Part shown: positions 1 to 64,000 of the stretch, piece by piece | Layout: each line of letters begins with the position of its first letter | Position numbering within the stretch: position 1 is the first letter of the stretch | Origin: Campylobacteraceae bacterium | GTDB taxonomy: Bacteria; Campylobacterota; Campylobacteria; Campylobacterales; Sulfurovaceae | Direction of reading: 5' to 3' | DNA: 64,000 nt | NCBI GenBank assembly: GCA_027024155.1 | Contig: JALVTE010000020.1 | Coordinates: 1 to 64,000 of the forward strand | Made by a program: the position numbers and the translations under genes | Notes under the pieces: model-generated | What the model was told of the DNA's origin: nothing | Databases searched by the model: none | Seen by the model: the letters and a program-made list of their open reading frames with translations, nothing else

Positions 1-29
1 TTATAATTTAAGAGAGTTTAAGACAGAAC

Positions 30-124
30 ATTCTGAGCGGATGCGAAGAATCTAACTTAAAAAGCCGAGATAAACTATTAGCTTTACAGCCGTTTAAACT
101 AGATTCTTCGCATCCGCTCAGAAT
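30..124. repeat. Palindromic interspersed repeat with perfect 25-bp arms
   Basis: The arms at 30-54 and 100-124 are exact reverse complements (core ATTCTGAGCGGATGCGAAG) around a 45-bp spacer. A second, diverged member with the same arms and a similar spacer lies at 26743-26862. The two copies share the spacer words AACTTAAA, GCCGAGAT and ACAGCCGTT, so this is a dispersed family rather than a single terminator. No coding capacity is seen. Confidence 0.85.
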
Positions 125-143
125 GACGGCGATGGTAAATATT

Positions 144-204
144 TTCATCGCTTTAGGCTTTGAACTTAAAGCCAATAAATGGATGTAGAACTCTTAACTT
201 AATG
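144..204 (-). repeat. Truncated copy of the MITE-like element
   Basis: Read on the minus strand, this stretch matches the first ~60 bp of the element at 11056-11305: an ACCATTAAGTTAAGAG-type end, then CATTTATTGGCTTTAAG. The rest of the element is missing. It directly follows the palindromic repeat at 30-124. Confidence 0.6.
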
Positions 205-219
205 GTATTCCCCCTTTAT

Positions 220-282
220 CCTACATCCCAAATCCTAAACACTAACCCCTACCCACTAACTCCTAACCCCTAACTAATAACA
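220..282. repeat. Degenerate heptanucleotide array (nine 7-bp units)
   Basis: The sequence divides cleanly into 7-mers: CCTACAT, CCCAAAT, CCTAAAC, ACTAACC, CCTACCC, ACTAACT, CCTAACC, CCTAACT, AATAACA. The period is exact while the bases drift. It lies just upstream of the membrane protein gene starting at 307. It belongs to the 7-bp-period family found at many other places in this window. Confidence 0.8.
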
Positions 283-306
283 GCATATATATGCTAATAT
301 TACAAT

Positions 307-1263
307 ATGTTAAAAATTCTTAATAAATACAGATCGATACTCTTTATTGTTGGGGGCTTCTTTTTAGGGGCGACACTTAGTAGTGGGCTTTTGCTCTATA
401 ATGGAAAAGAGCTTGTAAATGTACTTGTTTACTTTGCTTTTGTTGTGGCTATTCCTGCCCTACTCTCTATTTTTGGCTTTATAGTTTACTTTTTTTTTAA
501 ACACTCTAATACAAAATTAGAGGCTCTTAAAAGCTCTAGTCTTGCGGGAGTTTTTTTCTCAATAGGAGCACTTCTTAGCCTACTTATTACAATAGCTACT
601 AAAGATATAGCATTTGGCTGGGCAACGACTCTAAATATAGCACCAAGCGAGTTAAAAAGCGTGTTAGATAGCATTGCAATTTGGAAAGCTTTTTGCACAA
701 ACTGCGTGCCAGATACTCACTTAATAGAGCTTAGTCGCTACTCTAGGTTAGGTCAGAGTGTAACCAAAGAGCAAATTGCCAATGCCCAACTTTTGGGGCA
801 GTGGTGGAAGTTTTTAGCTCTGAGTATTGTAGTTTATGGTGTAGCTCTGCGTGCTATTTTATTTGCTATAGCCAATCTTTTACCGAAACAAAAAGAGAGT
901 GTAGAGTTTAGCTCAAATGTTGCAAAAGAGGAGTTTGAGCAGTTAGATAGTAGTTATGAAAATAGAGCCGATTTTTCAAGCTTAAAATCAAAAGAGTTTA
1001 AACTTGTAGGCTACCACTTCGACAGCTCTAAATTAGGCTTAAATAGTAGTGATAATTCAAGCAATATTGTAGTTGCCACAAAATCTTGGGAGCCACCAAT
1101 TATGGACTTTTTCGACTATTTAGAGGAATTGCAAGATGAAAACCCAAATGCTAAAATATCCATTTTGCTAGTTGGCTTAAATGGCAAGCCAAAGAGTCAA
1201 GATGTCGATATTTGGACTCGAAAATTAAAAGAGTTAAATCTAAATTATGAGGTAATCGCATGA
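307..1263 (+). CDS. Putative four-helix membrane protein, partner of the downstream GTPase
   Basis: This 318-residue protein is not confidently assigned. It has hydrophobic segments at about residues 11-31, 38-65, 80-98 and 170-190, followed by a soluble C-terminal half of about 120 residues. The last part (VATKSWEPPIMDFFDYLEEL onward) resembles a small alpha/beta domain. The stop overlaps the start of the GTPase gene by 4 bp, so the two are almost certainly co-translated. In proteobacteria a DUF2868 membrane protein often precedes a DUF3482 GTPase; the same pairing is inferred here from the layout, not from a confirmed domain match. Confidence 0.7.
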   Translation: MLKILNKYRSILFIVGGFFLGATLSSGLLLYNGKELVNVLVYFAFVVAIPALLSIFGFIVYFFFKHSNTKLEALKSSSLAGVFFSIGALLSLLITIATKDIAFGWATTLNIAPSELKSVLDSIAIWKAFCTNCVPDTHLIELSRYSRLGQSVTKEQIANAQLLGQWWKFLALSIVVYGVALRAILFAIANLLPKQKESVEFSSNVAKEEFEQLDSSYENRADFSSLKSKEFKLVGYHFDSSKLGLNSSDNSSNIVVATKSWEPPIMDFFDYLEELQDENPNAKISILLVGLNGKPKSQDVDIWTRKLKELNLNYEVIA

Positions 1264-2603
1264 GTCACCCAAAATTTGTAGTAGTTGGGCACCCAAACAA
1301 AGGCAAAAGCTCTATAGTATCTACCTTAACACTTAACGACAGCATTGCAATTAGCGACACTCCAGGCACTACCAAAACTTCACGCTCTTTCTACCTAAAA
1401 AAGGGCGATAAAATATACTATGAATTAATAGACACCCCAGGTTTCCAACGCCCACGCAAACTTTTAAAGTGGCTAAAGAGTCATGGCGAAGTGGGTGCTA
1501 TAGAGAGACCAAAATTAATAGAGAAGTTTTTAAAAGAGAATTGCGAAGGCGATGAGTTTCGTGATGAGTGCGAACTTTTAAAACCAATTATGGAGGGTGG
1601 TGCAATAATTTATGTTGTAGATGCCAGCAAGCCATACAGCAGTGAGTACGAAGCCGAAATGGAGATACTACGCTACACAGCCAAGCCATCTTTAGCAATT
1701 TTAAACTACATAGGCGACGAAGATTACACAAATGAGTGGGACGCTGTTTTAGGGCAGTATTTTAGAATTGTAAAGAGCTTTGACCCATTTAACTCTAACA
1801 TTGCTGAACATATAGATTTACTAGAGGCTCTAAGCCATGTAGATAATAGCCACGCCAAAGAGATAAAAGAGGCAATCGAAGTTTTAAAAGAGTATAACCA
1901 AGAGTTAAAAAACAAAATTGCCTTGACAATAGCAAATTACATAAAAGATTCTCTAAATTATAAAATTGTAAAAAAACTGAATATTTTTAATAAAGACGAA
2001 GAAGCCTTAAAAAAGGAGTTTAAAGCCAATATTGTAAAGAAAGAGCGTAAACTTTTTGACAATATAAAATCGCTCTTAAATTTTAAACATAGTGAGTTTA
2101 CACTTAAAAGCAATGAGTTAGATTACGATATATTTAGTGAAAAATCACAAGAGATATTTGGGCTTAAAAAAGAGAAGTTAATTTTAATATCTACACTATC
2201 GAGTGCAGCCGTTGGTGGGGCGATAGATTTTGCAGTTGGTGGGCATAGCTTCTTTTTAGGCTCTCTAATTGGTGCAGGAGTTGGCTTTGCTTCGGCAGTT
2301 TATGGCTACGATGAAATTAGCAAAATTAAATTTATAGGCAATGAGAGTGTACAAATAGGACCAGTAGAAGACCCAAACTTTGGCTTTGTACTACTAAATA
2401 GAGCCGTAACATACGCAAACACACTACTTAGCACCACACATGCCAATAGAAAAGCGATAGAGATAGAGTTAAACAGTGATGATACAAAATTAAAAACCCT
2501 AAAAAATTTAAATAAACTGCACAAAAAGTTTAGAGATGGCAAAGATAACGAAAAAGATTTACAAAATTATGCTAATATACTGCAAAAATTATTAAAAACT
2601 TAA
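1260..2603 (+). CDS. DUF3482-type GTPase with membrane-associating C-terminus
   Basis: The N-terminal GTPase domain has a P-loop at residues 10-17 (GHPNKGKS), a switch-I-like DTPGTTK at 33-39 and a G3 DTPG at 58-61. The expected NKxD G4 motif is not evident; the equivalent strand reads AILNYIGDEDY. The middle is rich in Lys and Glu and probably coiled coil. Around residues 300-350 there is a Gly/Ala-rich double hydrophobic hairpin (glycine-zipper-like). This architecture fits the TrmE/Era-like GTPase plus DUF3482 family of unknown function. The gene overlaps the upstream membrane protein by 4 bp and probably acts with it at the inner membrane. Confidence 0.75.
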   Translation: MSHPKFVVVGHPNKGKSSIVSTLTLNDSIAISDTPGTTKTSRSFYLKKGDKIYYELIDTPGFQRPRKLLKWLKSHGEVGAIERPKLIEKFLKENCEGDEFRDECELLKPIMEGGAIIYVVDASKPYSSEYEAEMEILRYTAKPSLAILNYIGDEDYTNEWDAVLGQYFRIVKSFDPFNSNIAEHIDLLEALSHVDNSHAKEIKEAIEVLKEYNQELKNKIALTIANYIKDSLNYKIVKKLNIFNKDEEALKKEFKANIVKKERKLFDNIKSLLNFKHSEFTLKSNELDYDIFSEKSQEIFGLKKEKLILISTLSSAAVGGAIDFAVGGHSFFLGSLIGAGVGFASAVYGYDEISKIKFIGNESVQIGPVEDPNFGFVLLNRAVTYANTLLSTTHANRKAIEIELNSDDTKLKTLKNLNKLHKKFRDGKDNEKDLQNYANILQKLLKT

Positions 2604-2613
2604 AAGGATTAAT

Positions 2614-2772
2614 ATGTCAGTACCAGAAAATGTAGGATGTAAAAATGAAAAATGCATCAAAAAAGATGAGTGTCAAAGACAAGTAATTTATAAAAACGGC
2701 ACAGCAGTAGAGGTAAAAAGCTTCGGCGGAAACGAGCAAAAAGGGTGCGGTAAGTTTATCGCTAAGAAGTAA
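2614..2772 (+). CDS. 52-residue Cys-rich small protein
   Basis: A short reading frame begins with ATG 10 bp after the GTPase stop and has a good ribosome binding site (AAAGGA, 2602-2607). The product has four cysteines (positions 9, 14, 20 and 45; C-x4-C-x5-C, then a distal C) and many lysines. That spacing suggests a small zinc or iron-sulfur site, which is an inference. It is probably the last gene of the operon and is followed by a hairpin. The family is not recognised. Confidence 0.65.
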   Translation: MSVPENVGCKNEKCIKKDECQRQVIYKNGTAVEVKSFGGNEQKGCGKFIAKK

Positions 2773-2800
2773 CTTCTGATTTTTACATTGAGACTTGTAG

Positions 2801-2822
2801 TGTGCGGTACCCTCACCGCACA
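2801..2822. terminator. Hairpin between convergent genes
   Basis: TGTGCGGT (2801-2808) pairs perfectly with ACCGCACA (2815-2822) across a 6-nt loop. It sits between the plus-strand Cys-rich gene and the minus-strand lipoprotein gene. No clear U-tract follows on either strand, so termination is plausible rather than shown. Confidence 0.45.
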
Positions 2823-2841
2823 AGTAGAGCAAAAGAACTAT

Positions 2842-3054
2842 TTACTTCTCGTAGCAAGGTCCATCGTGTAGATATTGAGCATCACTAACTTGGCTTAACA
2901 CTTTCATAGATGGAAATGTCTGTTTCTCACCACCACTTAATTGACCACATACAATACCATTACTTACCTCTTCATATTGCACATGATTACCCGTTTGCAT
3001 ACAACCACTAAGTGCAATAGATGCAACTATTCCAAATATTGTTAAAAATTTCAT
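2842..3054 (-). CDS. Small lipoprotein
   Basis: This 70-residue protein has a short Lys-initiated hydrophobic leader ending in the lipobox LSGC (Cys18). The expected mature form is about 53 residues anchored by lipidated Cys. The mature part carries two more cysteines (in GIVCGQ and GPCYEK) that could form a disulfide. An AGGAGT ribosome binding site precedes ATG. The function is unknown and it is a single gene, convergent with the small Cys-rich gene. Confidence 0.7.
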   Translation of the reverse strand: MKFLTIFGIVASIALSGCMQTGNHVQYEEVSNGIVCGQLSGGEKQTFPSMKVLSQVSDAQYLHDGPCYEK

Positions 3055-3123
3055 AACTACTCCTTTTTTTCTAATTATACAACCAATCTATCTATACAAA
3101 TAAAAACTATTGCAATATGTAAT

Positions 3124-4482
3124 TTAAATAGAACCCTCATCTATCATAGAGTCGGCTACTTTTCTAAAGCCGGCAATATTTGCTCCTACAATTAAGTTAC
3201 CATCATGTTCAAACTCTTTTGCTGTATCATATGCTTTTTTAAAGATGTTTTTCATAATTTGTCTTAGCTTTATATCTACCTCTTCAAAGTTCCACTGTGT
3301 CATAGAAGCGTTTTGGCTCATCTCTAATTGAGAAGTAGCAACTCCTCCGGCATTAGCCGCCTTTCCTGGTGAAAATAGTACACCATTATCTTGCAAGTAA
3401 TCTATAGCATCTGGAGTTGTTGGCATATTTGCACCTTCATTTACCAAAATGCAACCATTAGATACTAAAGCCTTTGCATCTACAAGCGTTAATTCGTTTT
3501 GTGTCGCACTAGGAAAAGCGATATCACAAGGTATATGCCAAATTGCATGACCATCTTTTGGATAATGTGCAACATCTATATATTCACTATCTGGATGTAT
3601 TTTAGCATATGCTTTTAATGACTCTCTACCTATCTCTTTAACCGCCTTTAGAGAGGCTACATCTATACCACTTTTATGATAAATTGTACCCTTGCTATCG
3701 CTACAAGCTATAGGTTTTGCACCAAGACTTATAAGCTTTTCTATTGTATACGTTGCTACATTTCCACTACCAGATACTGTACAAACTTTATCTTTTAAAT
3801 CTTTGTCGTAAACCGCTAAATGATTCTCAGCAAAATATACAGAGCCATATCCAGTAGCTTGTTTTCTAGCTAATGAACCGCCCCAATTTATACCCTTACC
3901 AGTTAGCACACCTTCAAACTCACCTGTCAATTTTTTGTACTGCCCAAACAGGTAGCCAATCTCTCTATGCCCTACCCCAATATCTCCTGCTGGAACATCT
4001 CTATTTTTACCTATATATTTGTAAAGTTCACTCATAAATGATTGACAAAAACGCATCACTTCATTATCGCTTTTACCTTTAGGGTCAAAGTTACTACCAC
4101 CCTTAGCACCGCCTATTTGTAAGCCTGTAAGAGAGTTTTTAAATATCTGCTCAAAGCCCAGAAACTTGACAGTTCCCAAGTTTACAGTAGGGTGAAATCT
4201 AAGCCCTCCTTTATATGGACCAATAGCCGAATTAAACTGAACCCTATACCCCAAATTTGTCTGCACAACACCAGAATCATCAACCCAATTTACACGAAAT
4301 ATAATAGTCCTCTCTGGTACAACTATACGCTCTAAAATATTATTATCTAAATATTTACTCTCACTCTCTAAAAGTGGTTCTATAGCTTCTAAAACTTCCC
4401 TAGTAGCTTGATAAAACTCATCCTGCCCCGGTGAACAAGTAGCCACATAATCCAAAACCTTTTTCACTCTCTCTTTTACCAT
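3124..4482 (-). CDS. gdhA: NADP-type glutamate dehydrogenase
   Basis: Hexameric glutamate dehydrogenase converting 2-oxoglutarate and ammonium to glutamate, a route of ammonia assimilation. The typical motifs are visible: GPYKGGLRFHP, the catalytic Lys region KGGSNFDPKG, the VPAGDIGVGHREIGYLFGQY block and a Rossmann region VSGSGNVATY. The 452-residue length matches the family. An upstream in-frame ATG would add 12 residues, but the chosen start at 4482 is preceded by an AAAGGGTG ribosome binding site and gives the usual MVKERVKK N-terminus. It is a single gene. Confidence 0.95.
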   Translation of the reverse strand: MVKERVKKVLDYVATCSPGQDEFYQATREVLEAIEPLLESESKYLDNNILERIVVPERTIIFRVNWVDDSGVVQTNLGYRVQFNSAIGPYKGGLRFHPTVNLGTVKFLGFEQIFKNSLTGLQIGGAKGGSNFDPKGKSDNEVMRFCQSFMSELYKYIGKNRDVPAGDIGVGHREIGYLFGQYKKLTGEFEGVLTGKGINWGGSLARKQATGYGSVYFAENHLAVYDKDLKDKVCTVSGSGNVATYTIEKLISLGAKPIACSDSKGTIYHKSGIDVASLKAVKEIGRESLKAYAKIHPDSEYIDVAHYPKDGHAIWHIPCDIAFPSATQNELTLVDAKALVSNGCILVNEGANMPTTPDAIDYLQDNGVLFSPGKAANAGGVATSQLEMSQNASMTQWNFEEVDIKLRQIMKNIFKKAYDTAKEFEHDGNLIVGANIAGFRKVADSMIDEGSI

Positions 4483-4540
4483 AATACACCCTTTAAATGG
4501 AATAGTTAATTGTAGCATATATTTAAATAATTTTTCATTT

Positions 4541-4612
4541 AAGTACCGCCAAGCAATTAGACCCTGTTAATAACTAAAGCTAATAATAAGTTTTAATTGC
4601 TTGGTGGTACTT
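4541..4612. repeat. Long inverted repeat (19-bp arms)
   Basis: AAGTACCGCCAAGCAATTA at 4541-4559 pairs with 4594-4612 (18 of 19; the mismatch would be a G-U pair in RNA), with a 34-bp spacer. It lies between gdhA and the acetyltransferase gene and reaches the acetyltransferase stop codon. The transcript would form a strong stem, so it could end or protect the upstream mRNA. Its size and spacer resemble the inverted repeat at 10067-10128. Confidence 0.75.
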
Positions 4613-5117
4613 ATTGCAAAACATAAACATCCCTAACTCCACGGCTTTTTATTATACTCTCTATAAAAACCATTCCTACTTTTTGTAGAACTTTTTGGGA
4701 AGCTCTGTTTTGTGGGTGTGCTGTGGCGAATATTTTGGGGTTATTGAACTCTTGTTTGATTTTTTCAATTTGTGCTTTTGCTATCTCTGTAGCATAGCCT
4801 AAGCCCCAAGAGGATTTTTGCAATAGGTAGCCAAATTCGTAGCAGTTTGCTTTATTGTAGTAATTAAACTCTAATATTCCACCGTGCCCTATAATTTTGT
4901 TGCTTGCTTTTTCGATTATTGGAGCAAATCCTAAGATACCGTCATAAGTAAACATTTTATGCATAAACTCTTCTGTTTCAGCAAGGGTAAAAACTCTGCC
5001 AGTAGTATATTTTATAACTTCTTTATCACCATAAATCTGCTCATATAAAATTGTTATATCTTCATCTTTGCTAGTAACCATTAAAAGTCTATCTGTTTCT
5101 ACTATTACTCTTCTCAT
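4611..5117 (-). CDS. GNAT family N-acetyltransferase (RimJ/RimL type)
   Basis: This 168-residue protein starts MRRVIVETDRLLM, the usual opening of RimJ/RimL-like acetyltransferases. It continues with the acetyl-CoA-binding segment (EIAKAQIEKIKQ) and the C-terminal NRASQKVLQKVGM helix that defines the fold. Such enzymes acetylate N-termini, antibiotics or metabolites; the substrate cannot be predicted. It is divergent from the thioredoxin gene and ends in the arm of a long inverted repeat. Confidence 0.85.
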   Translation of the reverse strand: MRRVIVETDRLLMVTSKDEDITILYEQIYGDKEVIKYTTGRVFTLAETEEFMHKMFTYDGILGFAPIIEKASNKIIGHGGILEFNYYNKANCYEFGYLLQKSSWGLGYATEIAKAQIEKIKQEFNNPKIFATAHPQNRASQKVLQKVGMVFIESIIKSRGVRDVYVLQ

Positions 5118-5187
5118 GGTAGCAATTATAGTAACATTTAGCTTGCTTTTGTATAATAAGAGAGATAAATTATATGAAGGAATACAT

Positions 5188-5562
5188 ATGAAAAAATTAA
5201 CTACTCTTCTTGCACTGTCACTACTATTAGGATTTAGTGCAAATGCTCGTGCTATAAGTTTAAAGAGTTATCAAAAAGAGATTTCTAAACCAGGAGTTAC
5301 AGTTGTTGAGTATTGGGCACCATGGTGTGGTAGTTGTGCTGCTTTTAAGCCAGCTTATAATGCAGTAAAAAGAAAACTTGGGCATAAAGTTCGTTTTTTA
5401 GAATTAAATGTAGATAAAGTTGATGATGTAGAAACAACATTTGGATTAAAGTATGGTCTTCCAACACTTATACTATTTAAAAATGGTGCAGAGGTAAGTA
5501 AATTGCCTGGTGGCGGAGATGTTCAAGAGGTAATAAACTGGATTCAAGCTAATAGCAATTAA
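5188..5562 (+). CDS. Periplasmic thioredoxin-fold protein
   Basis: The start at 5188 (ribosome binding site GAAGGA) gives a 124-residue protein with a signal peptide of about 22 residues ending ANARA. A thioredoxin domain follows, with the active site WAPWCGSC (CxxC) and the cis-Pro segment GLPTLILFKNG. The CGSC dipeptide differs from the CGPC of cytoplasmic thioredoxin. A role in periplasmic disulfide reduction or exchange is inferred. An in-frame upstream Met would put a membrane helix ahead of this leader and lacks a convincing ribosome binding site. Confidence 0.85.
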   Translation: MKKLTTLLALSLLLGFSANARAISLKSYQKEISKPGVTVVEYWAPWCGSCAAFKPAYNAVKRKLGHKVRFLELNVDKVDDVETTFGLKYGLPTLILFKNGAEVSKLPGGGDVQEVINWIQANSN

Positions 5563-5575
5563 AAATTTAGGGATA

Positions 5576-5635
5576 GGGACTTTAGTCCCGTTTAATAAGA
5601 TGAAGCTTTTACGCTTTTTCTCTTTGAGAAAGCTT
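5576..5635. terminator. Terminator region between convergent genes
   Basis: GGGACT (5576-5581) pairs with AGTCCC (5584-5589) just after the thioredoxin stop, followed by GTTT. A second, longer inverted pair, GAAGCTTT near 5602 and AAAGCTTC near 5628, is followed by TACTTTTT. The region separates two converging genes and probably terminates both. Confidence 0.55.
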
Positions 5636-6397
5636 CTACTTTTTAAACTGCTCTACTTTACTTACATTTTTATCGTGAGTACCCTCTACTTCACAACAAT
5701 TCAGAAGAGATTTATCTGGGTTTTGTATAAAATCGTAACCTCTATAAATTGTGTAGAGTCCATATATTATTACTACTATTGAAGCTAGGCTCATCATTGC
5801 TTTTCGTATGTTGCTTTTTGTGAAAATTCCAGCAAAAAAGCCTAGAGTAAATAGAGAAGGAATTGTACTAATTCCAAATATAAACATAACAAAAGCACCC
5901 CAAATTGGGCTACCAGTACTTGCAGCTGTTACGGCGAAAAAGTAAACTAAGCCACAAGGCAGTAAGCCATTTAATAAACCTAAAATATAGAAACTACTTA
6001 AACCTTTAGATTGTATAGTTTCTCTAAAAATTTTTTGGTACCAAGATGTTCCAGAAAATGAGTGTTCTAATAGGGTTAAAAATTTAAACTTTCCGATTAA
6101 AGAAAGACCCGCTAGCACCATAAAAATACCTGCAGTAATTGTTAATGTTGCAATAGCAATATTGTTAAAACTTAATACTCCACCAATAGCACCAAATATT
6201 GCACCCATTGCAGTATAGGTTGTAACTCTACCCAAAGAGTAAGTTAAATGTGCAAGAGCTTGAGACATTTTAGAGCTTTTGCCATCTATTTTCGCACTAC
6301 TATAGGCTATAACTATACCTCCACACATACCAATACAGTGCCCAAGAGAACCTAAAAATGCGATTGTTACTATTGTAAAAATGTCTATGCTATCCAT
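5636..6397 (-). CDS. SafE/UreH_2-type membrane protein (sulfite exporter-like)
   Basis: This 253-residue integral membrane protein has about six helices and the hallmark HCIGMCGG near residue 21. It also has a second conserved GLLNGLLPCGLVY segment near residue 140. These mark the TauE/SafE-UreH_2 family, related to DsbD/CcdA-type thiol transporters. In Campylobacterota such genes often sit with copper or cytochrome oxidase maturation genes. It is the last gene of the NosL/ABC operon and abuts the previous gene with no gap, so a role in moving reducing power or a metal for that system is inferred. Confidence 0.8.
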   Translation of the reverse strand: MDSIDIFTIVTIAFLGSLGHCIGMCGGIVIAYSSAKIDGKSSKMSQALAHLTYSLGRVTTYTAMGAIFGAIGGVLSFNNIAIATLTITAGIFMVLAGLSLIGKFKFLTLLEHSFSGTSWYQKIFRETIQSKGLSSFYILGLLNGLLPCGLVYFFAVTAASTGSPIWGAFVMFIFGISTIPSLFTLGFFAGIFTKSNIRKAMMSLASIVVIIYGLYTIYRGYDFIQNPDKSLLNCCEVEGTHDKNVSKVEQFKK

Positions 6398-6901
6398 CTA
6401 TTCACCTAATATTTTTTTTCTAAATTTTGGGTTTGCAAGTGTCTCGTTTCTATACATTCTTAGAGTCATCTCTTTAAAGTCTATACTCTTCTTATCACCT
6501 TTTTCTAATGAGCCAAAACCGTAATGCATTGCACTATGGTATGTTGTTGTATATTTTGCACTTTTTGCATCTATCCATCTGTTTGTATCTATTGTGTGTA
6601 CCCAAAGTTTGGCACTATCTTTAAATGGTTTATCTTTTAACCATTTTACCATACAACCGGGGTCATCAAAAAACCAAGTTCTTCCATCTTTCAGTGCTAC
6701 TTCGGCTGAGTTTTTCTCTGTTTTTATAAGCATTGCACACTCTGTATCGTTAGTTTTATTCAACTTAATTGGCAATGGCTTTTGTGCCATATTCCCTTTG
6801 GCTATAACTATTGGAGCATCTTTTTTCATATACGAGATGGCAATTATAGCAACTACTACAAATAGTATTATTGTTAGCAATATAGATAAAATCTTTTTCA
6901 T
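6398..6901 (-). CDS. Membrane-anchored NosL-like protein
   Basis: This 167-residue protein has one N-terminal helix (residues 4-24) and a periplasmic domain. The domain resembles NosL: C55-A-M near the start, the FDDPGCMVKWL segment (Cys83-Met84) and a YHSAMHYGFG stretch with His and Met. NosL proteins bind Cu(I) and deliver copper to nitrous oxide reductase. The Cys/Met/His set here fits copper handling, but the partner is unknown. It overlaps the upstream membrane protein gene by 4 bp. Confidence 0.75.
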   Translation of the reverse strand: MKKILSILLTIILFVVVAIIAISYMKKDAPIVIAKGNMAQKPLPIKLNKTNDTECAMLIKTEKNSAEVALKDGRTWFFDDPGCMVKWLKDKPFKDSAKLWVHTIDTNRWIDAKSAKYTTTYHSAMHYGFGSLEKGDKKSIDFKEMTLRMYRNETLANPKFRKKILGE

Positions 6902-7863
6902 AAGAATACTCCATTTTTAAAGTAATAGTAGAGTACATAAGCACTACAGAGAGATACAAATAATACAAGAGAGGTAACTGTAATACGCTTTAATACTTTA
7001 CTTTCATATTTTAACAACCCAATTATAACCCAAATTAACCCAAAAAATAGAGCACTAAAAAGGGTACCCCAAACGAAATAACCAATATAGTAGTACTCTT
7101 TTTGCATCATACAAAATGGGCATTTATGCGTTGGGAGCTCATAAATATAAGTACCAAAAAAGTAGACAACTGCATAATATGAGATAACCGCAAATAGTAT
7201 CAGTGTAACAGCGGTTAAAAGCTTATTATCTAACAGTAGAGATAAAATTATCGATACAAAAAGCGTATAATATAGTATTAAAAGCATCTTTATATCTAAT
7301 CCAAAAGGTAGAGGATTAGCCCCTTCTAAGTTGCCAAACAGAGCCGAACAACAACTTACAGGCACAGATAAATCTATGTTAAATAGATATGCTATATCTA
7401 AATAAGTCTCTAAAAATATAAGCAAAAGCCCAGCTAGTAATACCCAACTTTTAAACTTTAACAAAGGGTAATTTTTAGCTTTTAAATCTAAATTGTTAAG
7501 TGTTAAAAATAGTAAAAATGTAAATATAGTTATCAACTTGACAAAGAGTAAACTCATTCCGTAACTATTGGCACTAATTACACCAGCACCGCACATTGCA
7601 CCAGGTATTATAATTGACAAAGAGTCAATCATATAGACAAAATATATTAAAAGTGTCAATTTAAGTGTAAATATAAAAGTCGCTATGGTAGAGAGTAGAT
7701 AACTCTGTTTTTCTAATTTAAGTTGTTTTGAAGAGAAGTTATTAAAATCCCAAAATCTTAGAATAGATATATCTTTAAAAAAGGCATAAAGAGCTATTAA
7801 AAAAAGCACTGCTTCGCTAAATAGATAAACAATAACATAATTATTTAAAAATAGCTCATTCAT
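6898..7863 (-). CDS. Polytopic membrane protein with CPFC and paired cysteines
   Basis: This 321-residue protein has about eight predicted helices. Three cysteine sites are notable: GAMCGAG (Cys91), VSCCSALFG (Cys171-172) and THKCPFCMMQKEYYYIG (Cys248, Cys251). The CPFC motif, followed by Met-Met at a membrane boundary, resembles a thiol-redox or metal-relay site. It lies between an ABC transporter and a NosL-like protein in one operon, so a part in copper transfer or disulfide chemistry is inferred. The family is not recognised by name. Confidence 0.75.
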   Translation of the reverse strand: MNELFLNNYVIVYLFSEAVLFLIALYAFFKDISILRFWDFNNFSSKQLKLEKQSYLLSTIATFIFTLKLTLLIYFVYMIDSLSIIIPGAMCGAGVISANSYGMSLLFVKLITIFTFLLFLTLNNLDLKAKNYPLLKFKSWVLLAGLLLIFLETYLDIAYLFNIDLSVPVSCCSALFGNLEGANPLPFGLDIKMLLILYYTLFVSIILSLLLDNKLLTAVTLILFAVISYYAVVYFFGTYIYELPTHKCPFCMMQKEYYYIGYFVWGTLFSALFFGLIWVIIGLLKYESKVLKRITVTSLVLFVSLCSAYVLYYYFKNGVFL

Positions 7864-7877
7864 TTTGCTCCCTTTAG

Positions 7878-7912
7878 ACTACCCACTAACAACTAACCCC
7901 TACCCACTAAAC
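7878..7912. repeat. Heptanucleotide array on the ABC ATPase stop codon
   Basis: Five 7-mers: ACTACCC, ACTAACA, ACTAACC, CCTACCC, ACTAAAC. The minus-strand ABC ATPase gene ends inside the array (stop 7893-7895), so its last residues GSLVGRG are encoded by the repeat. A nearly identical array lies on the permease stop codon at 8604-8638. Confidence 0.85.
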
Positions 7913-8567
7913 TACCTTGCGAAATCTCCACTACTCTATGCTCAAAATCTAACTCTTCAAATAGGCTATCGTGGGTTGCGACTATTATGGTTTTACCCAT
8001 ATTATGCAACTCTTTTAGAGTTTGAATAAAACTTAAAGAGTTAGCTCTGTCTAAGTTGGCTGTTGGTTCGTCGCATAGTATCAGGTTTGGGTTGGCTACC
8101 AATGCTCTAGCGATTGCCCCTCTTTGCTTCTCTCCACCCGATAATTCGATTGGAGTTTTATTAGCTTTATGGTCTATGTTGGCTAATTTTAGGGCATCTT
8201 GTGCTTTTAGCTTAGCCTCTTTTAGCCCAATTCCACTGGCAATTAGTGGCACCATTGCATTATCAGCCAAGCTAACACCATCTAGCAAATTAAAATTTTG
8301 AAACACTATACCAATCTTTTGGGCTCTAAAACTACTTAAATGCATATCTGGCAATTTAGATATTGGCTCGCCATCTACTAAAACCTTACCACTACTAGGT
8401 TTATCTAAGCCTGCAATAATAGATAAAAGAGTAGTCTTTCCACTACCACTAACCCCTTTTAGGATAACACACTCACCCTTTTGTATATTTAGATTAATGG
8501 CATTTAAAACATACTGCTTCTGCCCATCTATTTCGTAAAATTTATTTAAATTCTCTATCTTTACCAT
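7893..8567 (-). CDS. ABC transporter ATP-binding protein (MacB/LolD class)
   Basis: This 224-residue ATPase has Walker A at residues 38-46 (GVSGSGKTT), a Q-loop (FQNFNLL), the signature LSGGEKQ at 142-148 and Walker B LILCDEP at 162-168. The D-loop reads ANLD and the switch His is in VATHD. The spacing and sequence fit the MacB/LolD/FtsE class, which works with FtsX-fold permeases, and the next gene upstream in the operon encodes such a permease. The C-terminus is made by a repeat array. Copper, lipoprotein or peptide handling are all possible roles. Confidence 0.9.
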   Translation of the reverse strand: MVKIENLNKFYEIDGQKQYVLNAINLNIQKGECVILKGVSGSGKTTLLSIIAGLDKPSSGKVLVDGEPISKLPDMHLSSFRAQKIGIVFQNFNLLDGVSLADNAMVPLIASGIGLKEAKLKAQDALKLANIDHKANKTPIELSGGEKQRGAIARALVANPNLILCDEPTANLDRANSLSFIQTLKELHNMGKTIIVATHDSLFEELDFEHRVVEISQGSLVGRG

Positions 8568-8578
8568 ACTCTTCCTTT

Positions 8579-8638
8579 AGGGGTCACCTGACCCCTATAA
8601 AAAACTACCCACTAACAACTAACCCCTAATCACTAAAG
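8579..8638. repeat. Perfect palindrome plus heptanucleotide array
   Basis: AGGGGTCA (8579-8586) is followed 2 bp later by TGACCCCT (8589-8596), a perfect 8-bp inverted repeat. A heptad array follows at 8604-8638: ACTACCC, ACTAACA, ACTAACC, CCTAATC, ACTAAAG. The permease stop codon (8633-8635) lies in the last unit. Four of the five units are equal or nearly equal to those at 7878-7912. The palindrome shares its AGGGGTCA word with the inverted repeat at 10067-10128. Confidence 0.8.
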
Positions 8639-9811
8639 CGCCTCTTTAGGCTCTGTTACAGCTATTTTCCATACTGGTATTAGTACAGAGCCTAAAAAGG
8701 CTACAGCAAAAACTATAAATATTGTACTTAGCACGCTATAATCTACCACAGGTGTGAAAGTCGTAAATTGTTTTAAGTTGGCTCCGCCTAAAAATATATC
8801 TTTAAGTAGTGGAGCTCCCAAAATAAATACATAAATATATGCCAAGCTACTACCAAGCACAAATGCAAAAATTACTAAAAATATATTCTCTAAAAACTTC
8901 AGCTTTAAGACATCTTTTATACTCCAACCAACTGCTCTTAGTATTGCTATCTCTTTTCGCTCTAGCGAACTTGCTAAGCTATATCGCAAATATAAGAGTA
9001 AACTAAATGTAGCAATTACAATTAAATATAACACCAAAAATAGCCCGCCTTTATAGTTAAACAAATTCTCATAAGCTTTTTTCATATCTTTTTTAGTAAC
9101 AACTCTTGTACTAAAATTTAGGCTTTCTAGTTTTGCTTTTATATTTGCCCACTCGCTGTCGTTTGGAACATTTAGGGCAATATCTGTTAATTCATTCTCT
9201 TTTAAACCCAATACTTTTTGAGCCAACTCTAGTGGCATAACTATTATATCATTACTAAGCAGTGAACTTTTAACATTTAATGCTTTAAAAATATTTACCT
9301 TTTGCATCTGTCCACTTGGAGTTAAAAAATTGTAATTGCTTGTATAGTAATGGCTCTTTAAATAGTTTAGAACACCCTGCCCTACTAACATATTATCTTT
9401 AGATAAAAAGCTCTTTAAATCAACGCTATCCATAATTTTTGCTAACTTTTTATTGCTCTGTTCATCTAAAAAATCTACCCCAATAATTAAAGCACTATAT
9501 TTATCATCAAAAAAGTATCTTCCATAAACCCTTTTTGTAACTTTTTTAACTCCAAAAATATCGACTATTTTATCTACCTGCTCATCTTTTATAGGCGATA
9601 CCCTGCCACCTTTAATATTTTGCACAATAAAATCTGGCTGAGCTATTAAAGTTTGATTAAGTGTATGTTTAATTGAGCTAGAGATAAATAGCACACTACT
9701 TAACAAAAATATAAGCAGAGTAGAGATAAGCACAATACCTACAAATCGTCTCTTCTCTTTTAGTAAGTTTAGTGTTAAAAAGTAAAAAAACGAGTTATTT
9801 CTCATAAACAA
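8633..9811 (-). CDS. FtsX-type ABC transporter permease
   Basis: This 392-residue protein has a MacB/FtsX topology. There is one N-terminal helix at about 23-46, then a large periplasmic domain to about residue 250. Three more helices follow at about 256-276, 305-330 and 355-380, with the characteristic LERKEIAILRAVGWS coupling helix. It is paired with the downstream ATPase gene. Its start overlaps the preceding small gene by 17 bp, indicating translational coupling. FtsX-fold permeases typically act by mechanotransmission on periplasmic partners; here those may be the small protein and NosL upstream. Confidence 0.88.
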   Translation of the reverse strand: MFMRNNSFFYFLTLNLLKEKRRFVGIVLISTLLIFLLSSVLFISSSIKHTLNQTLIAQPDFIVQNIKGGRVSPIKDEQVDKIVDIFGVKKVTKRVYGRYFFDDKYSALIIGVDFLDEQSNKKLAKIMDSVDLKSFLSKDNMLVGQGVLNYLKSHYYTSNYNFLTPSGQMQKVNIFKALNVKSSLLSNDIIVMPLELAQKVLGLKENELTDIALNVPNDSEWANIKAKLESLNFSTRVVTKKDMKKAYENLFNYKGGLFLVLYLIVIATFSLLLYLRYSLASSLERKEIAILRAVGWSIKDVLKLKFLENIFLVIFAFVLGSSLAYIYVFILGAPLLKDIFLGGANLKQFTTFTPVVDYSVLSTIFIVFAVAFLGSVLIPVWKIAVTEPKEAL

Positions 9812-10049
9812 ATCCTATGGTATCGATAGTTGGCATATCAGGATATACGCTATTATCTAAACTTTTATCTAAATGTGGCAAACGATTCTCTAAAGCTGTA
9901 ACTCCAAATGCAGGTTCTATAATTTTGCTAAGCTTTGCAACTTTTTTTGTCTGTAAATCTATATCACTCTTATTGAAAAAATAGTGCCCACTCACTCCCA
10001 AAAGTAAAATAGTTAAAATCGCTATGTAAGTTAGAAACTCTTTAATCAA
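9795..10049 (-). CDS. Small membrane-anchored periplasmic protein
   Basis: This 84-residue protein has an N-terminal helix at residues 6-25 and a hydrophilic tail ending PTIDTIGFVYEK. It overlaps the permease start by 17 bp and lies between it and the first NosL gene, so it probably belongs to the same membrane assembly. No family was recognised. It has no cysteines. Confidence 0.65.
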   Translation of the reverse strand: MIKEFLTYIAILTILLLGVSGHYFFNKSDIDLQTKKVAKLSKIIEPAFGVTALENRLPHLDKSLDNSVYPDMPTIDTIGFVYEK

Positions 10050-10066
10050 TGTTTTGCCTTTTTATA

Positions 10067-10128
10067 GGGGTCAGGTGTTGAAAATACACTTTTGTCATAG
10101 AAAAAGTTTATTTTCAACACTTGACCCC
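10067..10128. repeat. Long inverted repeat inside the NosL operon
   Basis: The left arm (10067-10086) pairs with the right arm (10109-10128) over 20 bp with one mismatch, around a 22-bp spacer. The arms contain GGGGTCAGGTGTTGAA and its complement. It lies between nosL and the next operon gene, so the polycistronic mRNA would carry a strong stem. That could set the ratio of NosL to the downstream proteins. Confidence 0.8.
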
Positions 10129-10135
10129 AAATGTG

Positions 10136-10801
10136 CTACTTTTTATCTAAACTCATTACTATCTCTGGCGTAACTTTGCTAAACTCTATAAGCTTACCAC
10201 TATGGTCTGCTATAAAGTTTTTTGCCTCTTTTTCGGTTTTAAATGGTATTAACTCATTTCCCATAGGTCCATAAATTTTTGAACCTATTACATAAAATGC
10301 TTTTGTTGCATTTAATGACTCTAAAGTGTAAAAATCTCTAACCTCAACTTTACTGATTTTATCTCTATCATATTTAAAATCTTCATCAAAAAAGTAATAT
10401 TTTAGCATATCTTTTACACCATCGAAGTAGAAATTTTTTCCATCTACTACCATATGTGCAGCCCATTTTGGGTATTTATAAACAAACATTCCACAAACAG
10501 GGCATTTAGCACCATTAGGAACTTTAAATTTTGCCACCTCTTTTGTATCGCCTTTATTAAGCAAATAATAAGCAACTGCCTTTATTTTGTTTGTACCAAT
10601 ATTACCACAAGCTTTACTACTAGCTATTTTAGATATAAGTTCATCTACATTAGATTTATCTTGTGGTAATTTATCTTCTTGACAAAATATTTTAGCAATT
10701 TTTTGCCCTTTAAATGCAAGCTTTTTAACTACAGAGGGGCTCAACTCTTGTGAATATATAATAACGCTAAGAATAGAAATAGCAAGCAGAACTTTTTTCA
10801 T
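10136..10801 (-). CDS. nosL: Secreted NosL family protein
   Basis: This 221-residue protein has an N-terminal signal peptide (about 18 residues, cleavage near YSQ). The C-terminal half is a NosL domain with CPVCGMFVYKYPKWAAHM (Cys100, Cys103, Met105) and the typical FYFDGVKDMLKYYF stretch. An extra N-terminal region carries Cys40 and Cys65. NosL is a copper chaperone for nitrous oxide reductase, but no nosZ lies in the window. It is the first gene of a seven-gene minus-strand operon running down to 5636. A related short NosL-like protein is encoded further down the operon. Confidence 0.85.
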   Translation of the reverse strand: MKKVLLAISILSVIIYSQELSPSVVKKLAFKGQKIAKIFCQEDKLPQDKSNVDELISKIASSKACGNIGTNKIKAVAYYLLNKGDTKEVAKFKVPNGAKCPVCGMFVYKYPKWAAHMVVDGKNFYFDGVKDMLKYYFFDEDFKYDRDKISKVEVRDFYTLESLNATKAFYVIGSKIYGPMGNELIPFKTEKEAKNFIADHSGKLIEFSKVTPEIVMSLDKK

Positions 10802-10896
10802 AATTTGCCTTAAAGCATAAAATAGTAAGATATATAAGATTTTATAGTAGTTTTGTTAAAAAAAAGTTAATATAGGTCAAAATTGAATAAATATAA

Positions 10897-11055
10897 CTAA
10901 CTGATATAACGTTTTCTCTTCCTAAAACTTTTGAAAATAGAAAAAATAATAAAGAGTTCTACTGCTATAAGCAAAAAATGTAAATCGTAAACTTTATCTT
11001 TATTATCAATAATGCCTTGATACTCTAGCAATTTATAAAATATATATGAAGCCCC
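10897..11055 (-). pseudogene. Small membrane protein remnant interrupted by a MITE
   Basis: The minus strand is open from the element edge to a stop at 10897-10899. It encodes a plausible membrane-anchor sequence (YIFYKLLEYQG, then IIDNKDK, a hydrophobic helix and a basic tail RKRKRYIS). If the 250-bp element at 11056-11305 and one copy of the GAAGCCCC duplication are removed, the frame continues to an ATG at 11316, giving about 54 codons. No good ribosome binding site is seen at that ATG, so the original start may have been elsewhere. Confidence 0.35.
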
Positions 11056-11305
11056 AATGCCATTAACTTAAGGATTCTATATCTATTTATTGGCTTTAAG
11101 CTTAAAGCTTAAAGCTATCCACTTCATCACTCCCACGGAAGTGGGAGTCCACGATTTTAACTGCCTAAAAGTTGAAAAAGTGCTTGTTCGGCAGTTTAAA
11201 CTGTGGATTCCTGTTTTCACGGGAATGACATGGTGGCAAGCTTTTTGCTTTCAACTTTAAGCTTATAGTATTTTATGGGGTTAAAACTCTTAACTTAATG
11301 GCATT
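11056..11305 (+). mobile_element. 250-bp MITE-like element with 8-bp target duplication
   Basis: The ends AATGCCATTAACTTAAG (11056-11072) and CTTAACTTAATGGCATT (11289-11305) are inverted repeats matching at 16 of 17. The element is flanked on both sides by the same 8 bp, GAAGCCCC (11048-11055 and 11306-11313), a classic target-site duplication. It contains no gene. Inside are palindromic stretches, including ACTCCCACGGAAGTGGGAGT. A second, inverted copy lies at 55889-56098 and a fragment at 144-204. No transposase is encoded in the window, so movement would need one in trans. Confidence 0.85.
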
Positions 11306-11360
11306 GAAGCCCCCATACCGACTAAATAACCAAACTGTTTGGCTGTATCTATAGCGGTAA

Positions 11361-11537
11361 GGATTCTCCTTTGGCTATGCAGCCTGCCCAGACTTAGAGC
11401 AGAGCCGAGAGCTATTTGATGTCTTAAAGCCAGAAGAGTTTGGTATAGAGTTAAGCGAAACCTTCCAAATCCACCCAGAGCAGAGCACAACTGCCCTAGT
11501 AGTTCACCACAAAGAGGCTAGCTACTACGCAGTATAA
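11361..11537 (+). pseudogene. metH: 3' remnant of cobalamin-dependent methionine synthase
   Basis: The plus strand encodes 58 residues ending at TAA 11535-11537. They match the extreme C-terminus of MetH (activation domain): GFSFGYAACPDLEQ, then ELFDVLKPEEFGIELSE, then HPEQSTTALVVHHKEA. MetH proteins end in the same way (GYPACPDL, HPEASVSALVFHHPEA). An in-frame TAA at 11358-11360 cuts it off upstream, and the preceding bases give YSGK in another frame, suggesting a frameshift. No upstream domain is present. It is a relic of a gene otherwise lost here. Confidence 0.75.
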
Positions 11538-11614
11538 AAGCCACATACAGTGTCGGTAAACTAACCCTACATTATTCGGCAATACTATTAAGTAGAGGTG
11601 TCATTTAATCTAAC

Positions 11615-11636
11615 GGTGCGACAGATATGTCTCACC
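11615..11636. repeat. Short palindrome
   Basis: GGTGCGACA (11615-11623) and TGTCTCACC (11628-11636) are inverted with one mismatch and a 4-bp centre. It lies downstream of both the metH remnant (plus strand) and the 41-residue gene (minus strand). It may be a terminator or an interspersed palindrome; no T-tract is visible. Confidence 0.4.
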
Positions 11637-11667
11637 TTCCAAATCTATATTACCTATGTAAATATAA

Positions 11668-11793
11668 TTAGTGGTGTTCTGCCGGTATTTCTGTTGCCTT
11701 ACAGCTCTCTTTTGCTAGTAAGTAGCCTATATATAGACCCAACACTCCTGCTAATACTAAACATAATGGTATCTCTTTTGCTAATTCTAACAT
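11668..11793 (-). CDS. 41-residue single-helix membrane protein
   Basis: ATG at 11793 has a GGAGAG ribosome binding site. The frame encodes MLELAKEIPLCLVLAGVLG, a continuous hydrophobic helix through about residue 27, and a tail ending PAEHH. It begins 1 bp after the stop of the OmpA-family gene, so it is almost certainly its operon partner. No family is recognised. Codon use and spacing make it more convincing than a chance frame. Confidence 0.6.
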   Translation of the reverse strand: MLELAKEIPLCLVLAGVLGLYIGYLLAKESCKATEIPAEHH

Positions 11794-11794
11794 T

Positions 11795-13168
11795 TTACTC
11801 TCCTATAATTACTTTAAATTCTACTCTTCTGTTTCTTGCCTTATTCTCTGCTGAATCATTAGGCACCAATGGCTTAGTCTCTCCATAACCTATTGCCTTT
11901 AATCTCTCTGCTGATATTCCACTTTTAACAAGTTCTGCTTTTACAGTATCTACCCTATCTTGTGAAAGTTTTAAGTTATACTCGGCTTTACCATCGCTAT
12001 CTGTATAACCTTCAATTTTAATTTTTACAGCTGGATACTTATTTAAAATAGCTGCAACTCTATCAACAATCTCTTTACCCTTAGCTGTTAAAGTAGCTTT
12101 ATTAACTTCAAATTCTATTTTATGAAGATGTAAAATATCTTTAATTTGAGACTCGATATCCTCTTTTACCTTCTCATCTGCTTTTACAGGCTCAACTTTT
12201 GGCTCCTCTTTTTTAACTGCTGGCTTATCATTAGGGTCTAATGGATTTGTTCCTGCATTTTTCTCATCTATATTACTTACGCCATCTCCATCGCTATCAT
12301 TGTTTACATCACTATCATTTGCATCTAGCTCATCAACCACACCATCGTTATCGGCATCTAATTTTGCAGACTCTATTAAATCACTTTTACCATCTCCATC
12401 CGTATCTTTTCCTTTTTCTATTTTATCTAGCTTGCCATCTTTATCAGTATCTGGCTCTATTTTAGAGTTAGGGTCAAGTGGATTTGTACCTGCTTTCACT
12501 TCTTCTATATTACTTATGCCATCATTATCTGTATCATTATTTGGATTATCATCTTTGGCATCTAGTTCGTCTACTACACCATCACTATCAGCATCTAGTT
12601 TTGCAGACTCTACTACATCACTTTTACCATCTCCATCAGAATCTTTACCCTTCTCTACTTTATCAATTTTTCCATCTTTATCTGTATCTAACTCTACAGG
12701 TTTAGAGTTGGCATCTAATGGGTTTGTTCCTGCTTTTTTCTCTTCTATATTACTATAACCATCTTTATCACTATCATTATTTGGATTATCATCTTTGGCA
12801 TCTAGTTCGTCTACTACACCATCACTATCAGCATCTTTTAATGTTGATTCTAATACATTTGATACACCATCTTTATCTGTATCTTTATGATACTCTTCTC
12901 CATCTAGCTTTCCATCACCATCTGTATCTTTATTAAAAGGGTCGCTATTTATTGCCTCTTCTTTGTCATTTGACAGCCCGTCGCCATCAATGTCATTATC
13001 ATCATCATTTGCTATGCCATCTCCATCTAAATCTGCTATTTTAATCGATTGTTTAGATTTATCTGTATTGTGCTTCTCTCCAATACCTTTTATTGAAGTA
13101 TGTACAAAGCAACAAGATATGATTAATGCTATTAAAGCAAGTATTGCAATCTTTAATTTTTTACCCAT
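11795..13168 (-). CDS. OmpA-family lipoprotein with calcium-binding type 3 repeats
   Basis: This 457-residue protein has a leader with a possible lipobox (LIISC, Cys19). A long region of DxDxDG repeats follows at about 45-320 (thrombospondin type 3-like, expected to bind Ca2+). The C-terminal OmpA peptidoglycan-binding domain is at about 345-455, with EGYTDSDGKAEYNLKLSQ.R and the NRRVEFKV end. The repeat region contains three related modules of about 70-80 residues, nearly identical at DNA level. It probably links the outer membrane to peptidoglycan across a calcium-stiffened stalk. Confidence 0.9.
   Translation of the reverse strand: MGKKLKIAILALIALIISCCFVHTSIKGIGEKHNTDKSKQSIKIADLDGDGIANDDDNDIDGDGLSNDKEEAINSDPFNKDTDGDGKLDGEEYHKDTDKDGVSNVLESTLKDADSDGVVDELDAKDDNPNNDSDKDGYSNIEEKKAGTNPLDANSKPVELDTDKDGKIDKVEKGKDSDGDGKSDVVESAKLDADSDGVVDELDAKDDNPNNDTDNDGISNIEEVKAGTNPLDPNSKIEPDTDKDGKLDKIEKGKDTDGDGKSDLIESAKLDADNDGVVDELDANDSDVNNDSDGDGVSNIDEKNAGTNPLDPNDKPAVKKEEPKVEPVKADEKVKEDIESQIKDILHLHKIEFEVNKATLTAKGKEIVDRVAAILNKYPAVKIKIEGYTDSDGKAEYNLKLSQDRVDTVKAELVKSGISAERLKAIGYGETKPLVPNDSAENKARNRRVEFKVIIGE
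12540..12840. repeat. Intragenic tandem modules in the OmpA-family gene
   Basis: A stretch of more than 50 bp covering GGATTATCATCTTTGGCATC recurs exactly at about 12542 and 12782, 240 bp apart, within longer similar modules. A third, more diverged module starts near 12310. Such repeats allow in-frame gain or loss of about 80-residue calcium-binding modules by recombination. Confidence 0.75.
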
Positions 13169-13287
13169 ATTCTCCCCCTCTAATATTTTTATGTCTTAAT
13201 TATAGCATAAATGTAGATAAATTGCTTATTTTATAGAATAGAAATAAAATGTTTAATTGCAGTAAATTGAAGTTATGCAATAGAGGT

Positions 13288-13932
13288 TTATTTTTTAGCC
13301 TCTATTGCCTTATGTATAACAGTTGTTAAACCTAGTAATTTCCAAGCTTGCAAACCACCTCTATACCATAATATTTTATCTTTTGGATAACCTTTATCCG
13401 CTAGGTTTTTAGCTAAACTTACAGATGCACTACACCATAAACCAGAGCAGAATATTGCTAAATCTTTAGCATTAGTAAAATCATAGCTACCATCAGGTTT
13501 AATTTTTGCCCCAAGTGCTTTAAAGAGGCTATCAGTAACTTTTTTAGATTTAACTTCTGCTATTGTAAATGGAATATTAATTGCTCCTGGTATTGTCTCT
13601 AAAACATAAAACTCTTTCAGCCTTGCATCTACAAGAATGCCCTTCTTTTTATATACCTTATTTTTAATAAAATCTATTAACTCCAATTCGCCAATAGTTT
13701 TTATTCCATCTTCTATTTTTATTTTAGGTATACAGTGGGGAGGACATAGTCGAGAAGTTTTTGCAAAGTCATCAGTTAATCTATTAGCAGTATCTTGTAT
13801 TCTTTTTATATTTACAGTTACACCACTATCATTAATTTTAACTTCTGGTGTATCTTTGGTGATTTTTACAAGCAAATCTTCAGCACTAAGTAGAGTACCC
13901 AGTGCTGCTATTGTTAAAAGTGTTTTTTTCAT
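13288..13932 (-). CDS. Secreted rhodanese-like protein, catalytic Cys present
   Basis: This 214-residue protein has a signal peptide (about residues 1-17, ending LSA). A conserved SRLCPPHC block lies near residue 61-67, and a rhodanese domain follows with VDARLKEFYVLETIPGAINIPF. The active-site loop FCSGLWCS has Cys162 and Cys167. Periplasmic sulfur transfer (thiosulfate or polysulfide) is inferred. It is a paralogue of the gene at 16715-17365, with the same order of blocks. It is the last gene of a four-gene minus-strand run (rhodanese, PilJ-N, LysM, rhodanese). Confidence 0.88.
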   Translation of the reverse strand: MKKTLLTIAALGTLLSAEDLLVKITKDTPEVKINDSGVTVNIKRIQDTANRLTDDFAKTSRLCPPHCIPKIKIEDGIKTIGELELIDFIKNKVYKKKGILVDARLKEFYVLETIPGAINIPFTIAEVKSKKVTDSLFKALGAKIKPDGSYDFTNAKDLAIFCSGLWCSASVSLAKNLADKGYPKDKILWYRGGLQAWKLLGLTTVIHKAIEAKK

Positions 13933-13944
13933 TTTAGCTTCCTA

Positions 13945-15000
13945 TTAATTTCCTTCTGCTTTATACTCTGCATCTACTGGCACTCTTAGTTTCATCCCAA
14001 CATAAATTCTATTTGGATTTTTAACTAAATCTGGATTTGCTCTATATATTTTTGTATAAGCAGATGCTCTACCATATGCACGATATGCTATAGAACTAAG
14101 TGTATCTCCTTTTTTTACAACAATAAATCTAAGCTCACCAGCTCTTACATTTGCCTCTTTATCAAGAACTTTTTTGTACTTTAAATTCTTCTTATGCTTC
14201 TGAACATCTTCAGTTTGTAAAATTGTATCGATTTCAGAAGATAGTTTTGCCAAATCATCATTTTTATTAGCTTTTTGCTGAACAACCACTTTGTTAAAAG
14301 TATCAACTTTTTTACTACTTGATGCCTTTACATTACTACTTTTTATACTGTTAGTATTAACATTACTCTCTTTTAATGTATCAGTATCTGCTTGCTGAAG
14401 TGAAGCAACTAAAGCTGCATCACTTTGTGGAGCAGTATTTTGTACCTGTCTTGCTTGAGGAGTTTGTGCCACTGATTTTGTCACAGTTTTACTCTTAGCC
14501 AACTCTTTAGCAACCAATTTAGCTATAGTGGCTAACTCTTCTTGAGACAATCGTCCTTTACCTGAGCCCTTTGCTACTTTTGTTATACTCTTTTCTACAA
14601 CTGTTTTAGGTTTAGCTTTCTCTTGTGTTTTAACAAGTTGTTCTAACTCATTAACAGCCGAATTATCTCTTTTTTTAGAAGCTTGAGTATTAGCAATTTG
14701 AGTATTCACCACTTTAGGTTTCTCATATGTGCTCCCCATAACTTTCTCTATCGATTTTCCAGTTGTTGTTTTATTACTACCATTTTGAACTTGTTGCTGC
14801 ACAGGTACTCTATTAGTATTTCCGCCAAAATACTTACTACCCAAAAAAGCTATTAAGCCTAAAGCAACCAAAAATAGAACAACTAGCAAAATTAAAAGTG
14901 TATACAAAAACTTTTTATCACTGCCCTCTCTCTCAACTATAATAGGTCTTTGATTTCCACCTATTAAATCATCTAAGTTACTATCTCTCTCTTCAAACAT
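13945..15000 (-). CDS. Membrane-anchored LysM protein
   Basis: This 351-residue protein has a cytoplasmic N-terminus of about 27 residues and one transmembrane helix at about 30-51. A long, low-complexity Lys/Gln/Ser-rich linker leads to a C-terminal LysM domain at about 292-342 (VVKKGDTLSSIAYRAYG, then NPDLVKNPNRIYVGMKLRVP). LysM binds peptidoglycan, so the protein probably bridges the inner membrane and cell wall. It sits between the PilJ-N protein and a rhodanese, with short gaps indicating one transcript. Confidence 0.85.
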   Translation of the reverse strand: MFEERDSNLDDLIGGNQRPIIVEREGSDKKFLYTLLILLVVLFLVALGLIAFLGSKYFGGNTNRVPVQQQVQNGSNKTTTGKSIEKVMGSTYEKPKVVNTQIANTQASKKRDNSAVNELEQLVKTQEKAKPKTVVEKSITKVAKGSGKGRLSQEELATIAKLVAKELAKSKTVTKSVAQTPQARQVQNTAPQSDAALVASLQQADTDTLKESNVNTNSIKSSNVKASSSKKVDTFNKVVVQQKANKNDDLAKLSSEIDTILQTEDVQKHKKNLKYKKVLDKEANVRAGELRFIVVKKGDTLSSIAYRAYGRASAYTKIYRANPDLVKNPNRIYVGMKLRVPVDAEYKAEGN

Positions 15001-15019
15001 ATTTACCTCCTTATTACTC

Positions 15020-16702
15020 TTAATACTCTGTTGAAGTTTCTATTAAATGAACAGCTTTATTCATTTCGTTCAATAAAATAGGATTTACCTTTAATAATAA
15101 TACCAACTCTTTTTTACTTAAATCATTTTTATTATAAAATGGCATAATTTTTTGCCATAAATTAAAAACTTTAATAAGTTGCTTCTTTATAATAGGGTTA
15201 GTACACTTTGGTAACATATATAATTTGCTACCGTTAATTAAAACTTTAAGTGTATTGTTGAAAAGTTCTACACTCTCTTTAAGTTTAGGTTTATACTCTT
15301 TTTGCCCCATTTGATAAATAGCTAAAAACTCTTTTGTCATCTTTTGTGTAAGCATTCTCTGACGACCAGCCATATCTATTAATGCAATATTTGCATTCTC
15401 TATATAGTTACTGTATTTTTGCTCAATTTTATCAAATATCTCAACTAAATGGTTACTCTCTTTTAATAATTTACCATTATGCTTTAAAATATAATTTAAT
15501 GCCTCTTTATCTTTACCTCCACTATTTTGTACTTTTAAAGCAGCATCTTCAAATGGTTTCCATAACTTTAATAGTTTATCTATTTGTGCCAATGCCTCTT
15601 TATTATTTGTTGCTTCTAAATCTAACGCTTTATCGCCATTTTTAAATCCTAAAAGAGTCTTTTTATATAAATTTACAAACTGCTCTAACCTATTACAACT
15701 ATCTGGTATTAAATGCAAAGTACACTCTATAGCCAACTTACTAATTCTCTGTGTTAGCATTCTCTGCTTTCCTGCTAAGTTTACTAAGTGCTTAGCTCTG
15801 TTCTTTTTAGTTGAAAAACCACTTATAATAGAGTTTAACTTCATATACTGTTTTTGTCTATTTAAAGATTTTGTATATAAACCAACAGCTTTATTCATAT
15901 CTACTTTTGTTTCATCTAAATAATTAATCAACTCTTTAGTTAATTTTTTATCATTTTTATTTTTAATAGCTTTTGGAATTAAATCTTTTGCCCTGCTCCA
16001 ACTACTTTTCGCAACATCTAACTGCTTTCTGATTTTTGGTAATTTTGTTCCTACTAAATCTAACTCTTTATCTCCATTATATAGACCATTTAGAGTTTTA
16101 TCAAATAGCTTTAAAGAGTTATTTAAATTAGCTAATTTCTCTTGAGCATCCATATTGGCTTGATACATTAATATATCTTTAGCAATCATTTGTGTTAGCA
16201 TTCTCTGCTTACCTGCTAGGTTAATATCATTTGCCATTTTCAATTTATTCCTACCACTATTACCTAACTTAGCATACATTGATACAGCTCTATTCATATT
16301 TTCAAGTAGCGCTAAATTATTCTCTTTAACATAAGCATATGCACTCTCATCTTTTTCTAAAGAGTAAATCTTTTTAATATTTTTATAAAACTCTTGCCAC
16401 TGTTTATCGATACCTTTTAAGTGCTCTTGTATCTTTTTATCTTTAGTTGCTACTAAACCTAAAGTTTTATCTCCAGCTTGCAACCCTTTTAAGATTCTAT
16501 CAAATAGTGCAGAAGTAGCTTTTAACTCTTTAGCATTCTTTTTTTCATCAATACCAAGCTTTATTAGCAAAGCCTCTTTACTCATCTTCTGAGTTAGCAT
16601 TCTCTCTTTACCTGCTAAGTTAATAGAGTTTGCTAACTCTTTATCACTCATTGCATATAAAGAGCAAAATGCTAAAGAGATTGCTAGTAATACTTTCAAC
16701 AT
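15020..16702 (-). CDS. Secreted protein with four PilJ-N (type IV pili MCP N-terminal) modules
   Basis: This 560-residue protein has a signal peptide (cleavage near residue 17) and no later membrane helix. Four modules each begin with an AG(K/R)xRMLTQ motif: residues 29-45, 162-178, 309-325 and 444-460. Each is followed by GDK and NxAV-type helices. This is the PilJ/NarX-like sensor domain (PF13675), usually found once ahead of a chemotaxis or kinase output domain. Here it is free-standing and quadruplicated, so it probably binds a ligand in the periplasm. It lies between two rhodaneses, which suggests a sulfur or nitrogen oxyanion ligand (inference). Confidence 0.88.
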   Translation of the reverse strand: MLKVLLAISLAFCSLYAMSDKELANSINLAGKERMLTQKMSKEALLIKLGIDEKKNAKELKATSALFDRILKGLQAGDKTLGLVATKDKKIQEHLKGIDKQWQEFYKNIKKIYSLEKDESAYAYVKENNLALLENMNRAVSMYAKLGNSGRNKLKMANDINLAGKQRMLTQMIAKDILMYQANMDAQEKLANLNNSLKLFDKTLNGLYNGDKELDLVGTKLPKIRKQLDVAKSSWSRAKDLIPKAIKNKNDKKLTKELINYLDETKVDMNKAVGLYTKSLNRQKQYMKLNSIISGFSTKKNRAKHLVNLAGKQRMLTQRISKLAIECTLHLIPDSCNRLEQFVNLYKKTLLGFKNGDKALDLEATNNKEALAQIDKLLKLWKPFEDAALKVQNSGGKDKEALNYILKHNGKLLKESNHLVEIFDKIEQKYSNYIENANIALIDMAGRQRMLTQKMTKEFLAIYQMGQKEYKPKLKESVELFNNTLKVLINGSKLYMLPKCTNPIIKKQLIKVFNLWQKIMPFYNKNDLSKKELVLLLKVNPILLNEMNKAVHLIETSTEY

Positions 16703-16714
16703 CTACTTCTCCTT

Positions 16715-17365
16715 TTATTTCTGTTCTAGCACTTTAAATCCTAAAATTTGCCAATACTGCATACCGCCGCGATAATATTTTATTTTATCTTTTGGATAAC
16801 CAATTTTAATTAAGTGTTGCATTGCTCTAGTTCCTTGCTGATCCCATGGTCCATTATCAAATACAACTAACTTTTGAGCATTGTCAAAATTCCATTTACC
16901 ATTAATTTTTTTAGCACCCAAAATTGGTAAAACTTGTTGCAAATATTGATTTGATGTATCTGGATTTAAGATAGAAAATGGAATATTTATAGCACCCGGT
17001 ATAGTACCTTCTTTGTACCATTTAGGTAATCTTGCATCTACAAGTACACCAGTATTATTACTAACTTCTTGTTTTAAAAAATTCAATAATTCCAATTCAC
17101 CATAAGTTTCAACACCTTTAATAGGCTGAAATGGCTGAACACAAAATGGTGGACATGGTCTTGATGTTTTTGAATAACTGTTTGTTAATTTATGTTGTGT
17201 ATCTTGTATTCTATCTAGCCTAACAGGTTCACCCATAACATCTACATCTACATAAGGTAAATTTTTTGTTATTTTAACTTTATATTCTCCATCAGTTGCC
17301 CCATATAAAGAGCTAATTGTAAATAGTGCTACAGTTCCTAATATAAAAAAAGAATTTATCTTCAT
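16715..17365 (-). CDS. Secreted rhodanese-like protein without catalytic Cys
   Basis: This 216-residue paralogue of the protein at 13288-13932 has a signal peptide (about residues 1-22). The same SRPCPPFC block (Cys71, Cys75) is present and the rhodanese domain includes VDARLPKWYKEGTIPGAINIPF. The active-site loop reads VVFDNGPWDQQ where the paralogue has IFCSGLWCS, so the catalytic Cys is Asp170. It is therefore probably a structural or binding partner rather than a sulfurtransferase. It is the first gene of the cluster; the 409-bp AT-rich gap upstream should hold its promoter. Confidence 0.87.
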   Translation of the reverse strand: MKINSFFILGTVALFTISSLYGATDGEYKVKITKNLPYVDVDVMGEPVRLDRIQDTQHKLTNSYSKTSRPCPPFCVQPFQPIKGVETYGELELLNFLKQEVSNNTGVLVDARLPKWYKEGTIPGAINIPFSILNPDTSNQYLQQVLPILGAKKINGKWNFDNAQKLVVFDNGPWDQQGTRAMQHLIKIGYPKDKIKYYRGGMQYWQILGFKVLEQK

Positions 17366-17774
17366 ATGCCTCTCCTCTAGTTAAACTTTTTGCATATACC
17401 TATTATAACACTTTATCCTACTTTTGCAATAAGTTTATTAACTTAATAATACTACTTTTTATATTTATTTTCAATTTTCTTTCCAAAATAAATAAAATAA
17501 GTAAAAATAGATTTTATATCGAATTATTCGAAAATAAATATCATATTTTAGCCATATAATGATATTTTTGCTATATATTTTATTTTTTTTATATCACCAA
17601 ATTACACACTTTTATTTAAATTTGCTTAAGTTTATAAAATTCAATATTCATAAAATAGTACATATAATGGATTATCTATAAATAATTTTGAGATTTACCT
17701 TTTTATCTTTTTGTAGTATAATTAGATATAATATCTATAAAATTACTTTAGTTATGTTTTACAAAGGTTAAATT
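17366..17774. promoter_or_regulatory. Divergent promoter region
   Basis: This 409-bp, very AT-rich gap lies between the rhodanese operon (minus) and the CAP gene (plus). Two TATAAT hexamers at 17717-17722 and 17727-17732 lie about 45-55 bp before the CAP start and fit sigma-70 -10 boxes. A TCGAATTATTCGA near-palindrome lies near 17520. No other gene or RNA is seen. Confidence 0.5.
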
Positions 17775-18398
17775 ATGAGTATAAAAATTCTATTAAGTTC
17801 TACTATTGTTGTGGCAACACTTAATGCCCAGAATCTTCAAACAACACAAGAGAACTATAAAAACACAATAACAAACAGCAATCCGACTCAAGCAGTAACT
17901 ATTGCACAAAAAAGTCCTAAACATAAATTAACAATAGCACAAGCTACAATTTTGGCAATCAATAGTATAAGGTCAAAACCACAAATATGCTCAAAGGCAA
18001 GCACTCCTGTGCGATGGAATAACAGTCTATACCAAGTAACAAAAGAGCACACAATAGATATGGCAATAACTGGTAAGCTATCTCATAATGGTTCTGGAAC
18101 AAAAAGCGATATAACAGCAAAAAATCTAGGTTTAAATAGAGGTAGTTACTTCTACGAAAGAGTAAACCAAGCAAAAGATTCAAAAAAAATATTAAGTAGT
18201 GAATTGGTTATTAGAACAGATAAAGATAGTTATAAAAAACCAAAAGATTTAATAAATTATTGGATAGCAAAACAAGAAGATTGTAAAATACTTATGGACC
18301 CAAGATTTACAGATGTTGCAATGTCTAAAGTTATCAGCAACAGAGACAACAAAGCTTACTGGACTCTTATGTTAGTTGGAGCAAGAAAAAATAAATAG
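17775..18398 (+). CDS. Secreted CAP/SCP-domain protein
   Basis: This 207-residue protein has a signal peptide ending near LNA. The CAP domain has INSIRSKPQIC, an early WNNSLYQVTKEHTIDMA helix, SHNG and the terminal YWTLMLVGA strand. CAP proteins of the YkwD type are extracellular, with roles in envelope integrity or adhesion. Two TATAAT boxes precede the gene. It converges with the next gene, with only 1 bp between the stops. Confidence 0.82.
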   Translation: MSIKILLSSTIVVATLNAQNLQTTQENYKNTITNSNPTQAVTIAQKSPKHKLTIAQATILAINSIRSKPQICSKASTPVRWNNSLYQVTKEHTIDMAITGKLSHNGSGTKSDITAKNLGLNRGSYFYERVNQAKDSKKILSSELVIRTDKDSYKKPKDLINYWIAKQEDCKILMDPRFTDVAMSKVISNRDNKAYWTLMLVGARKNK

Positions 18399-18399
18399 A

Positions 18400-19314
18400 C
18401 TATTTTTTCGGTGAGATTTCAAAATATACTAGTTTTGTTAAAGCTAGTATATTGTTATTATCATCACTTATCATAAGATATTTTCCATTACCTAAGTTTG
18501 TTAAACCTTCAAAATTTTCCATATTAAAAAATCTATTTATCTTTAATTTTAATAAAATCTCTTTTTTGCAATACTCACCTGCTTTACAGCTATTTATATC
18601 TAACTTTACTAAATTTACTTCGAATTTACCCATAAACCAATTAAATGCTCTCTCTAAAATAAGTAAATTACCATCATCCATAACTTCTACTTCTGATATT
18701 CCATTTCTTTTTATATTTTCCATTTTAAAGTTCCACTCTTTACCAGTTATGGAGTAAATTGTTTGATTAATTCTATTTAAGCCCTCTTTGGGGTACTCTA
18801 AAGCAGTAATAAGTCCATATCTTTTATCCCATGCTAAAGATTCAAACGACTTATTACCAGAACTTGGCTCTATATTTTTTAAAGTTTTAGGTAATTTAAC
18901 TTCATTTAACATTACACCATTTTTACTAAAATGAAATATCTTATTTATTCGCTCAAAACTTATATACAAATTACCCTTATCATCTAGTGCCATTCCTTCG
19001 CTATCTCGTCTATTATCTTTTAAAATTTTGCCGCTCTTATCTTTTAATCTATATGCATGTAGAGCTTTTAATTTAAAACCTTTGTTATCAAACTTAGCAT
19101 TAAATGTAAATAAAATACCTTTATCACTTAGCATAAATAGTGTAGAACTATTTTTATCATACACTAAATCCGAAATTTCACAAAGTTTCAAACCATCTAT
19201 TTTATAACTAAGACTCTTATCTTCAATAATTCGTACATTTTTACTACTATTTGTAGGAATAATTTTAAAGCCATTAAGCCCTAACAGTAATATAAGCAAC
19301 ATAATACTTTTCAT
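18400..19314 (-). CDS. Esterase-like activity of phytase family protein
   Basis: This 304-residue secreted protein has an N-terminal hydrophobic leader (about 1-16). It matches the PF13449 family, with DSEGMALDDKGNLYISFER and repeated strands such as GNLLILERAF and ENFEGLTNLGNGKYLMISDDNNN, consistent with a beta-propeller. Members are predicted periplasmic phosphoesterases, but the substrate is unknown. It is a single gene, convergent with the CAP gene. Confidence 0.82.
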   Translation of the reverse strand: MKSIMLLILLLGLNGFKIIPTNSSKNVRIIEDKSLSYKIDGLKLCEISDLVYDKNSSTLFMLSDKGILFTFNAKFDNKGFKLKALHAYRLKDKSGKILKDNRRDSEGMALDDKGNLYISFERINKIFHFSKNGVMLNEVKLPKTLKNIEPSSGNKSFESLAWDKRYGLITALEYPKEGLNRINQTIYSITGKEWNFKMENIKRNGISEVEVMDDGNLLILERAFNWFMGKFEVNLVKLDINSCKAGEYCKKEILLKLKINRFFNMENFEGLTNLGNGKYLMISDDNNNILALTKLVYFEISPKK

Positions 19315-19380
19315 TAATAAATTAATCCTTTTTTAGCAAAGAGAAAAGGCTGAAAAATAAAAAATACTATAAAAGTCCAT

Positions 19381-19415
19381 CCTATATCCTACACCATTAA
19401 TCCTAAAACCTATGT
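19381..19415. repeat. Heptanucleotide array at the wzc-type gene end
   Basis: Five 7-mers: CCTATAT, CCTACAC, CATTAAT, CCTAAAA, CCTATGT. The stop codon of the minus-strand tyrosine kinase gene (19410-19412) lies in the last unit, as at the other arrays. Confidence 0.65.
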
Positions 19416-21659
19416 ATAATACCCATAACCATAAGAGTCTTTAGAAAATTTTGTATCATTATACACTATTCCTAAGCCTCTTATACCCTCTTCTTTCAAT
19501 TTGTCTACATTCGCAACAAAAGACTTTTTAGAATACCCCTCTCGTAAAACATATAAGTTTACATCACTTTGGTTCATAATTACTCTTGCATCAGCAACAA
19601 CACCAATAGGTGGTGTATCTAAAATAATTACATCATAGACAGCCTTTAATCTCTCTAATAAATCTTTAAAGGCTCTACTATTTATCAATTCACTCGGATT
19701 TGGCGGTATTGGACCAGAGGTAATTACATCCAAATTTTCATACTTAGATGGCTGTATAATCTCATATAGTAAACTTTTACCAGATAAATATGTACTCATA
19801 CCACTACTATTACTCAAACCAAATCTATCATGTAGGGTTGGTTTACGCATATCTAAATTTAAAACAATAGTTTTTTGCCCTGTTAAGCTAATAATTGTAG
19901 CTAAATTTACAGATATAAAAGTTTTACCCTCTGCTGCAACAGTAGATGTAATAGCTATTATACTATTACCATCTTTTGTCATAAATTGTAAATTGGTTCT
20001 AAGTGACCTAAAACTCTCTGAAAGTGCAGATTTTGGAGCATCTAAAACAGCTACTCCCTGAGCATTATCTTTGGCTTTAGGTATTGTTCCAACAATAGGT
20101 ACATCTGTAAGTTTTTCTATATCCTCTTTGGATTCTATTTTATCATCTATCAAATCTATTATATATGCTAAAATTAAAGCAATTATAAAACCAATTAATG
20201 CACCACCTAACACTATTAACTTCTTTTTAGGCTTTACTGGTTTACTTGCCACCTCAGCTTTATCTATTATTCTATTACTACTAATTGTAGAAGCCTTTAT
20301 AACAGAAGACTCCGAACGTTTTTCAAGTAAATAAGAGTATATCTTCTCATTTACCATAAATTGTCTCTTTAAATTTGTTAAAATTTTCTCACTCTTTGGA
20401 AGAGTAGAGATTATTTTTTTCTCTTTTACTAATGACTTTCTGGCAAATGCTTCACGCTCTTTTAACAACTTTAGCATATTCTTTATTTTTTGCAAAATAG
20501 AGTATTTTAATTGAATAATAGAACTTGTAACTTTTATAACTTCTGGATGTGCATTAGTATACTCTTGTAGTAACATCTCTTTTTTTATAATTGCATCTTG
20601 CAACTGCTGAACCATACCAATTAAAGAGCCACCATCTAAGCCCATTCCTACTATAGAAATATTCTCTAAACCTTTTCCACTTTTAACTTGTTCATAAAGT
20701 GCTTGTACTACTTCTCTTTCTAAAGAGATTTTTCTAAGTTCTGCCTCTAATTTACTTGTTCTCTCAACAACAGCTTTCGCCTTTGTACTTAAATTAATTA
20801 TATTTGTTCTCTTTTTATAATCTGCAAGTTTATCTTCTGATGCTTTTAAATTTTTTGTAATCTCTTTTAACTGTTCATCTATAAACTCTATTCTCTTTGT
20901 TGCCTGTTTTGTCTTTCTTTCAATACTCTGCTTTATATATGCTTTAGCTAATGCATCAACATATTCTTGTGCTCTTTGTGCAACACTATCTTCAAAAGAG
21001 ATAACTATAATAGAAGCTCTTGGTGTAGCTTGTTTAACTTTTAAGTTTTCATCTAAATATCGTAAAACATCTTTTATATTTTCTGCTTCATATATATATT
21101 TATCATACTTGAATTGTCCAATTTTTGTTACTTTTATCTCAAAATATGGACCTTTTATCCATTGATTAAATTCAAACTCTTTTTCAAAACTCTCTTCTCC
21201 CTTTTTCTTAGCTTCTAAAATAAATTTGTTATTATCTTTAGGGTATATAGTAAATTTTACTCCATACCCTTTTTTAATATCCACTTTAAAAGGGGTATCT
21301 TTATATAACTCTACTGTTTTATAATTTGATACATAATAGTAATGATGTATAAAATCTACCTTTTTTAAAGCCATTTTAGCAACAAAATGAGACTTTAAAA
21401 TCTCCATTTCTGTATCGATATTTTGTGAAGATTGGGACAAAGCTGTAGCTAGTAAATCATTAATAGATGGGCTAGCCTTCTTACCACTTATCTCTAAAGT
21501 AGATGTCGCTTTATATATATTAGGTTGAAAATATAGATATATTATAGAGAGTATGGCCATTAAGATAGTTAAAGATATTATCAATATTTTATGACGTAAA
21601 GGTGGTTCCATAAGCTTAGTAAAACTTATTTCATCAACTTTATAATCTTTATTCTCCAT
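19410..21659 (-). CDS. Polysaccharide copolymerase / BY-kinase (Wzc-type)
   Basis: This 749-residue protein controls chain length and export of surface polysaccharide. It has a Wzz domain with helices at about 24-43 and 481-503 and a long periplasmic coiled coil between them. The cytoplasmic bacterial tyrosine kinase domain has Walker A at 571-581 (TSTVAAEGKTF), Walker A' at 599-606 (VLNLDMRK) and Walker B at 677-684 (VIILDTPP). A C-terminal tyrosine cluster DSYGYGYYT (743, 745, 747, 748) is available for autophosphorylation. It is the last gene of the large minus-strand polysaccharide locus. Confidence 0.93.
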   Translation of the reverse strand: MENKDYKVDEISFTKLMEPPLRHKILIISLTILMAILSIIYLYFQPNIYKATSTLEISGKKASPSINDLLATALSQSSQNIDTEMEILKSHFVAKMALKKVDFIHHYYYVSNYKTVELYKDTPFKVDIKKGYGVKFTIYPKDNNKFILEAKKKGEESFEKEFEFNQWIKGPYFEIKVTKIGQFKYDKYIYEAENIKDVLRYLDENLKVKQATPRASIIVISFEDSVAQRAQEYVDALAKAYIKQSIERKTKQATKRIEFIDEQLKEITKNLKASEDKLADYKKRTNIINLSTKAKAVVERTSKLEAELRKISLEREVVQALYEQVKSGKGLENISIVGMGLDGGSLIGMVQQLQDAIIKKEMLLQEYTNAHPEVIKVTSSIIQLKYSILQKIKNMLKLLKEREAFARKSLVKEKKIISTLPKSEKILTNLKRQFMVNEKIYSYLLEKRSESSVIKASTISSNRIIDKAEVASKPVKPKKKLIVLGGALIGFIIALILAYIIDLIDDKIESKEDIEKLTDVPIVGTIPKAKDNAQGVAVLDAPKSALSESFRSLRTNLQFMTKDGNSIIAITSTVAAEGKTFISVNLATIISLTGQKTIVLNLDMRKPTLHDRFGLSNSSGMSTYLSGKSLLYEIIQPSKYENLDVITSGPIPPNPSELINSRAFKDLLERLKAVYDVIILDTPPIGVVADARVIMNQSDVNLYVLREGYSKKSFVANVDKLKEEGIRGLGIVYNDTKFSKDSYGYGYYT

Positions 21660-21743
21660 AATTTTTGCCTATTCTTTAAATATTAGCCCCATTTTACCAT
21701 TATTTCTTAAAAAAATGGAATAATATTTAAATTTGACATATTG

Positions 21744-22505
21744 CTATTTAATAATTTTTCTTTTTATATAGTTTTTAACTCTTCTTGTCATAAAAGTTTT
21801 ATACCACTCATAACTATTATCACTCCAATGTTCAGGGTGAATATTAAACATTACTACATTTGGAAAGCTTTCCGATTTTAAACTATCTATTATCTCTTGG
21901 GTATGTTTAAAGTTAAAATTAAAACTGCTATCTACTTTGTCTCTTAAATTAATAGAGCTATTATCCCATGACCTGCTAGCATCTGTAAGGTAGAGTACTT
22001 TGTTAAAGTCGATATCAAAATATGGTTCACTTAAAAGCCCATACTTCTTATAGTCATACCTCTCCCAAAGCTTCCTGCTATCCCATTTAGATGTTGGTCT
22101 TCCATGCATTGCGATATTTTTAATAGGATAAATTTTACACAATCTATTTAAGTTATTTTCAAAATCTTTTATAGCTTTTTCATAATCTCCATCAACCTCA
22201 GCCAAAGATTCATAATGATAAGCAATCTCATGCCCCATAGATGCAATCTCTGCAATAATTTCAGGCTTAAAAGTTTGCTTTATTGTCCTAAAATAGTATG
22301 TAACCCTAACCCCTAACTTACTCTCTAACTTAGCCATAGCCAAAGAGTTTAAAGGCTTTCTATCTACATCATGACGCATTAAAAGATACTTTTTTTCAGG
22401 GTTTATATCACTAGTAAAATACTCCTCTACTGTAATAAACTCATACCCAAAAGCTAAAAACTCTTCTAACATTTTCTTATAAATATCAAATGTAAAATCT
22501 CTCAT
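21744..22505 (-). CDS. Polysaccharide deacetylase-like protein
   Basis: This 253-residue protein has the metal-binding opening LLMRHDVDRKPLNSL, the EIAYHYESLAEVDGDY segment with conserved His, and FNIHPEHW near the C-terminus. These are the usual NodB-fold sites. It is probably a cytoplasmic or peripheral deacetylase acting on a polysaccharide precursor. It resembles the catalytic half of the larger protein at 26922-28304. Confidence 0.78.
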   Translation of the reverse strand: MRDFTFDIYKKMLEEFLAFGYEFITVEEYFTSDINPEKKYLLMRHDVDRKPLNSLAMAKLESKLGVRVTYYFRTIKQTFKPEIIAEIASMGHEIAYHYESLAEVDGDYEKAIKDFENNLNRLCKIYPIKNIAMHGRPTSKWDSRKLWERYDYKKYGLLSEPYFDIDFNKVLYLTDASRSWDNSSINLRDKVDSSFNFNFKHTQEIIDSLKSESFPNVVMFNIHPEHWSDNSYEWYKTFMTRRVKNYIKRKIIK

Positions 22506-22538
22506 AAAAGCCCCTATTCATTACCCTAAAACATCATT

Positions 22539-22558
22539 GGTCGGTAAACCGACCCTAC
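22539..22558. repeat. GGTCGGT/ACCGACC palindrome
   Basis: GGTCGGT-AA-ACCGACC (22539-22554) followed by CTAC. The same palindrome with the same tail lies at 55865-55884, and a variant lies at 55822-55837. It is intergenic, between a deacetylase gene and the DUF354 gene. Confidence 0.7.
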
Positions 22559-22585
22559 ATTAACTCCTCCCTAAATCATCAACCA

Positions 22586-23620
22586 TTAGCTACCAGCCAA
22601 AAATCTCTCACGAACATAATCTAGTAAAAACTGCGTAACATCTATCTTCTCTTTAAGCATCTCATCACGTCTTTTAGCAAATATCTCTTTGGAGTCAGGG
22701 TTTTGTAAAATCTCTAAAGCTTTATCTAGCGTTGGCTCTTGCTCCTTATAGTGAAATACCAACCCATACTTCTCTTGCTCATCGATAGTATATGCATCTT
22801 GTGTATCAACATAAATCGAAGGTGTTCCAAGCATTGCACTCTCTGATGACATAGTAGCCCCCTCCCCTATAAAGAGCGAAGCGTAAGCCATTACATCGTG
22901 CACTTTGTGTATAGGTGTCTTTAAGCGGTACTCTTGCAACTCTTTTGGCAAATCATCTTCTGCAGATATAAATACTGCACACTCCTTAGCTAATCGTTTA
23001 ACCAAATTGATTTTATAATCTAAGCTAAAACCATTCTCTCCAATATCATGTGTAGCATTCCATGCAACAAAACGCATTAAAACATACTTCTGCCCCTCTT
23101 CTAGCCCTAACTCTTTGTATATCGATTTATCAGGTGTAAAGCGGTTTGGATGCAGATAAGCCAACTCATGATACCCCGCATATGGCACTAATTTATTTTT
23201 ATCTATAGTGTCAGGATAGCCTGCAGTTGATACAAAAATTTTCTCTACAAATGGCAGATAGAGCTTAACCTGCTCCATATTGAATGTATCTTCAAAGTTA
23301 TAGCATGGCTTCCTAAGTACAGCAGCTGCATGGGCAACATACATAGAACCAGCCCCCATAAATAGGTCTGGCTTAAACTTTAGTGCAGTCATAACCTCTA
23401 ATATATCAAACTTTAAAAGTCCAAAAATTTTACCCGCCACACTCTTATAACTCTTACCAAAAGTTTTATAATCAAAGCCGTAATACTCTAACAAATAAAT
23501 CTCGAACTCTTTATTACGACAAGTGAACAATATTTTATGTCCATCTTTCTCCATCTCTTTGGCAAAGTTTCTAAATATATGCAAGTGTGCTGGGTGCCCA
23601 ATATCAATTAAAATTCTCAT
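22586..23620 (-). CDS. DUF354 glycosyltransferase-like protein
   Basis: This 344-residue protein begins MRILIDIGHPAHLHIFRN, the standard opening of DUF354, a GT-B-fold family often found in O-antigen and exopolysaccharide loci. Later conserved parts include MGAGSMYVAHAAAVLRKPC and the nucleotide-binding-like IGEGATMSSESAMLGTPSIY. It is probably a sugar-nucleotide-dependent transferase or epimerase-like enzyme. It overlaps the upstream FemAB-like gene by 4 bp. Confidence 0.85.
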   Translation of the reverse strand: MRILIDIGHPAHLHIFRNFAKEMEKDGHKILFTCRNKEFEIYLLEYYGFDYKTFGKSYKSVAGKIFGLLKFDILEVMTALKFKPDLFMGAGSMYVAHAAAVLRKPCYNFEDTFNMEQVKLYLPFVEKIFVSTAGYPDTIDKNKLVPYAGYHELAYLHPNRFTPDKSIYKELGLEEGQKYVLMRFVAWNATHDIGENGFSLDYKINLVKRLAKECAVFISAEDDLPKELQEYRLKTPIHKVHDVMAYASLFIGEGATMSSESAMLGTPSIYVDTQDAYTIDEQEKYGLVFHYKEQEPTLDKALEILQNPDSKEIFAKRRDEMLKEKIDVTQFLLDYVRERFLAGS

Positions 23621-24594
23621 CTTCCATACCTTACTCTTTTGTAAATTTTTTTAGCTTTCAGTTTTGCATAGTTAAAAAAGTTGTCATTCCATATCTGCAT
23701 ATACTGTACTCTCTCGCCACCAAACTTACGATATAGTGGCTCAACTCCAGGAAGCATAGAGCCTTCGAAGTCAAAATAGTCACTTTTATCACTAAAGTAT
23801 TTAATAGCTTCATAAATCATATATGTATTTGCACCTCTTGGCATCTCTTCTATATCAATGCCATTGAGTAAAAAATAAGCCGATTTTGGCTCGTAAACTA
23901 CACCTGTTACAGCTACACATTTACCTTTAAAATATGCTCCCCAACTATGAAATGCACCTTTTTCATAAAGTGTTTCTATATATTTTTTCAATTTATCCTT
24001 TTTAAATGGAGATTTACTCCCCTGTCTTAAAAAAGTTCTGTTTACCACTTCCCATAAATCTTCGAATGGTATATCTTGCTTTATAGTAGCACCACTTCTT
24101 TGCCCTTTTTTAATATTATTCTTAACAATACCATGATGAAATGCACTATATATCTCATCAATGCTATTATCTTTATAATTTATTCGATATGTATATCTAG
24201 TTCGTTGAGTAAAGTCTCTCCAGTAAAATGGTATCCAGTTATCAAAATTTGGATGAAAATAGTAATCAAAACTCTTAATTTTTTTGCACTCTTTTGCTAT
24301 TAAATCCATAGCTTTATACTCTGCTGATTCTCTTTTATGCCTGTTGCTAGAGCCCTCTTCTAACAATACGCCTAAATATTTATCTAGCATTGGGTTAGCG
24401 TATGTATTTATCTCATTTTTTGCCAAAACTATACCTGCTATGACTCTGCCTTTATACTCCACAACTAAAATAGAGTAATCAACACCCAAACTATTTAAAT
24501 ACCACGATTTAGAGAATATAGAGCCTTGTGGTGAAGCTTCTACAAACTCATCCCAACTGCTATATTCATCCACTTTTAACTTTCTTAATTCCAT
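23617..24594 (-). CDS. FemAB-like aminoacyl/acyl transferase
   Basis: This 325-residue protein has the double-GNAT FemAB layout, with SQGSIFSKSWYLNSL at the N-terminus and YFDFEGSMLPGVEPLYRKFG near the C-terminus. Such proteins in polysaccharide loci are thought to add an amino acid or acyl group to a sugar. It is paralogous to the protein at 28402-29325. It overlaps the downstream DUF354 gene by 4 bp and the upstream polymerase gene by 10 bp, indicating tight co-translation. Confidence 0.82.
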   Translation of the reverse strand: MELRKLKVDEYSSWDEFVEASPQGSIFSKSWYLNSLGVDYSILVVEYKGRVIAGIVLAKNEINTYANPMLDKYLGVLLEEGSSNRHKRESAEYKAMDLIAKECKKIKSFDYYFHPNFDNWIPFYWRDFTQRTRYTYRINYKDNSIDEIYSAFHHGIVKNNIKKGQRSGATIKQDIPFEDLWEVVNRTFLRQGSKSPFKKDKLKKYIETLYEKGAFHSWGAYFKGKCVAVTGVVYEPKSAYFLLNGIDIEEMPRGANTYMIYEAIKYFSDKSDYFDFEGSMLPGVEPLYRKFGGERVQYMQIWNDNFFNYAKLKAKKIYKRVRYGR

Positions 24595-25844
24595 CTTATC
24601 ATCCTATTGTCATAATCAAAAGAGAGCTTTGCCGGCTCATCACCCTTTTTAAAAAATGGGAAAAACATAAACATTAAATATATCGGATAAAAAAGAATAG
24701 TCGAGGCAAAACTTGTTGCCAATATTCCAATTACTATCCAATACCAAGCCTTAAACTCGTAAATAATACTCCACTGAATAAATGTAATCGATAGTGTAAT
24801 TAACAAAAATAGTGTTCCAACGATTCCATAATGCACCATAAAATCGGACAGCCCATTAACATGTGTTAGCCTAACACCACCAGCACTATATTGAGTTCTC
24901 TCAAACTTTTGATTACCATAACCCAGTATTGGTTGCTTTTTTAAATCCATCATATCGATAATTAAACTACCAAAACGCCCTAAAGATTGGTCTTTCTCGT
25001 CACTATCTTTCTCCTGAACAAATTTAACCCATTTGTATCTATTGTTATACTCTTTCATAATTTTTTTCTCTAAAAAATCGGCTTTTGTAAATGCTATTGC
25101 CATAATCGGTACAATTACAATCGCTGAAATAATTCTATAAGATGCAGGTTTATTAAAAATATAAAATGGAAAAACAGCAAAGAATACAACAGATAAAGTT
25201 GCGGTAGAAAATGTTGTTATCATCGCTATAAAATAGATAAGCATATACTTATCAATCAATCTAAATCTATTCTCTATAAGTCTAAAAAACATTGCTAAAG
25301 TTAAAAATGTCCCAAAACCTTTTGGCTCCCAAGCAAAGCCAGAGTTTCTAAACATTCCTTCATCATTTAGTGTAAAAATCATCAAATTTTCATACCAATC
25401 ACCTCGGTAATCTAAAAATGGAATATTATGATCAACTACACCAATAATACTTTTCATCATATCATAATCATAAAGTTGCAAAAAGTACAGAGGAATTGAT
25501 ATGAACGATAATACATAAACTGTTTTAGTAAAATAGGGAATATATTTTTTCCAAATTATTTTAATCAAAAAGTAAGCGTGTGCAAACCTAAACAGTTCTC
25601 TAAATGCACGCAAATCAACATATCCAAATTTAATTAAATATATTGCATTTATACCCATATAAGCAATTACAAAATAGATAAAAGCTTTATCTATTTCATA
25701 ACCTCTCTCTATAAAAACATACATAGTTAGCAGAGCAGCAAAAACAACTGTAACATTACTAATTGTAATACTATTTGCTGTTGCAGTAATAAAAAACCCT
25801 ATTAAGAATAGGAAATAATCCATTTTCTCTTGTCTAACTACCAT
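24585..25844 (-). CDS. O-antigen ligase/polymerase-like membrane protein
   Basis: This 419-residue protein has about ten helices and a large periplasmic loop around residues 270-330. The loop contains DSDEKDQSLGRFGSLIIDM and GYGNQKFERTQYSAGG, followed by THVNGLSDFMVHYG. The LGRF and H-containing loop fits the Wzy/WaaL superfamily. It is probably the Wzy polymerase of this locus. Wzy and WaaL cannot be told apart by sequence alone. Confidence 0.8.
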   Translation of the reverse strand: MVVRQEKMDYFLFLIGFFITATANSITISNVTVVFAALLTMYVFIERGYEIDKAFIYFVIAYMGINAIYLIKFGYVDLRAFRELFRFAHAYFLIKIIWKKYIPYFTKTVYVLSFISIPLYFLQLYDYDMMKSIIGVVDHNIPFLDYRGDWYENLMIFTLNDEGMFRNSGFAWEPKGFGTFLTLAMFFRLIENRFRLIDKYMLIYFIAMITTFSTATLSVVFFAVFPFYIFNKPASYRIISAIVIVPIMAIAFTKADFLEKKIMKEYNNRYKWVKFVQEKDSDEKDQSLGRFGSLIIDMMDLKKQPILGYGNQKFERTQYSAGGVRLTHVNGLSDFMVHYGIVGTLFLLITLSITFIQWSIIYEFKAWYWIVIGILATSFASTILFYPIYLMFMFFPFFKKGDEPAKLSFDYDNRMIRWN

Positions 25845-25852
25845 TGTTTATC

Positions 25853-26671
25853 CTATTTTCTACCTAAACTTAGCAATCTTCTCCACTGCTTTTTAGAGTT
25901 AAAATCTCTTAACTCCTTCTCATATGGAGTAACAGAAGCTGTTAAAAAGCCCCAAATTAATCTATAGCAACCCTTTATATCTCCATTTTGAACAGCTCTT
26001 TTTAATCCGCGCAAAACTACATAAGGTAAAATACTACCTGATTCTTTCATCTGTGCACCATAATTCCACCAATCTACTATTGCAAGTGCCTCTCTTGGTG
26101 TTTGCATTTTAGCATCATTTATTGTACGTGTTTTATAACCTCTAGCTCGTGCAAATACAAGTGGATAACTCTCCCAACCATAATGGATATTTTTAGAACG
26201 ACGCCCAACTTCACTCCAAAAACTATTTCTAATTAATCTACCCGAACCTCTAACAGCGTCATAATTTGTATATATCTCATTTTCAACACCTGCACACATT
26301 ACTAACTTTTCATCGATCTCCATAGCATCAATCAAAAGTTTTAAGTAATCTTTTGCAAAATATGTATCTGCCCCTACTACCATTAAGTATTTGTAAGAGT
26401 TTACATCAAGATGCTCATCTATATACTCATATCCAGCATTATGTGTATCTGCAAGCTCTGGCTTTCCTAAAGCAGAGTAACCCCTATCTTTTAAATTTAC
26501 AACATAGCAACCCAACTCTTTAGCTATCTCTTCAGTTCTATCTTTAGAGCCATCATTTACAACTACAATATAGAGCTCTTCATTAGCATACTCTGCTGTC
26601 TCTCTTAAAGATTGAACAGTCTTTGCTAAGTACTCTTCCTCATTTTTAGCCGGAATAACAACAGGAATCAT
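25853..26671 (-). CDS. Family 2 glycosyltransferase
   Basis: This 272-residue protein opens MIPVVIPAKNEEEYLAKTVQ. It has the GT-A donor site VVVNDGSKDRTEEIA and an acidic site MVVGADTYFAKDY in place of a classical DxD. It is soluble and probably extends a lipid-linked repeat unit. It has little spacing to the polymerase gene downstream. A palindromic repeat lies in the 250-bp gap on its upstream side. Confidence 0.88.
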   Translation of the reverse strand: MIPVVIPAKNEEEYLAKTVQSLRETAEYANEELYIVVVNDGSKDRTEEIAKELGCYVVNLKDRGYSALGKPELADTHNAGYEYIDEHLDVNSYKYLMVVGADTYFAKDYLKLLIDAMEIDEKLVMCAGVENEIYTNYDAVRGSGRLIRNSFWSEVGRRSKNIHYGWESYPLVFARARGYKTRTINDAKMQTPREALAIVDWWNYGAQMKESGSILPYVVLRGLKRAVQNGDIKGCYRLIWGFLTASVTPYEKELRDFNSKKQWRRLLSLGRK

Positions 26672-26742
26672 CTATTTTCTCCTTAATTAATTTATTTTTA
26701 TCATACAAAAACAAAGGGTACATTCAATGCTATTAAGCTTAC

Positions 26743-26862
26743 CATCGCCGTCATTCTGAGCAGAGCGAAGAATCTAACTTAAACTGCCGAGATTAATTCT
26801 TGGCTCTACAGCCGTTGAAACTAGATTCTTCGCATTCGCTCAGAATGACGGCGATGGCATAG
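26743..26862. repeat. Second copy of the ATTCTGAGC palindromic repeat
   Basis: The arms (26753-26776 and 26822-26846) share ATTCTGAG and GCGAAGAATCTA with the copy at 30-124. Here the inverted symmetry extends outward through CCATCGCCGTC / GACGGCGATGG. The spacer is similar to that of the first copy. It occupies most of the 250-bp gap 26672-26921; nothing else is seen there. Confidence 0.85.
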
Positions 26863-26921
26863 TTTTACATCATCTTATTTTAGGGCACCTCTAATATACA
26901 ATAAGCAAGCCTACTCATAGC

Positions 26922-28304
26922 TCATTTCCGCAAGTGATAATTAATTATAGCTTCATAAACCTTTTTATAATTATTCCATTTAATCGTATTATAATTGCTA
27001 TTATGCCACAATACGACAGCTTCGCCGTTATATCTTTCAACTTGACTAATTAATTTAAAAATAGCCTCTTGCATCTCTTTTGGAGATAGCTTCTCTATAT
27101 CTATCGCATCCATAAAAATAAGCGGTTTCTCTTTTAAATTCAAATGCTCTCTTGTTAAAATATTAAAAACTCTATACTCATAACAAACCCCACATCTAAA
27201 GCCATCTTCGTCTGCAAAAGAGAGTGTACTATCCCACTCCATACCGTTATCTTCCCAAATTTGCCAAGTTGTTGGAAGCTCAAAACGCAAATAGTGCTCT
27301 CTTCCAAATCTTATTTGGGTATCTAAATTCTGCTCTAACTCATCTTTCTCTTTTTTAAATTGCTCAAAACTGTTATAAGCGTTATATGTCGGGTGAATTC
27401 CGATTAAGTGCCCTCGTTTCTTAATATTTTCAGCAATAGCCTTTGCCTCTTTAGAGCCACTAAAGTAATCATTATCGTACTTTGTCTGCCCCTGCCCCAT
27501 AAAGAAAAAGTGTGATTTAACCCCAATTTTATCGCTTAAGTCCATAATGTAATCAAAAGTATCAAATGGGTCTTTTGCTCTATTTGTTAAAACCTTACCA
27601 TACTCTAAAAGCAGTTTAAAAATGCCTACAAAATTTACCCTTTTTCTAATAATATCACCACCAAGGCGTATTAAAAATTTTTTAGAACTATCCCAAGCAT
27701 ATATATGGTCTACATCGTGTGTTAGGGTTAGTTTATACTCCCTTTTTCTAAACTCGCCACTATAGCCAAGCTCTAAAAGCATACTTTTTAACATCTCTAA
27801 ATACTCATTAACCACAGGGCGATTTAAAAAGTTAAATTTATAAGCCAAACTTGCAGTTGCCGGAAACCTATTGTGCGAATCTCTAGTTTTATTTGCATAC
27901 TCTTCCCAGCGAGTAAGCATAAAAAATATTGATGCGAAGATGTCGATACCGCAGGTTAAGGATGAAGGATGAAGGGTGAAGGATGAAGGGGTTATGGTTG
28001 AAGTTCCATAGATTATTGGTATATCTTTTTGGGGAGTATATTTATTCTCCGCAAACTCAATGCTTGTTGGAATATTCTCCTCTTTTAAATACTCAAGTTC
28101 TTTTGGAAAGTTATTAAAAAAATGGTCTTCTATAATCAGCTTATTGCCATTCTCTAACTCAATAACCCAATTATTTCCTTCTCCCTTCTCCCTTCTACCT
28201 TCTACCTTAACATCATATTCCGCTCCCAAAAACTCACCAAAAACAGTATCTAAAACATATTTTCTCTCTGCAATATTATTCTCTGGGATATAAATTTTTA
28301 ACAT
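26922..28304 (-). CDS. Polysaccharide deacetylase family protein with repeat-derived inserts
   Basis: This 460-residue protein has an N-terminal domain (about 1-185, with FFMLTRWEEY and SHNRFPATASLAY) and a NodB-fold catalytic domain. The catalytic part starts at LTLTHDVDHIYAW (about 205) and later has GHLIGIHPTYNAY and VVLWHNSNYN. This large deacetylase type is common in capsule loci. Two segments, GRREKGEG (about 37-44) and TPSSFTLHPSSLT (about 106-118), are encoded by 7-bp repeat arrays in opposite orientation. Both keep the frame. They look like insertions outside the catalytic core. Confidence 0.82.
   Translation of the reverse strand: MLKIYIPENNIAERKYVLDTVFGEFLGAEYDVKVEGRREKGEGNNWVIELENGNKLIIEDHFFNNFPKELEYLKEENIPTSIEFAENKYTPQKDIPIIYGTSTITPSSFTLHPSSLTCGIDIFASIFFMLTRWEEYANKTRDSHNRFPATASLAYKFNFLNRPVVNEYLEMLKSMLLELGYSGEFRKREYKLTLTHDVDHIYAWDSSKKFLIRLGGDIIRKRVNFVGIFKLLLEYGKVLTNRAKDPFDTFDYIMDLSDKIGVKSHFFFMGQGQTKYDNDYFSGSKEAKAIAENIKKRGHLIGIHPTYNAYNSFEQFKKEKDELEQNLDTQIRFGREHYLRFELPTTWQIWEDNGMEWDSTLSFADEDGFRCGVCYEYRVFNILTREHLNLKEKPLIFMDAIDIEKLSPKEMQEAIFKLISQVERYNGEAVVLWHNSNYNTIKWNNYKKVYEAIINYHLRK
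27958..27992. repeat. Heptanucleotide array inside a coding sequence
   Basis: Five plus-strand 7-mers: AAGGATG, AAGGATG, AAGGGTG, AAGGATG, AAGGGGT. They lie inside the minus-strand deacetylase gene and encode a Ser/Pro/Thr-rich patch. The partner array in opposite orientation is at 28177-28211. Confidence 0.85.
28177..28211. repeat. Inverted partner heptanucleotide array inside the same gene
   Basis: Five 7-mers: CCTTCTC, CCTTCTC, CCTTCTA, CCTTCTA, CCTTAAC. They are the reverse-complement type of the array at 27958-27992, with 184 bp of ordinary coding sequence between. They encode EGRREKGEG in the protein. Confidence 0.85.
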
Positions 28305-28314
28305 TTTAAAACCT

Positions 28315-28395
28315 TTGGTTATTGGTATATTGCTATATTGGTGTATTTGTATACTGGTAATTTTCTAATAACCAATATACCAATAACTAATATAC
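28315..28395. repeat. Inverted AT-rich heptanucleotide arrays
   Basis: The left half has 7-bp steps of the TTATTGG, TATATTG, CTATATT, GGTGTAT type. The right half has the complement type (ATAACCA, ATATACC, AATAACT, AATATAC). The two halves can fold on each other. This fills the gap between the large deacetylase gene and the FemAB-like gene upstream in the operon. Confidence 0.65.
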
Positions 28396-28401
28396 TATTC
28401 C

Positions 28402-29325
28402 TCATTTCATACACTCTATTGCTTTTAACAATTTAGATTCGGTTTTTGTTACTTCAAAGTATGCTTTCTGAGTAGCTCCGAAGCTTCTGAAATACTTCTC
28501 TATACTCTCTACCATACTTCCTTCGAAATCGAAATTTTTACCCTTAGATAGAGCGTATTTAATTGATTCATACTGTACTAAATCCATTGCCCCTATATCT
28601 GCAAACTCTGGGTCTATTCCACCCATTAAGTAGTAAACTGTTTCGCTATCTTCTACTAAAAAGTTTGCTGCTACAGTTTTTCCTTGATGGAGAGCAAAAA
28701 ACATCTTTACTGCACCCTCTTTTTTTAGTTGCTTATATAAATTTTGTACAAACTCTAAACTATAAACCATCTCTTTTTGTTGTCGTATATGAGTTAATTG
28801 GTTAAGTCTGTAAAATATCTCTACATCTTCACCTTCTACAACCTCAACACTCAGTTTTTGGGCTTTTTTTCGCCTTCTTTTTCTATTGTTTATCTCGATT
28901 TTATCAATATCGCAATCTTTTTCAATCACATAAGTATATTTTGTAGTCTGCTTAAATCCCCGCCAAAAAAATGGTAGCCAATTTTTAATGCTATGGTGAA
29001 ATGAGATGTCAAAGAAGTCATACTTTGGTAAACTATCTATAAAGTAATCCATAATCTCTTTCTCCCAAGAGAGCTTTTTATAATAGCCCTGCCCTTTTGG
29101 ATACTTGATATATGGTCCTAAACATTGGGTAAGTTTTGGTTGTGCCACCCCATTAAAGATAGCTTTTCTCTTTTTAAAATAGGCAAACGAACCAAATATT
29201 TCGCCACCCTTTTCAAAGAGTATAACTTCCCAATTTTCACGCCCACAAACGGCATCTAGCCACCAATATTGACTAAAAAGTGGTATCGGCTCTTTTTTGC
29301 AAAACTCTATATATAAATTCTTCAT
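28402..29325 (-). CDS. FemAB-like aminoacyl/acyl transferase (second copy)
   Basis: This 307-residue protein is a paralogue of 23617-24594: similar PLFSQYWWLDAV start, DISFHHSIKNWLPFFWRGF block and C-terminal NFDFEGSMVESIEKYFRSFG. It is probably a GNAT/FemAB transferase decorating the polysaccharide. The start codon overlaps the flippase stop by 1 bp. Confidence 0.82.
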   Translation of the reverse strand: MKNLYIEFCKKEPIPLFSQYWWLDAVCGRENWEVILFEKGGEIFGSFAYFKKRKAIFNGVAQPKLTQCLGPYIKYPKGQGYYKKLSWEKEIMDYFIDSLPKYDFFDISFHHSIKNWLPFFWRGFKQTTKYTYVIEKDCDIDKIEINNRKRRRKKAQKLSVEVVEGEDVEIFYRLNQLTHIRQQKEMVYSLEFVQNLYKQLKKEGAVKMFFALHQGKTVAANFLVEDSETVYYLMGGIDPEFADIGAMDLVQYESIKYALSKGKNFDFEGSMVESIEKYFRSFGATQKAYFEVTKTESKLLKAIECMK

Positions 29326-30587
29326 TACTCTTTGCCCTTCGCTAAATGGTAAGTTATATATAACGATATTAAGTACATAATAGAACCATAAATTGTAAAG
29401 ATATGTAAAAAGCTTTCAAACGAGCCATTTTTAGAGATATAAATTAGAGCCATTAATCCCAAAAAGTAGCTCACTTGCCAAACTAACTCGGTTTTTAGAC
29501 TTTCGAATACATCATAAGTCATACTCAAAGAGACATAGATAAATCTAATAAAAAACAGAGGTGTTAAAATTTGTGCATATAATCCAGCAATTTGCCATTT
29601 TTGCCCAAATACAAAGGTAAAAATATCCTCTACACTAAAGTATAAAAAGCCAAAAAAGAGAGTGCCTAAAACCAACAGTTTCTTAAAAGTTTTTTTATAA
29701 ATCTCTATAGCTTTACCGCTTCTATGCTTCTCTTGTGTTGCTTCTTGAAAAAAGACTTGCCCTATTGAGCCACCAATTAAGCTAGATGGCAAGCCCAAAA
29801 TTCTCTGCACCAGTGCATAGAAACCAAGTGTTGCTATAGAGAAAAATGATGATATTAAAATCTCTATAAAATGTACAGAGAGCGAACTAGCAATTACACC
29901 ACCAAGAGAGTATTTAGGAAATTTAATATACCTTTTTGCTTCTGCTTTTATAGAATCTACAGAGATTTTTTCTAATAGAGTTTTATTTTTAATAATATTT
30001 TTAAGTAGTTTCAAATTGGCAAACATTTGTGCCAAAATTTGCCCACTAACCAAGCCAGTAGCTCCCTGTTTTATAAAACCGATACTTAGCTGAACAGTTG
30101 CTAATACAAACGATTTTACAACTTTGGATTTAGCAATATCTTTATAGTTTTTTTGCCGAGTATTATATTTATCCAAACTATTATACAAGCCAACAAAAAA
30201 TACTGTTATGGGTACAAAATAGAGCCAAATTTTCACCTCTTTGTTCCCAAGCCAAAGGGCAATTTTATCGTCTAAAAATAGAACTATTAAAAATAGAACA
30301 ATAGATATAGAAGTTGTAATTATCAAACTTAAAGCGAATAGATTTATAGCATCTTCATCTTTTTTAGGAAGCATTATAGCAAGCTCATATCGCCCATTTG
30401 CAACACTTCCAAAGCTTGCGACCAGTGCCATAAACAGTGCCACCACTCCAAAATCGGCTGGTGTATAGAGTCTTGTTAAAATGGGACTAATAGCAATAGG
30501 AATAGCTTGTGCTACTGTTGTGCCAGTCATTAGTGTTAAAACATTTTTTGTAAAGTCAGACTTTACTTTTAATTTTCCCATTAGCAA
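29325..30587 (-). CDS. Oligosaccharide flippase (Wzx-type)
   Basis: This 420-residue protein has about 12 membrane helices. The N-terminus VLTLMTGTTVAQAIPIAISP.LTRLYTPADFG is characteristic of polysaccharide-exporting MOP-family flippases. It translocates undecaprenyl-linked repeat units to the periplasm for polymerisation. It overlaps the sugar transferase gene by 7 bp. Confidence 0.9.
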   Translation of the reverse strand: MLMGKLKVKSDFTKNVLTLMTGTTVAQAIPIAISPILTRLYTPADFGVVALFMALVASFGSVANGRYELAIMLPKKDEDAINLFALSLIITTSISIVLFLIVLFLDDKIALWLGNKEVKIWLYFVPITVFFVGLYNSLDKYNTRQKNYKDIAKSKVVKSFVLATVQLSIGFIKQGATGLVSGQILAQMFANLKLLKNIIKNKTLLEKISVDSIKAEAKRYIKFPKYSLGGVIASSLSVHFIEILISSFFSIATLGFYALVQRILGLPSSLIGGSIGQVFFQEATQEKHRSGKAIEIYKKTFKKLLVLGTLFFGFLYFSVEDIFTFVFGQKWQIAGLYAQILTPLFFIRFIYVSLSMTYDVFESLKTELVWQVSYFLGLMALIYISKNGSFESFLHIFTIYGSIMYLISLYITYHLAKGKE

Positions 30588-31405
30588 CTTCTTACACCTT
30601 TTAAAAATAGTGCTTTTAAAAACTTTCCAAAGTAGATAATATCGGTTTTAAATCCACTCTTTTCGTACAATTTTAAGTATCTCTTCTCTGACTCAATTAA
30701 GCCATCAAAGCCTTTTGGTTGGTCTATATAGTAGGGTGGTATTAATCCAGGTTTAAATTTTGCTCTATACTCTCTAAACTCTTCTGGATAAACGCTTAAC
30801 ATAGAGTCACCTAATGGTCTAACGCCTATTATTTTTAAGTCGCCTTTAATAAAATTTATAAGCATTGGTAACTCATCTAACCAATATTTTCTTAAAAACC
30901 TACCTATCTTTGTAATTCTAAAATCGTTCTTTATAGTACTTTTTTCATCTAAACCGTTTACTTTAATAACATAATCTTGCAGATATTCAGAGTATGGTTG
31001 CATTGTTCTAAATTTATAAACATATATTCTTTTCCCACCTTTACCTGTTCTAGGAAGCTTTATTAAGATAGAATATCTTTTAGGTGGTAAATTATTAGAT
31101 ATATTTTTTTGTTTTTTTAAATAAACAATAACTTGCTTTTTCATATCTACAATATTTTGAATATCAAAGCCATAATAGAATAGTTCACCCAAATATACAG
31201 GAGAGAATCTATTAACATTTACCTTTAACTCTATACACTCATTTTCAATAGATTTTTTATTTAAATTTAGTAATACAGTATCTAAGGCATTAGAATCACA
31301 AACTGCTACATTAGCGATATTATACTTTAATGCTTTGCTTCTAACATTGCAATTTCCCATAATGTATGTGCCACTGGAGCGATTTTTATCTAATAAATAT
31401 AGCAT
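30581..31405 (-). CDS. Phosphoglycosyl transferase-like protein with unusual N-terminus
   Basis: This 274-residue protein matches the bacterial sugar transferase family in its C-terminal two thirds. It has YVYKFRTM, ITKIGRFLRK, the catalytic Asp-Glu segment YWLDELPMLINFIKGD and IIGVRPL. Such enzymes attach the first sugar-phosphate to undecaprenyl phosphate. The membrane re-entrant helix and KRxFD start that normally come before are absent. Instead, the first ~110 residues form an unrelated soluble-looking region. It may need a partner for membrane docking. It overlaps the flippase gene by 7 bp. Confidence 0.8.
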   Translation of the reverse strand: MLYLLDKNRSSGTYIMGNCNVRSKALKYNIANVAVCDSNALDTVLLNLNKKSIENECIELKVNVNRFSPVYLGELFYYGFDIQNIVDMKKQVIVYLKKQKNISNNLPPKRYSILIKLPRTGKGGKRIYVYKFRTMQPYSEYLQDYVIKVNGLDEKSTIKNDFRITKIGRFLRKYWLDELPMLINFIKGDLKIIGVRPLGDSMLSVYPEEFREYRAKFKPGLIPPYYIDQPKGFDGLIESEKRYLKLYEKSGFKTDIIYFGKFLKALFLKGVRSC

Positions 31406-31417
31406 TTTATCCTCCTA

Positions 31418-32119
31418 TTATTGAGCAATTAACTCTTTTGTAGCTTCAAAGCCTACATTAAATAGTGCATCTAACACACTCAATCCTGCAATAAACTCTT
31501 TTGCACCTAACTGTTCATAACTTTTTGGCGTAAACTCTTGATAAATCAACTCTACACCCTGCTTTAAAAAATTATCTTCGATTTGATACTTTCTAGCACC
31601 ATTTCCACTTAAATATATCTCTCCACCTACCTTTTTTGTTATCTCTATCATTAAATCCTCTTTTGCGGTAGTGGTATTTAGTGAAGATTGCCGTATAAAT
31701 TCTCTTTTTATATCCAATCTTTCGCAAATTTTTTTAATAGCATTGATATTATAATTGCTTAAATTACTATCACTAAATAGCATTATCTCTTCTACAAAAT
31801 CTATAACCTCTTTGTAAAATTTACTCTTTTTGTAATACTGTTTTATCTTTTCAAAATTTGCACTTTTAATGCCGTCTTTAATCTCTAACTCTCCAATTTT
31901 TATTAAAGAGCCCTTTTTCTCTAATGTACAAGTTAGCCATTTTGCCTCACCATTACACAAAATTTTGCTACGATTTACAACATTTGCCGAGCTTGTTCGT
32001 GGAAATTGAACCTCATTTAAAAATACATATGCATCACTATTGTATATTTTGTTAAAATAGCCAAGCCATGGGAAGTAATTGGGTTGATGAATAGCTACAA
32101 CTTTTTTTAAATTACCCAT
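31418..32119 (-). CDS. WbqC-like protein
   Basis: This 233-residue protein begins KKVVAIHQPNYFPWLGYFNKI, the signature of the WbqC family. The family is found in O-antigen loci of many bacteria and may be a transferase for modified amino sugars. Further conserved parts are the QFPRTSSANVVNRSKI segment and IYLSGNGARKY. It overlaps the PIG-L gene by 13 bp. Confidence 0.88.
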   Translation of the reverse strand: MGNLKKVVAIHQPNYFPWLGYFNKIYNSDAYVFLNEVQFPRTSSANVVNRSKILCNGEAKWLTCTLEKKGSLIKIGELEIKDGIKSANFEKIKQYYKKSKFYKEVIDFVEEIMLFSDSNLSNYNINAIKKICERLDIKREFIRQSSLNTTTAKEDLMIEITKKVGGEIYLSGNGARKYQIEDNFLKQGVELIYQEFTPKSYEQLGAKEFIAGLSVLDALFNVGFEATKELIAQ

Positions 32120-32754
32120 CTTACCACCTCAAATGCCTCTGCATATTTACAACCTATCTGAACACCTCTGGTTTTTGCTAACGATTTAATAAAATCTTCG
32201 CTCATATAGTCTCGCATACCTTGAGATTGATACTCTTTAAGTGCATTGCATTTTGCTTCTATGTGTCTTTTCTTAAGCTTAACAAAAGAGGTTGTATCAA
32301 AAGAGAGGTTATTCCAAATTAGCTCATAACCTAAAATTGTTGTCTGTTTAAAAGCTCGCAAACCCTCTTTGGCAATAGTAGAGTGGTCTTGATGTATATC
32401 GTGAAGAGATGGCATTAAAACCAAATCTGGCTTGATTTTTTTTCTATACTCTATTAAATCTTCTAAAATCTCTTGTCTAACATAGTTAAGTTTACGCACT
32501 TCGTAGCAGTAGATAATTAAATTCTCCTCTTTAATACCCAACTTTTTAGTAGCTTTTCGAACCTCTTTTTTTAAAATATCTTTTGGGTAACCATCTGGAA
32601 CCGATTGTTCTACTGTAGAAAATGCAAAATAGTAAACATTTGCACCCAACTCTATAAGCTTATTTATAGTACCACCAGCACCCAATTCTCCATCGTCTGT
32701 ATGTGGTGCTAATACTAATACATTTTTAAATTTAGATAACATATAAAACTCCAT
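32107..32754 (-). CDS. PIG-L family deacetylase
   Basis: This 215-residue protein has the metal site APHTDDGELGAGGTI and a later SLHDIHQDHSTIA. These are the hallmarks of LmbE/PIG-L N-acetylglucosamine deacetylases. It probably deacetylates a sugar or sugar nucleotide for the polysaccharide. Next to the WbqC and FemAB-like proteins, this suggests a free amino group is made and then acylated (inference). Confidence 0.9.
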   Translation of the reverse strand: MEFYMLSKFKNVLVLAPHTDDGELGAGGTINKLIELGANVYYFAFSTVEQSVPDGYPKDILKKEVRKATKKLGIKEENLIIYCYEVRKLNYVRQEILEDLIEYRKKIKPDLVLMPSLHDIHQDHSTIAKEGLRAFKQTTILGYELIWNNLSFDTTSFVKLKKRHIEAKCNALKEYQSQGMRDYMSEDFIKSLAKTRGVQIGCKYAEAFEVVRWVI

Positions 32755-33047
32755 TTAATAACTATTAACTGAATTTACGCATCTTTTTTTGTTATTAAAT
32801 AATGTATATATTGCGTAACTTCAGTTATTAAAATCTATTTATGTATTTATACCACTTATTTAATACTATTGTTTATAATATTTCATTTTGGAAGATATTT
32901 TCTTTAGAGATATTTCAATTTATGGGCTATCTTATAGTATATATAAGCTTCTATTTTGAAATATTTTTTTACATAATGCAGTTATAGTGCTATAATATTT
33001 AAAGAACGGCTGTATTAATAACTTAAGCTAATAAAAGGAATTTACAA
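32755..33047. promoter_or_regulatory. Divergent intergenic region with a -10 box
   Basis: This 293-bp AT-rich gap separates the PIG-L gene (minus) and the receiver-domain gene (plus). TATAAT at 32991-32996 lies about 50 bp before the plus-strand start, which has an AAAGGAA ribosome binding site. ACTTCAGTTATTA occurs near 32818. No further gene is seen. Confidence 0.45.
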
Positions 33048-34763
33048 ATGGCACATAATATTTTATTAGAGAGCAAAATTAATAGTAATATTTTAGCTAA
33101 TATAACAAATTTATTTAATACATCTAAAGAGTTAGAGAAGAGTAAAACAGCTCTATTAAATAATAATGAAACTGAATTATTAAACTCGATATTACATATC
33201 CTTACTCTTTTAATTCAAGATATTAAGAATCAATACAATAAAGAGATATTTACAATAAATGATATTGTTAATTTTATAAATCAACATAGTTTAAATGTAA
33301 ATATATCAACACTTAATAATTTTACAAAAGAGATAGAAAGCAATAAAGTACTAATAGAATCTATAGTTTTACTTTTAATTTTAATACAAATAGATGAAAA
33401 TAGTTTAAATATAGCAGATATAAATTTAAATATTAACTCGAATAATCTAACTATAGAGATGGGTAATTTTATTGAGTATAATAGTTATCAAAAAGATATA
33501 CTATTTGAAAAAGAGAGCCACAAATTTGTAGATGAGTGTAAAAAATTTTATGGTTTATATCTTTTTTTAATAAAGACAATAGCAAAAAAACTGAATGCTA
33601 TAGTCAATATAGAGAAGCAAAATGGAAATATGTATAAAATCAATATTTCTGTACCTGTTAAAATAAATAGTATTAAAAATATCGAAACTAATCCAGAAGA
33701 TACTCTATCTATACTTGATAAAAAAATTGCAATATATGAAAGTAGTAAATACTTTTCACATAAAATAGAAGAATTTTTAAATGATTATAATTTAAATGTA
33801 GAGATAATACCATACAACAAGGGTAAAACACCTAATTTAACAAGTTTCGATTTACTAATTATAGATAGTAAACTAATTGATAAAAAACTATCTGATCAAA
33901 TCTTTACTTTAAAATTAATTAATAACTTTAAAGTAATAATAGTAGATGAGAGTGGAGATATTAACTCTTCATATATAAACTTAGCTAACAAAATATTAAG
34001 TAAAAAATTTTCAAAAGAGGAATTAACCCTTTCAATAGCCAATTTATTTGATAAAAAAGAGTTAAAACCTATTAAATCAAAAAAGAGCACTCCTATAAAT
34101 ATAGATAAAAGCTCTAATAAAAAGAGGGTTATAGTAGCAGATAGCAATATAACCAATTTAAAGCTTTTAGAGTATTTAATAAAAGAGCATAATTTTGATG
34201 TACTTAGCACAAAGAATGGTAAAGAAGTTATAGATTTATTAGAAAAGTATGGAGCAGATTTAATAATTATAGATAACAATTTAGAAGAGATGAATGGCTA
34301 TGATGTTGTAAAACTTATAAGGGCAAATAGTAAATATAAGCATATACCTATTGCAATACATAGCTCATTTTCTATGGATAATCAATCTATTAGTAATATA
34401 TTTCTAGCAGGTTTCGACTCTTACCTACCAAAACCATTTAGCAATAAAGATATAGATACTCTATTAAAGCGTTACTTAAAAGTTGAGGATAAAGTTACAA
34501 ACAAAGAGTCTGTTAAAGAGTTTTTAGCACTCTATCAAGATATAGATACACTTATAGAAAAGTATACAAACAATAAACAGATAGCACAATTAAACTCTTT
34601 ATTAATTAATTTAAAAAAAGAGCTTAACAAATTAAAAAATAAAGAGTTAGTAGCCGATATAGATAAAATCTTAATATCTATGAATAGTAGTAATTTAGAT
34701 ACTATCTTAATAAAACAGTTTATAAATAAGTACCAAAGTTATATATTCTCTTTGACTAACTAA
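33048..34763 (+). CDS. Receiver-domain protein with degenerate sensor-like N-terminus
   Basis: This 571-residue protein ends in a CheY-like receiver (about 362-482). It has VADSN near the start, the phospho-acceptor Asp in LIIIDNNLEEMNGYDVV and the conserved Lys in YLPKPF. A tail of about 85 residues follows, resembling a helical Hpt-like or dimer segment. The N-terminal ~200 residues look like a worn histidine kinase dimerisation/ATPase region, without H, N or G boxes. The segment 230-330 may be a second, degraded receiver. It sits alone on the plus strand inside the polysaccharide locus, and its end overlaps LicD by 8 bp. A local regulatory role is inferred. Confidence 0.75.
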   Translation: MAHNILLESKINSNILANITNLFNTSKELEKSKTALLNNNETELLNSILHILTLLIQDIKNQYNKEIFTINDIVNFINQHSLNVNISTLNNFTKEIESNKVLIESIVLLLILIQIDENSLNIADINLNINSNNLTIEMGNFIEYNSYQKDILFEKESHKFVDECKKFYGLYLFLIKTIAKKLNAIVNIEKQNGNMYKINISVPVKINSIKNIETNPEDTLSILDKKIAIYESSKYFSHKIEEFLNDYNLNVEIIPYNKGKTPNLTSFDLLIIDSKLIDKKLSDQIFTLKLINNFKVIIVDESGDINSSYINLANKILSKKFSKEELTLSIANLFDKKELKPIKSKKSTPINIDKSSNKKRVIVADSNITNLKLLEYLIKEHNFDVLSTKNGKEVIDLLEKYGADLIIIDNNLEEMNGYDVVKLIRANSKYKHIPIAIHSSFSMDNQSISNIFLAGFDSYLPKPFSNKDIDTLLKRYLKVEDKVTNKESVKEFLALYQDIDTLIEKYTNNKQIAQLNSLLINLKKELNKLKNKELVADIDKILISMNSSNLDTILIKQFINKYQSYIFSLTN

Positions 34764-35526
34764 ACCCTATTTCATAAGCGTGTATAGTGCGTTTCTCTTT
34801 TGGAGGAATCTCCATATAGTTAAACGAATAGACTTGACTTAAGTAGTGTTGTGGATTTTTTGGAGCCATAAACTCTAAGCCTTCAAATTCTATCTTCTTT
34901 AATGGGAATATCTCTTTAAAATCAAACCAAGCTGCTAAATCTGGCATTTCTCCAGAGTAGATAACTATTGTATCATCTCTATCCCAGCCTTGATGCGTAA
35001 GCTTAAATAGCTTTATTAACTCTTCTCTTCTTTTTGGATTATCAACCCCATTTGGTGTATGCAAAGAGATAGCAGAGTTTGCCCTAAGCTCTTTAAAAAG
35101 CTCTTCATACAGGTTAATATTCTCTTGAGTTTTCTCTATAGTTATCATAGGAAATATATCTACAAATACGCCTTGATGATAATTTACCTCTCTATTTTTT
35201 TCGTGAAACTCTACAATAGATGCTCTATTAGAGCGAAGCTTTGCATAATCAAATTTAAACTCTCTATCACTCTGTTTTGTTTGTAAAAATATATCCTCAG
35301 ACAGCTCATTACTAGCAATTTCTAAAAATTTATTATAATCTTCAATAGGCATAGATATATCGATATCATCATCCCAAGGTATAAAGCCTTTATGCCTTAC
35401 TGCACCCAAGAGGGTACCAGAATCTAACCAGTAGCGTAAGTTATGCTTGCTACAAATAGAGTCAAACTCTTTTAGCATATCTAACATAATTATCTGTGCT
35501 TTTCGTAAATCTTTTAAATCTATCAT
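34756..35526 (-). CDS. LicD family phosphotransferase
   Basis: This 256-residue protein has the family signature YWLDSGTLLGAVRHKGFIPW followed by DDDIDISM. LicD proteins move a phosphoryl-alcohol (phosphocholine, ribitol- or glycerol-phosphate type) from a CDP-linked donor to a glycan. The neighbouring cytidylyltransferase fusion and aminotransferase genes could make the donor. It overlaps the aminotransferase gene by 4 bp. Confidence 0.9.
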   Translation of the reverse strand: MIDLKDLRKAQIIMLDMLKEFDSICSKHNLRYWLDSGTLLGAVRHKGFIPWDDDIDISMPIEDYNKFLEIASNELSEDIFLQTKQSDREFKFDYAKLRSNRASIVEFHEKNREVNYHQGVFVDIFPMITIEKTQENINLYEELFKELRANSAISLHTPNGVDNPKRREELIKLFKLTHQGWDRDDTIVIYSGEMPDLAAWFDFKEIFPLKKIEFEGLEFMAPKNPQHYLSQVYSFNYMEIPPKEKRTIHAYEIGFS

Positions 35527-36605
35527 TTAACTCTTTCTATATTGTAGTAGTCATATAGTGCATTAATCAATACATCTGTATACTCTTTACTCATATCTCC
35601 CATATGTGAGACTCTAAATATTTTATCTCTAAGCTCGCCACCATTAGGGCAGACCATAACTTTATATCTCTCTTCTAAATCATTTACTATATCTGTTGCT
35701 AGTTTTCCATCGGTAGGGGTAAGTGTTGTCATAGCATTTGGCATATATGGAGTAAATGGCTTTAGTGGTAACTCTTTAATGCTCTCTCTAAAATAGTGGG
35801 CTATCTCTTTTGCATTTTTAATAGTTGCTTCTACTCCACCTAAACGCTCTATCTGCTTTAATCTAGCCTCTAGCTGTAGCATAATTGTAACTGCTGGAGT
35901 ATATGGTGTCTGCCCACGCTTGCCATTGTCTAAATACTCTTTAAAATTAAAATATAGACTATTTATATCCAAAACTCTATCTAAAGCTTTAGGAGATAAA
36001 ATCACCATAGATAATCCAGGAGGAAGAGCTAAACCCTTTTGAGAACTAGCAATAACTACATCTATTCCACTTGCCTGCATATCAAGAGGGTCAGTTACTA
36101 ACATAGAGATTGCATCTACAATATATAGCATACCGTTTTTATTAGCATACTCCCCCATAGCATTTAAATCATACAAATGCCCTACTGATGTCTCATGCGC
36201 ATTTACAATAAGAGAGCTATACTCTCCCTCTGGAGCCTCTGTTTCAATGTTTGTTAAATTACTATTTACAACTTTAAAATCTTTATGAGGGACTTTATGA
36301 GCTTTACAAATCTTTACAAAACGCTTACCAAAACCACCACCATTAACAACTAAAGCATTGTCATCTTTACTTAACAAATTCATTACAACTGCTTCCATAG
36401 CAGCTGTTCCAGAAGCTGTTAAAAAGATTACCCTAGAGCCTTTTGGAGCATTGACAAGTTTTAGTAAAGCTCTCTCACAATAAAATGTTACTTCCGAGAA
36501 TTTACTATTTCTAAAATATGGTGTCTGTTTAGCTCCAATCTCCAATACCTCTTTAGGCATCTTTACAGGTCCTGGTGTAAAGATGTAGTAATCTTCATAT
36601 ATCAT
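35523..36605 (-). CDS. Class V aminotransferase
   Basis: This 360-residue PLP enzyme has the Schiff-base Lys in VIASSQKGLALPPG, the conserved NAHETSVGHLYDL and YIVDAISML segments and a VNGGGFGKRF motif. It belongs to the alanine/serine-glyoxylate or 2-aminoethylphosphonate transaminase group. Placed between LicD and a cytidylyltransferase fusion, it may form or use an amino- or keto-alcohol that is later activated with CDP. It overlaps both neighbours by 4 bp. Confidence 0.85.
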   Translation of the reverse strand: MIYEDYYIFTPGPVKMPKEVLEIGAKQTPYFRNSKFSEVTFYCERALLKLVNAPKGSRVIFLTASGTAAMEAVVMNLLSKDDNALVVNGGGFGKRFVKICKAHKVPHKDFKVVNSNLTNIETEAPEGEYSSLIVNAHETSVGHLYDLNAMGEYANKNGMLYIVDAISMLVTDPLDMQASGIDVVIASSQKGLALPPGLSMVILSPKALDRVLDINSLYFNFKEYLDNGKRGQTPYTPAVTIMLQLEARLKQIERLGGVEATIKNAKEIAHYFRESIKELPLKPFTPYMPNAMTTLTPTDGKLATDIVNDLEERYKVMVCPNGGELRDKIFRVSHMGDMSKEYTDVLINALYDYYNIERVK

Positions 36606-37978
36606 CTATTCTCCTTTGCTTTTTTACTCTTTTTCTCTTTTAATTTACGCTCGTTATACTCTAAAAGTACTCTATTAATTCCTATCATATCCGAAGGTGT
36701 TAGCATTTTAGATTTCCGTTTTCCTCGCTGAATTAAAGATGTAAACTCTGCAATCATATAACGCAATCCTCTACCCTCAAATTCATAATTAAAGACTTGA
36801 GACTTATGCTCATCTTCAAAACGGATATAAAACTTTTTCGTAAGCCACCAAGGTGCAGGAATATAGATATAACCCTTTGTTCCAGAGATTACTGCATCTC
36901 CCTCCGACTTAATACCAGTTGCAACCCTAGAAACTCCAATAGCTCCATCTTTATGCGTACTTATAATTAAATTTGATACATCATAGTCATCTTCACCTTG
37001 GTCAAAAAATGTAAGAGTTTTACTCTTTCCCAAAACCTTATTTACCAGTAAAGATGGGTAAGATGATAATATATTTGTAGCACCCTGTTGCATAAAGCTA
37101 TCTGGATAATCTTTCTCTTTATATAGCGAAGTTCTAGTTGCTCTAACCTCTTTAACATCTCCAATAACTCCACTATCTATCTCTTTTAATAGTTGATTAA
37201 ATGCTGGCAGAAAAGCTGTTTTAAGAGCCGATAGTAGAAGTACTTTTCTCTTTTTTGCTAGCAGTAAAAGCTCTTTTAACTCTTTTTTATTAAGGGCTAA
37301 TGGGTTCTCACACAAAACATGTTTTCCTGCCTCTATTGCTCTTTTAATCAATTTATAATGCTCTGTTAGTTTTGTATCTATATAGACAGCCGAAATTGAT
37401 GTATCTAAAAACTCATCATAATTGTCATGCCCATATTTTACAGTTTTGCTATTTTTTGTAAACTTCTTAACTGCTAAAAAGTCTGGTGAATAGATACGAT
37501 TTACTTTAACATTAGATACAAATTCTGCCGCATCTATAAATGCTTGTGTATCTCTACCAAGTCCCACAATTCCCATTTTAATTACATCAAACTTCTCTCT
37601 TAATTGTGTGCTAGATATACCCTCTGTCCGTGGCAGATACTCAACATGTGTATATTCGCTTAAATAATCAAAAAAACCAGCCCAATCATCACCAATAGCA
37701 AAAATATCTACATCATACTTCTTTATATCCTCAACTTTTTGATTCTTATGAGTCTCTAAAATAACTTTATCGACAAAATCTAACGACTCTATAGCCTTCA
37801 TACGCTTTTTAGTACTCTGTACAACATTTAGCTTTCCACGAGAACGGTCATAATTTTCATCTGTTACTCCAACAATAAGGTAATCTCCTAAAGCCTTTGC
37901 ACGCTTTAAAAGTCTCATATGCCCTTCGTGTAACATATCGTATGTTCCATAAGTTATAACAGTTTTTTTATCTTTCAC
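36602..37978 (-). CDS. Fusion: TagD-like cytidylyltransferase and Gfo/Idh/MocA oxidoreductase
   Basis: In this 458-residue protein, residues 1-130 are a nucleotidyltransferase of the glycerol-3-phosphate cytidylyltransferase type, with TYGTYDMLHEGHMRLLKRAK and the closing motif EGISSTQLRE. From about residue 133 a Rossmann oxidoreductase follows: MGIVGLGRDTQAFIDAA, then HVLCENPLALNKKELKELL, which is the Gfo/Idh/MocA EKP-type motif. The fusion suggests one polypeptide both reduces a keto-compound and activates its phosphate with CTP. It is the first gene of the polysaccharide locus, after an 889-bp gap with a tandem repeat. Confidence 0.87.
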   Translation of the reverse strand: MKDKKTVITYGTYDMLHEGHMRLLKRAKALGDYLIVGVTDENYDRSRGKLNVVQSTKKRMKAIESLDFVDKVILETHKNQKVEDIKKYDVDIFAIGDDWAGFFDYLSEYTHVEYLPRTEGISSTQLREKFDVIKMGIVGLGRDTQAFIDAAEFVSNVKVNRIYSPDFLAVKKFTKNSKTVKYGHDNYDEFLDTSISAVYIDTKLTEHYKLIKRAIEAGKHVLCENPLALNKKELKELLLLAKKRKVLLLSALKTAFLPAFNQLLKEIDSGVIGDVKEVRATRTSLYKEKDYPDSFMQQGATNILSSYPSLLVNKVLGKSKTLTFFDQGEDDYDVSNLIISTHKDGAIGVSRVATGIKSEGDAVISGTKGYIYIPAPWWLTKKFYIRFEDEHKSQVFNYEFEGRGLRYMIAEFTSLIQRGKRKSKMLTPSDMIGINRVLLEYNERKLKEKKSKKAKENR

Positions 37979-38460
37979 TAGCCCTCCTTAAAAATTCACC
38001 ATATAATAAGCTATATATCTCAATATACTTTAACATATTATTTTTATAAAAAAACTAGATTATAATAAATATTTATTATAATAACTAAGAACTTGTAAAA
38101 TCTACACTTAATACCAAATCATAAAGTTTTAACATTTAAAGTTGAAGCTCTGTCCACGGCTAATGTGAAACTTTTAAATGTATGTTTTTATTTTGATTTA
38201 CTACAAACTAACTTATATAACTTCAGTTATTAGCTTTAACAGTAAAATAGAGATATTTAAAGAATTTACCTTATACTTTACTATTAAAAAGCACAATAAT
38301 CAAAATTTATACTGTTTTTGTTTGATTATAGAGATTTCTACTTTTTTTAAATTAAAATTATCTAATTTAATAAGTTTATATTATCAATAAAATAATATTT
38401 ATTACTTTTTATTATATTCTTTGAGCTTATACAGTCATTTATTCAAAAGATAAGTAGGTT
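37979..38460. other. AT-rich intergenic region
   Basis: This stretch of 482 bp has no convincing gene. An inverted pair ACATTTAAA near 38128 and TTTAAATGT near 38170 encloses GAAGCTCTGTCCACGGCTAATG. The region should carry the promoter of the minus-strand polysaccharide operon, but no single best box can be chosen. Confidence 0.4.
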
Positions 38461-38865
38461 TAGAGTGCGTAAGATTGTGCTGGAGATTTAAAAGCTGTAC
38501 ATTAGATATTGCTTTAGGTATATTGTAAGATTGTATTGCTATTGACCTTAAAAGCTTAAAGAGGGTTAGAGTGCGTAAGATTGTGCTAGAGATTTAAAAG
38601 CTGTACATATTTATATTGCATTATATATCTATGCAAAATTATGTAGCCATATACTTAAAAGCCTAAATAGGGCTAGAGTGCGTAAGATTGTGCTAGAGAT
38701 TTAAAAGCTGTACATATTTATATTGCATTATATATCTATGCAAAATTATGTAGCCATATACTTAAAAGCCCAAATAGGGTTAGAGTGCGTAAGATTGTGC
38801 TAGCTTTTTATAAGCTGTACATTAAGTACAGCGTTAAAAAACTAGTGCAAGATTGCGTGCTATAA
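38461..38865. repeat. 107-bp tandem repeat, four copies
   Basis: Units start at 38461, 38567, 38674 and 38781 (spacings 106, 107, 107) with TAGAGTGCGTAAGATTGTGC. Units 2 and 3 are almost identical along their whole length; units 1 and 4 diverge in the second half. A rearranged fifth fragment (GTGCAAGATTGCGTGC) follows near 38845. On the minus strand each full unit has a TATAAT inside an inverted TTGCAT/ATGCAA pair. Unit 4 holds the stem GCTGTAC-ATTAA-GTACAGC. There is no open reading frame of note and the layout is not CRISPR-like. Confidence 0.9.
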
Positions 38866-38867
38866 TC

Positions 38868-40196
38868 CTATTTAAAGACTCTGTTAAAAATAGCGTCTAC
38901 ATTTTTTGTATAGTATGAGAAATCAAAACAATCTCTTATCTGCTCTTCACTTAACTTCTCTCTTAACTCTTTATCTTCTAATAGATATTGTAGATACAAG
39001 CTTTCGCCTTTTTCATTTGTTGTTGCTTTGCCTTGTTGTATCTCTTTCCATACTTTCATTGCATTTCTTTGTACAATTTTGTATGCATCTTCACGGCTTA
39101 CTCCTGCTTTTGGAAGCTCTAGTAATACTCTTTGTGAGAACACTAATCCACCTGTTAGGTTTAGATTTTTCATCATATTCTCTGGCATTACTGTTAATTT
39201 TGAGATTACGCCATTCATTCTGTGCAGCATAAAATCTGATGTTATAAATGCATCTGGTAGCCAAAATCTCTCTGTTGAACTGTGAGATATATCTCTCTCG
39301 TGCCAAAGGGCTACATTTTCTAATGCTGGTATTACATATGCTCTTATCATTCTTGCAAGCCCTGTAATATTTTCTGTTAGAATTGGGTTTCTTTTATGAG
39401 GCATTGCTGAACTACCTTTTTGCCCTTCTGCAAAAAACTCTTCTGCTTCGTATACTTCTGTTCTTTGTAGGTGGCGAACTTGTACTGCAAATTTCTCTAC
39501 ACTTGATGCCATTAGTGCTAATGCTGAAGCCAATCTTGCATATCTGTCTCTTTGGATTACTTGGTTACTTACTGGTGCTGGCTTTAGACCTAACTCTTCC
39601 ATTGCGTACTCTTCTAACTCTAATGGTGCGTGTGCAAAGTTACCCATTGCTCCAGAGATTTGCCCTACTGCAATAACCTCCATTGTCTCTTCTAAATTTT
39701 TAAGGTGGCGAGCCATTTCGTCGTACCATACTGCTAGAGTTAATCCAAATGTTATTGGTTCCCCGTGAATCCCGTGGCTTCTTCCTACCATTGGTGTATA
39801 TTTATGCTCAAATGCTCTCTTCTTTATAGACTCCATTAGCATCTTTACATCTTCTATTATTATCTCTAGTGATGCTTTCATTTGTAATGCTACACCTGTA
39901 TCTACTGCATCTGAACTTGTCATTCCGTAGTGGAACCATCTACTCTCTTCGCCAAGGCTCTCTGATACTGATGTGTTAAATGCAATTAAATCGTGCTTTG
40001 TAACTGCCTCTATCTCTTCGATTCTCTCTACGCTAAATGTTGCATTTTCTACTATTTTTTTGCAATCTTCATCTGGTATTAAACCGAGTTTGTTCCAAGC
40101 TTTTACTGCTGCTTTTTCTACCTCTAGCCACGCTGCATATCTTGCCTCTTGTGTCCAATTTTTTGCCATCTCTTCTCGAGCATATCTCTCTACCAT
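38868..40196 (-). CDS. purB: Adenylosuccinate lyase
   Basis: This 442-residue enzyme of purine synthesis cleaves SAICAR and adenylosuccinate. The fumarase/aspartase signature GSSAMPHKRNPILTENI and the catalytic His region GRSHGIHGEPITFG are intact. Length and N-terminus (MVERYAREEMAKNWTQEARY) are typical. It has a short upstream gap filled by inverted heptad arrays, and the 107-bp tandem repeat follows its stop. Confidence 0.96.
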   Translation of the reverse strand: MVERYAREEMAKNWTQEARYAAWLEVEKAAVKAWNKLGLIPDEDCKKIVENATFSVERIEEIEAVTKHDLIAFNTSVSESLGEESRWFHYGMTSSDAVDTGVALQMKASLEIIIEDVKMLMESIKKRAFEHKYTPMVGRSHGIHGEPITFGLTLAVWYDEMARHLKNLEETMEVIAVGQISGAMGNFAHAPLELEEYAMEELGLKPAPVSNQVIQRDRYARLASALALMASSVEKFAVQVRHLQRTEVYEAEEFFAEGQKGSSAMPHKRNPILTENITGLARMIRAYVIPALENVALWHERDISHSSTERFWLPDAFITSDFMLHRMNGVISKLTVMPENMMKNLNLTGGLVFSQRVLLELPKAGVSREDAYKIVQRNAMKVWKEIQQGKATTNEKGESLYLQYLLEDKELREKLSEEQIRDCFDFSYYTKNVDAIFNRVFK

Positions 40197-40247
40197 ACAA
40201 TATCCTTTAGATTATTTGGGTAGTATTTTACTATAAGTTTAATTAGA

Positions 40248-40339
40248 GAAGGGCGAAGGTTGAAGGGCGAAGGTTGAAGCTGTTTTAAGAAAAAATTTTC
40301 ACTCCCTTCATCCTTCACCCTTCATCCTTCTACCTCAAG
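40248..40339. repeat. Inverted pair of heptanucleotide arrays
   Basis: Left array 40248-40282: GAAGGGC, GAAGGTT, GAAGGGC, GAAGGTT, GAAGCTG. Right array 40305-40339: CCTTCAT, CCTTCAC, CCTTCAT, CCTTCTA, CCTCAAG. The halves are complementary in type and separated by 22 bp, forming a long imperfect hairpin in the divergent gap between purB and the pseudouridine synthase gene. The units are the same type as those inside the deacetylase gene at 27958-28211. Confidence 0.88.
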
Positions 40340-40354
40340 AATACAAGGATTCCA

Positions 40355-41290
40355 ATGCCATTTGCGTTTGATTGTTTTAAAGTTGAAGAGCCAACTATGG
40401 CTTTTGTAGTTTTGCTAAGAAGATACAATATTGAGTTAAGAGAGGCACAAAGACTTATAGCTCGTGGGCGATTAATTTGTAATGGTGAAACGGTAGAGAT
40501 TAAAAATCAAAAAATTTCTGGAGAGATGAAAGTACTTGTTTTTAAACCTGAAAGCCGTGGGCACTCCCCTATTTTTAAAACCAATGAATTTATGGTTTTC
40601 GATAAACCTAGTGGCATTTTAGTACACCCAAACAAAGTATTAACACCCTACTCTATGCTAGATGAAGTTAGAACTTTTGGTGGCGAAAAAGCTAATGGTG
40701 TTCATAGAATTGATATGGAGACTTCGGGACTTTTTTTAGCTAGTACAAATAGAGAAAACGAAATAAAACTAAAGACTATGTTTGAGAGAAAAGAGATTAA
40801 AAAGAGTTATCTTGCTTGGGTTCGTGGTAATACAGATGAGAAATTTACAGTAGATGCACCAATAAAAATTAGAGATGATTACTCTACTAATAAGCATAAA
40901 GTTGAGATTGCTGATGACGGTAAAAAGGCAGTTACAAACTTTACAAAACTACTTTACAATAGAGAGTTAGACGCTAGTTTACTGCATGTCGAACCATTGA
41001 CAGGTAGAACACACCAGATAAGAATCCATTTGTTTCACATGAAACATCCTATACTTGGGGACCCACTATATGGAACAACTTTTGAAACGGCAGAAGCTTA
41101 TTTAGAAGATAGATTGACAAAAGATGAGCGTCAAAGATTGACAGGTGCCAATCGTTTAATGCTTCATGCTGACACTTTAAAGTTTACACTAAAGAGTAGA
41201 TATTTTATAAAGAGTAGAGTAAATTTTAAAGAGTTATCAATCGAAATTACAGCTAAAGAGTTAAGAGAAAACGAAGATATATATATCTAA
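40355..41290 (+). CDS. RluA-family RNA pseudouridine synthase
   Basis: This 311-residue protein has an N-terminal S4-like segment (LREAQRLIARGRLICNGE) and a catalytic domain. The active-site motif is GVHRIDMETSGLFLAST, with the catalytic Asp in HRID; GRTHQIRIHLFHMKHPILGDPLYG follows. It converts uridine to pseudouridine in rRNA or tRNA; the exact target (RluA, RluC or RluD type) is not set by sequence. An AAGGA ribosome binding site precedes ATG. Confidence 0.92.
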   Translation: MPFAFDCFKVEEPTMAFVVLLRRYNIELREAQRLIARGRLICNGETVEIKNQKISGEMKVLVFKPESRGHSPIFKTNEFMVFDKPSGILVHPNKVLTPYSMLDEVRTFGGEKANGVHRIDMETSGLFLASTNRENEIKLKTMFERKEIKKSYLAWVRGNTDEKFTVDAPIKIRDDYSTNKHKVEIADDGKKAVTNFTKLLYNRELDASLLHVEPLTGRTHQIRIHLFHMKHPILGDPLYGTTFETAEAYLEDRLTKDERQRLTGANRLMLHADTLKFTLKSRYFIKSRVNFKELSIEITAKELRENEDIYI

Positions 41291-41325
41291 AGTTGTCAAT
41301 TATAGATTGTTTCACATGAAACAAT

Positions 41326-41427
41326 CTACTTGTCATCATCGCTGATTATTGCTATAATAATTCCAACTATGCCTGATAAAACCACCGCACCTATAATTCC
41401 ATAAAGTATCATATCTGTTGTTCTCAT
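41326..41427 (-). CDS. 33-residue single-helix membrane protein
   Basis: ATG at 41427 has an AAGGA ribosome binding site 8 bp upstream, and the frame reads MRTTDMILYGIIGAVVLSGI then an Ile-rich helix and the acidic end SDDDK. It starts 11 bp after the rlmN stop, so it is the last gene of the nucleosidase-rlmN run. A longer reading frame through rlmN exists but lacks a plausible start. Function unknown. Confidence 0.6.
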   Translation of the reverse strand: MRTTDMILYGIIGAVVLSGIVGIIIAIISDDDK

Positions 41428-41438
41428 TGTAATATTCC

Positions 41439-42497
41439 TTATAAATTTTGTTCTCTTAATTGTCCGCAAGCTGCTGAAATGTCTAAGCCTTTGGACTCTC
41501 TGATTGTACAAATAACACCTTTATTTAAAAGATATTCTTGAAACTTTTTAACATCTTCTACACTAGGCCTTTGAAATTCACTATCTTCATATGGGTTGAA
41601 AAATATTAAATTTACTTTTGCTTGTATGCCATTTAAAAGTTTAACTAACTTCTTAGCACTCTCTAAATCATCGTTTACATCTTTAATTATTAAGTACTCA
41701 AACATCACTTTTTTACGTAAATTTATTGGGAAGTTTCTAACTGCTTCCATAATAGATGCTATATTGTATGCTTTGTTTATTGGCATAAGCTTTTGGCGTA
41801 ACTCATCATCTACAGCATGTAGAGAAATTGCTAAATTTACGCCTAAATCCATTTTGGCAAGTCTATCTATTTTGGCACTTAAACCTGATGTAGATACAGT
41901 CTGCCTTTGTGGAGAAATTGCTAAACCATCTGGGTTACTAAATATCTTTATCGCTTTTGCTAAATTATCTAAATTATCTAATGGCTCACCCATACCCATA
42001 TAGACTATGTTTATCCGCCTGTTAGAATCTATATCGTTATCTCTATAAATTTGTAGAATTTGCTCTACTATTTCACCAGCAGTTAAGTCTCGTATGAAAC
42101 CGCCTTTTGCTGTAAGGCAAAATGCACACCCTACTTTACAGCCAACTTGAGAAGATACACAAACTGTATATTTTGGCAAATGTTTTATAGAGCCATCTTC
42201 ATTATATTGTGTATCTCTCATTAACAGAAGAACTGCTTCTACTGTATGTCCATCATGCAGTTTAAAAAGGTATTTAATAGAGCCATCTTTGCTAACTTGT
42301 TTCGATACAATTTTAGCACTATAAATTGTATACTTCTCTTCTAACTCTTCTCGCATTTTAGCCGGTAGGTTTTTCATATCTAAAAAGCTATCTACTCTTT
42401 TATGGTAAACCCAACTGTAAATTTGTTTTGCTCTAAATTTAGGAGATATTTTTTCTTCTAAATCTTGCATTGTGTAATTTAATATTAAATCTTTCAC
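41439..42497 (-). CDS. rlmN: Dual-specificity 23S rRNA/tRNA adenine C2 methyltransferase
   Basis: This 352-residue radical SAM enzyme has the cluster motif CKVGCAFC (Cys120, Cys124, Cys127). [16 protein letters not shown] and [10 protein letters not shown] follow, and the second catalytic Cys lies in ISAACGQL near the C-terminus. It methylates A2503 of 23S rRNA and A37 of some tRNAs. Its start overlaps the nucleoside phosphorylase gene by 4 bp. Confidence 0.96.
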
Positions 42498-43024
42498 TTT
42501 ATGCCTTTATTTTTTATATACTCTTCGAGTCTTCTCATAGCCTCTACCCTATTGGCTAAAAAATCTTTGTGTGCATTTTCATCGCAATAGTTTGTAACTA
42601 CAAATATTCCGCCAACAGGAATATTAAACTCTTTCGCTACAGATACGACAGAGAAAAACTCCATACTCTCTAAATCCAAGTTTAGTTTTAAAAACTTTTT
42701 AGAAATTTCACTAGAACTTGTAATGTAGTTAGATGAATTAACAATAGTTTCACGTGAAACAGAATCTGTAGAGGCTACTACATTGTCTAGTGGAGTATAA
42801 GCACTATTTGTTAAAAATGCTTGCTCGATATTTGCTGCAACTTTGCTCTCTACTATATCAAATATTTTTTTGTTTCCATAACTGCCTGCTGTTCCTACAA
42901 AGAGTATAAACTCTGGTGGATTCATTATGCAAGCTCTTGTTAAATTAATAGCACTGTTAATTAGCCCCACTCCTATTGGTTCGGCAAAACTAAACTGTTC
43001 TATATCTCCTGCACAAACTATCAA
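42494..43024 (-). CDS. Nucleoside phosphorylase/nucleosidase family protein
   Basis: The chosen TTG start at 43024 has a strong AAAAGGA ribosome binding site at 6-bp spacing and gives the usual [19 protein letters not shown]-terminus of the Campylobacterota purine nucleoside phosphorylase-like family (176 residues). Other family parts are [10 protein letters not shown] and the substrate-site [11 protein letters not shown]. It probably acts on purine nucleosides or a methylthioadenosine-type substrate. It overlaps rlmN by 4 bp. Confidence 0.8.
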
Positions 43025-43065
43025 TTTAATCCTTTTAAAATAACTTTTGCTGTTATTTAAATTTG

Positions 43066-43138
43066 TGGGCAGGCACAAGACCAGCCCCTACAAACAATCA
43101 ACCATCAACCATCAACCATCAACTATCAACTATTAACC
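43066..43138. repeat. Palindromic word plus heptanucleotide array
   Basis: A GGGCAGGCACAAGACCAGCCCC word (43062-43088 region) is followed by six 7-mers at 43097-43138: ATCAACC three times, ATCAACT twice, ATTAACC. The array ends just before the hisF stop (43145). The same ATCAACC type is used at 48597-48719. Confidence 0.8.
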
Positions 43139-43144
43139 AAACAA

Positions 43145-43909
43145 CTAAATCCTAACAGCAATCCCCTGCTCTTTTAGGTAGTGTTTTAAATCCATAATGT
43201 CTATTTCTCTAAAGTGAAAAATAGAGGCTGCTAATGCTGCATCGGCACAGCCATTTACAAAAGAGTCTTTTATATGCTCCATTGTTCCAGCTCCGCCACT
43301 TGCTATTATTGGTATTTTTGCAACTTTCGAAATTGCACAGTTAAGCTCGTTGTCGTAACCAGCTTTTGTGCCATCGCTATCCATACTTGTAACCAAAAGC
43401 TCTCCGGCACCTCGCTCGTATGCTTCTTTTGCCCACTCTATTGCGTCAATTCCAGTATCGTTTCTGCCACCATGTGTAAAGATATGCCAAATGCCAGGTC
43501 CTACTCTTTTGGCATCTATAGCTACAACTATACATTGGCTACCAAATCTTTTTGCACCTTCATTAATAAATTCTGGGCGTTTAATTGCTGCGGAGTTTAT
43601 ACTTACTTTATCGCAACCTGCATCTAAAAGTTTATAAATATCATCTAACTCTCTAATCCCCCCACCAACTGTTAAAGGAATAAAAACCTCTTTTGCTACC
43701 TCTTTTACAATATCGACAATAGTTTTTCTTCTCTCATGAGTTGCTGTAATATCTAAAAATGTAATTTCGTCTGCACCCTCTTCATTGTATCTTTTAGCAA
43801 CTTCTACAGGGTCACCTGCATCTCTGAGTCCAACAAAATTTACTCCCTTTACAACACGTCCATTATCTACATCTAAACAAGGAATAATTCTTTTTGCAAA
43901 ATAGTCCAT
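43145..43909 (-). CDS. hisF: Imidazole glycerol phosphate synthase, cyclase subunit
   Basis: This 254-residue (beta/alpha)8 enzyme of histidine synthesis forms IGP and AICAR with ammonia from HisH. It has the catalytic Asp in [16 protein letters not shown], the phosphate sites GGGIR and ASGGAGT, and the second Asp in VVAIDAKR. The ATG at 43909 is preferred because the AGGA ribosome binding site is 6 bp away; the TTG two codons upstream is too close. It is a single gene, with no other his gene in the window. Confidence 0.95.
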
Positions 43910-43999
43910 ATTCAATCCTAAAATAGTTTGGTATAGGTATAGTATATCGAAAAAGTGGTAAGGGGGAGTTTTTAATTTATAGATAGAACATCAAAGTTT

Positions 44000-44018
44000 T
44001 GCAGGTCAAGAACCTGCA
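44000..44018. terminator. Perfect 7-bp hairpin after the DUF2059 gene
   Basis: TGCAGGT-CAAGA-ACCTGCA is followed on the plus strand by a T-rich tract and on the minus strand by AAAACTTTG. It lies 10 bp after the minus-strand DUF2059 stop. The T-tract is on the wrong side for that gene, so the role is uncertain. Confidence 0.4.
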
Positions 44019-44027
44019 CTCTATTTA

Positions 44028-44567
44028 TTATTTTTTAGCTTGTGCTTTTGTATTATCTGCTTTGCTTGTTGTAGTAGTTGGTGCCGAGTCAGCATCATCT
44101 AAAATTTTTTGTAACTCTTTTAAATGTGGCTTTAATCTATTTTGAGTAATCATTTGACCTTCATAAGCTAATTTCCCCATAGTTTTTAAAACTTTTTGTC
44201 CTGTTTTTGTTTTATAAAAATTTGTTATCTCTTTTAATTCATCAACAGTATAATATTTAGCATATAGTTTAGCTAAATCTTTTTTCATACCATCCCAACC
44301 GATATATTTATTATAAAACTCTTTTATTTTACCTTCAACTTTTTTAAATTTAGGGTTAGCATTTACTAATCTAATTGTAGAGTTTTTAACTGCATTTTCA
44401 TATACCGATTTTAGATTCATTTCGTTTAATAAATTCATAGCTTCTTGTACAGAATCCTCTTTAGAAGCACTTGTTGTAGCTACTGTTGCATTATTTTCAG
44501 CAACTGCTTGCGTTGGTATTAGAAATGCAAAAATCAATGCAAAACTAAAAACAAATTGTTTAATCAT
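44028..44567 (-). CDS. DUF2059 secreted protein
   Basis: The start at 44567 (AAAGGAG ribosome binding site) gives 179 residues, with a signal peptide ending AVAEN. The DUF2059 domain has YTVDELKEITNFYKTKTGQK then VLKTMGKLAYEGQM. These periplasmic helical proteins have no known activity. A Thr/Lys-rich tail closes the protein. It is a single gene. Confidence 0.85.
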   Translation of the reverse strand: MIKQFVFSFALIFAFLIPTQAVAENNATVATTSASKEDSVQEAMNLLNEMNLKSVYENAVKNSTIRLVNANPKFKKVEGKIKEFYNKYIGWDGMKKDLAKLYAKYYTVDELKEITNFYKTKTGQKVLKTMGKLAYEGQMITQNRLKPHLKELQKILDDADSAPTTTTSKADNTKAQAKK

Positions 44568-44767
44568 GGTTTCTCCTTTATTATGCTGATATTGCACACT
44601 AAATACAATACTATATATAGTGTGCAATATCAATTATTGTGAATTAAAATACTATTATACTGCAAATTTAAACAATATTAGCAGTTATATGTTACTTATG
44701 TATAAATTTTTAAACTTATATAAATATTTTTATCTTAATTTATAATTTATTGGTACAATATGTAACA

Positions 44768-46561
44768 TTACCAGCTATCACCTCCACCTCCACCTATTCC
44801 ACCGCCTCCAAAGTCGCCAAAGCTTCCAAAGTCACTACTATCTATCGATGGTGAACTAGATATAGATGGTTCATAGTGATTTAAATCAAAATCTACAACA
44901 TCAAATGTAGAAAAATCACCTTCGTACCAACTTGGTAGTGGTGTATCTAACTCTTTATAGAGTTTTAACCAATGTTTGTTTAATCCAAATAGCATAGCAT
45001 AAGGCAGTAATTTATTTAAATACTCTTTATCCTCCTTTAAAAAAAATGCTATCTTATCTTTTTCTGCTTTTGCTATAAACTCTTTTAAACCGAGCAGATT
45101 TCTTTTTGCTATAATCCCTTTAAATGAGAGTGTATTCATATTTTTATAGATAAAATATATTCCTATTGCTGCTATTGCAATTATAATGGCAATGGCTATT
45201 AAAAGTTCTTTAGAGTAAATTACATTATACATAAATAAAATAGATATACCTATCCATATAATGGAAAAAATCATACCCATAAAATCCCTACTTCTAAGAC
45301 TATTTATAAGCATATAAGTACCAACACCCACAAAAGCAGTCATAAATAGAAATGGATAAATAAACTCCATTCCACCACTCTCTTTTAATATATAATAGAG
45401 AAACACACCTATACTTACTAAGGTGATTAAAATAGCTAAAAAAACAAAACTATCTCTTGCTCTTCTTATAGAAGAGTTAAAAAAGCCTTTACTAATCATA
45501 GCGCTGTGAACTATATCTTTTATATTATTAAAAAAGCTATCTGTTATCTTTATATCATTAGCACTAATCTCATTTTTCTCTCCAAATATCTCGTCTAATA
45601 ACAATTTTTGGTCTTTTTGCAAACTATTACTACTTTTTGAAGTCCTCTCTAAATAGAGTTCGCCATACTTATTATTCATTTTTATAAAACCTAAATTGGC
45701 TAGCTCTAAAATTGCTGGTTTTAACTCTTCGAAATCTACAAAATTATCTTTTAAAAGTCCAGCTTCAAGCAGTGTTAAATCTTTTGGAGCTCTATATTTA
45801 ACTGGTATAGAGGAGTTATCTCCTAAAATATTAAATTTTTTGCCGAAATAGATAAATAGTGCTATTATTGGAAGTATAAATATATAATATATAGGTTTAT
45901 CCCAAAATTTTTCGTGTAAAATTTCGTCTGGATTTTTATCTGCTTTTATTAATGTTTTATCAAAAGTCAAAGATATAGTTATACCTTCGTGTGGAGCTAA
46001 ATTTGCAGTTTTAATAACTACTACCCTACCCTGCTTTTTAAATTTTAACTCATCTGTAGAACCAAATGCTCCACGATAAACTTTAATCTTTGCACTATTA
46101 GCAATATTACTAGGTAAATTAACCTTTGCCACAACATTTCTAATTGGCACTCTCCAGCCTGTACCAATTAAGTCTACTATAATTTTATTTTTATCTCCAC
46201 TATTTCGAACTATATATCCATCTATTGTGTAACTAATTTTATAATTTACCAAACCTGTGACATAGCTATTTGCATTACCTATTTTAATACGCTCATACTC
46301 ATTACTGCCATCTCTTAAACGACTTGTAGTATACGAAGCTTGCATACCATTTTGCAAAACTCTAATATTTTTTATATCTGTATTATTTAATGGTATATCT
46401 CTATATATTCCATGATGCTCTGTATTGCCAAAATTATAATCTATCTCTTCTACTGCATTAATTCTACCACTATTATCTATATTTAAATCTACTAAATAGT
46501 TATCGATACTTTCACTATATGCAAATAGTGTTAATAAAAGTAGTAGTACTATTTTTTTCAT
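44768..46561 (-). CDS. DUF2207 membrane protein
   Basis: This 597-residue protein has a signal peptide and a periplasmic domain (YLVDLNIDNSGRINAVEEID, HHGIYRDIPL) typical of DUF2207. Helices lie near 220-240, 370-395, 398-418 and 430-475. The long cytoplasmic tail ends in a Gly-rich run and DSW. It is commonly paired with LemA proteins, as here (9-bp gap). It probably acts in an envelope function; the mechanism is unknown. Confidence 0.87.
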   Translation of the reverse strand: MKKIVLLLLLTLFAYSESIDNYLVDLNIDNSGRINAVEEIDYNFGNTEHHGIYRDIPLNNTDIKNIRVLQNGMQASYTTSRLRDGSNEYERIKIGNANSYVTGLVNYKISYTIDGYIVRNSGDKNKIIVDLIGTGWRVPIRNVVAKVNLPSNIANSAKIKVYRGAFGSTDELKFKKQGRVVVIKTANLAPHEGITISLTFDKTLIKADKNPDEILHEKFWDKPIYYIFILPIIALFIYFGKKFNILGDNSSIPVKYRAPKDLTLLEAGLLKDNFVDFEELKPAILELANLGFIKMNNKYGELYLERTSKSSNSLQKDQKLLLDEIFGEKNEISANDIKITDSFFNNIKDIVHSAMISKGFFNSSIRRARDSFVFLAILITLVSIGVFLYYILKESGGMEFIYPFLFMTAFVGVGTYMLINSLRSRDFMGMIFSIIWIGISILFMYNVIYSKELLIAIAIIIAIAAIGIYFIYKNMNTLSFKGIIAKRNLLGLKEFIAKAEKDKIAFFLKEDKEYLNKLLPYAMLFGLNKHWLKLYKELDTPLPSWYEGDFSTFDVVDFDLNHYEPSISSSPSIDSSDFGSFGDFGGGGIGGGGGDSW

Positions 46562-46570
46562 ATATACTCT

Positions 46571-47137
46571 TTAAAAATCAACTTTAGGCATTTTATATAC
46601 ATCTGCTTCAATATCTTTATCTACTTCAAAATACTCATATGGTTCGAAGTTAAATTTTTGTGCAATATAGATATCTGGAAATGTCTCTATTTTTGCATTG
46701 TAATCACGCACTGTTGCATTATAGTAGCGTCTTGCACTCTCAATATCACTCTCCAACTCTTTTAATTGGTTTTGCAAATTTTTAAAGTTTTCGTTTGCTT
46801 TTAACTCTGGATAAGCTTCGCTAAGTGCAAAAATTCCACCCAATGCATTTTTAAACATAGATTCTGCTTTGCTAGCATCTCCGGCATTGTGTGCACTTAG
46901 TGCCATATTTCTAGCTTTTATTACATTCTCTAATGTTTCACTCTCGTGTTTGGTGTAGCCCTTTACTATATCAACAAGTGCTGGTATTAAATTGTATCGT
47001 TTTTTTAACTGAACCTCTATATCCGACCAAGCCGAAAGCACTCTTTGACGCATTGAGACAAGCGAGTTGTACGCCATAATTAAATAACCAATTATTAAAA
47101 CTACAATTATTAATACTATTTTTGAAAAACTCATCAT
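46571..47137 (-). CDS. lemA: LemA family protein
   Basis: This 188-residue protein has an N-terminal helix (5-25), then the LemA signature YNSLVSMRQRVLSAWSDIEV and QLKKRYNLIPALVDIVKGY. The family has helical coiled-coil domains facing the periplasm. It is paired with the DUF2207 gene downstream. The next gene, rmuC, is divergent. Confidence 0.92.
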   Translation of the reverse strand: MMSFSKIVLIIVVLIIGYLIMAYNSLVSMRQRVLSAWSDIEVQLKKRYNLIPALVDIVKGYTKHESETLENVIKARNMALSAHNAGDASKAESMFKNALGGIFALSEAYPELKANENFKNLQNQLKELESDIESARRYYNATVRDYNAKIETFPDIYIAQKFNFEPYEYFEVDKDIEADVYKMPKVDF

Positions 47138-47202
47138 TAATTCCTTTACTCTAAGTTTATTTAAAATATTATATCTAAAATATAAAGCAAAAAAGGATTT
47201 AT

Positions 47203-48609
47203 TTGCAAAATAGTTTAAATCAGTATATTTTATTCTTTCTAATAGTTACAATACTTGCAATTATTGGATATATTATCTATAAATTATATGATAACAATAT
47301 AAAATTAAAGAGTCTTATTAAAAAGACTTTAGAGAAGAGTTCAAAACTTGAAGATGAGAATTTAGAGTTAAGTATTATGAATGATAATTTACAAAAAAGA
47401 GTAGCTAGAGTAGAAGAGTTAGAGCAGTTAGAGAATAGTTATTACCAGTTAAAAGGCTCCTTTCAAGCTATACAGAGTGAATTAAAAGAGTTAAAAGAGG
47501 CTCTAAATCTTGCAAATTCAGAATTAGAAACTCTTAAAATCACCAAGAGCCAAAATGTAACTCTACAAGAACAGTTAAGCCAAAAAGAGAGTTTTATTAA
47601 AGCATTAGAGAGTGAACTTAGCACAAAATTTAGCAATATTGCAAACAAAATTTTTGAAGATAAACAAAATAGTTTTTTAAAGCAGAGTGATAACCAATTA
47701 AAACTACTTTTAGAGCCATTTAACAAAGAGTTAAATAGTTTTAAAACAGAAATAGAGAAGATAAACTCTACTCAAAGCCAATCTATAAATATGCTTCGTG
47801 GAGAACTTTTACAGATTAAAGAGTTAAACTTAACACTATCTAAAGAGGCTAATGCTTTAGTAAATGCCCTAAAAAACGACTCTAAAGTGCAAGGAAACTG
47901 GGGAGAACTTATTTTAGAGAGGGCGCTAGAGTCCTGTGGATTAAAAGAGGGCTTAGAGTATAGTAAAGAGAAACACTTTAAAGGCAAAGATGGCAATTTA
48001 AGAGCGGATATTGTACTACACCTTCCAGAAGAAAAAAATATTGTTATAGATGCAAAAGTTTCGCTAAAAAGTTACAGCGAAATTTTAAAACTACAAGAGC
48101 CAAGTGAAATTGCTGAAGCGAAAAAACGCCATATAATAAGTATAAAACGCCATATCGATACATTAGCAACTAAACAGTACCACAAAATTGATGGCTTAAA
48201 AGCTCCAGAGTTTACACTTATGTTTATACCTATAGAGGGTGCTTACCTAATGGCATTAGAGATTGATAGCTCTATTTTTGAATACGCTTTCGAGCGTGGT
48301 GTAGCAGTTGTTACGCCCACTACACTGCTTACAACCCTAAAGACTGTTTCAACTCTTTGGAGATTAGCAAATCACGATAAAAATATGGAAAAACTAGCTA
48401 TAGAGGCTGGTAGCCTACACGATAAATTTGCCCTATTTTTAGAAGATTTTAACACAATCGAGCAACGCTTAGAGCAAGCTAATAGTTCATGGCAAAATGC
48501 CAAAGCTAAGCTTATTAGCGGAAATGGTAATTTACATAGTAAAATTAAAAAGATTGGTGAATTAAGTTCTAAGAGCAAGAAGAGTTTACCGGAGGTGGTT
48601 GATGGTTGA
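47203..48609 (+). CDS. rmuC: DNA recombination protein RmuC
   Basis: This 468-residue protein has an N-terminal membrane helix (about 8-27), a long coiled coil (30-230) and a PD-(D/E)XK-type nuclease domain. The nuclease part has GNWGELILERALESCGLKEG, then ADIVLHLPEEKNIVIDAKVS. RmuC limits inverted-repeat recombination in E. coli. The start is TTG at 47203 with an AAAGGA ribosome binding site; no ATG is near. The last residues VVDG and the stop lie in a heptad array. Confidence 0.9.
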   Translation: MQNSLNQYILFFLIVTILAIIGYIIYKLYDNNIKLKSLIKKTLEKSSKLEDENLELSIMNDNLQKRVARVEELEQLENSYYQLKGSFQAIQSELKELKEALNLANSELETLKITKSQNVTLQEQLSQKESFIKALESELSTKFSNIANKIFEDKQNSFLKQSDNQLKLLLEPFNKELNSFKTEIEKINSTQSQSINMLRGELLQIKELNLTLSKEANALVNALKNDSKVQGNWGELILERALESCGLKEGLEYSKEKHFKGKDGNLRADIVLHLPEEKNIVIDAKVSLKSYSEILKLQEPSEIAEAKKRHIISIKRHIDTLATKQYHKIDGLKAPEFTLMFIPIEGAYLMALEIDSSIFEYAFERGVAVVTPTTLLTTLKTVSTLWRLANHDKNMEKLAIEAGSLHDKFALFLEDFNTIEQRLEQANSSWQNAKAKLISGNGNLHSKIKKIGELSSKSKKSLPEVVDG

Positions 48610-48719
48610 TGGTTGATGGTTGATGGTTGATGGTTAATGGTTAATGGTTAATTGTTGATGGTTGATTGTATAGAGTATAAAACTATTAACTATCAACCAT
48701 TGACTATCAACTATCACTC
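48597..48719. repeat. Inverted heptanucleotide arrays between convergent genes
   Basis: The left array (48597-48666) has ten 7-mers of GGTTGAT/GGTTAAT type. The right array (48685-48719) has five of the complement type (ATTAACT, ATCAACC, ATTGACT, ATCAACT, ATCACTC). The rmuC stop (48607-48609) is inside the left array, and the kinase stop (48720-48722) directly follows the right one. The structure therefore fills the whole gap between two converging genes and could act as a bidirectional terminator. Confidence 0.9.
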
Positions 48720-50048
48720 CTAAATCCCATCTTTAGGAAGTCTTATTAAGAAGCCTGCTCCTCTAGGCGTATTATATGCTTTTATTAAACCGCCAAAGTG
48801 GCTTTCTATAATTAGTTTACTCATATATAATCCAAGTCCCATTGAACCCTGTTTTGTACTTTCGTGTGGTTCAAATATCTTCTCTAATTTATCTTGTGGA
48901 ATACCTGTACCATTATCTTCCACACGAATCTCTACAACTCCACCTTTTAACTCTCTTAGAGTTACCGAAATTTGCCCTTTTTCGCTAACAGCATCAGAAG
49001 CATTTTTAATTAAATTTATAATAACTTGTAAAAATTCATTAGCATGTAGTTTTACCTTAACTGGTGATAAATCATTTTTAATTTTAATCTTTTTACGCTC
49101 TAATAGTTCATCTAAAAAGTAGATTGCTTTTCTAATTAAAAGTGCAATATCTACATATTCTGGCTCTTCTTTAGGACGATAAAATGTTCTAAAATCGTCA
49201 ATAGTATTACTCATAAGTTCTACACTATCTTCTATCTGCTGAGCTTGTCTATCAAGCGTAGTAACATTTGGACTACCATTTGCTAACTCGAACCTTATAC
49301 GCATAAGTACAGAAGCTATTTTATTAATTGGTTGTCTCCACTGGTGTGCTATCATTGGCAATAACTCTCCAAGTAAAGCTTGTCTTGATTGGAAAATTAT
49401 ATTTTCGTTACTTCTTTTAATCTTATTTTCATATTTACTTAATCTATTTAATGTCATTACAGCTAACGAAAATGAGAAAAATACCAGTATAAACCAACTA
49501 ATTACCAACCAATAAAGACTTTTTTGTAGTGTTAATTTTGTAGAGTTTAAAAGCTCTGTTTTTGTTTTATTTAAATCTTTTAAATAGTGATCTCTTTTAC
49601 AAAATGAGACTACTTTCCAACCTATTTTATTTTTATGAGCCTCTACTACTAAAAGATTATTATCTTTATACAACCCATTTATATGATACAAACGTTTTAG
49701 AAAGGCAGGAGAGATATTTTTTTCAGATTTATATAATACTTTTCCATTTTTATCAAATACTACAATACCCTTTTTATCGTGCATTTTAATACTATTTAAA
49801 AATTTGAATATCTCTTGTTTATGTTTCTCATTATCAATAAAGCTATCGATAGTATTGACTCTAGTTTTTAAAGTTTTTTCTGTAATAGAAGCGAGCCTAT
49901 TCTCTTGAAGTTTCAAAATATAGTTATTTTGTTCATTTTGAGAGTTAAAAAAAATGCTGTAAGTAACTAATGCATATAGCAACATTAATATTGGCGGAAA
50001 AATAGCAATATATGCTGCTATTCTCTTAGATGTATACTCATTTAACAC
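48720..50048 (-). CDS. Sensor histidine kinase
   Basis: In this 442-residue protein, helices at about 11-33 and 178-200 flank a periplasmic sensor domain of about 145 residues. The H-box MIAHQWRQPINKIA contains His235, in the HisKA form common in Campylobacterota. The ATPase has NLIKNASDAV, VEDNGTGIP and GLGLYMSK. It is co-transcribed with the response regulator gene immediately upstream (stop and start abut). The signal is unknown. Confidence 0.92.
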   Translation of the reverse strand: MLNEYTSKRIAAYIAIFPPILMLLYALVTYSIFFNSQNEQNNYILKLQENRLASITEKTLKTRVNTIDSFIDNEKHKQEIFKFLNSIKMHDKKGIVVFDKNGKVLYKSEKNISPAFLKRLYHINGLYKDNNLLVVEAHKNKIGWKVVSFCKRDHYLKDLNKTKTELLNSTKLTLQKSLYWLVISWFILVFFSFSLAVMTLNRLSKYENKIKRSNENIIFQSRQALLGELLPMIAHQWRQPINKIASVLMRIRFELANGSPNVTTLDRQAQQIEDSVELMSNTIDDFRTFYRPKEEPEYVDIALLIRKAIYFLDELLERKKIKIKNDLSPVKVKLHANEFLQVIINLIKNASDAVSEKGQISVTLRELKGGVVEIRVEDNGTGIPQDKLEKIFEPHESTKQGSMGLGLYMSKLIIESHFGGLIKAYNTPRGAGFLIRLPKDGI

Positions 50049-50711
50049 CTAGTTGCCTTCTAAAACATATCCAATTTTAGAGCGAACCTTAAGTAAGCCA
50101 TCTGGAAGTTTCTTTCTAAGCTGTTTCACAAATGATCTTATAGCATTATCTGTTGGTACTTCATTCCATAATTGATAAAGCTCTTCATATGTTACCGCAC
50201 CCTTTTCATGAAGCATTTGCATCATTTTTAACTCTCTATATGTTAATGGATGTTGTTCTCCATCAAATTGTATATTACTTTTTAATGTATCTATAGTTAC
50301 ATTTAATGGTAGATAAAGTGTTGTTGTTTCACCTAACTCTTTCTCTAACTTCATTAAAAGCTCATACAACTTTCTTGAAGTTAATGGTTTAACAATATAC
50401 TTATCTAATTTTAACTCTACTGACTCTAGCAAATAATCTGTTTTTGTATATGCAGATACAACAATTACAGGTAAATCTGCTCTCTCTTTTCTAATTTTTC
50501 TAATTAACTCTAAGCCATTAAATCCAGGTAATTCTATATCGACTATAGCTAAATCTATACGATTTTTCTTAAACTGCAGCCAACCCTCTTCACCTGTCTC
50601 TACAGCTATAACCTTTTTAAAAAATTCGCTAAGAATCTCTTTTATATTCTCTCTTACTGTTTTATCATCTTCAACATATAGAACAGTTTTTGTCTGTAAA
50701 GCACTATACAT
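50049..50711 (-). CDS. OmpR-family response regulator
   Basis: This 220-residue protein has a receiver (Asp58 in LAIVDIELPG, Lys in DKYIVKPL) and a winged-helix DNA-binding domain (LTYRELKMMQMLHEKGA, then SFVKQLRKKLPDGLLKVRSKIGYVLEG). It is the first gene of the pair with the kinase. An AT-rich 193-bp gap upstream, shared with the ruvC end, holds the promoter. Confidence 0.92.
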   Translation of the reverse strand: MYSALQTKTVLYVEDDKTVRENIKEILSEFFKKVIAVETGEEGWLQFKKNRIDLAIVDIELPGFNGLELIRKIRKERADLPVIVVSAYTKTDYLLESVELKLDKYIVKPLTSRKLYELLMKLEKELGETTTLYLPLNVTIDTLKSNIQFDGEQHPLTYRELKMMQMLHEKGAVTYEELYQLWNEVPTDNAIRSFVKQLRKKLPDGLLKVRSKIGYVLEGN

Positions 50712-50904
50712 AATTTATACCTTTTTTATCTCTTTAATCTAATTATATCATTTATTTGCATTAAAATAAAGAGTGGTTTTAATATTTTTATTATTCGATT
50801 TGTTAATCAAACAAACCATTTTATCGTAATATATTTAAAAAGCAAATTAATTTGACATATTTTAGCACCATTTATTGGAATAAAATTAAAATGTGATTTT
50901 TTTG

Positions 50905-51390
50905 TTATTTTAGTGTATTTTTGCTTCTTATACGCTGAGAGTGTGTAATTGCCACAGCCATAGCGTCTGTTATATCTAATGGTTTTATCTCTTTTTTTAC
51001 GTTTAAAACTCTTTTTACCATAAAAGCAACTTGCTCTTTTGTTGCTTTTCCATTACCAGTTAATGCTTTTTTTACCTGCAGGGGTGTATATTCGTAAAAA
51101 TATCCAATCTCTTGAAGCATCTTTAAACTCAAAGCTCCTCTAAATTGTGCCAATTTTATAACTGTTTTTGGATTAAATGCAAAAAATATATCTTCCATTG
51201 CTACTTCATCTATAGTATGGTTTTTTAAAATAATATCAAAACCCTCTACCATCTCTATGATTTGTTCTTGCAAAGTTGTGCTTTTTATCTTTATTAATCC
51301 AGCCTCTATTAAAGAGTTTTTCACACCATTACTTTTTAGTATGCAATACCCTAAATTACGGCTTCCGGGGTCTATTCCTAATATATACAT
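50905..51390 (-). CDS. ruvC: Holliday junction endonuclease RuvC
   Basis: This 161-residue nuclease has the catalytic acids in [13 protein letters not shown] (Asp7), [14 protein letters not shown] and [13 protein letters not shown]. It resolves Holliday junctions with RuvAB. It is divergent from dnaA with a 106-bp gap containing DnaA-box-like motifs. Confidence 0.95.
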
Positions 51391-51496
51391 TCACTATCTC
51401 TTTCACATAGTGAATAACTTATCACTATATCTTTTTTGCCCCTATTTTAGCAAAGTTGAGCTAAAATTATAAAAAGTTTTTCACATAGGTTAAAAT
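51391..51496. promoter_or_regulatory. DnaA-box cluster upstream of dnaA (candidate oriC1)
   Basis: Motifs resembling the Campylobacterota DnaA box (TTATTCAC): GTGAATAA at 51410-51417 (reverse), TTATCAC at 51419-51425, TTTTTCACA at 51477-51485, plus partial ATTCAC and TTTCAC near 51389-51406. The region is AT-rich and also must carry the dnaA promoter. Confidence 0.6.
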
Positions 51497-52825
51497 ATGA
51501 GCATAAATATAGGGCAAAAAGTTTTAGACAAATTAAAAGATGAAATTTCACAGAACGAATACAATCGATATATAAAACACTTAAAGTATGACGAAAAGAG
51601 TTCAAGAAGTGATATTGCAATTTTCACAACCAATAATATACTATCTGCAAAGTGGATTAAAACAAAATATCAAAAAAAATTGGCTCATCTTTACGAAATA
51701 GAGAGTGGCTTAAAAGCAGAAATTATAATAGATGTGAAAAACTCTAAAAGTAAGCAGAGAGTAAAGGCGGTAAGTAAAAAAGAGCAAAGTAATCAATCTA
51801 CACTTCTAAATCCTTCTTTTACCTTTAACTCTTTTGTACAAGGTTCATCTAATGCATTAGCTTATAATGTATCTAAAGCTGTTGCTGAAACACCTGGCAA
51901 GCAGTATAACCCACTATTTATTTATGGTGGTGTTGGGCTTGGAAAGACGCATCTTATGCAGGCTATTGGAAATTACCGTTTTAATATGGGCGATAAAATT
52001 ATATATAACACTTTCGAGCAATTCCTGAACCGATACACCAACCATTTAAGAACCGGTACAATGGATAGATTTAGAGATTACTATAGAAATTGCGATATTT
52101 TATTAATAGACGATATTCAATTTATCAGCCGAAAAGAGCAGACTCAAGAGGAGTTTTTTCACACATTTAATGAGTTGCACTCTTTAAGTAAACAGATTGT
52201 CATAACTTCCGATAGAGCACCAAAAAAGATAGCCGGTCTTGCCGATAGATTAAAAAGCCGGTTTGAGTGGGGAATGTTGGTAGATATTAACCCACCAGAG
52301 TTAGAGACAAAAATTGCTATTATTAAGAAGAAATCAGAACTTAACGGTATTCGTTTAGATGAAGAGATAGTAAACTATTTAGCAACAAAACTTGGCTCAA
52401 ATATTCGAGAAATTGAGGGTACAATTATTAAAATTAATGCTATGAGTAGCCTTTTAAGACAAAAAATCACACTAGAATTTACTAAAAATGCTATAGAAGA
52501 TTATTTAAGCGAAAAGAAAAAAAGTATAACTATTGATACTATTGTAGATATAGTTGCACAAGAGTTAAATGTAAAACCTAGTGATATAAAGTCTAAAAAG
52601 AGAGCTAAAAAAATTGTAGAGGCTAGAAGAATATCGATATACCTAGCAAGAAACTTAACACCAAACTCTATGCCACAAATTGCTATATATTTCGGAATGA
52701 AAGACCACTCTGCAATTAGCCACGCTATGAAAAAGATAGAAGAAATTATAGAAAATGATGAAAATTTGAAAGTTGCTATTGAAGAGTTATCCAATAAAAT
52801 AGAGACTTTAAAGTTACAAAACTAA
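51497..52825 (+). CDS. dnaA: Chromosomal replication initiator DnaA
   Basis: This 442-residue initiator has an N-terminal domain I, the AAA+ domain with Walker A at 144-151 (GGVGLGKT) and Walker B in ILLIDDIQF. The C-terminal DNA-binding signature is DHSAISHAMKKI. It melts the origin and loads helicase. DnaA-box-like motifs lie on both sides, in line with the bipartite origins known in Campylobacterota. Confidence 0.97.
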   Translation: MSINIGQKVLDKLKDEISQNEYNRYIKHLKYDEKSSRSDIAIFTTNNILSAKWIKTKYQKKLAHLYEIESGLKAEIIIDVKNSKSKQRVKAVSKKEQSNQSTLLNPSFTFNSFVQGSSNALAYNVSKAVAETPGKQYNPLFIYGGVGLGKTHLMQAIGNYRFNMGDKIIYNTFEQFLNRYTNHLRTGTMDRFRDYYRNCDILLIDDIQFISRKEQTQEEFFHTFNELHSLSKQIVITSDRAPKKIAGLADRLKSRFEWGMLVDINPPELETKIAIIKKKSELNGIRLDEEIVNYLATKLGSNIREIEGTIIKINAMSSLLRQKITLEFTKNAIEDYLSEKKKSITIDTIVDIVAQELNVKPSDIKSKKRAKKIVEARRISIYLARNLTPNSMPQIAIYFGMKDHSAISHAMKKIEEIIENDENLKVAIEELSNKIETLKLQN

Positions 52826-53010
52826 AAAAATAGATAAAATCTCATAAAAAAGAGGATATAATAACTTTTAAGATTGTGAAACAAAATGAATAACTATTTT
52901 TATTGCTATATCTCTCAAACAACAAGTAGCCTTAGCTTTAAAAAGTTATTCACATAAACAAAGAATGATACTATCTAATACTATTTATATAATAAATAAA
53001 GGGGAGTTAA
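52826..53010. promoter_or_regulatory. dnaA-dnaN gap: DnaA box and dnaN promoter
   Basis: TTATTCACA at 52946-52954 is a perfect box and a TGAATAA near-match lies near 52888. TATAAT at 52988-52993 and the ribosome binding site GGGGAG (53001-53006) precede dnaN. This 185-bp AT-rich region is a candidate second origin part (oriC2). Confidence 0.55.
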
Positions 53011-54078
53011 ATGAAAATTAGTACAAGAAAAGATGTACTTGAATCTATCTTGATAAATGCACAAGCTTTTTTAGAGAGGAAAGATCCAACAAATATAACT
53101 TCGCATATATATTTAAATGCCGAAATCGATATTGTAACAATAAAAGCAACAGATAGCGAAATAGGTTTAGAAGTTAAAAGTAACCAATTTAATGTAGATG
53201 AAATTGGTATTGTTACTGTAAATGGAAAAAAACTATTAGATATTATCAGAACTCTTAAAGATGACATTATCGAATTACATACAGAAGATAATAATATTAT
53301 AATTAAACAAAAAAGTACAAAATTTAAACTCCCTACTTTTAACCACGAAGAGTATCCAACTTTTCCAAATATTGAAAATAAAGCTCAAATTAGCCTTGAT
53401 TCAATGCAATTAATTAAAAGTCTTAAAAAAATTATTCCTGCTATTGATATTAATAATCCAAAATATGAACTTAATGGTGCATTAATAGATTTTAAAAAAA
53501 ATGAAACTAAATTTGTTGGAACAGATACTAGAAGATTAGCTATAGTAGAATTAGAAAATCCTAGTGAAAATGAACTCTCTTTAATTATTCCTAAAAAAGC
53601 TATAATAGAAATTCAAAAACTATTCCTTGATAAAATTGATATCTATTATGACGAAAATCATATAATTATTAAAAATGACCAATTTTTCCTATTTAGTCGT
53701 TTAATTAATGGAAAATTTCCAGATTACCAAAGAATTATACCATCTACAACAAAACACTCATTAGTTATTCCTAAAAAAGAGATAATAGAAGCTATGAAAG
53801 TTATATCTATAATTTCTCAAGAAATAAAAATAACTTTTGAAAACAATTTAATAACTTTAGAATCTTTAAATAGTGATACTCAAGAGGCAAAAACTACAAT
53901 AGATACACCAATAAGTATGGAAAATAGTTTTACATTAGGAGTAAATAGTAAATATCTATTTGACTTTTTATCACAAATAGATACAAGTGATTTTACTATG
54001 GAATTGAATGAACCATCATTACCATTTGTTGTAAAAAGTGAAAACTTTTTAACAGTTATTATGCCAATTTTACTATAA
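53011..54078 (+). CDS. dnaN: DNA polymerase III beta clamp
   Basis: This 355-residue sliding clamp has the three-domain fold: KISTRKDVLESILINAQ at the start, FVGTDTRRLAIVELE in domain two and SLPFVVKSENFLTVIMPI.L at the end. It tethers polymerase III to DNA. It lies directly after dnaA and 12 bp before pyrG. Confidence 0.96.
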   Translation: MKISTRKDVLESILINAQAFLERKDPTNITSHIYLNAEIDIVTIKATDSEIGLEVKSNQFNVDEIGIVTVNGKKLLDIIRTLKDDIIELHTEDNNIIIKQKSTKFKLPTFNHEEYPTFPNIENKAQISLDSMQLIKSLKKIIPAIDINNPKYELNGALIDFKKNETKFVGTDTRRLAIVELENPSENELSLIIPKKAIIEIQKLFLDKIDIYYDENHIIIKNDQFFLFSRLINGKFPDYQRIIPSTTKHSLVIPKKEIIEAMKVISIISQEIKITFENNLITLESLNSDTQEAKTTIDTPISMENSFTLGVNSKYLFDFLSQIDTSDFTMELNEPSLPFVVKSENFLTVIMPILL

Positions 54079-55708
<1,630 letters not shown>

Positions 55709-55710
<2 letters not shown>

Positions 55711-55765
55711 GGGTTAGTTGTTAGTGATTAGTGGGTAGGTGTAGGGGTAGGTCTTGTACCTACCC
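55709..55765. repeat. Heptad-like array and hairpin after pyrG
   Basis: 7-bp steps of the GTTAGTT, GTTAGTG, ATTAGTG, GGTAGGT type begin at the pyrG stop. They lead into a perfect 8-bp hairpin, GGGTAGGT (55745-55752) and ACCTACCC (55758-55765), with loop CTTGT. This could terminate pyrG, though no U-tract follows. Confidence 0.65.
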
Positions 55766-55817
55766 ACATTCAAACTACCAAAATATATATTGTGTAATTT
55801 TAAATATTGACATACGC

Positions 55818-55884
55818 GTAGGGTCGATTTATCGACCAATAATTGAGATGAATTCATATTTTATGGTCGGTAAACCGACCCTAC
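55818..55884. repeat. Nested GGTCGGT palindrome pair (REP-like)
   Basis: Two small palindromes, GGTCGAT-TT-ATCGACC (55822-55837) and GGTCGGT-AA-ACCGACC (55865-55880), face each other. Outer words GTAGGGTCG and CGACCCTAC are also inverted. This BIME-like arrangement shares its core with the single palindrome at 22539-22558. Confidence 0.7.
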
Positions 55885-55888
55885 TGCC

Positions 55889-56098
55889 AATGTTATTAAG
55901 TTAAGAGTTTTAACTCCATAAAATGCACTAAGCTTAAAGTATAAAGCCAAAAGTCTACCATTGCCGAAAAAGTGTTTTTTCAACTTTTAGGCAGTTAAAA
56001 TCGTGGACTCTCACTCTCAAAGGAGTGACGCAGTGGCTAGCTTTAAGCTTTAAGCTTAATGCCAAGAAATGGATATGAAATCCTTAACTTATGGCACT
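55889..56098 (-). mobile_element. Second MITE-like copy, inverted, upstream of recJ
   Basis: Read on the minus strand it follows the element at 11056-11305 along nearly its full length: CCATAAGTTAAGG end, CTTAAAGCTTAAAGCTAGCCACT, GTCCACGATTTTAACTGCC, AAAACTCTTAACTTAAT end. It is ~210 bp long. Its ends are more worn than those of the first copy. CCCTACTGCC lies just before it and CCCTACCGCC shortly after, a possible imperfect target duplication. The in-frame upstream extension of recJ stops at its edge. Confidence 0.75.
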
Positions 56099-56244
56099 AA
56101 GCCCTACCGCCTTATACAATATCCAAGGAATTAAAAATAGAAAAACTATTAAACAAAACAGAAATCTACAATATTCTTTATAATCGCCACAAAGGTGAAT
56201 TTTTAACACTTAAAGAGCTACCCTACCCTCACACCTTCAAAGAT

Positions 56245-57705
56245 ATGACAAGAGCTGTTAAACGCGTTGCAGAAGCTATTAAAACAGGTGAAAAGATTGC
56301 TCTAATTGGTGATTATGATGTAGATGGCGTAACAGCAACAACAGTTATGCGTGAACTGTTTGAGCAAATTGGCTACCCCTTGCAGTGGGTAATACCAAAC
56401 CGCTTTAAAGATGGCTACGGTGTTAGTAAAACAGTGCTAGAAAGAGTAGATGCAAGCGTGATAATAACTGTAGATAACGGCATAGCAGCTGTTGAACCGG
56501 CTCGTATTTGTAAAGAGAGAGGTATAGATTTAATTATTACAGACCACCACGCCCTACCCCCTACTCTACCCGATGCATATGCAATAGTAGACCAAAAACA
56601 GCTAGATTGTAAATTTAAATTCAAAGAGGTTTGCGGTGCACAAATAGCTTGGTACTTTGCAGCAGCACTTGGCAAAGAGTTGGGTGTAAGTGTAGATACA
56701 AAGTCGTTAATGGCAATAGTATCTTTAGCAATAGTTGCCGATATTATGCCATTAACTGGAATTAATAGAGTAATGCTAATAGCAGGGTTAGAGTATCTAA
56801 AACGAAGCGACAAAGCCTTTATAAAAGCCCTTAAGCGACGAAATATGCTTAAAAATTTAAATAGTGAAACAGTAGCATTCTACTTAGCACCACTAATAAA
56901 CAGTGCCGGCAGACTTAAAGATGCCTCGATAGCTAGCGACTTTCTCTTTACAAAAAGTGAGAGCGAAGCCGAGATGATACTAGATGAGTTAATATCACTA
57001 AACACAGAGCGAAAAGCGATAGAGCGAGCAATAACAAAAGATGCCCTAAAACAGGTAAACCCAAGCGATAAAATAGCAATAGTATGGGGTAGAGAGTGGA
57101 ACGAAGGCGTAGTTGGAATAGTTGCTTCAAAAGTAGCAGAGCACTACAAAATACCAGCAATAGTTCTAAGTTGTAAAGATGGCATATGCAAAGGGAGTGG
57201 AAGAAATTGGGGCGATTGCGACCTATTTAGCTTAGTTGGCGAAGCAAGAGAGTATTTAGATAAATTTGGCGGACACAAAGCTGCTGTAGGCTTAAGCTTT
57301 AAAGAGGAGAAGATGCCACTAATTAAGAGCCTTCTAAATATAAAAGCCTCTGAGCAGTGTAGTAAAGATTTTACAGACAAAACAATTCTAGGCACCCTAC
57401 CCTTTAGCGAAATCGATTTTGAACTGCTAGAGATTATGGAGAAATTCGAGCCATACGGCGAAGCAAATACAAAGCCAAAGTTTATAACAAAAGGCGTAGA
57501 GATACTAGAAGTAAACGAAGTAGGAGCCACAAAAGAGCACAAACGCTATCGCTTAAAAGATGGCAACAGAGTATTTACTGCCATAGAGTTTAGAAGCAAA
57601 AGCAATGCCCAAAAAGGCGATTTGTGCAATATTATCTATACAATATCTAAAAATGAGTATAACGATAATGTCTATATAAACTTGTATATCGAAGAGATTA
57701 AATAA
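56245..57705 (+). CDS. recJ: Single-stranded-DNA exonuclease RecJ (start uncertain)
   Basis: The DHH motif ALIGDYDVDGVTATTVM, ITDHHALPP and the DHHA1 part GREWNEGVVGIVASKVAEHY and GSGRNWGDCD are intact. RecJ degrades 5' ends of single-stranded DNA in repair. The ATG at 56245 is the first canonical start, but coding similarity in the same frame extends at least 36 codons upstream (ILYNRHKGEFLTLKELPYPH). No ATG, GTG or TTG lies in that extension back to 56101. An AAGGA at 56125 precedes an ATA (56137). Either a non-canonical start or a 1-nt frameshift near 56133-56137 explains this. Confidence 0.9.
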   Translation: MTRAVKRVAEAIKTGEKIALIGDYDVDGVTATTVMRELFEQIGYPLQWVIPNRFKDGYGVSKTVLERVDASVIITVDNGIAAVEPARICKERGIDLIITDHHALPPTLPDAYAIVDQKQLDCKFKFKEVCGAQIAWYFAAALGKELGVSVDTKSLMAIVSLAIVADIMPLTGINRVMLIAGLEYLKRSDKAFIKALKRRNMLKNLNSETVAFYLAPLINSAGRLKDASIASDFLFTKSESEAEMILDELISLNTERKAIERAITKDALKQVNPSDKIAIVWGREWNEGVVGIVASKVAEHYKIPAIVLSCKDGICKGSGRNWGDCDLFSLVGEAREYLDKFGGHKAAVGLSFKEEKMPLIKSLLNIKASEQCSKDFTDKTILGTLPFSEIDFELLEIMEKFEPYGEANTKPKFITKGVEILEVNEVGATKEHKRYRLKDGNRVFTAIEFRSKSNAQKGDLCNIIYTISKNEYNDNVYINLYIEEIK

Positions 57706-59017
57706 TTTCATTAATTGTATTAAGTGCAATATACTGTACTGTTTTACCACGTTTGTAATTTGCTAAAAATCCATAATTTACCATTTGAGTTAAATATTTT
57801 CTAGCACTGCTAAGAGTAACTCCATAATCGGCTGCTATTTCAAGAGTTGTAAAGGCTCTTCCTGGGTTTTTAATTGCCTTTTTTAGAATATCTTTTTGTA
57901 TAAAATTTAGCAACTTACTGTATTTGGAGTTCTCTAATAGTCTGTTTATCTCTTTAAACTCATTCTCTTTGTTTTGTAAATAGCTAAGTAGCTCCTCTAT
58001 AGCTCTATCTATAATCTCTAGTTGATAATCTATAAAATATGTTAAATCATTATCGTCAATTTCGCTATATTTATAGCTTAATGCATACTTTTTAGGGGCT
58101 CTTTTAAGAAGGCTACTAATAGATATATACTCAAAATAGTCAAATCCACTTTTTATCATATACCAATAAAAGAGTGCTCTTGCAACTCTTCCATTTCCAT
58201 CGCTAAATGGGTGCTCATAGCCTATAAAAAAGTGCAATATTATAGCTTTTACTATTGGGTGAATAAACTCGCTACCATCTTCGCCATTATGTTTTGTGTT
58301 TGCAAAATTGCACAACTTCTGAACTCTTTTTGCAATAGATTTATAGCTTGGTGGTTGATGCATAATATTTCCATCATAATCTGCAATTATTATAGAGTCG
58401 CTACTTCTAAAAGAGCCGGCAATATTGCCATTGTTGCTATTACCTTTAGTTGCAATTTTGTGAAAATTTAAAATCATATCTATAGTTAAATCTTCATCTT
58501 TTAACTCTTTAATCTCTTGCATTAAAAGATAGTTATTAATTATCATCTCTTCATCTTCATTTTTAGGCTTCTTATTTGATACAATTAAATCTTTAGCAAC
58601 CTCTCTAGTGGTAGATGCCCCCTCTAGCTGAGAGCTACTAATTGCCTCTTCTATAACCAAAGAAGAAATTAAATAATCTCTTTTTATAGAGCTACTTGGG
58701 GTTAATCCTTTGCTTGCAATATGTGATATTTTATAGAGTTTTGCCTCTAGCGAGTCAGGAATACAAAAAGAGAAACTTTTGCCATTTTCATCGTTTAAAC
58801 CTATCTGTTTTAAACTTCTATATCTTGCAAATTTAGTAGCAAACCAAGCTTTTTTAGGGTCGTCATTTTCGCTTAGTCTCCATTTAAATTTATCCCAATA
58901 TAGATATTTACCTTTAGCATCTGTCTCTTTGTATCTCATAAGATATTCAAAGTCTAAATACTCTTCGTTGCTAATATCAAATTTAAATGGTGCTTTTTCT
59001 ATGATATTTTTTGCCAT
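57698..59017 (-). CDS. fic: Fic-domain protein with winged-helix C-terminus
   Basis: This 439-residue protein has the full Fic motif HPFSDGNGRVARALFYW, so AMPylation or related activity is expected. An upstream SSQLEGAS matches the (S/T)xxxE(G/N) inhibitory-helix motif of autoinhibited Fic proteins. The C-terminal ~70 residues (TTLEIAADYGVTLSSARKYLTQMVNYG) form a winged helix likely to bind DNA. Two palindromes upstream could be its operators. It overlaps recJ (convergent) by 8 bp and looks like an accessory gene placed between core genes. Confidence 0.9.
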   Translation of the reverse strand: MAKNIIEKAPFKFDISNEEYLDFEYLMRYKETDAKGKYLYWDKFKWRLSENDDPKKAWFATKFARYRSLKQIGLNDENGKSFSFCIPDSLEAKLYKISHIASKGLTPSSSIKRDYLISSLVIEEAISSSQLEGASTTREVAKDLIVSNKKPKNEDEEMIINNYLLMQEIKELKDEDLTIDMILNFHKIATKGNSNNGNIAGSFRSSDSIIIADYDGNIMHQPPSYKSIAKRVQKLCNFANTKHNGEDGSEFIHPIVKAIILHFFIGYEHPFSDGNGRVARALFYWYMIKSGFDYFEYISISSLLKRAPKKYALSYKYSEIDDNDLTYFIDYQLEIIDRAIEELLSYLQNKENEFKEINRLLENSKYSKLLNFIQKDILKKAIKNPGRAFTTLEIAADYGVTLSSARKYLTQMVNYGFLANYKRGKTVQYIALNTINEII

Positions 59018-59020
59018 ATT

Positions 59021-59060
59021 AAACTTTCAAGATAAATTTTTTATTTTATCTTGAAAGTTT
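59021..59060. promoter_or_regulatory. Perfect palindrome upstream of fic (operator candidate 1)
   Basis: AAACTTTCAAGATAAA (59021-59036) and its exact reverse complement (59045-59060) are separated by 8 bp. It begins 3 bp before the fic start codon on the minus strand, where a bound protein would block transcription or translation. Confidence 0.7.
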
Positions 59061-59144
59061 ATCATAAGAGTCTATAAATGTCAATAAGGGGATTAAAATG
59101 GTTATATATAGAAGTAATAGTTGCAAATTATTGATGAAATTATA

Positions 59145-59176
59145 TTTCAAGATAAAAATAAAAATTTATCTTGAAA
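59145..59176. promoter_or_regulatory. Second palindrome with same half-site (operator candidate 2)
   Basis: TTTCAAGATAAA (59145-59156) and TTTATCTTGAAA (59165-59176) repeat the half-site of the first palindrome with the same 8-bp centre, 120 bp away. The right arm touches the stop codon of the upstream aminotransferase gene. It may also serve as that gene's terminator. Confidence 0.65.
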
Positions 59177-60286
59177 CTATAAGAGGAAGCTCTTTAACCT
59201 CTTAACACCCTCGCTCATATGCTCTATGCTTCTTGTGTAGGCAAATCGTAGCTTTGTTTGGCTATTGTTTTTGCCAAAATCTACTCCTGGAGTTACGGCA
59301 ATATGTAGTTTGTGTAGCAGTTCATAGCTAAACTCTACTGCATCGTTAGAGTACTTTGAAATATCGCACCAGAGGTAGAATGCTCCATCTGGCTTTGCAT
59401 CTATTTCGAAAAGCTCTTTTAACTCGTTATACAGATAGTCGCGTCGTCTTTTATACTCAGCTCTTACACTTGCTAAATAGTCATAATCAAACGCCTCTAG
59501 TGCAGCATATTGGCTAAGTGTCGGGGCACTTAGGTATAGATTTTGAGCAATCGCTTCGGCTGGTTTTATTAAATGTTTTGGTAAAACCATCCAACCTACT
59601 CTTAGCCCTGGCATACAGAAGTATTTAGAAAAACCGTTAATTACAATCGCGTTGTCGCTAAAATTTAGGGCACTCTTTGCCTCTTTATCATATACCAAGC
59701 CGTGGTATAGCTCATCAGAGATAAAGGCTATATTTTCTCTCTCGCAATACTCTGTTAACTCTTGTAAATTCTTATTATCGTAAATATTTCCAGTAGGGTT
59801 TGCAGGGCTAGAGATATGTAGAGCATCAATTTTGTGCCCCTCTAAGTGCTTAGCAGTTAATTGGTAGCCATCTTCTTTACCTATTGGCAGGGCTTTTACC
59901 TTTGCATCTACCATTACAGCAAAGTTTTTATAACATGGGTAAGATGGATCACTTATTGCAAGTGTATCGCCACTATTTAGCGTTAGCAGATAGGCAATTA
60001 AAAAAGCATTGCTTGTGCCTGGTGTTACTAAAATTTGCTTAGGGTCAAGCTCTACACTGTAATCTCTTTTGTAGTGCTGTGCTATCTTTTCTCTAAGCTC
60101 TAAAAGCCCTAAAGTTTCGGTATAGCCGTATTTAGAGGACTCTACAGCTTTTAAAAGAGCCTTTTTAACTTTAGGAGAAGGCTCTAAATCTGGTTGCCCT
60201 ATTTCAAAGTGTATAGTGTCGCTATACTTTTGTGCCTCTCGCACTAAATCCATAACTTTAAACGAAGTTATATTCTCGTAACGCAT
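59177..60286 (-). CDS. Class I/II PLP-dependent aminotransferase
   Basis: This 369-residue enzyme has the PLP Lys in INGFSKYFCMPGLRVGWM, the ISSPANPTGN segment and the FISDELYHGLVY Asp. It belongs to the aspartate-type fold I group; the substrate (aspartate, aromatic or methionine keto-acid) is open. Its start lies 1 bp after the DedA gene stop, so they share a transcript. Confidence 0.88.
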   Translation of the reverse strand: MRYENITSFKVMDLVREAQKYSDTIHFEIGQPDLEPSPKVKKALLKAVESSKYGYTETLGLLELREKIAQHYKRDYSVELDPKQILVTPGTSNAFLIAYLLTLNSGDTLAISDPSYPCYKNFAVMVDAKVKALPIGKEDGYQLTAKHLEGHKIDALHISSPANPTGNIYDNKNLQELTEYCERENIAFISDELYHGLVYDKEAKSALNFSDNAIVINGFSKYFCMPGLRVGWMVLPKHLIKPAEAIAQNLYLSAPTLSQYAALEAFDYDYLASVRAEYKRRRDYLYNELKELFEIDAKPDGAFYLWCDISKYSNDAVEFSYELLHKLHIAVTPGVDFGKNNSQTKLRFAYTRSIEHMSEGVKRLKSFLL

Positions 60287-60287
60287 T

Positions 60288-60839
60288 TTACTTTTTCTCG
60301 ACCTTCTTTAAATATTGCCAAATTCCGCCACCAATTATTATTAAAGCAAGAGGTGCTAAATATGGCTTTGTTTTTAGGTAATTAAATGCTTCAATAATTG
60401 CATCGCTAGAGTAGTAACTTGCAAGCCCAACAGTTAATACAAAAACAATAGATGCAAAAAAGTTATATATTACAAACTTTTTAAAATCGTACTTACTAAG
60501 TGCCATAACTATCGGTATAAGGGTTTTTACACCATATATAAATTTTTGTATAAATATCGCCAATACACCATACTTTTTCATCAAAAGCCTCGTAATTGCC
60601 AGCTTTCTTTGATGTTTTATTAAATATTTCTGAATATCTTTTTTATTGTATCTACCAAGATAAAATAGGAAGTTATCGCCCAAAAAGTTAAAAATTATCG
60701 CAATCAGTAAAGCGTAAGTTAAATTAATATGCCCCAAATAAGCAAAAACACCAGCAGTAGCAACTATGAGCATAGAACCACCAAACGAAAAGAATGCAAT
60801 CGCTAGGTAACCCCAAGTCTCCAGTGAAGAGAAGTCCAT
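60288..60839 (-). CDS. DedA family membrane protein
   Basis: This 183-residue protein has four to five helices and the DedA features FNFLGDNFLFYLGRY and FIQKFIYGVKTLIPIVMAL. DedA proteins are undecaprenyl-phosphate or phospholipid translocases/flippases. It lies upstream of the aminotransferase gene in one operon; the functional link is not obvious. Confidence 0.87.
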   Translation of the reverse strand: MDFSSLETWGYLAIAFFSFGGSMLIVATAGVFAYLGHINLTYALLIAIIFNFLGDNFLFYLGRYNKKDIQKYLIKHQRKLAITRLLMKKYGVLAIFIQKFIYGVKTLIPIVMALSKYDFKKFVIYNFFASIVFVLTVGLASYYSSDAIIEAFNYLKTKPYLAPLALIIIGGGIWQYLKKVEKK

Positions 60840-60873
60840 ACTTTATGCCTTTTTTGGTATGATTATACATTGT

Positions 60874-60981
60874 AAAGCTGAAAGCTAAAAGCCTAAAGCA
60901 AAAAGCTAATACGTAGTAGTCTCTTTTTTATTAAAAAAGATGGCGAAGCTTTATGCTTAAAGCTTTTAGCTTTCAGCTTTT
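60874..60981. repeat. Inverted heptanucleotide arrays
   Basis: Left array 60874-60908: AAAGCTG, AAAGCTA, AAAGCCT, AAAGCAA, AAAGCTA. Right array 60947-60981: AGCTTTA, TGCTTAA, AGCTTTT, AGCTTTC, AGCTTTT. The two arrays are complementary in type and 38 bp apart. They fill the divergent gap between the DedA and DUF808 genes, so here the structure is at promoters rather than at gene ends. Confidence 0.88.
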
Positions 60982-61001
60982 TCGACCAAAGGGAGAAAAC
61001 A

Positions 61002-61844
61002 ATGGCATCAGGATTTTTTGCACTTTTAGATGATATATCAGTGCTTATGGATAACTCGTCTGTTATGGCAAAAGCAGCTGCTAAAAATACAGCAGGTGTT
61101 TTGGGCGATGATTTAGCAGTTAGTGCCTCGAAAGCATCTAACTTTCAGGCATCAAGAGAGTTACCAGTACTTTGGGCAATAACTAAAGGCTCTTTTTTAA
61201 ATAAGATAATAATTATACCGATTATGATAGCTCTAAGCTACTACTTTCCGCAAGCTATTATGCCTATTTTAGTACTTGGTGGTATATATCTATCATACGA
61301 AGGAGCACACGGTATTTGGGGCTATATCTTCCCGCACGAAAGCCATGAAGAGCAAGAGGTGGTAAGTGAAAAACAGAAAATCAAAGATGCTATAATTACA
61401 GACTTTGTACTCTCTATAGAGATAGTTTTAATCGCCCTATCAACTGTGCAGGATGCTGCATTACCTACAAAAATATTTGTAGTTACGCTAGTGTCATTTT
61501 TAGCAACAATCGGTGTTTATGGAATTGTTGCCTTTTTAGTTAGAATAGACGATATGGGTTACGCAATCGCAAAAGGTGCCAAAAGTGGCTCTAAAAAAGA
61601 GAAATTTGGCTTAAAATTAGTAAGCTCTCTACCAATAATTATTCGAATACTTAGCATAGTCGGAACATTTGCAATGCTTCTAGTAGCGGGTGGAATTTTT
61701 ATGCACAACTTCCATATGTTGCACGATGTAATGCACTCTATACCAGATTTTATGAGCGAGCTAATAGTTGCCCTAATAGTAGGTGGTTTTGCTATGCTTT
61801 TAATAGATGGAACTAAGTTTTTAATCGCTAAGATTAAAACTTAA
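61002..61844 (+). CDS. DUF808 (YedI-like) membrane protein
   Basis: This 280-residue protein begins MASGFFALLDDISVLMD, continues with AAKNTAGVLGDDLAVSASKA and ELPVLWAITKGS, and has about five helices. This matches DUF808/YedI, an inner membrane family without an assigned function. Its stop overlaps the convergent PagL-like gene by 11 bp. Confidence 0.9.
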   Translation: MASGFFALLDDISVLMDNSSVMAKAAAKNTAGVLGDDLAVSASKASNFQASRELPVLWAITKGSFLNKIIIIPIMIALSYYFPQAIMPILVLGGIYLSYEGAHGIWGYIFPHESHEEQEVVSEKQKIKDAIITDFVLSIEIVLIALSTVQDAALPTKIFVVTLVSFLATIGVYGIVAFLVRIDDMGYAIAKGAKSGSKKEKFGLKLVSSLPIIIRILSIVGTFAMLLVAGGIFMHNFHMLHDVMHSIPDFMSELIVALIVGGFAMLLIDGTKFLIAKIKT

Positions 61845-62487
61845 ATCCAAAATAGATATGATGTAAATCTATGCTAGGGTTTGGCTTTTTGATGCCTAGG
61901 TTTGAGTAGTGTATAAATCTATATCCTACAATATACCTACCGTATGTGAAACCTGCACCTATGTTATCATTAAACTGAAATCTAGTAGATTTATCTCTCT
62001 TCTCAACTAAAGTAGAGTCCATTAAAGAGACTCCAACTCCAAGTTCTAGGAATGGTTTAAAATTATCTACCCATAACTTTTTAAAGTAGTATCGAAACAT
62101 AGGAGTAAAAGAGTATATATAACCCGATAGATTTACCTCTTCGCTTTTTTTGATATTTTTTATTTTAGAGTTCCATCTTGTTGCAGAGAACTCAAAACTG
62201 CTTGTAAGTTTAAAATATTCATTATTTACGATATAGCTATTCTCTCTACTTAGTGTAACTCTATCGTCATGCAAAAAGGTATTAGATGTAAACTCTTTAC
62301 CCTTTAAATAGAGTAGAGAGTACTTTTTGTCTGAGTTATCCACTTTTTCCGAATTTAGTGTGTAATAAATTAGAGTAAAAAGTGTTCCAAACACGGCAGT
62401 TCTCATCTCTATTAAGTCTCTTTTTGTAGTTGCATTGGCAGTGTAAACCAGTAGTAACAGTATTATAATGTATCTTTTTATTATCAT
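61834..62487 (-). CDS. pagL: PagL-like lipid A 3-O-deacylase
   Basis: This 217-residue protein has a signal peptide (to about residue 18) and an 8-strand barrel pattern ending in Phe (HHIYFGFKF). The active-site segment GYRFIHYSNLGIKKPNPSID carries the PagL His-x-Ser-Asn motif. PagL removes the 3-O acyl chain of lipid A in the outer membrane. At the position 12 residues after the catalytic Ser, where PagL has Glu, this protein has Asp. It overlaps the PAP2 gene by 4 bp. Confidence 0.8.
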   Translation of the reverse strand: MIIKRYIIILLLLVYTANATTKRDLIEMRTAVFGTLFTLIYYTLNSEKVDNSDKKYSLLYLKGKEFTSNTFLHDDRVTLSRENSYIVNNEYFKLTSSFEFSATRWNSKIKNIKKSEEVNLSGYIYSFTPMFRYYFKKLWVDNFKPFLELGVGVSLMDSTLVEKRDKSTRFQFNDNIGAGFTYGRYIVGYRFIHYSNLGIKKPNPSIDLHHIYFGFKF

Positions 62488-63194
62488 TTTGACTCTCCTT
62501 CTTGGTCTGATTTAAATATCAAATAGTAGCTAAGCCAAGCAGTAAAAACTACAAAAAAGGCACTAAAAACTACATCACTTAAAAAGTGCCTACCTTGAAT
62601 AATTCTAACAAATCCAACTAGGCTTCCCCATGAAAGTGTAGATAGTATTACAGCAGTTTTCAACTTTTTGCTTCTTACAATTGGAACTAAAGTCAAGAAA
62701 TAAAACGCTGCAGCTGCGTGTCCGCTAGTAAATGAGCAGTTATGTTGACACTGGTTAGTTTTGATAAAGGCAGGAGTAAACTGTTTATCTCCTCCAAAGT
62801 ATGTAGTAGTAGCTGGTCTAGCCCTACCCCAGTGCTCTTTAAATCCAAGGTTTACCAATAGACCCGGTCCTAAAATTAACGAGATAAGTAGGTATGTAAG
62901 TACCTTTTTTCTAATTCCAAAAAGGTTTTTTCTTAAGATAAAATCTAAAATAAGTAAAAAAATTGATACTAAAGCAAATAGATATACTACATAAAATGTA
63001 GCATAGTATATAAATTGTGCAAAAGGTCGGTTTTTTAGATAAAATCCACTCTCTGTATTGTAAAATAGACTACTTACTTTTAAATCTATCTCTGGAAAAT
63101 TAATAAAAACTATAGCAGTAATAATGAATAAAATAGATATAACTATCTTTGTACTTTTAAAATTCAATTTATATCCTAATATCGAAAGAGTCAC
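62484..63194 (-). CDS. PAP2-family phosphatase (lipid A phosphatase-like)
   Basis: This 236-residue protein has six helices and the three PAP2 motifs: KEHWGRARPATTTYF, SFTSGHAAAAFYF and GRHFLSDVVFS. LpxE/LpxF-like enzymes of this fold remove lipid A phosphates. It overlaps pagL by 4 bp, which supports a lipid A role. It is divergent from a second PAP2 gene. Confidence 0.87.
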   Translation of the reverse strand: MTLSILGYKLNFKSTKIVISILFIITAIVFINFPEIDLKVSSLFYNTESGFYLKNRPFAQFIYYATFYVVYLFALVSIFLLILDFILRKNLFGIRKKVLTYLLISLILGPGLLVNLGFKEHWGRARPATTTYFGGDKQFTPAFIKTNQCQHNCSFTSGHAAAAFYFLTLVPIVRSKKLKTAVILSTLSWGSLVGFVRIIQGRHFLSDVVFSAFFVVFTAWLSYYLIFKSDQEGESK

Positions 63195-63292
63195 AAATAG
63201 TTAAACCCATAATCTAGGTTAAAATAATCTATTTTTTGTAAACCTTTTATGAACTAGTGATATAATATCAAAAAATCAATTAAAAGAGGCAT

Positions 63293-63886
63293 ATGAAAAG
63301 AGTCTATTTAATAATCTTATTGCCATTTATCATTTCAATAGGAGTACTTTATAACTATTTTGATTTAGAGATTGCTACCTATTTTCATAATAATAGAGAT
63401 ATCTATCCAATATTTTCTCAAATTACAAAACTGGGGCTTTCAGAGTACTATTTAATTCCATCAATCATAATATACCTAATTTACAGAAAAAAAAGAGAGA
63501 CTATTAGCAGATATGCTTTGTTACTATTTAGCTCTGTTGCAATCTCTGGTATTCTTGCTATTATTATAAAAACTACTGTTGCTCGTTATCGTCCACGCCT
63601 ATATTTTGGTGATGGACTTTATGGATTCGATTGGTTCCATTTTGGACATCTTTATGCATCATTCCCCTCTGGGCATAGTACCACAGCTTTTAGTGCATTT
63701 GTAGCTTTTGGATATATGGCTCCTAAGTGGCGATTTATGTTTTACACAATAGCTTTTTTAATTGCATTTAGCCGTGTTGTAGTAGGTGCACACTACCCAA
63801 GCGATGCAGTTGCTGGTTCTATATTAGGGGCAGTAACAACTGTAATTTTATACAATAAACTCTTTAAGGTTAAAGATGCAAAATAG
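63293..63886 (+). CDS. Second PAP2-family phosphatase
   Basis: This 197-residue protein has motifs KTTVARYRPRLYF, SFPSGHSTTAFSAF and SRVVVGAHYPSDAVAG. It is related to the divergent PAP2 protein but is a separate type. Its end overlaps the start of an ArnT-like glycosyltransferase gene by 11 bp. It may remove a phosphate (lipid A or undecaprenyl pyrophosphate) linked to the transferase's donor or acceptor. Confidence 0.87.
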   Translation: MKRVYLIILLPFIISIGVLYNYFDLEIATYFHNNRDIYPIFSQITKLGLSEYYLIPSIIIYLIYRKKRETISRYALLLFSSVAISGILAIIIKTTVARYRPRLYFGDGLYGFDWFHFGHLYASFPSGHSTTAFSAFVAFGYMAPKWRFMFYTIAFLIAFSRVVVGAHYPSDAVAGSILGAVTTVILYNKLFKVKDAK

Positions 63887-64000
63887 TTTAATTAAGTACC
63901 ATAAGTTGGTATTGTCATTCATAATATTTTTAAGCTTTTATGTAACACTAGGTTATATTCCACTTTTCGATTTAGATGAAGGTGCATTTAGCGAAGCAAC
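63876..64000 (+). CDS. ArnT-like glycosyltransferase family 39 (5' part)
   Basis: ATG at 63876 opens a frame that runs off the window. It has a first helix (KLVLSFIIFLSFYVTLG) and then PLFDLDEGAFSEA, the acidic first-loop motif of GT-C enzymes of the PMT/ArnT family. ArnT-type enzymes add a sugar to lipid A from an undecaprenyl-phosphate donor. Only 41 residues are visible. It overlaps the PAP2 gene, so they are co-translated. Confidence 0.75.
   Translation, partial: MQNSLIKYHKLVLSFIIFLSFYVTLGYIPLFDLDEGAFSEA

Follow-up and report, generated by a model that had tools for sequence, protein, structure and literature searches.

A conserved NosL–ABC operon of Campylobacterales with linkage to nosZ and mccA, a candidate copper(I) relay for respiratory enzymes

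The operon described here joins two NosL-type proteins, an FtsX-type ABC permease with its ATPase and two thiol membrane proteins, and it recurs in Campylobacterales as a stand-alone module as well as beside nosZ and mccA. From our analysis it is rather probable that its products form a periplasmic copper(I) relay for the maturation of respiratory copper enzymes, which would work mechanically in the manner of NosDFY but through a different ABC fold. It is also quite possible, though we stop short of calling it probable, that Campylobacterota possess a general and transferable machine that inserts copper at the expense of ATP and includes a membrane copper/thiol protein of a new class, and that this machine has been recruited separately to NosZ, MccA and probably cbb3 oxidase, where it acts beside NosDFY and not in its place.

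Background

NosL has been shown to act as a Cu(I) chaperone for the CuZ site, with attomolar affinity for copper (PMC6530538), and MccA is counted among the cuproenzymes (PMC7558416). The energy source and the release of tightly chaperoned Cu(I) into respiratory sites are still being worked out, and the present picture rests largely on NosDFY. NosDFY reportedly acts as a mechanical transducer without transport, as a 2022 study in Nature is said to have concluded. The LolE/LolC, MacB and HrtB type of fold is associated with mechanotransmission and not with transport. A NosL-like protein, MccL, is known in Wolinella.

Results

The window analysed here, a stretch of 64,000 nt from contig JALVTE010000020.1 of a Campylobacteraceae bacterium, contains a tightly spaced seven-gene operon on the minus strand (5636..10801), with gaps of 86, −17, 65, 29, −4 and 0 bp from the first gene to the last. 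Its gene order, given in a preliminary description as NosL, small protein, FtsX permease, ATPase, CPFC protein, NosL and SafE-like protein, is as stated for all seven genes. NosL1 (10136..10801) consists of a signal peptide, a helical Cys2 stretch with the invariant C40 and C65, and a NosL domain with the sequence CPVCGM, which corresponds to the clade-II motif CXXCXM. It scores 107.8 bits against PF05573 at a cut-off of 24 and hence belongs to the NosL family; C40, C65, C100, C103, M105 and the distal M180 are conserved. The following gene (9795..10049) encodes a single-span membrane protein of 84 aa with a periplasmic tail, which has no match to any Pfam or NCBIfam family and is conserved in position, poorly so in sequence. 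It is followed by the permease (8633..9811, with TTG at 9811 or ATG at 9805 as candidate starts; PF02687), with four transmembrane helices and a periplasmic core, and by an ABC ATPase of the LolD/FtsE class (7893..8567), in which Walker A, the signature motif and the H-loop are present.

The CPFC protein (6898..7863; 321 aa, eight transmembrane helices) precedes NosL2 (6398..6901), which is membrane-anchored and carries CXM (C55, M57), FFDxxGC83 and a distal Met125. The second NosL of the preliminary description holds in part: NosL2 scores 18 bits against PF05573, below the cut-off of 24, and is for this reason classed only as NosL-like, although CXM and the distal methionine are present and 17 of 20 relatives give a weak NosL match. 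Nearly all of these relatives keep CXM and the distal methionine, while the cysteine of CXM is lost in two members of the mcc type. One further NosL gene is found elsewhere in the window's genome. The last gene (5636..6397) encodes a membrane protein of the DsbD_2 family (PF13386, 172 bits), usually annotated ‘SafE’, with the motifs GHCxGMC and PCG. A periplasmic thioredoxin adjoins the operon on the plus strand (5188..5562; the listed ORF starts at 5068, the likely start is 5188), and its linkage is not conserved, so that we regard it as a possible partner.

The CPFC/CC/C cysteine sites noticed earlier are real. Across 34 aligned CPFC proteins M90, C91, K109, C171, C172, H246, C248 and C251 are invariant (GAMC91, C171C172 and H246xC248PxC251), and the cysteines are essentially invariant also in a set of 107 members. 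Lys/Arg counts place the three cysteine loops on the predicted periplasmic side, and the predicted model (pLDDT 90.7) has eight long helices. Searches yielded no Pfam or NCBIfam family, no sequence relative in the PDB and no PDB fold match to the model below E 0.001. A relationship to FetA was ruled out (hhalign probability 0.2%), and a thiol oxidase of the DsbB/VKOR type found no support in either the Pfam profile or the PDB fold search. No plasmid-borne copy was found, nor any paper characterising the protein in the open literature searched. As far as profile, PDB and literature searches reach, the CPFC protein thus appears to represent an undescribed membrane protein family.

For the permease, whose predicted model is of moderate confidence (pLDDT 79.8), Foldseek returned LolE (E 3e-15), MacB (E 2e-12) and HrtB (E 2e-10); the LolC fold was matched as well, and LolC is the nearest solved sequence. 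The predicted architecture, a four-helix FtsX-type permease with a periplasmic core, places it in the type VII (MacB/LolCDE-like) superfamily. It is not a LolCDE system, as TIGR02212 gives 41 bits against a required 362 and there is one permease instead of a pair, nor a MacAB system, since permease and ATPase are separate genes, MacA is lacking and MacB_PCD reaches 18 bits against 27. In quick trees the permeases and ATPases of the operon form groups of their own, distinct from the proteins of Fet, Dev and NosF, the permease also apart from Lol proteins and the ATPase far from NosF; one homology-recruited row in the ATPase tree that groups with FtsE is not an operon gene. LolC-like and FtsX genes exist in the window's genome in addition to those of the operon.

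The CPFC gene is present in 39 of 60 relatives and in 122 of 239 Campylobacterales genomes, about half of this sample, in which each genome is at least 90% complete. Among 107 non-redundant loci it is accompanied by the ATPase in 97, FtsX in 92, NosL2 in 75, NosL1 in 65 and DsbD_2 in 44, and in 34 of the loci the small protein can be recognised. These counts are lower bounds because contig ends cut some loci. The genes lie nearly always on one strand and in one order, and their co-conservation is far above chance. The joining of NosL with ABC genes that drew attention to the operon is therefore kept across many genera, and the broken linkage that would have spoken against it was not observed. 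DsbD_2 is confined to a subset of modules; in the CPFC tree the window's copy belongs to a clade of mostly stand-alone modules that bear it.

Neither the TAT-type nor the Sec-type NosZ model found a match in the window or in its 97%-complete genome, from which a contig may be missing, and the operon was thus correctly described as being without nosZ. Elsewhere the two are associated: the module occurs in 78 of 98 genomes with nosZ and in 44 of 141 without it (odds ratio 8.6, Fisher 7e-14, a statistic that ignores kinship), and of 145 CPFC copies 31 are found no further than 25 kb from nosZ, where chance would give about 2% per copy. Among the 79 copies that were labelled for linkage on the CPFC tree, the nos label changes at least 12 times. 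In complete genomes of the Sulfurospirillum type a module copy is placed between nosF-nosL and nosY (loci L170, L172, L177, L179). Other nos clusters have it between nosF and nosY, some with DsbD_2 (L198, L199), directly upstream of nosZ (L200, L201) or beside the cluster (L197).

Module-bearing nos clusters retain nosF and nosY, and the module is missing from 20 of the 98 nosZ genomes, four of which were inspected and show complete nosZ-H-F-Y-L clusters without it (L193–L196). The module therefore adds to NosDFY without replacing it and is not obligatory, and its role is not simply that of NosDFY since NosF and NosY stay beside it. Conversely, strict dependence of the module on nosZ is ruled out, as 44 of the 122 module genomes are free of nosZ. 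With no nosZ in the window's genome, a permease of the FtsX/LolC type and an ATPase that is not of the NosF type, the operon is no ordinary NosDFYL accessory set strictly bound to nosZ, the finding that had been named as decisive against a distinct system. The contrast with NosDFY-type nos loci drawn at that time stands for the ABC class, with the correction that the module also inserts repeatedly into clusters that keep nosF and nosY.

The module is also a regular component of one kind of mcc cluster. CPFC copies lie 8–12 kb from mccA in 24 of 145 cases, where about 2% are expected per copy, and 24 of the 25 genomes with both mccA and the module show them linked; in the exception mccA is situated at a contig edge. 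These copies follow MccA-FKBP-FeS-NrfD-CcsBA-Sel1 (L169, L173, L175, L178, L182, L185, L187, L188; in several stretches MccA is at or slightly past the edge). The MccA of L185 has seven CXXCH motifs and one CX15CH, the signature of the haem-copper sulfite reductase. The mcc linkage arose once on the CPFC tree, and the linked copies form one clade separate from that of the window, whose genome has no mccA; octahaem MccA is thus a neighbour of this one related clade and not of the window's copy. Eight of 33 mccA genomes lack the module and have a divergent MccA (47–50% identity). A non-haem cysteine pair, presumed to hold the copper in the structure reported in 2015, is kept in all 25 aligned MccAs, module-linked and module-less alike, including six of the eight divergent ones. 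A loss of these presumed ligands in module-less MccA is thereby ruled out, and the module is not obligatory for MccA. Two module-less mcc clusters carry a thioredoxin-like protein, not SCO, which is only suggestive of a swap of copper chaperones.

Stand-alone copies are found in complete Sulfurospirillum-like genomes as well (L171, L174, L176, L180, L184, L186), where separate nos, mcc and stand-alone paralogues can share one genome. For the window's copy cbb3 oxidase is our best guess as client. This target had been proposed before, and it fits since ccoO is present in the genome. The statistics are weak: among the 34 module genomes that have neither nosZ nor mccA, ccoO occurs in 32 (of the two negatives, one was deduced from absence in a listing) versus 215 of 239 overall, a background frequency that makes cbb3 no more than compatible as client, and cbb3 is also found in many genomes without the module.

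Discussion

Gene content, gene order, conserved residues, folds and the linkage to nosZ and mccA are the established parts on which a copper relay can be built; copper binding, the ATP-driven step, the supply of electrons and the client of the window's copy we infer. NosL1 and the membrane-anchored NosL2 would hold Cu(I), and the putative periplasmic thiol/His site of the CPFC protein may pass the copper on or keep the path reduced. Permease and ATPase would not move copper across the membrane but act as a mechanical transducer of the MacB/LolCDE type, by which cytoplasmic ATP could force Cu(I) out of its very tight binding and on to the client. That release of attomolar-bound Cu(I) into an enzyme needs energy is plausible. 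The DsbD_2 protein would supply electrons that keep the thiols reduced. NosZ would be served by the copies in nos clusters and MccA by those in mcc clusters; a stand-alone copy like that of the window would serve another copper enzyme, most likely cbb3 oxidase. The core of the preliminary description, a distinct MacB/LolC-class system with NosL and thiol membrane proteins, is borne out, with copper loading as its probable role, but the mcc link was unforeseen; this link and the position of the module as an addition to NosDFY are the new points.

The CxxC loops and the DsbD_2 protein also fit pure thiol chemistry. The main rival to the copper relay is a thiol-redox machine that handles cytochrome c or disulfides. 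In it the CPFC and DsbD_2 proteins would move electrons to periplasmic thiols, for instance CXXCH in apocytochromes, with NosL in a secondary part. The DsbD_2/CcdA-like partner in the operon and the CcsBA haem lyase linked in mcc clusters speak for this reading. The NosZ matches carry CXXCH; Campylobacterota NosZ has a c-haem and MccA eight haems, so that maturation of haem c is a requirement of either client. The operon in the window has a thioredoxin as its neighbour, and the CPxC of the CPFC sequence next to a glutamine resembles the CxxCxxQ of DsbB. We nevertheless consider this machine unlikely, as the constant partners include two proteins of the NosL type, Pfam connects the CPFC protein with none of DsbB, VKOR and CcdA, a fold match in the PDB is missing as well, and in a survey aimed at nosZ and mccA recruitment was seen at clusters of these two only.

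Copper uptake, export or detoxification would have the ABC complex move copper or a copper ligand across or out of the membrane, with the nos and mcc linkage reflecting copper demand. The many stand-alone copies and the likeness of the permease fold to the haem exporter HrtB can be read in this direction, but permeases of the LolCDE/MacB type work by mechanotransmission from the membrane or periplasm, no gene for a P-type ATPase, CopZ, CusCBA or a metal sensor was seen to recur beside the module, and an insertion site between nosF and nosY speaks for a role in assembling the enzyme, which leaves such transport rather improbable. More doubtful still is a copper counterpart of the iron system FetABCDEF that gives redox support to a separate metal permease. 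The p19 system of Campylobacter jejuni does have similar parts, namely an 8-TM metal protein with Cys motifs, FtsX-type ABC permeases with an ATPase, thiol oxidoreductases and a role in metal handling (PMC10783030). However, it comprises FetA with DUF2318/YHS, two permeases and FetMP, and no sequence relation to the module was detected: FtrD/DUF2318 (PF10080) is lacking in the window's genome and present in only 4 of 60 relatives, FetA and the CPFC protein are unrelated in the above comparison, and the module has one permease, which like its ATPase falls into its own clade.

The copper relay has its closest functional parallel in the assembly of CuZ, where an ABC complex and a NosL Cu(I) chaperone likewise stand beside a copper enzyme (PMC6530538). 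The module resembles NosDFY-L in its working and is not a member of it: its permease is of the LolC/MacB and not the NosY type, NosD is absent, and it is not bound to nosZ. Instead it adds the 8-TM cysteine protein and DsbD_2, coexists with nosF and nosY, and occurs with mccA or alone. With the type VII systems LolCDE, MacB and HrtBA it shares the permease fold and the ATPase class, but it has a single stand-alone permease far below the LolC/E and MacB cut-offs, in its own clade. With the accessory genes of mcc clusters, to which the NosL-like MccL of Wolinella belongs, the module has its place near mccA in common. The linked module copies form a clade apart from the window's, and the eight genomes with divergent MccA do without the module.

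If the relay reading is true, a second ABC architecture that serves a haem-copper sulfite reductase as well as the enzyme that destroys N2O would provide an independent test of the idea of a mechanical transducer. A membrane protein family so far unannotated, carried by about half of the Campylobacterales sampled, would be gained as well, and with it a candidate for what may hold back N2O reduction in these bacteria when copper is scarce. In the nos cluster of S. cavolei five inserted genes, among them those of an ABC permease and an ATPase, were reported without explanation (PMC4794192); the insertion is most likely the CPFC module. The passage on it in that report mentions it in passing and proposes no recurrence, no mcc or stand-alone link and no function; the permease and ATPase, as described there, sit where the nos-linked copies sit here.

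Domain architecture of NosL1 and CPFC

NosL1 resembles one half of a tandem protein: in relatives, a single chain shows the arrangement NosL-Cys2 helical-NosL (L197:15693-16784, from a module beside a nos cluster). A NosL+Cys2 half is retained in the genome of the window (G000) at a separate locus on contig C18 (L048:8953-9657), where it adjoins 2-oxoacid:ferredoxin oxidoreductase genes. In the Sulfurospirillum-like genome G237, two almost identical copies of CPFC, the eight-TM cysteine protein of the module, have a frame that reaches 488 aa (L170:10168-11634 and L171:8792-10258); apparently, these frames represent either CPFC merged with NosL2 or a frame-shift at the CPFC end.

Gene neighbourhoods

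In Sulfurospirillum-like genomes, a stand-alone copy of the module (L171, L174, L176, L180, L184 and L186; neighbour names assigned by eye) has as its neighbours a two-component system, a DUF1007/permease pair, an NAD-epimerase-like gene and genes for LysE-like exporters.

The module is absent where a second subtype of the sulfite reductase MccA (~45-50% identical) is encoded (L189-L192, L225 and L226). Most of these MccA proteins possess an additional cysteine, yielding CPSC at the presumed copper-ligand cysteine. A fusion of rhodanese, multihaem and cytochrome b561 parts is encoded nearby, and two of the clusters also contain a thioredoxin-like protein.

Within the window, LysM and repeat proteins are flanked by a pair of related secreted proteins (13288-13932 and 16715-17365), of which the first contains a rhodanese domain. 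A few close relatives also encode members of this family in the vicinity of the module. A 560-aa protein with a signal peptide (15020-16702) contains four repeats of the motif NLAGKQRMLTQ, comparable to PilJ/NIT-type sensor domains, and no obvious output domain. An OmpA-like protein (11795-13168) has a long stretch of DxDGD calcium-type repeats (thrombospondin-type-3-like) ahead of its OmpA domain.

Follow-up and report, generated by a model that had tools for sequence, protein, structure and literature searches.

A gene-less element with inverted-repeat ends and its copies

The stretch of DNA analysed here (the window) comprises bases 1–64000 of contig C20 of a marine Campylobacterota genome, a MAG of 2.15 Mb in 123 contigs that is 97% complete. 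Between 11055 and 11306 lies a complete copy of a non-autonomous transposable element (MITE), 252 bp long, delimited from its sequence and from alignment with other copies. Its ends are 18-bp terminal inverted repeats, CAATGCCATTAACTTAAG on the left (11055–11072) and CTTAACTTAATGGCATTG on the right (11289–11306), both given on the (+) strand, and they pair at 17/18 positions, that is, the 16/17 counted in a first-pass annotation plus an outer C-G pair. That annotation had described a 250-bp element with 17-bp terminal repeats. The inverted-repeat element is real, but across the family 77% of ends have G as the base just outside the 17-mer, which makes the terminal repeat 18 bp long. The same annotation was right that the element holds no gene, as we found no ORF of at least 80 aa in it. 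A search of the whole window against Rfam returned no match.

The element is one of many. Searching the genome for the end sequence CTTAACTTAATGSCATT with up to 3 mismatches, we found 84 forward and 92 reverse matches (176), compared with 6 forward and 4 reverse (10) for a control in which the end pattern was read backwards. Within the window, the end occurs 6 times at the same limit, against 0.73 expected. The earlier suggestion of a mobile family is thus borne out by the genome-wide search, and 176 ends imply roughly 80–100 copies, which at about 250 bp each we estimate to occupy ~1% of the genome. BLAST with the element gave 102 matches in the genome, and the exact 18-mer end had 1 match in viral contigs. 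Complete copies are mostly 220–285 bp in length, and short forms of 63–91 bp and compound forms of 400–527 bp are also present.

Three further copies lie in the window. A diverged copy in the opposite orientation occupies 55888–56099, where an inverted second copy had already been placed at 55889–56098, and its flanks, GACCCTACTGC and AGCCCTACCGC, agree by eye at 8/11 positions. At the contig start, a repeat previously read as a fragment at 144–204 is present, but it is the end of a copy at 1–210 (right terminal repeat at 193–210) that is cut by the start of the contig. Many contigs of this MAG start or stop inside a copy of the MITE, which explains this apparent fragment, and the family probably accounts for many of the contig breaks in the assembly. 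The first-pass annotation overlooked a damaged copy at about 26725–26880; it also missed which IS family is involved, the REP repeats and the preferred target, all described below. The damaged copy retains a left end, CAATGCTATTAAGCTTA, and a REP pair (26750–26774 on the (+) strand and 26824–26849 on the (−) strand), and its right terminal repeat has been lost; AGGGCACCTCTAA follows. Short palindromes of the form TAGGGTCGRTTTAYCGACC adjoin several copies of the MITE, at 55815–55885 in the window and beside C71:20847 and C90:24903–25147, and are possibly another small repeat family.

Target duplication and target site

The element at 11055 had been thought to be bounded by an 8-bp target duplication. 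The sequence GAAGCCCC does stand literally on both sides (11048–11055 and 11306–11313, (+) strand), but the last base of the left repeat is also the first base of the 18-bp terminal repeat, the right repeat is off the family register in the same way, and the duplication of the family is 11 bp, not 8. With the 18-bp ends taken as the boundary, the two flanks are alike at 10 or more of 11 positions in 10/37 copies. In a control that pairs left and right flanks from different copies, and which therefore shares the target preference, 2.3% match at this level, giving a binomial P of about 1e-8 for the excess. Among the same 37 pairs, no excess was found for duplications of 9, 12 or 13 bp, nor at 8 bp, the length for which a check of the flanks had been proposed; 10 bp gave two cases. 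The duplications are perfect at several copies, which points to past mobility, and the 27/37 copies without a clear duplication are as expected if these are old. We also looked through the genome for the picture that would speak against a transposable element, copies without duplications and with non-conserved ends, and did not find it. The copy at 11055 itself has no duplication in register. The 9-bp repeat that it does have, TGAAGCCCC, is exact but out of register; mismatched flank pairs yield a repeat of at least 8 bp in 3% of cases if small shifts are permitted, so the evidence for a duplication at this copy is only suggestive.

Insertions are found at a palindromic target that approximates TTA-RAGGKNMCCTY-TAA, with GAGGTGCCCTT and AAGGGCACCTC as typical forms. 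The ends of a separate family, MITE-B, match this target, and a few cases of the 252-bp MITE nested in such ends are clear. We considered that the 252-bp MITE inserts only into MITE-B ends and rejected this, as most copies are without a nearby MITE-B partner end: a partner within 2 mismatches was found at 2/34 'inner' and 2/49 'outer' flanks. With so few partners, the palindromic target is probably intrinsic to the element, and the MITE-B ends simply happen to match it.

MITE-B is about 273 bp in length, with ends GGGCACCTCTAA...TTAGAGGTGCCC and, by eye, an apparent 4-bp TNNA duplication. Its copies lie at C56:5707–5979, C109:67424–67696, C31:9771–10044, C42:3305–3577 and C92:6605–6878 (L147–L151). 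Similar elements occur in genomes G062 and G097, and an IS5-family element with such ends is present at G065:C6:2601–3952. At C15:5429–5460 and C9:158–189 (L154, L155), two MITE-B ends stand almost back to back as 32-bp palindromes.

A paired REP hairpin core between mosaic ends

The interior of the element had been noted for further palindromes. It is indeed palindromic, but not randomly so: it consists of an inverted pair of hairpins of the REP kind, a repeat widespread in bacteria. The first (11125–11152, (+) strand), CATC-ACTCCCAC-GGAA-GTGGGAGT-CCAC, was recognized by eye and by folding and has the CGTC-type layout when compared with the repeats of PMC3733652. The second (11203–11229, (−) strand; pattern match at 11206–11229) reads TGTC-ATTCCCGT-GAAA-ACAGGAAT-CCAC. 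CGTC REP repeats, as laid out by Di Nocera et al. (2013, PMC3733652), have a CGTC or TGTC tag, a stem of 8–9 bp, a loop of 4–5 bases and a CCA tail, and are found mainly as head-head dimers. One hairpin type of the MITE family, for example CGTC-ATTCCCGT-GAAA-ACGGGAAT-CCA, has by eye the tag, stem (8 bp), loop (4 bases) and tail of the CGTC-1 repeats. The other, CGTCATTCTGAGCGGATGCGAAGAATCTA (also CATTCTGAGCGGATGCGAAGAATC), which is the type present in the copy at 1–210, has the same tag with an imperfect stem and a CTA tail; it agrees with the published layout only in part, and its membership in the CGTC group is less certain. In most copies, GTCATTC..GAATC is followed by its inverse with the tags outward, and this is a head-head dimer as in the published repeats.

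These hairpins are tied to the MITE throughout the genome. The pattern GTCATTC-N8-20-GAATC was found at 114 sites, compared with 3 for a control. Among the 100 of these 114 sites that were listed, most lie inside recognisable MITE copies, and 13 regions without a listed flanking end, when checked, all showed some match to MITE copies, which in several regions covered just the hairpin. Nearly all of the sites inspected are therefore in MITE copies or degraded copies. What differs from the published CGTC repeats (PMC3733652) is that the dimer here is set in an IS4-type MITE frame. In H. neapolitanus, too, REP dimers (CGTC-1) are regularly enclosed by a larger frame, here a 41-bp palindrome; the survey did not recognize this palindrome as a transposon (PMC3733652), whereas the frame of the MITE has 18-bp IS4 ends and 11-bp duplications. 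Frame and core are separable, since REP pairs without the frame occur in relatives, both a sister species and another genus (G008 L212; G053), and MITEs with the same ends but without REPs occur in G065 and G098. Genome G053 has about 119 REP-pattern sites (L207, L210, L213 and others) that differ in sequence type and whose tags often point inward; it has very few IS4-type ends and provides a contrast case for the spread of CGTC-type repeats.

By the 24 bp next to the terminal repeat, the ends can be sorted into five subterminal types. When ends were assigned at up to 8 mismatches of 24, none of the 30 copies with both ends typed had two like ends, against 7.1 expected (P 6e-5), and at a stricter limit there was likewise none among 27 copies (P 8e-5); as the types were defined by eye from the same data, this statistic is a descriptive one. 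Like-ended copies may plausibly be lacking because long perfect palindromes are selected against.

Resemblance to subgroup IS4 and a proposed spread of the REP pairs

Subgroup IS4 of the IS4 family is characterized by ends of the form -AATR--------WTW and direct repeats of 10–13 bp (De Palmenaer et al. 2008, PMC2266710). The MITE end CAATGCCATTAASTTAAG conforms to this signature (Table 1 of PMC2266710), the 11-bp duplication falls inside the range, and a strong target preference is common to both. Elements with the same ends are present in relatives of the host, themselves Campylobacterota MAGs. On a contig of a Helicobacteraceae MAG (L129:1317–2903), a 1587-bp IS4-family element has both 18-bp ends identical to the MITE family consensus (18/18); its 457-aa frame scored 141 bits against a cut-off of 115 with the NCBIfam IS4 model NF033592, and no target duplication was evident at this copy. 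In G098 (L101), a 1568-bp IS4 element has ends that match at 17/18 positions and is inserted at GAGGTGCCCAT, the same target as that of the MITE. These autonomous relatives (1.4–1.65 kb) carry DDE and YREK motifs as in subgroup IS4, and in the alignment the transposases of these same-ended elements show the YREK spacing Y-2-R-3-E-6-K. MITEs with the same ends and target and with duplications of 10–11/11 positions were found in G098, G004 and G007. The MITE differs from subgroup IS4 in having no transposase gene, in its length of 252 bp and in an interior unrelated to the autonomous elements found. Its subterminal sequence, too, is unlike that of the related IS4 elements, so simple loss of an internal part of one of them does not explain it.

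In the host genome we found no IS4 element with the 18-bp ends of the MITE; this absence is weak evidence, as the MAG is 97% complete and many of its contigs are broken within repeats. The sole IS4-family gene found there, C121:46577–47836, belongs to an element whose ends, CAATGCCAATGAAATAAG, have the first eight bases and scattered others in common with the MITE ends and no more. The partner transposase is either missing from the host genome or unassembled. Nor did we find a sister genome with an empty insertion site.

The copies and their ends, the 11-bp duplications, the target, the REP pair and the same-ended IS4 elements of relatives are all direct observations, and the dispersal of the copies, the conservation of their 18-bp ends, the significant excess of duplications and those IS4 elements uphold the original reading of a MITE. 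That it is moved by a transposase of the IS4 subgroup appears well supported by its anatomy. We consider it very probable that such a transposase moves the MITE in trans by a cut-and-paste mechanism, with an 11-bp duplication and with the REP pair as cargo. In this model, the transposase would bind the 18-bp ends and insert the element at an 11-bp palindrome close to RAGGKNMCCTY, which would thereby be duplicated. Each transposition would spread an inverted (head-head) CGTC-type REP pair between the ends, and the pair may be a passenger that is not needed for movement.

Among other ways to account for these features, it is highly improbable that the element is a repeat of the REP/BIME type that owes its movement to a REP-associated tyrosine transposase (RAYT), with the end repeats as mere frame sequence. 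Such an origin would suit an interior that is a REP dimer and the REP pairs found without a frame in relatives (G008 L212; G053). It would leave the 11-bp target duplications and the 18-bp IS4-type ends unaccounted for, as neither is expected from single-strand Y1 transposition of the kind used by IS200/IS605 elements. No transposase gene flanked by CGTC repeats was found in the survey of these repeats (PMC3733652). The hairpins carry the CGTC-type tag instead of the GTAG tag that, with a linked tyrosine transposase, marks the GTAG REP/RAYT system. We also regard as very unlikely a genuine 8-bp duplication, which would place the MITE in an 8-bp group (e.g. IS4Sa or ISPepr1) and make the 11-bp cases a separate set. 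The exact 8–9 bp flank repeat at 11055–11306 would fit this, but the 37 pairs lack an 8-bp excess, the ends depart from the signature of ISPepr1, YT-AA-YTT (PMC2266710), and, by our reasoning, an 11-bp duplication that had lost 5 bp at its left junction would leave the left flank observed.

A reading that is unlikely as a full account, yet compatible with movement by an IS4 transposase, is that the element has lost its mobility and become a host-domesticated functional hairpin, either a transcription terminator or an element of mRNA 3′ ends. All 22 copies with callable genomic context are intergenic (15 tandem, 6 convergent and 1 divergent), and the single-stranded fold of the 11055–11306 element is far stronger than that of shuffles (z −6.3). 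Inverted-repeat ends and REP pairs, however, by themselves lead to strong folding, six related copies showed no covariation support in RNAalifold (covariation term +1.03), and the perfect duplications speak for past movement.

The element represents a new IS4-type MITE family of a known kind whose unusual cargo is a paired CGTC-REP core; in literature on MITEs in Sulfurovum or Epsilonproteobacteria, we found no description of this 252-bp element. Bacterial MITEs in general, such as Nemis/Correia, RUP and MITEAba12, are likewise short, gene-less, intergenic and high in copy number, with inverted-repeat ends. They depend on other transposase families, produce other target duplications and are not known to have a REP pair core. 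A short palindromic target is also known from IS231A, an IS4-family element of a different subgroup with ends CAT-, which inserts at the G/C-edged sequence GGG-N5-CCC with a 10–12 bp duplication and sits in transposon ends.

The authors of the 2013 survey concluded that no transposase appears to be dedicated to the CGTC repeats and raised the question of their mobilization by other transposases (PMC3733652). We tentatively suggest that in this genus CGTC-type REP pairs may have spread as the core of IS4-type MITEs rather than through a REP transposase; copies would have exchanged REP cores and the five end types, and selection would have acted against like-ended ones. If true, it would solve for this lineage the question of how REP repeats of a superfamily with no known transposase are dispersed. 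REP pairs lying between IS4-type ends that leave duplications make the survey's question testable, since the end sequence and the target are both defined and relatives provide candidate transposases.

The REP hairpins are themselves sites of insertion. The IS4 element of C121 (L088, C121:46438–47927) is inserted in a REP hairpin of a MITE copy with a 10-bp duplication, and a 123-bp MITE with ends CAATGCCAATRAATTAAG, like those of this IS4 element, has three copies in MITE REP hairpins (C103:23555–23675, C63:2010–2130 and C35:21449–21569), also with 10-bp duplications. REP hairpins at C66:2538–3062 and C121:46340–48253 are interrupted by sequences that have GAGATTGTGAGAAAACTT at one boundary and its inverse at the other and that probably make up a further MITE family.
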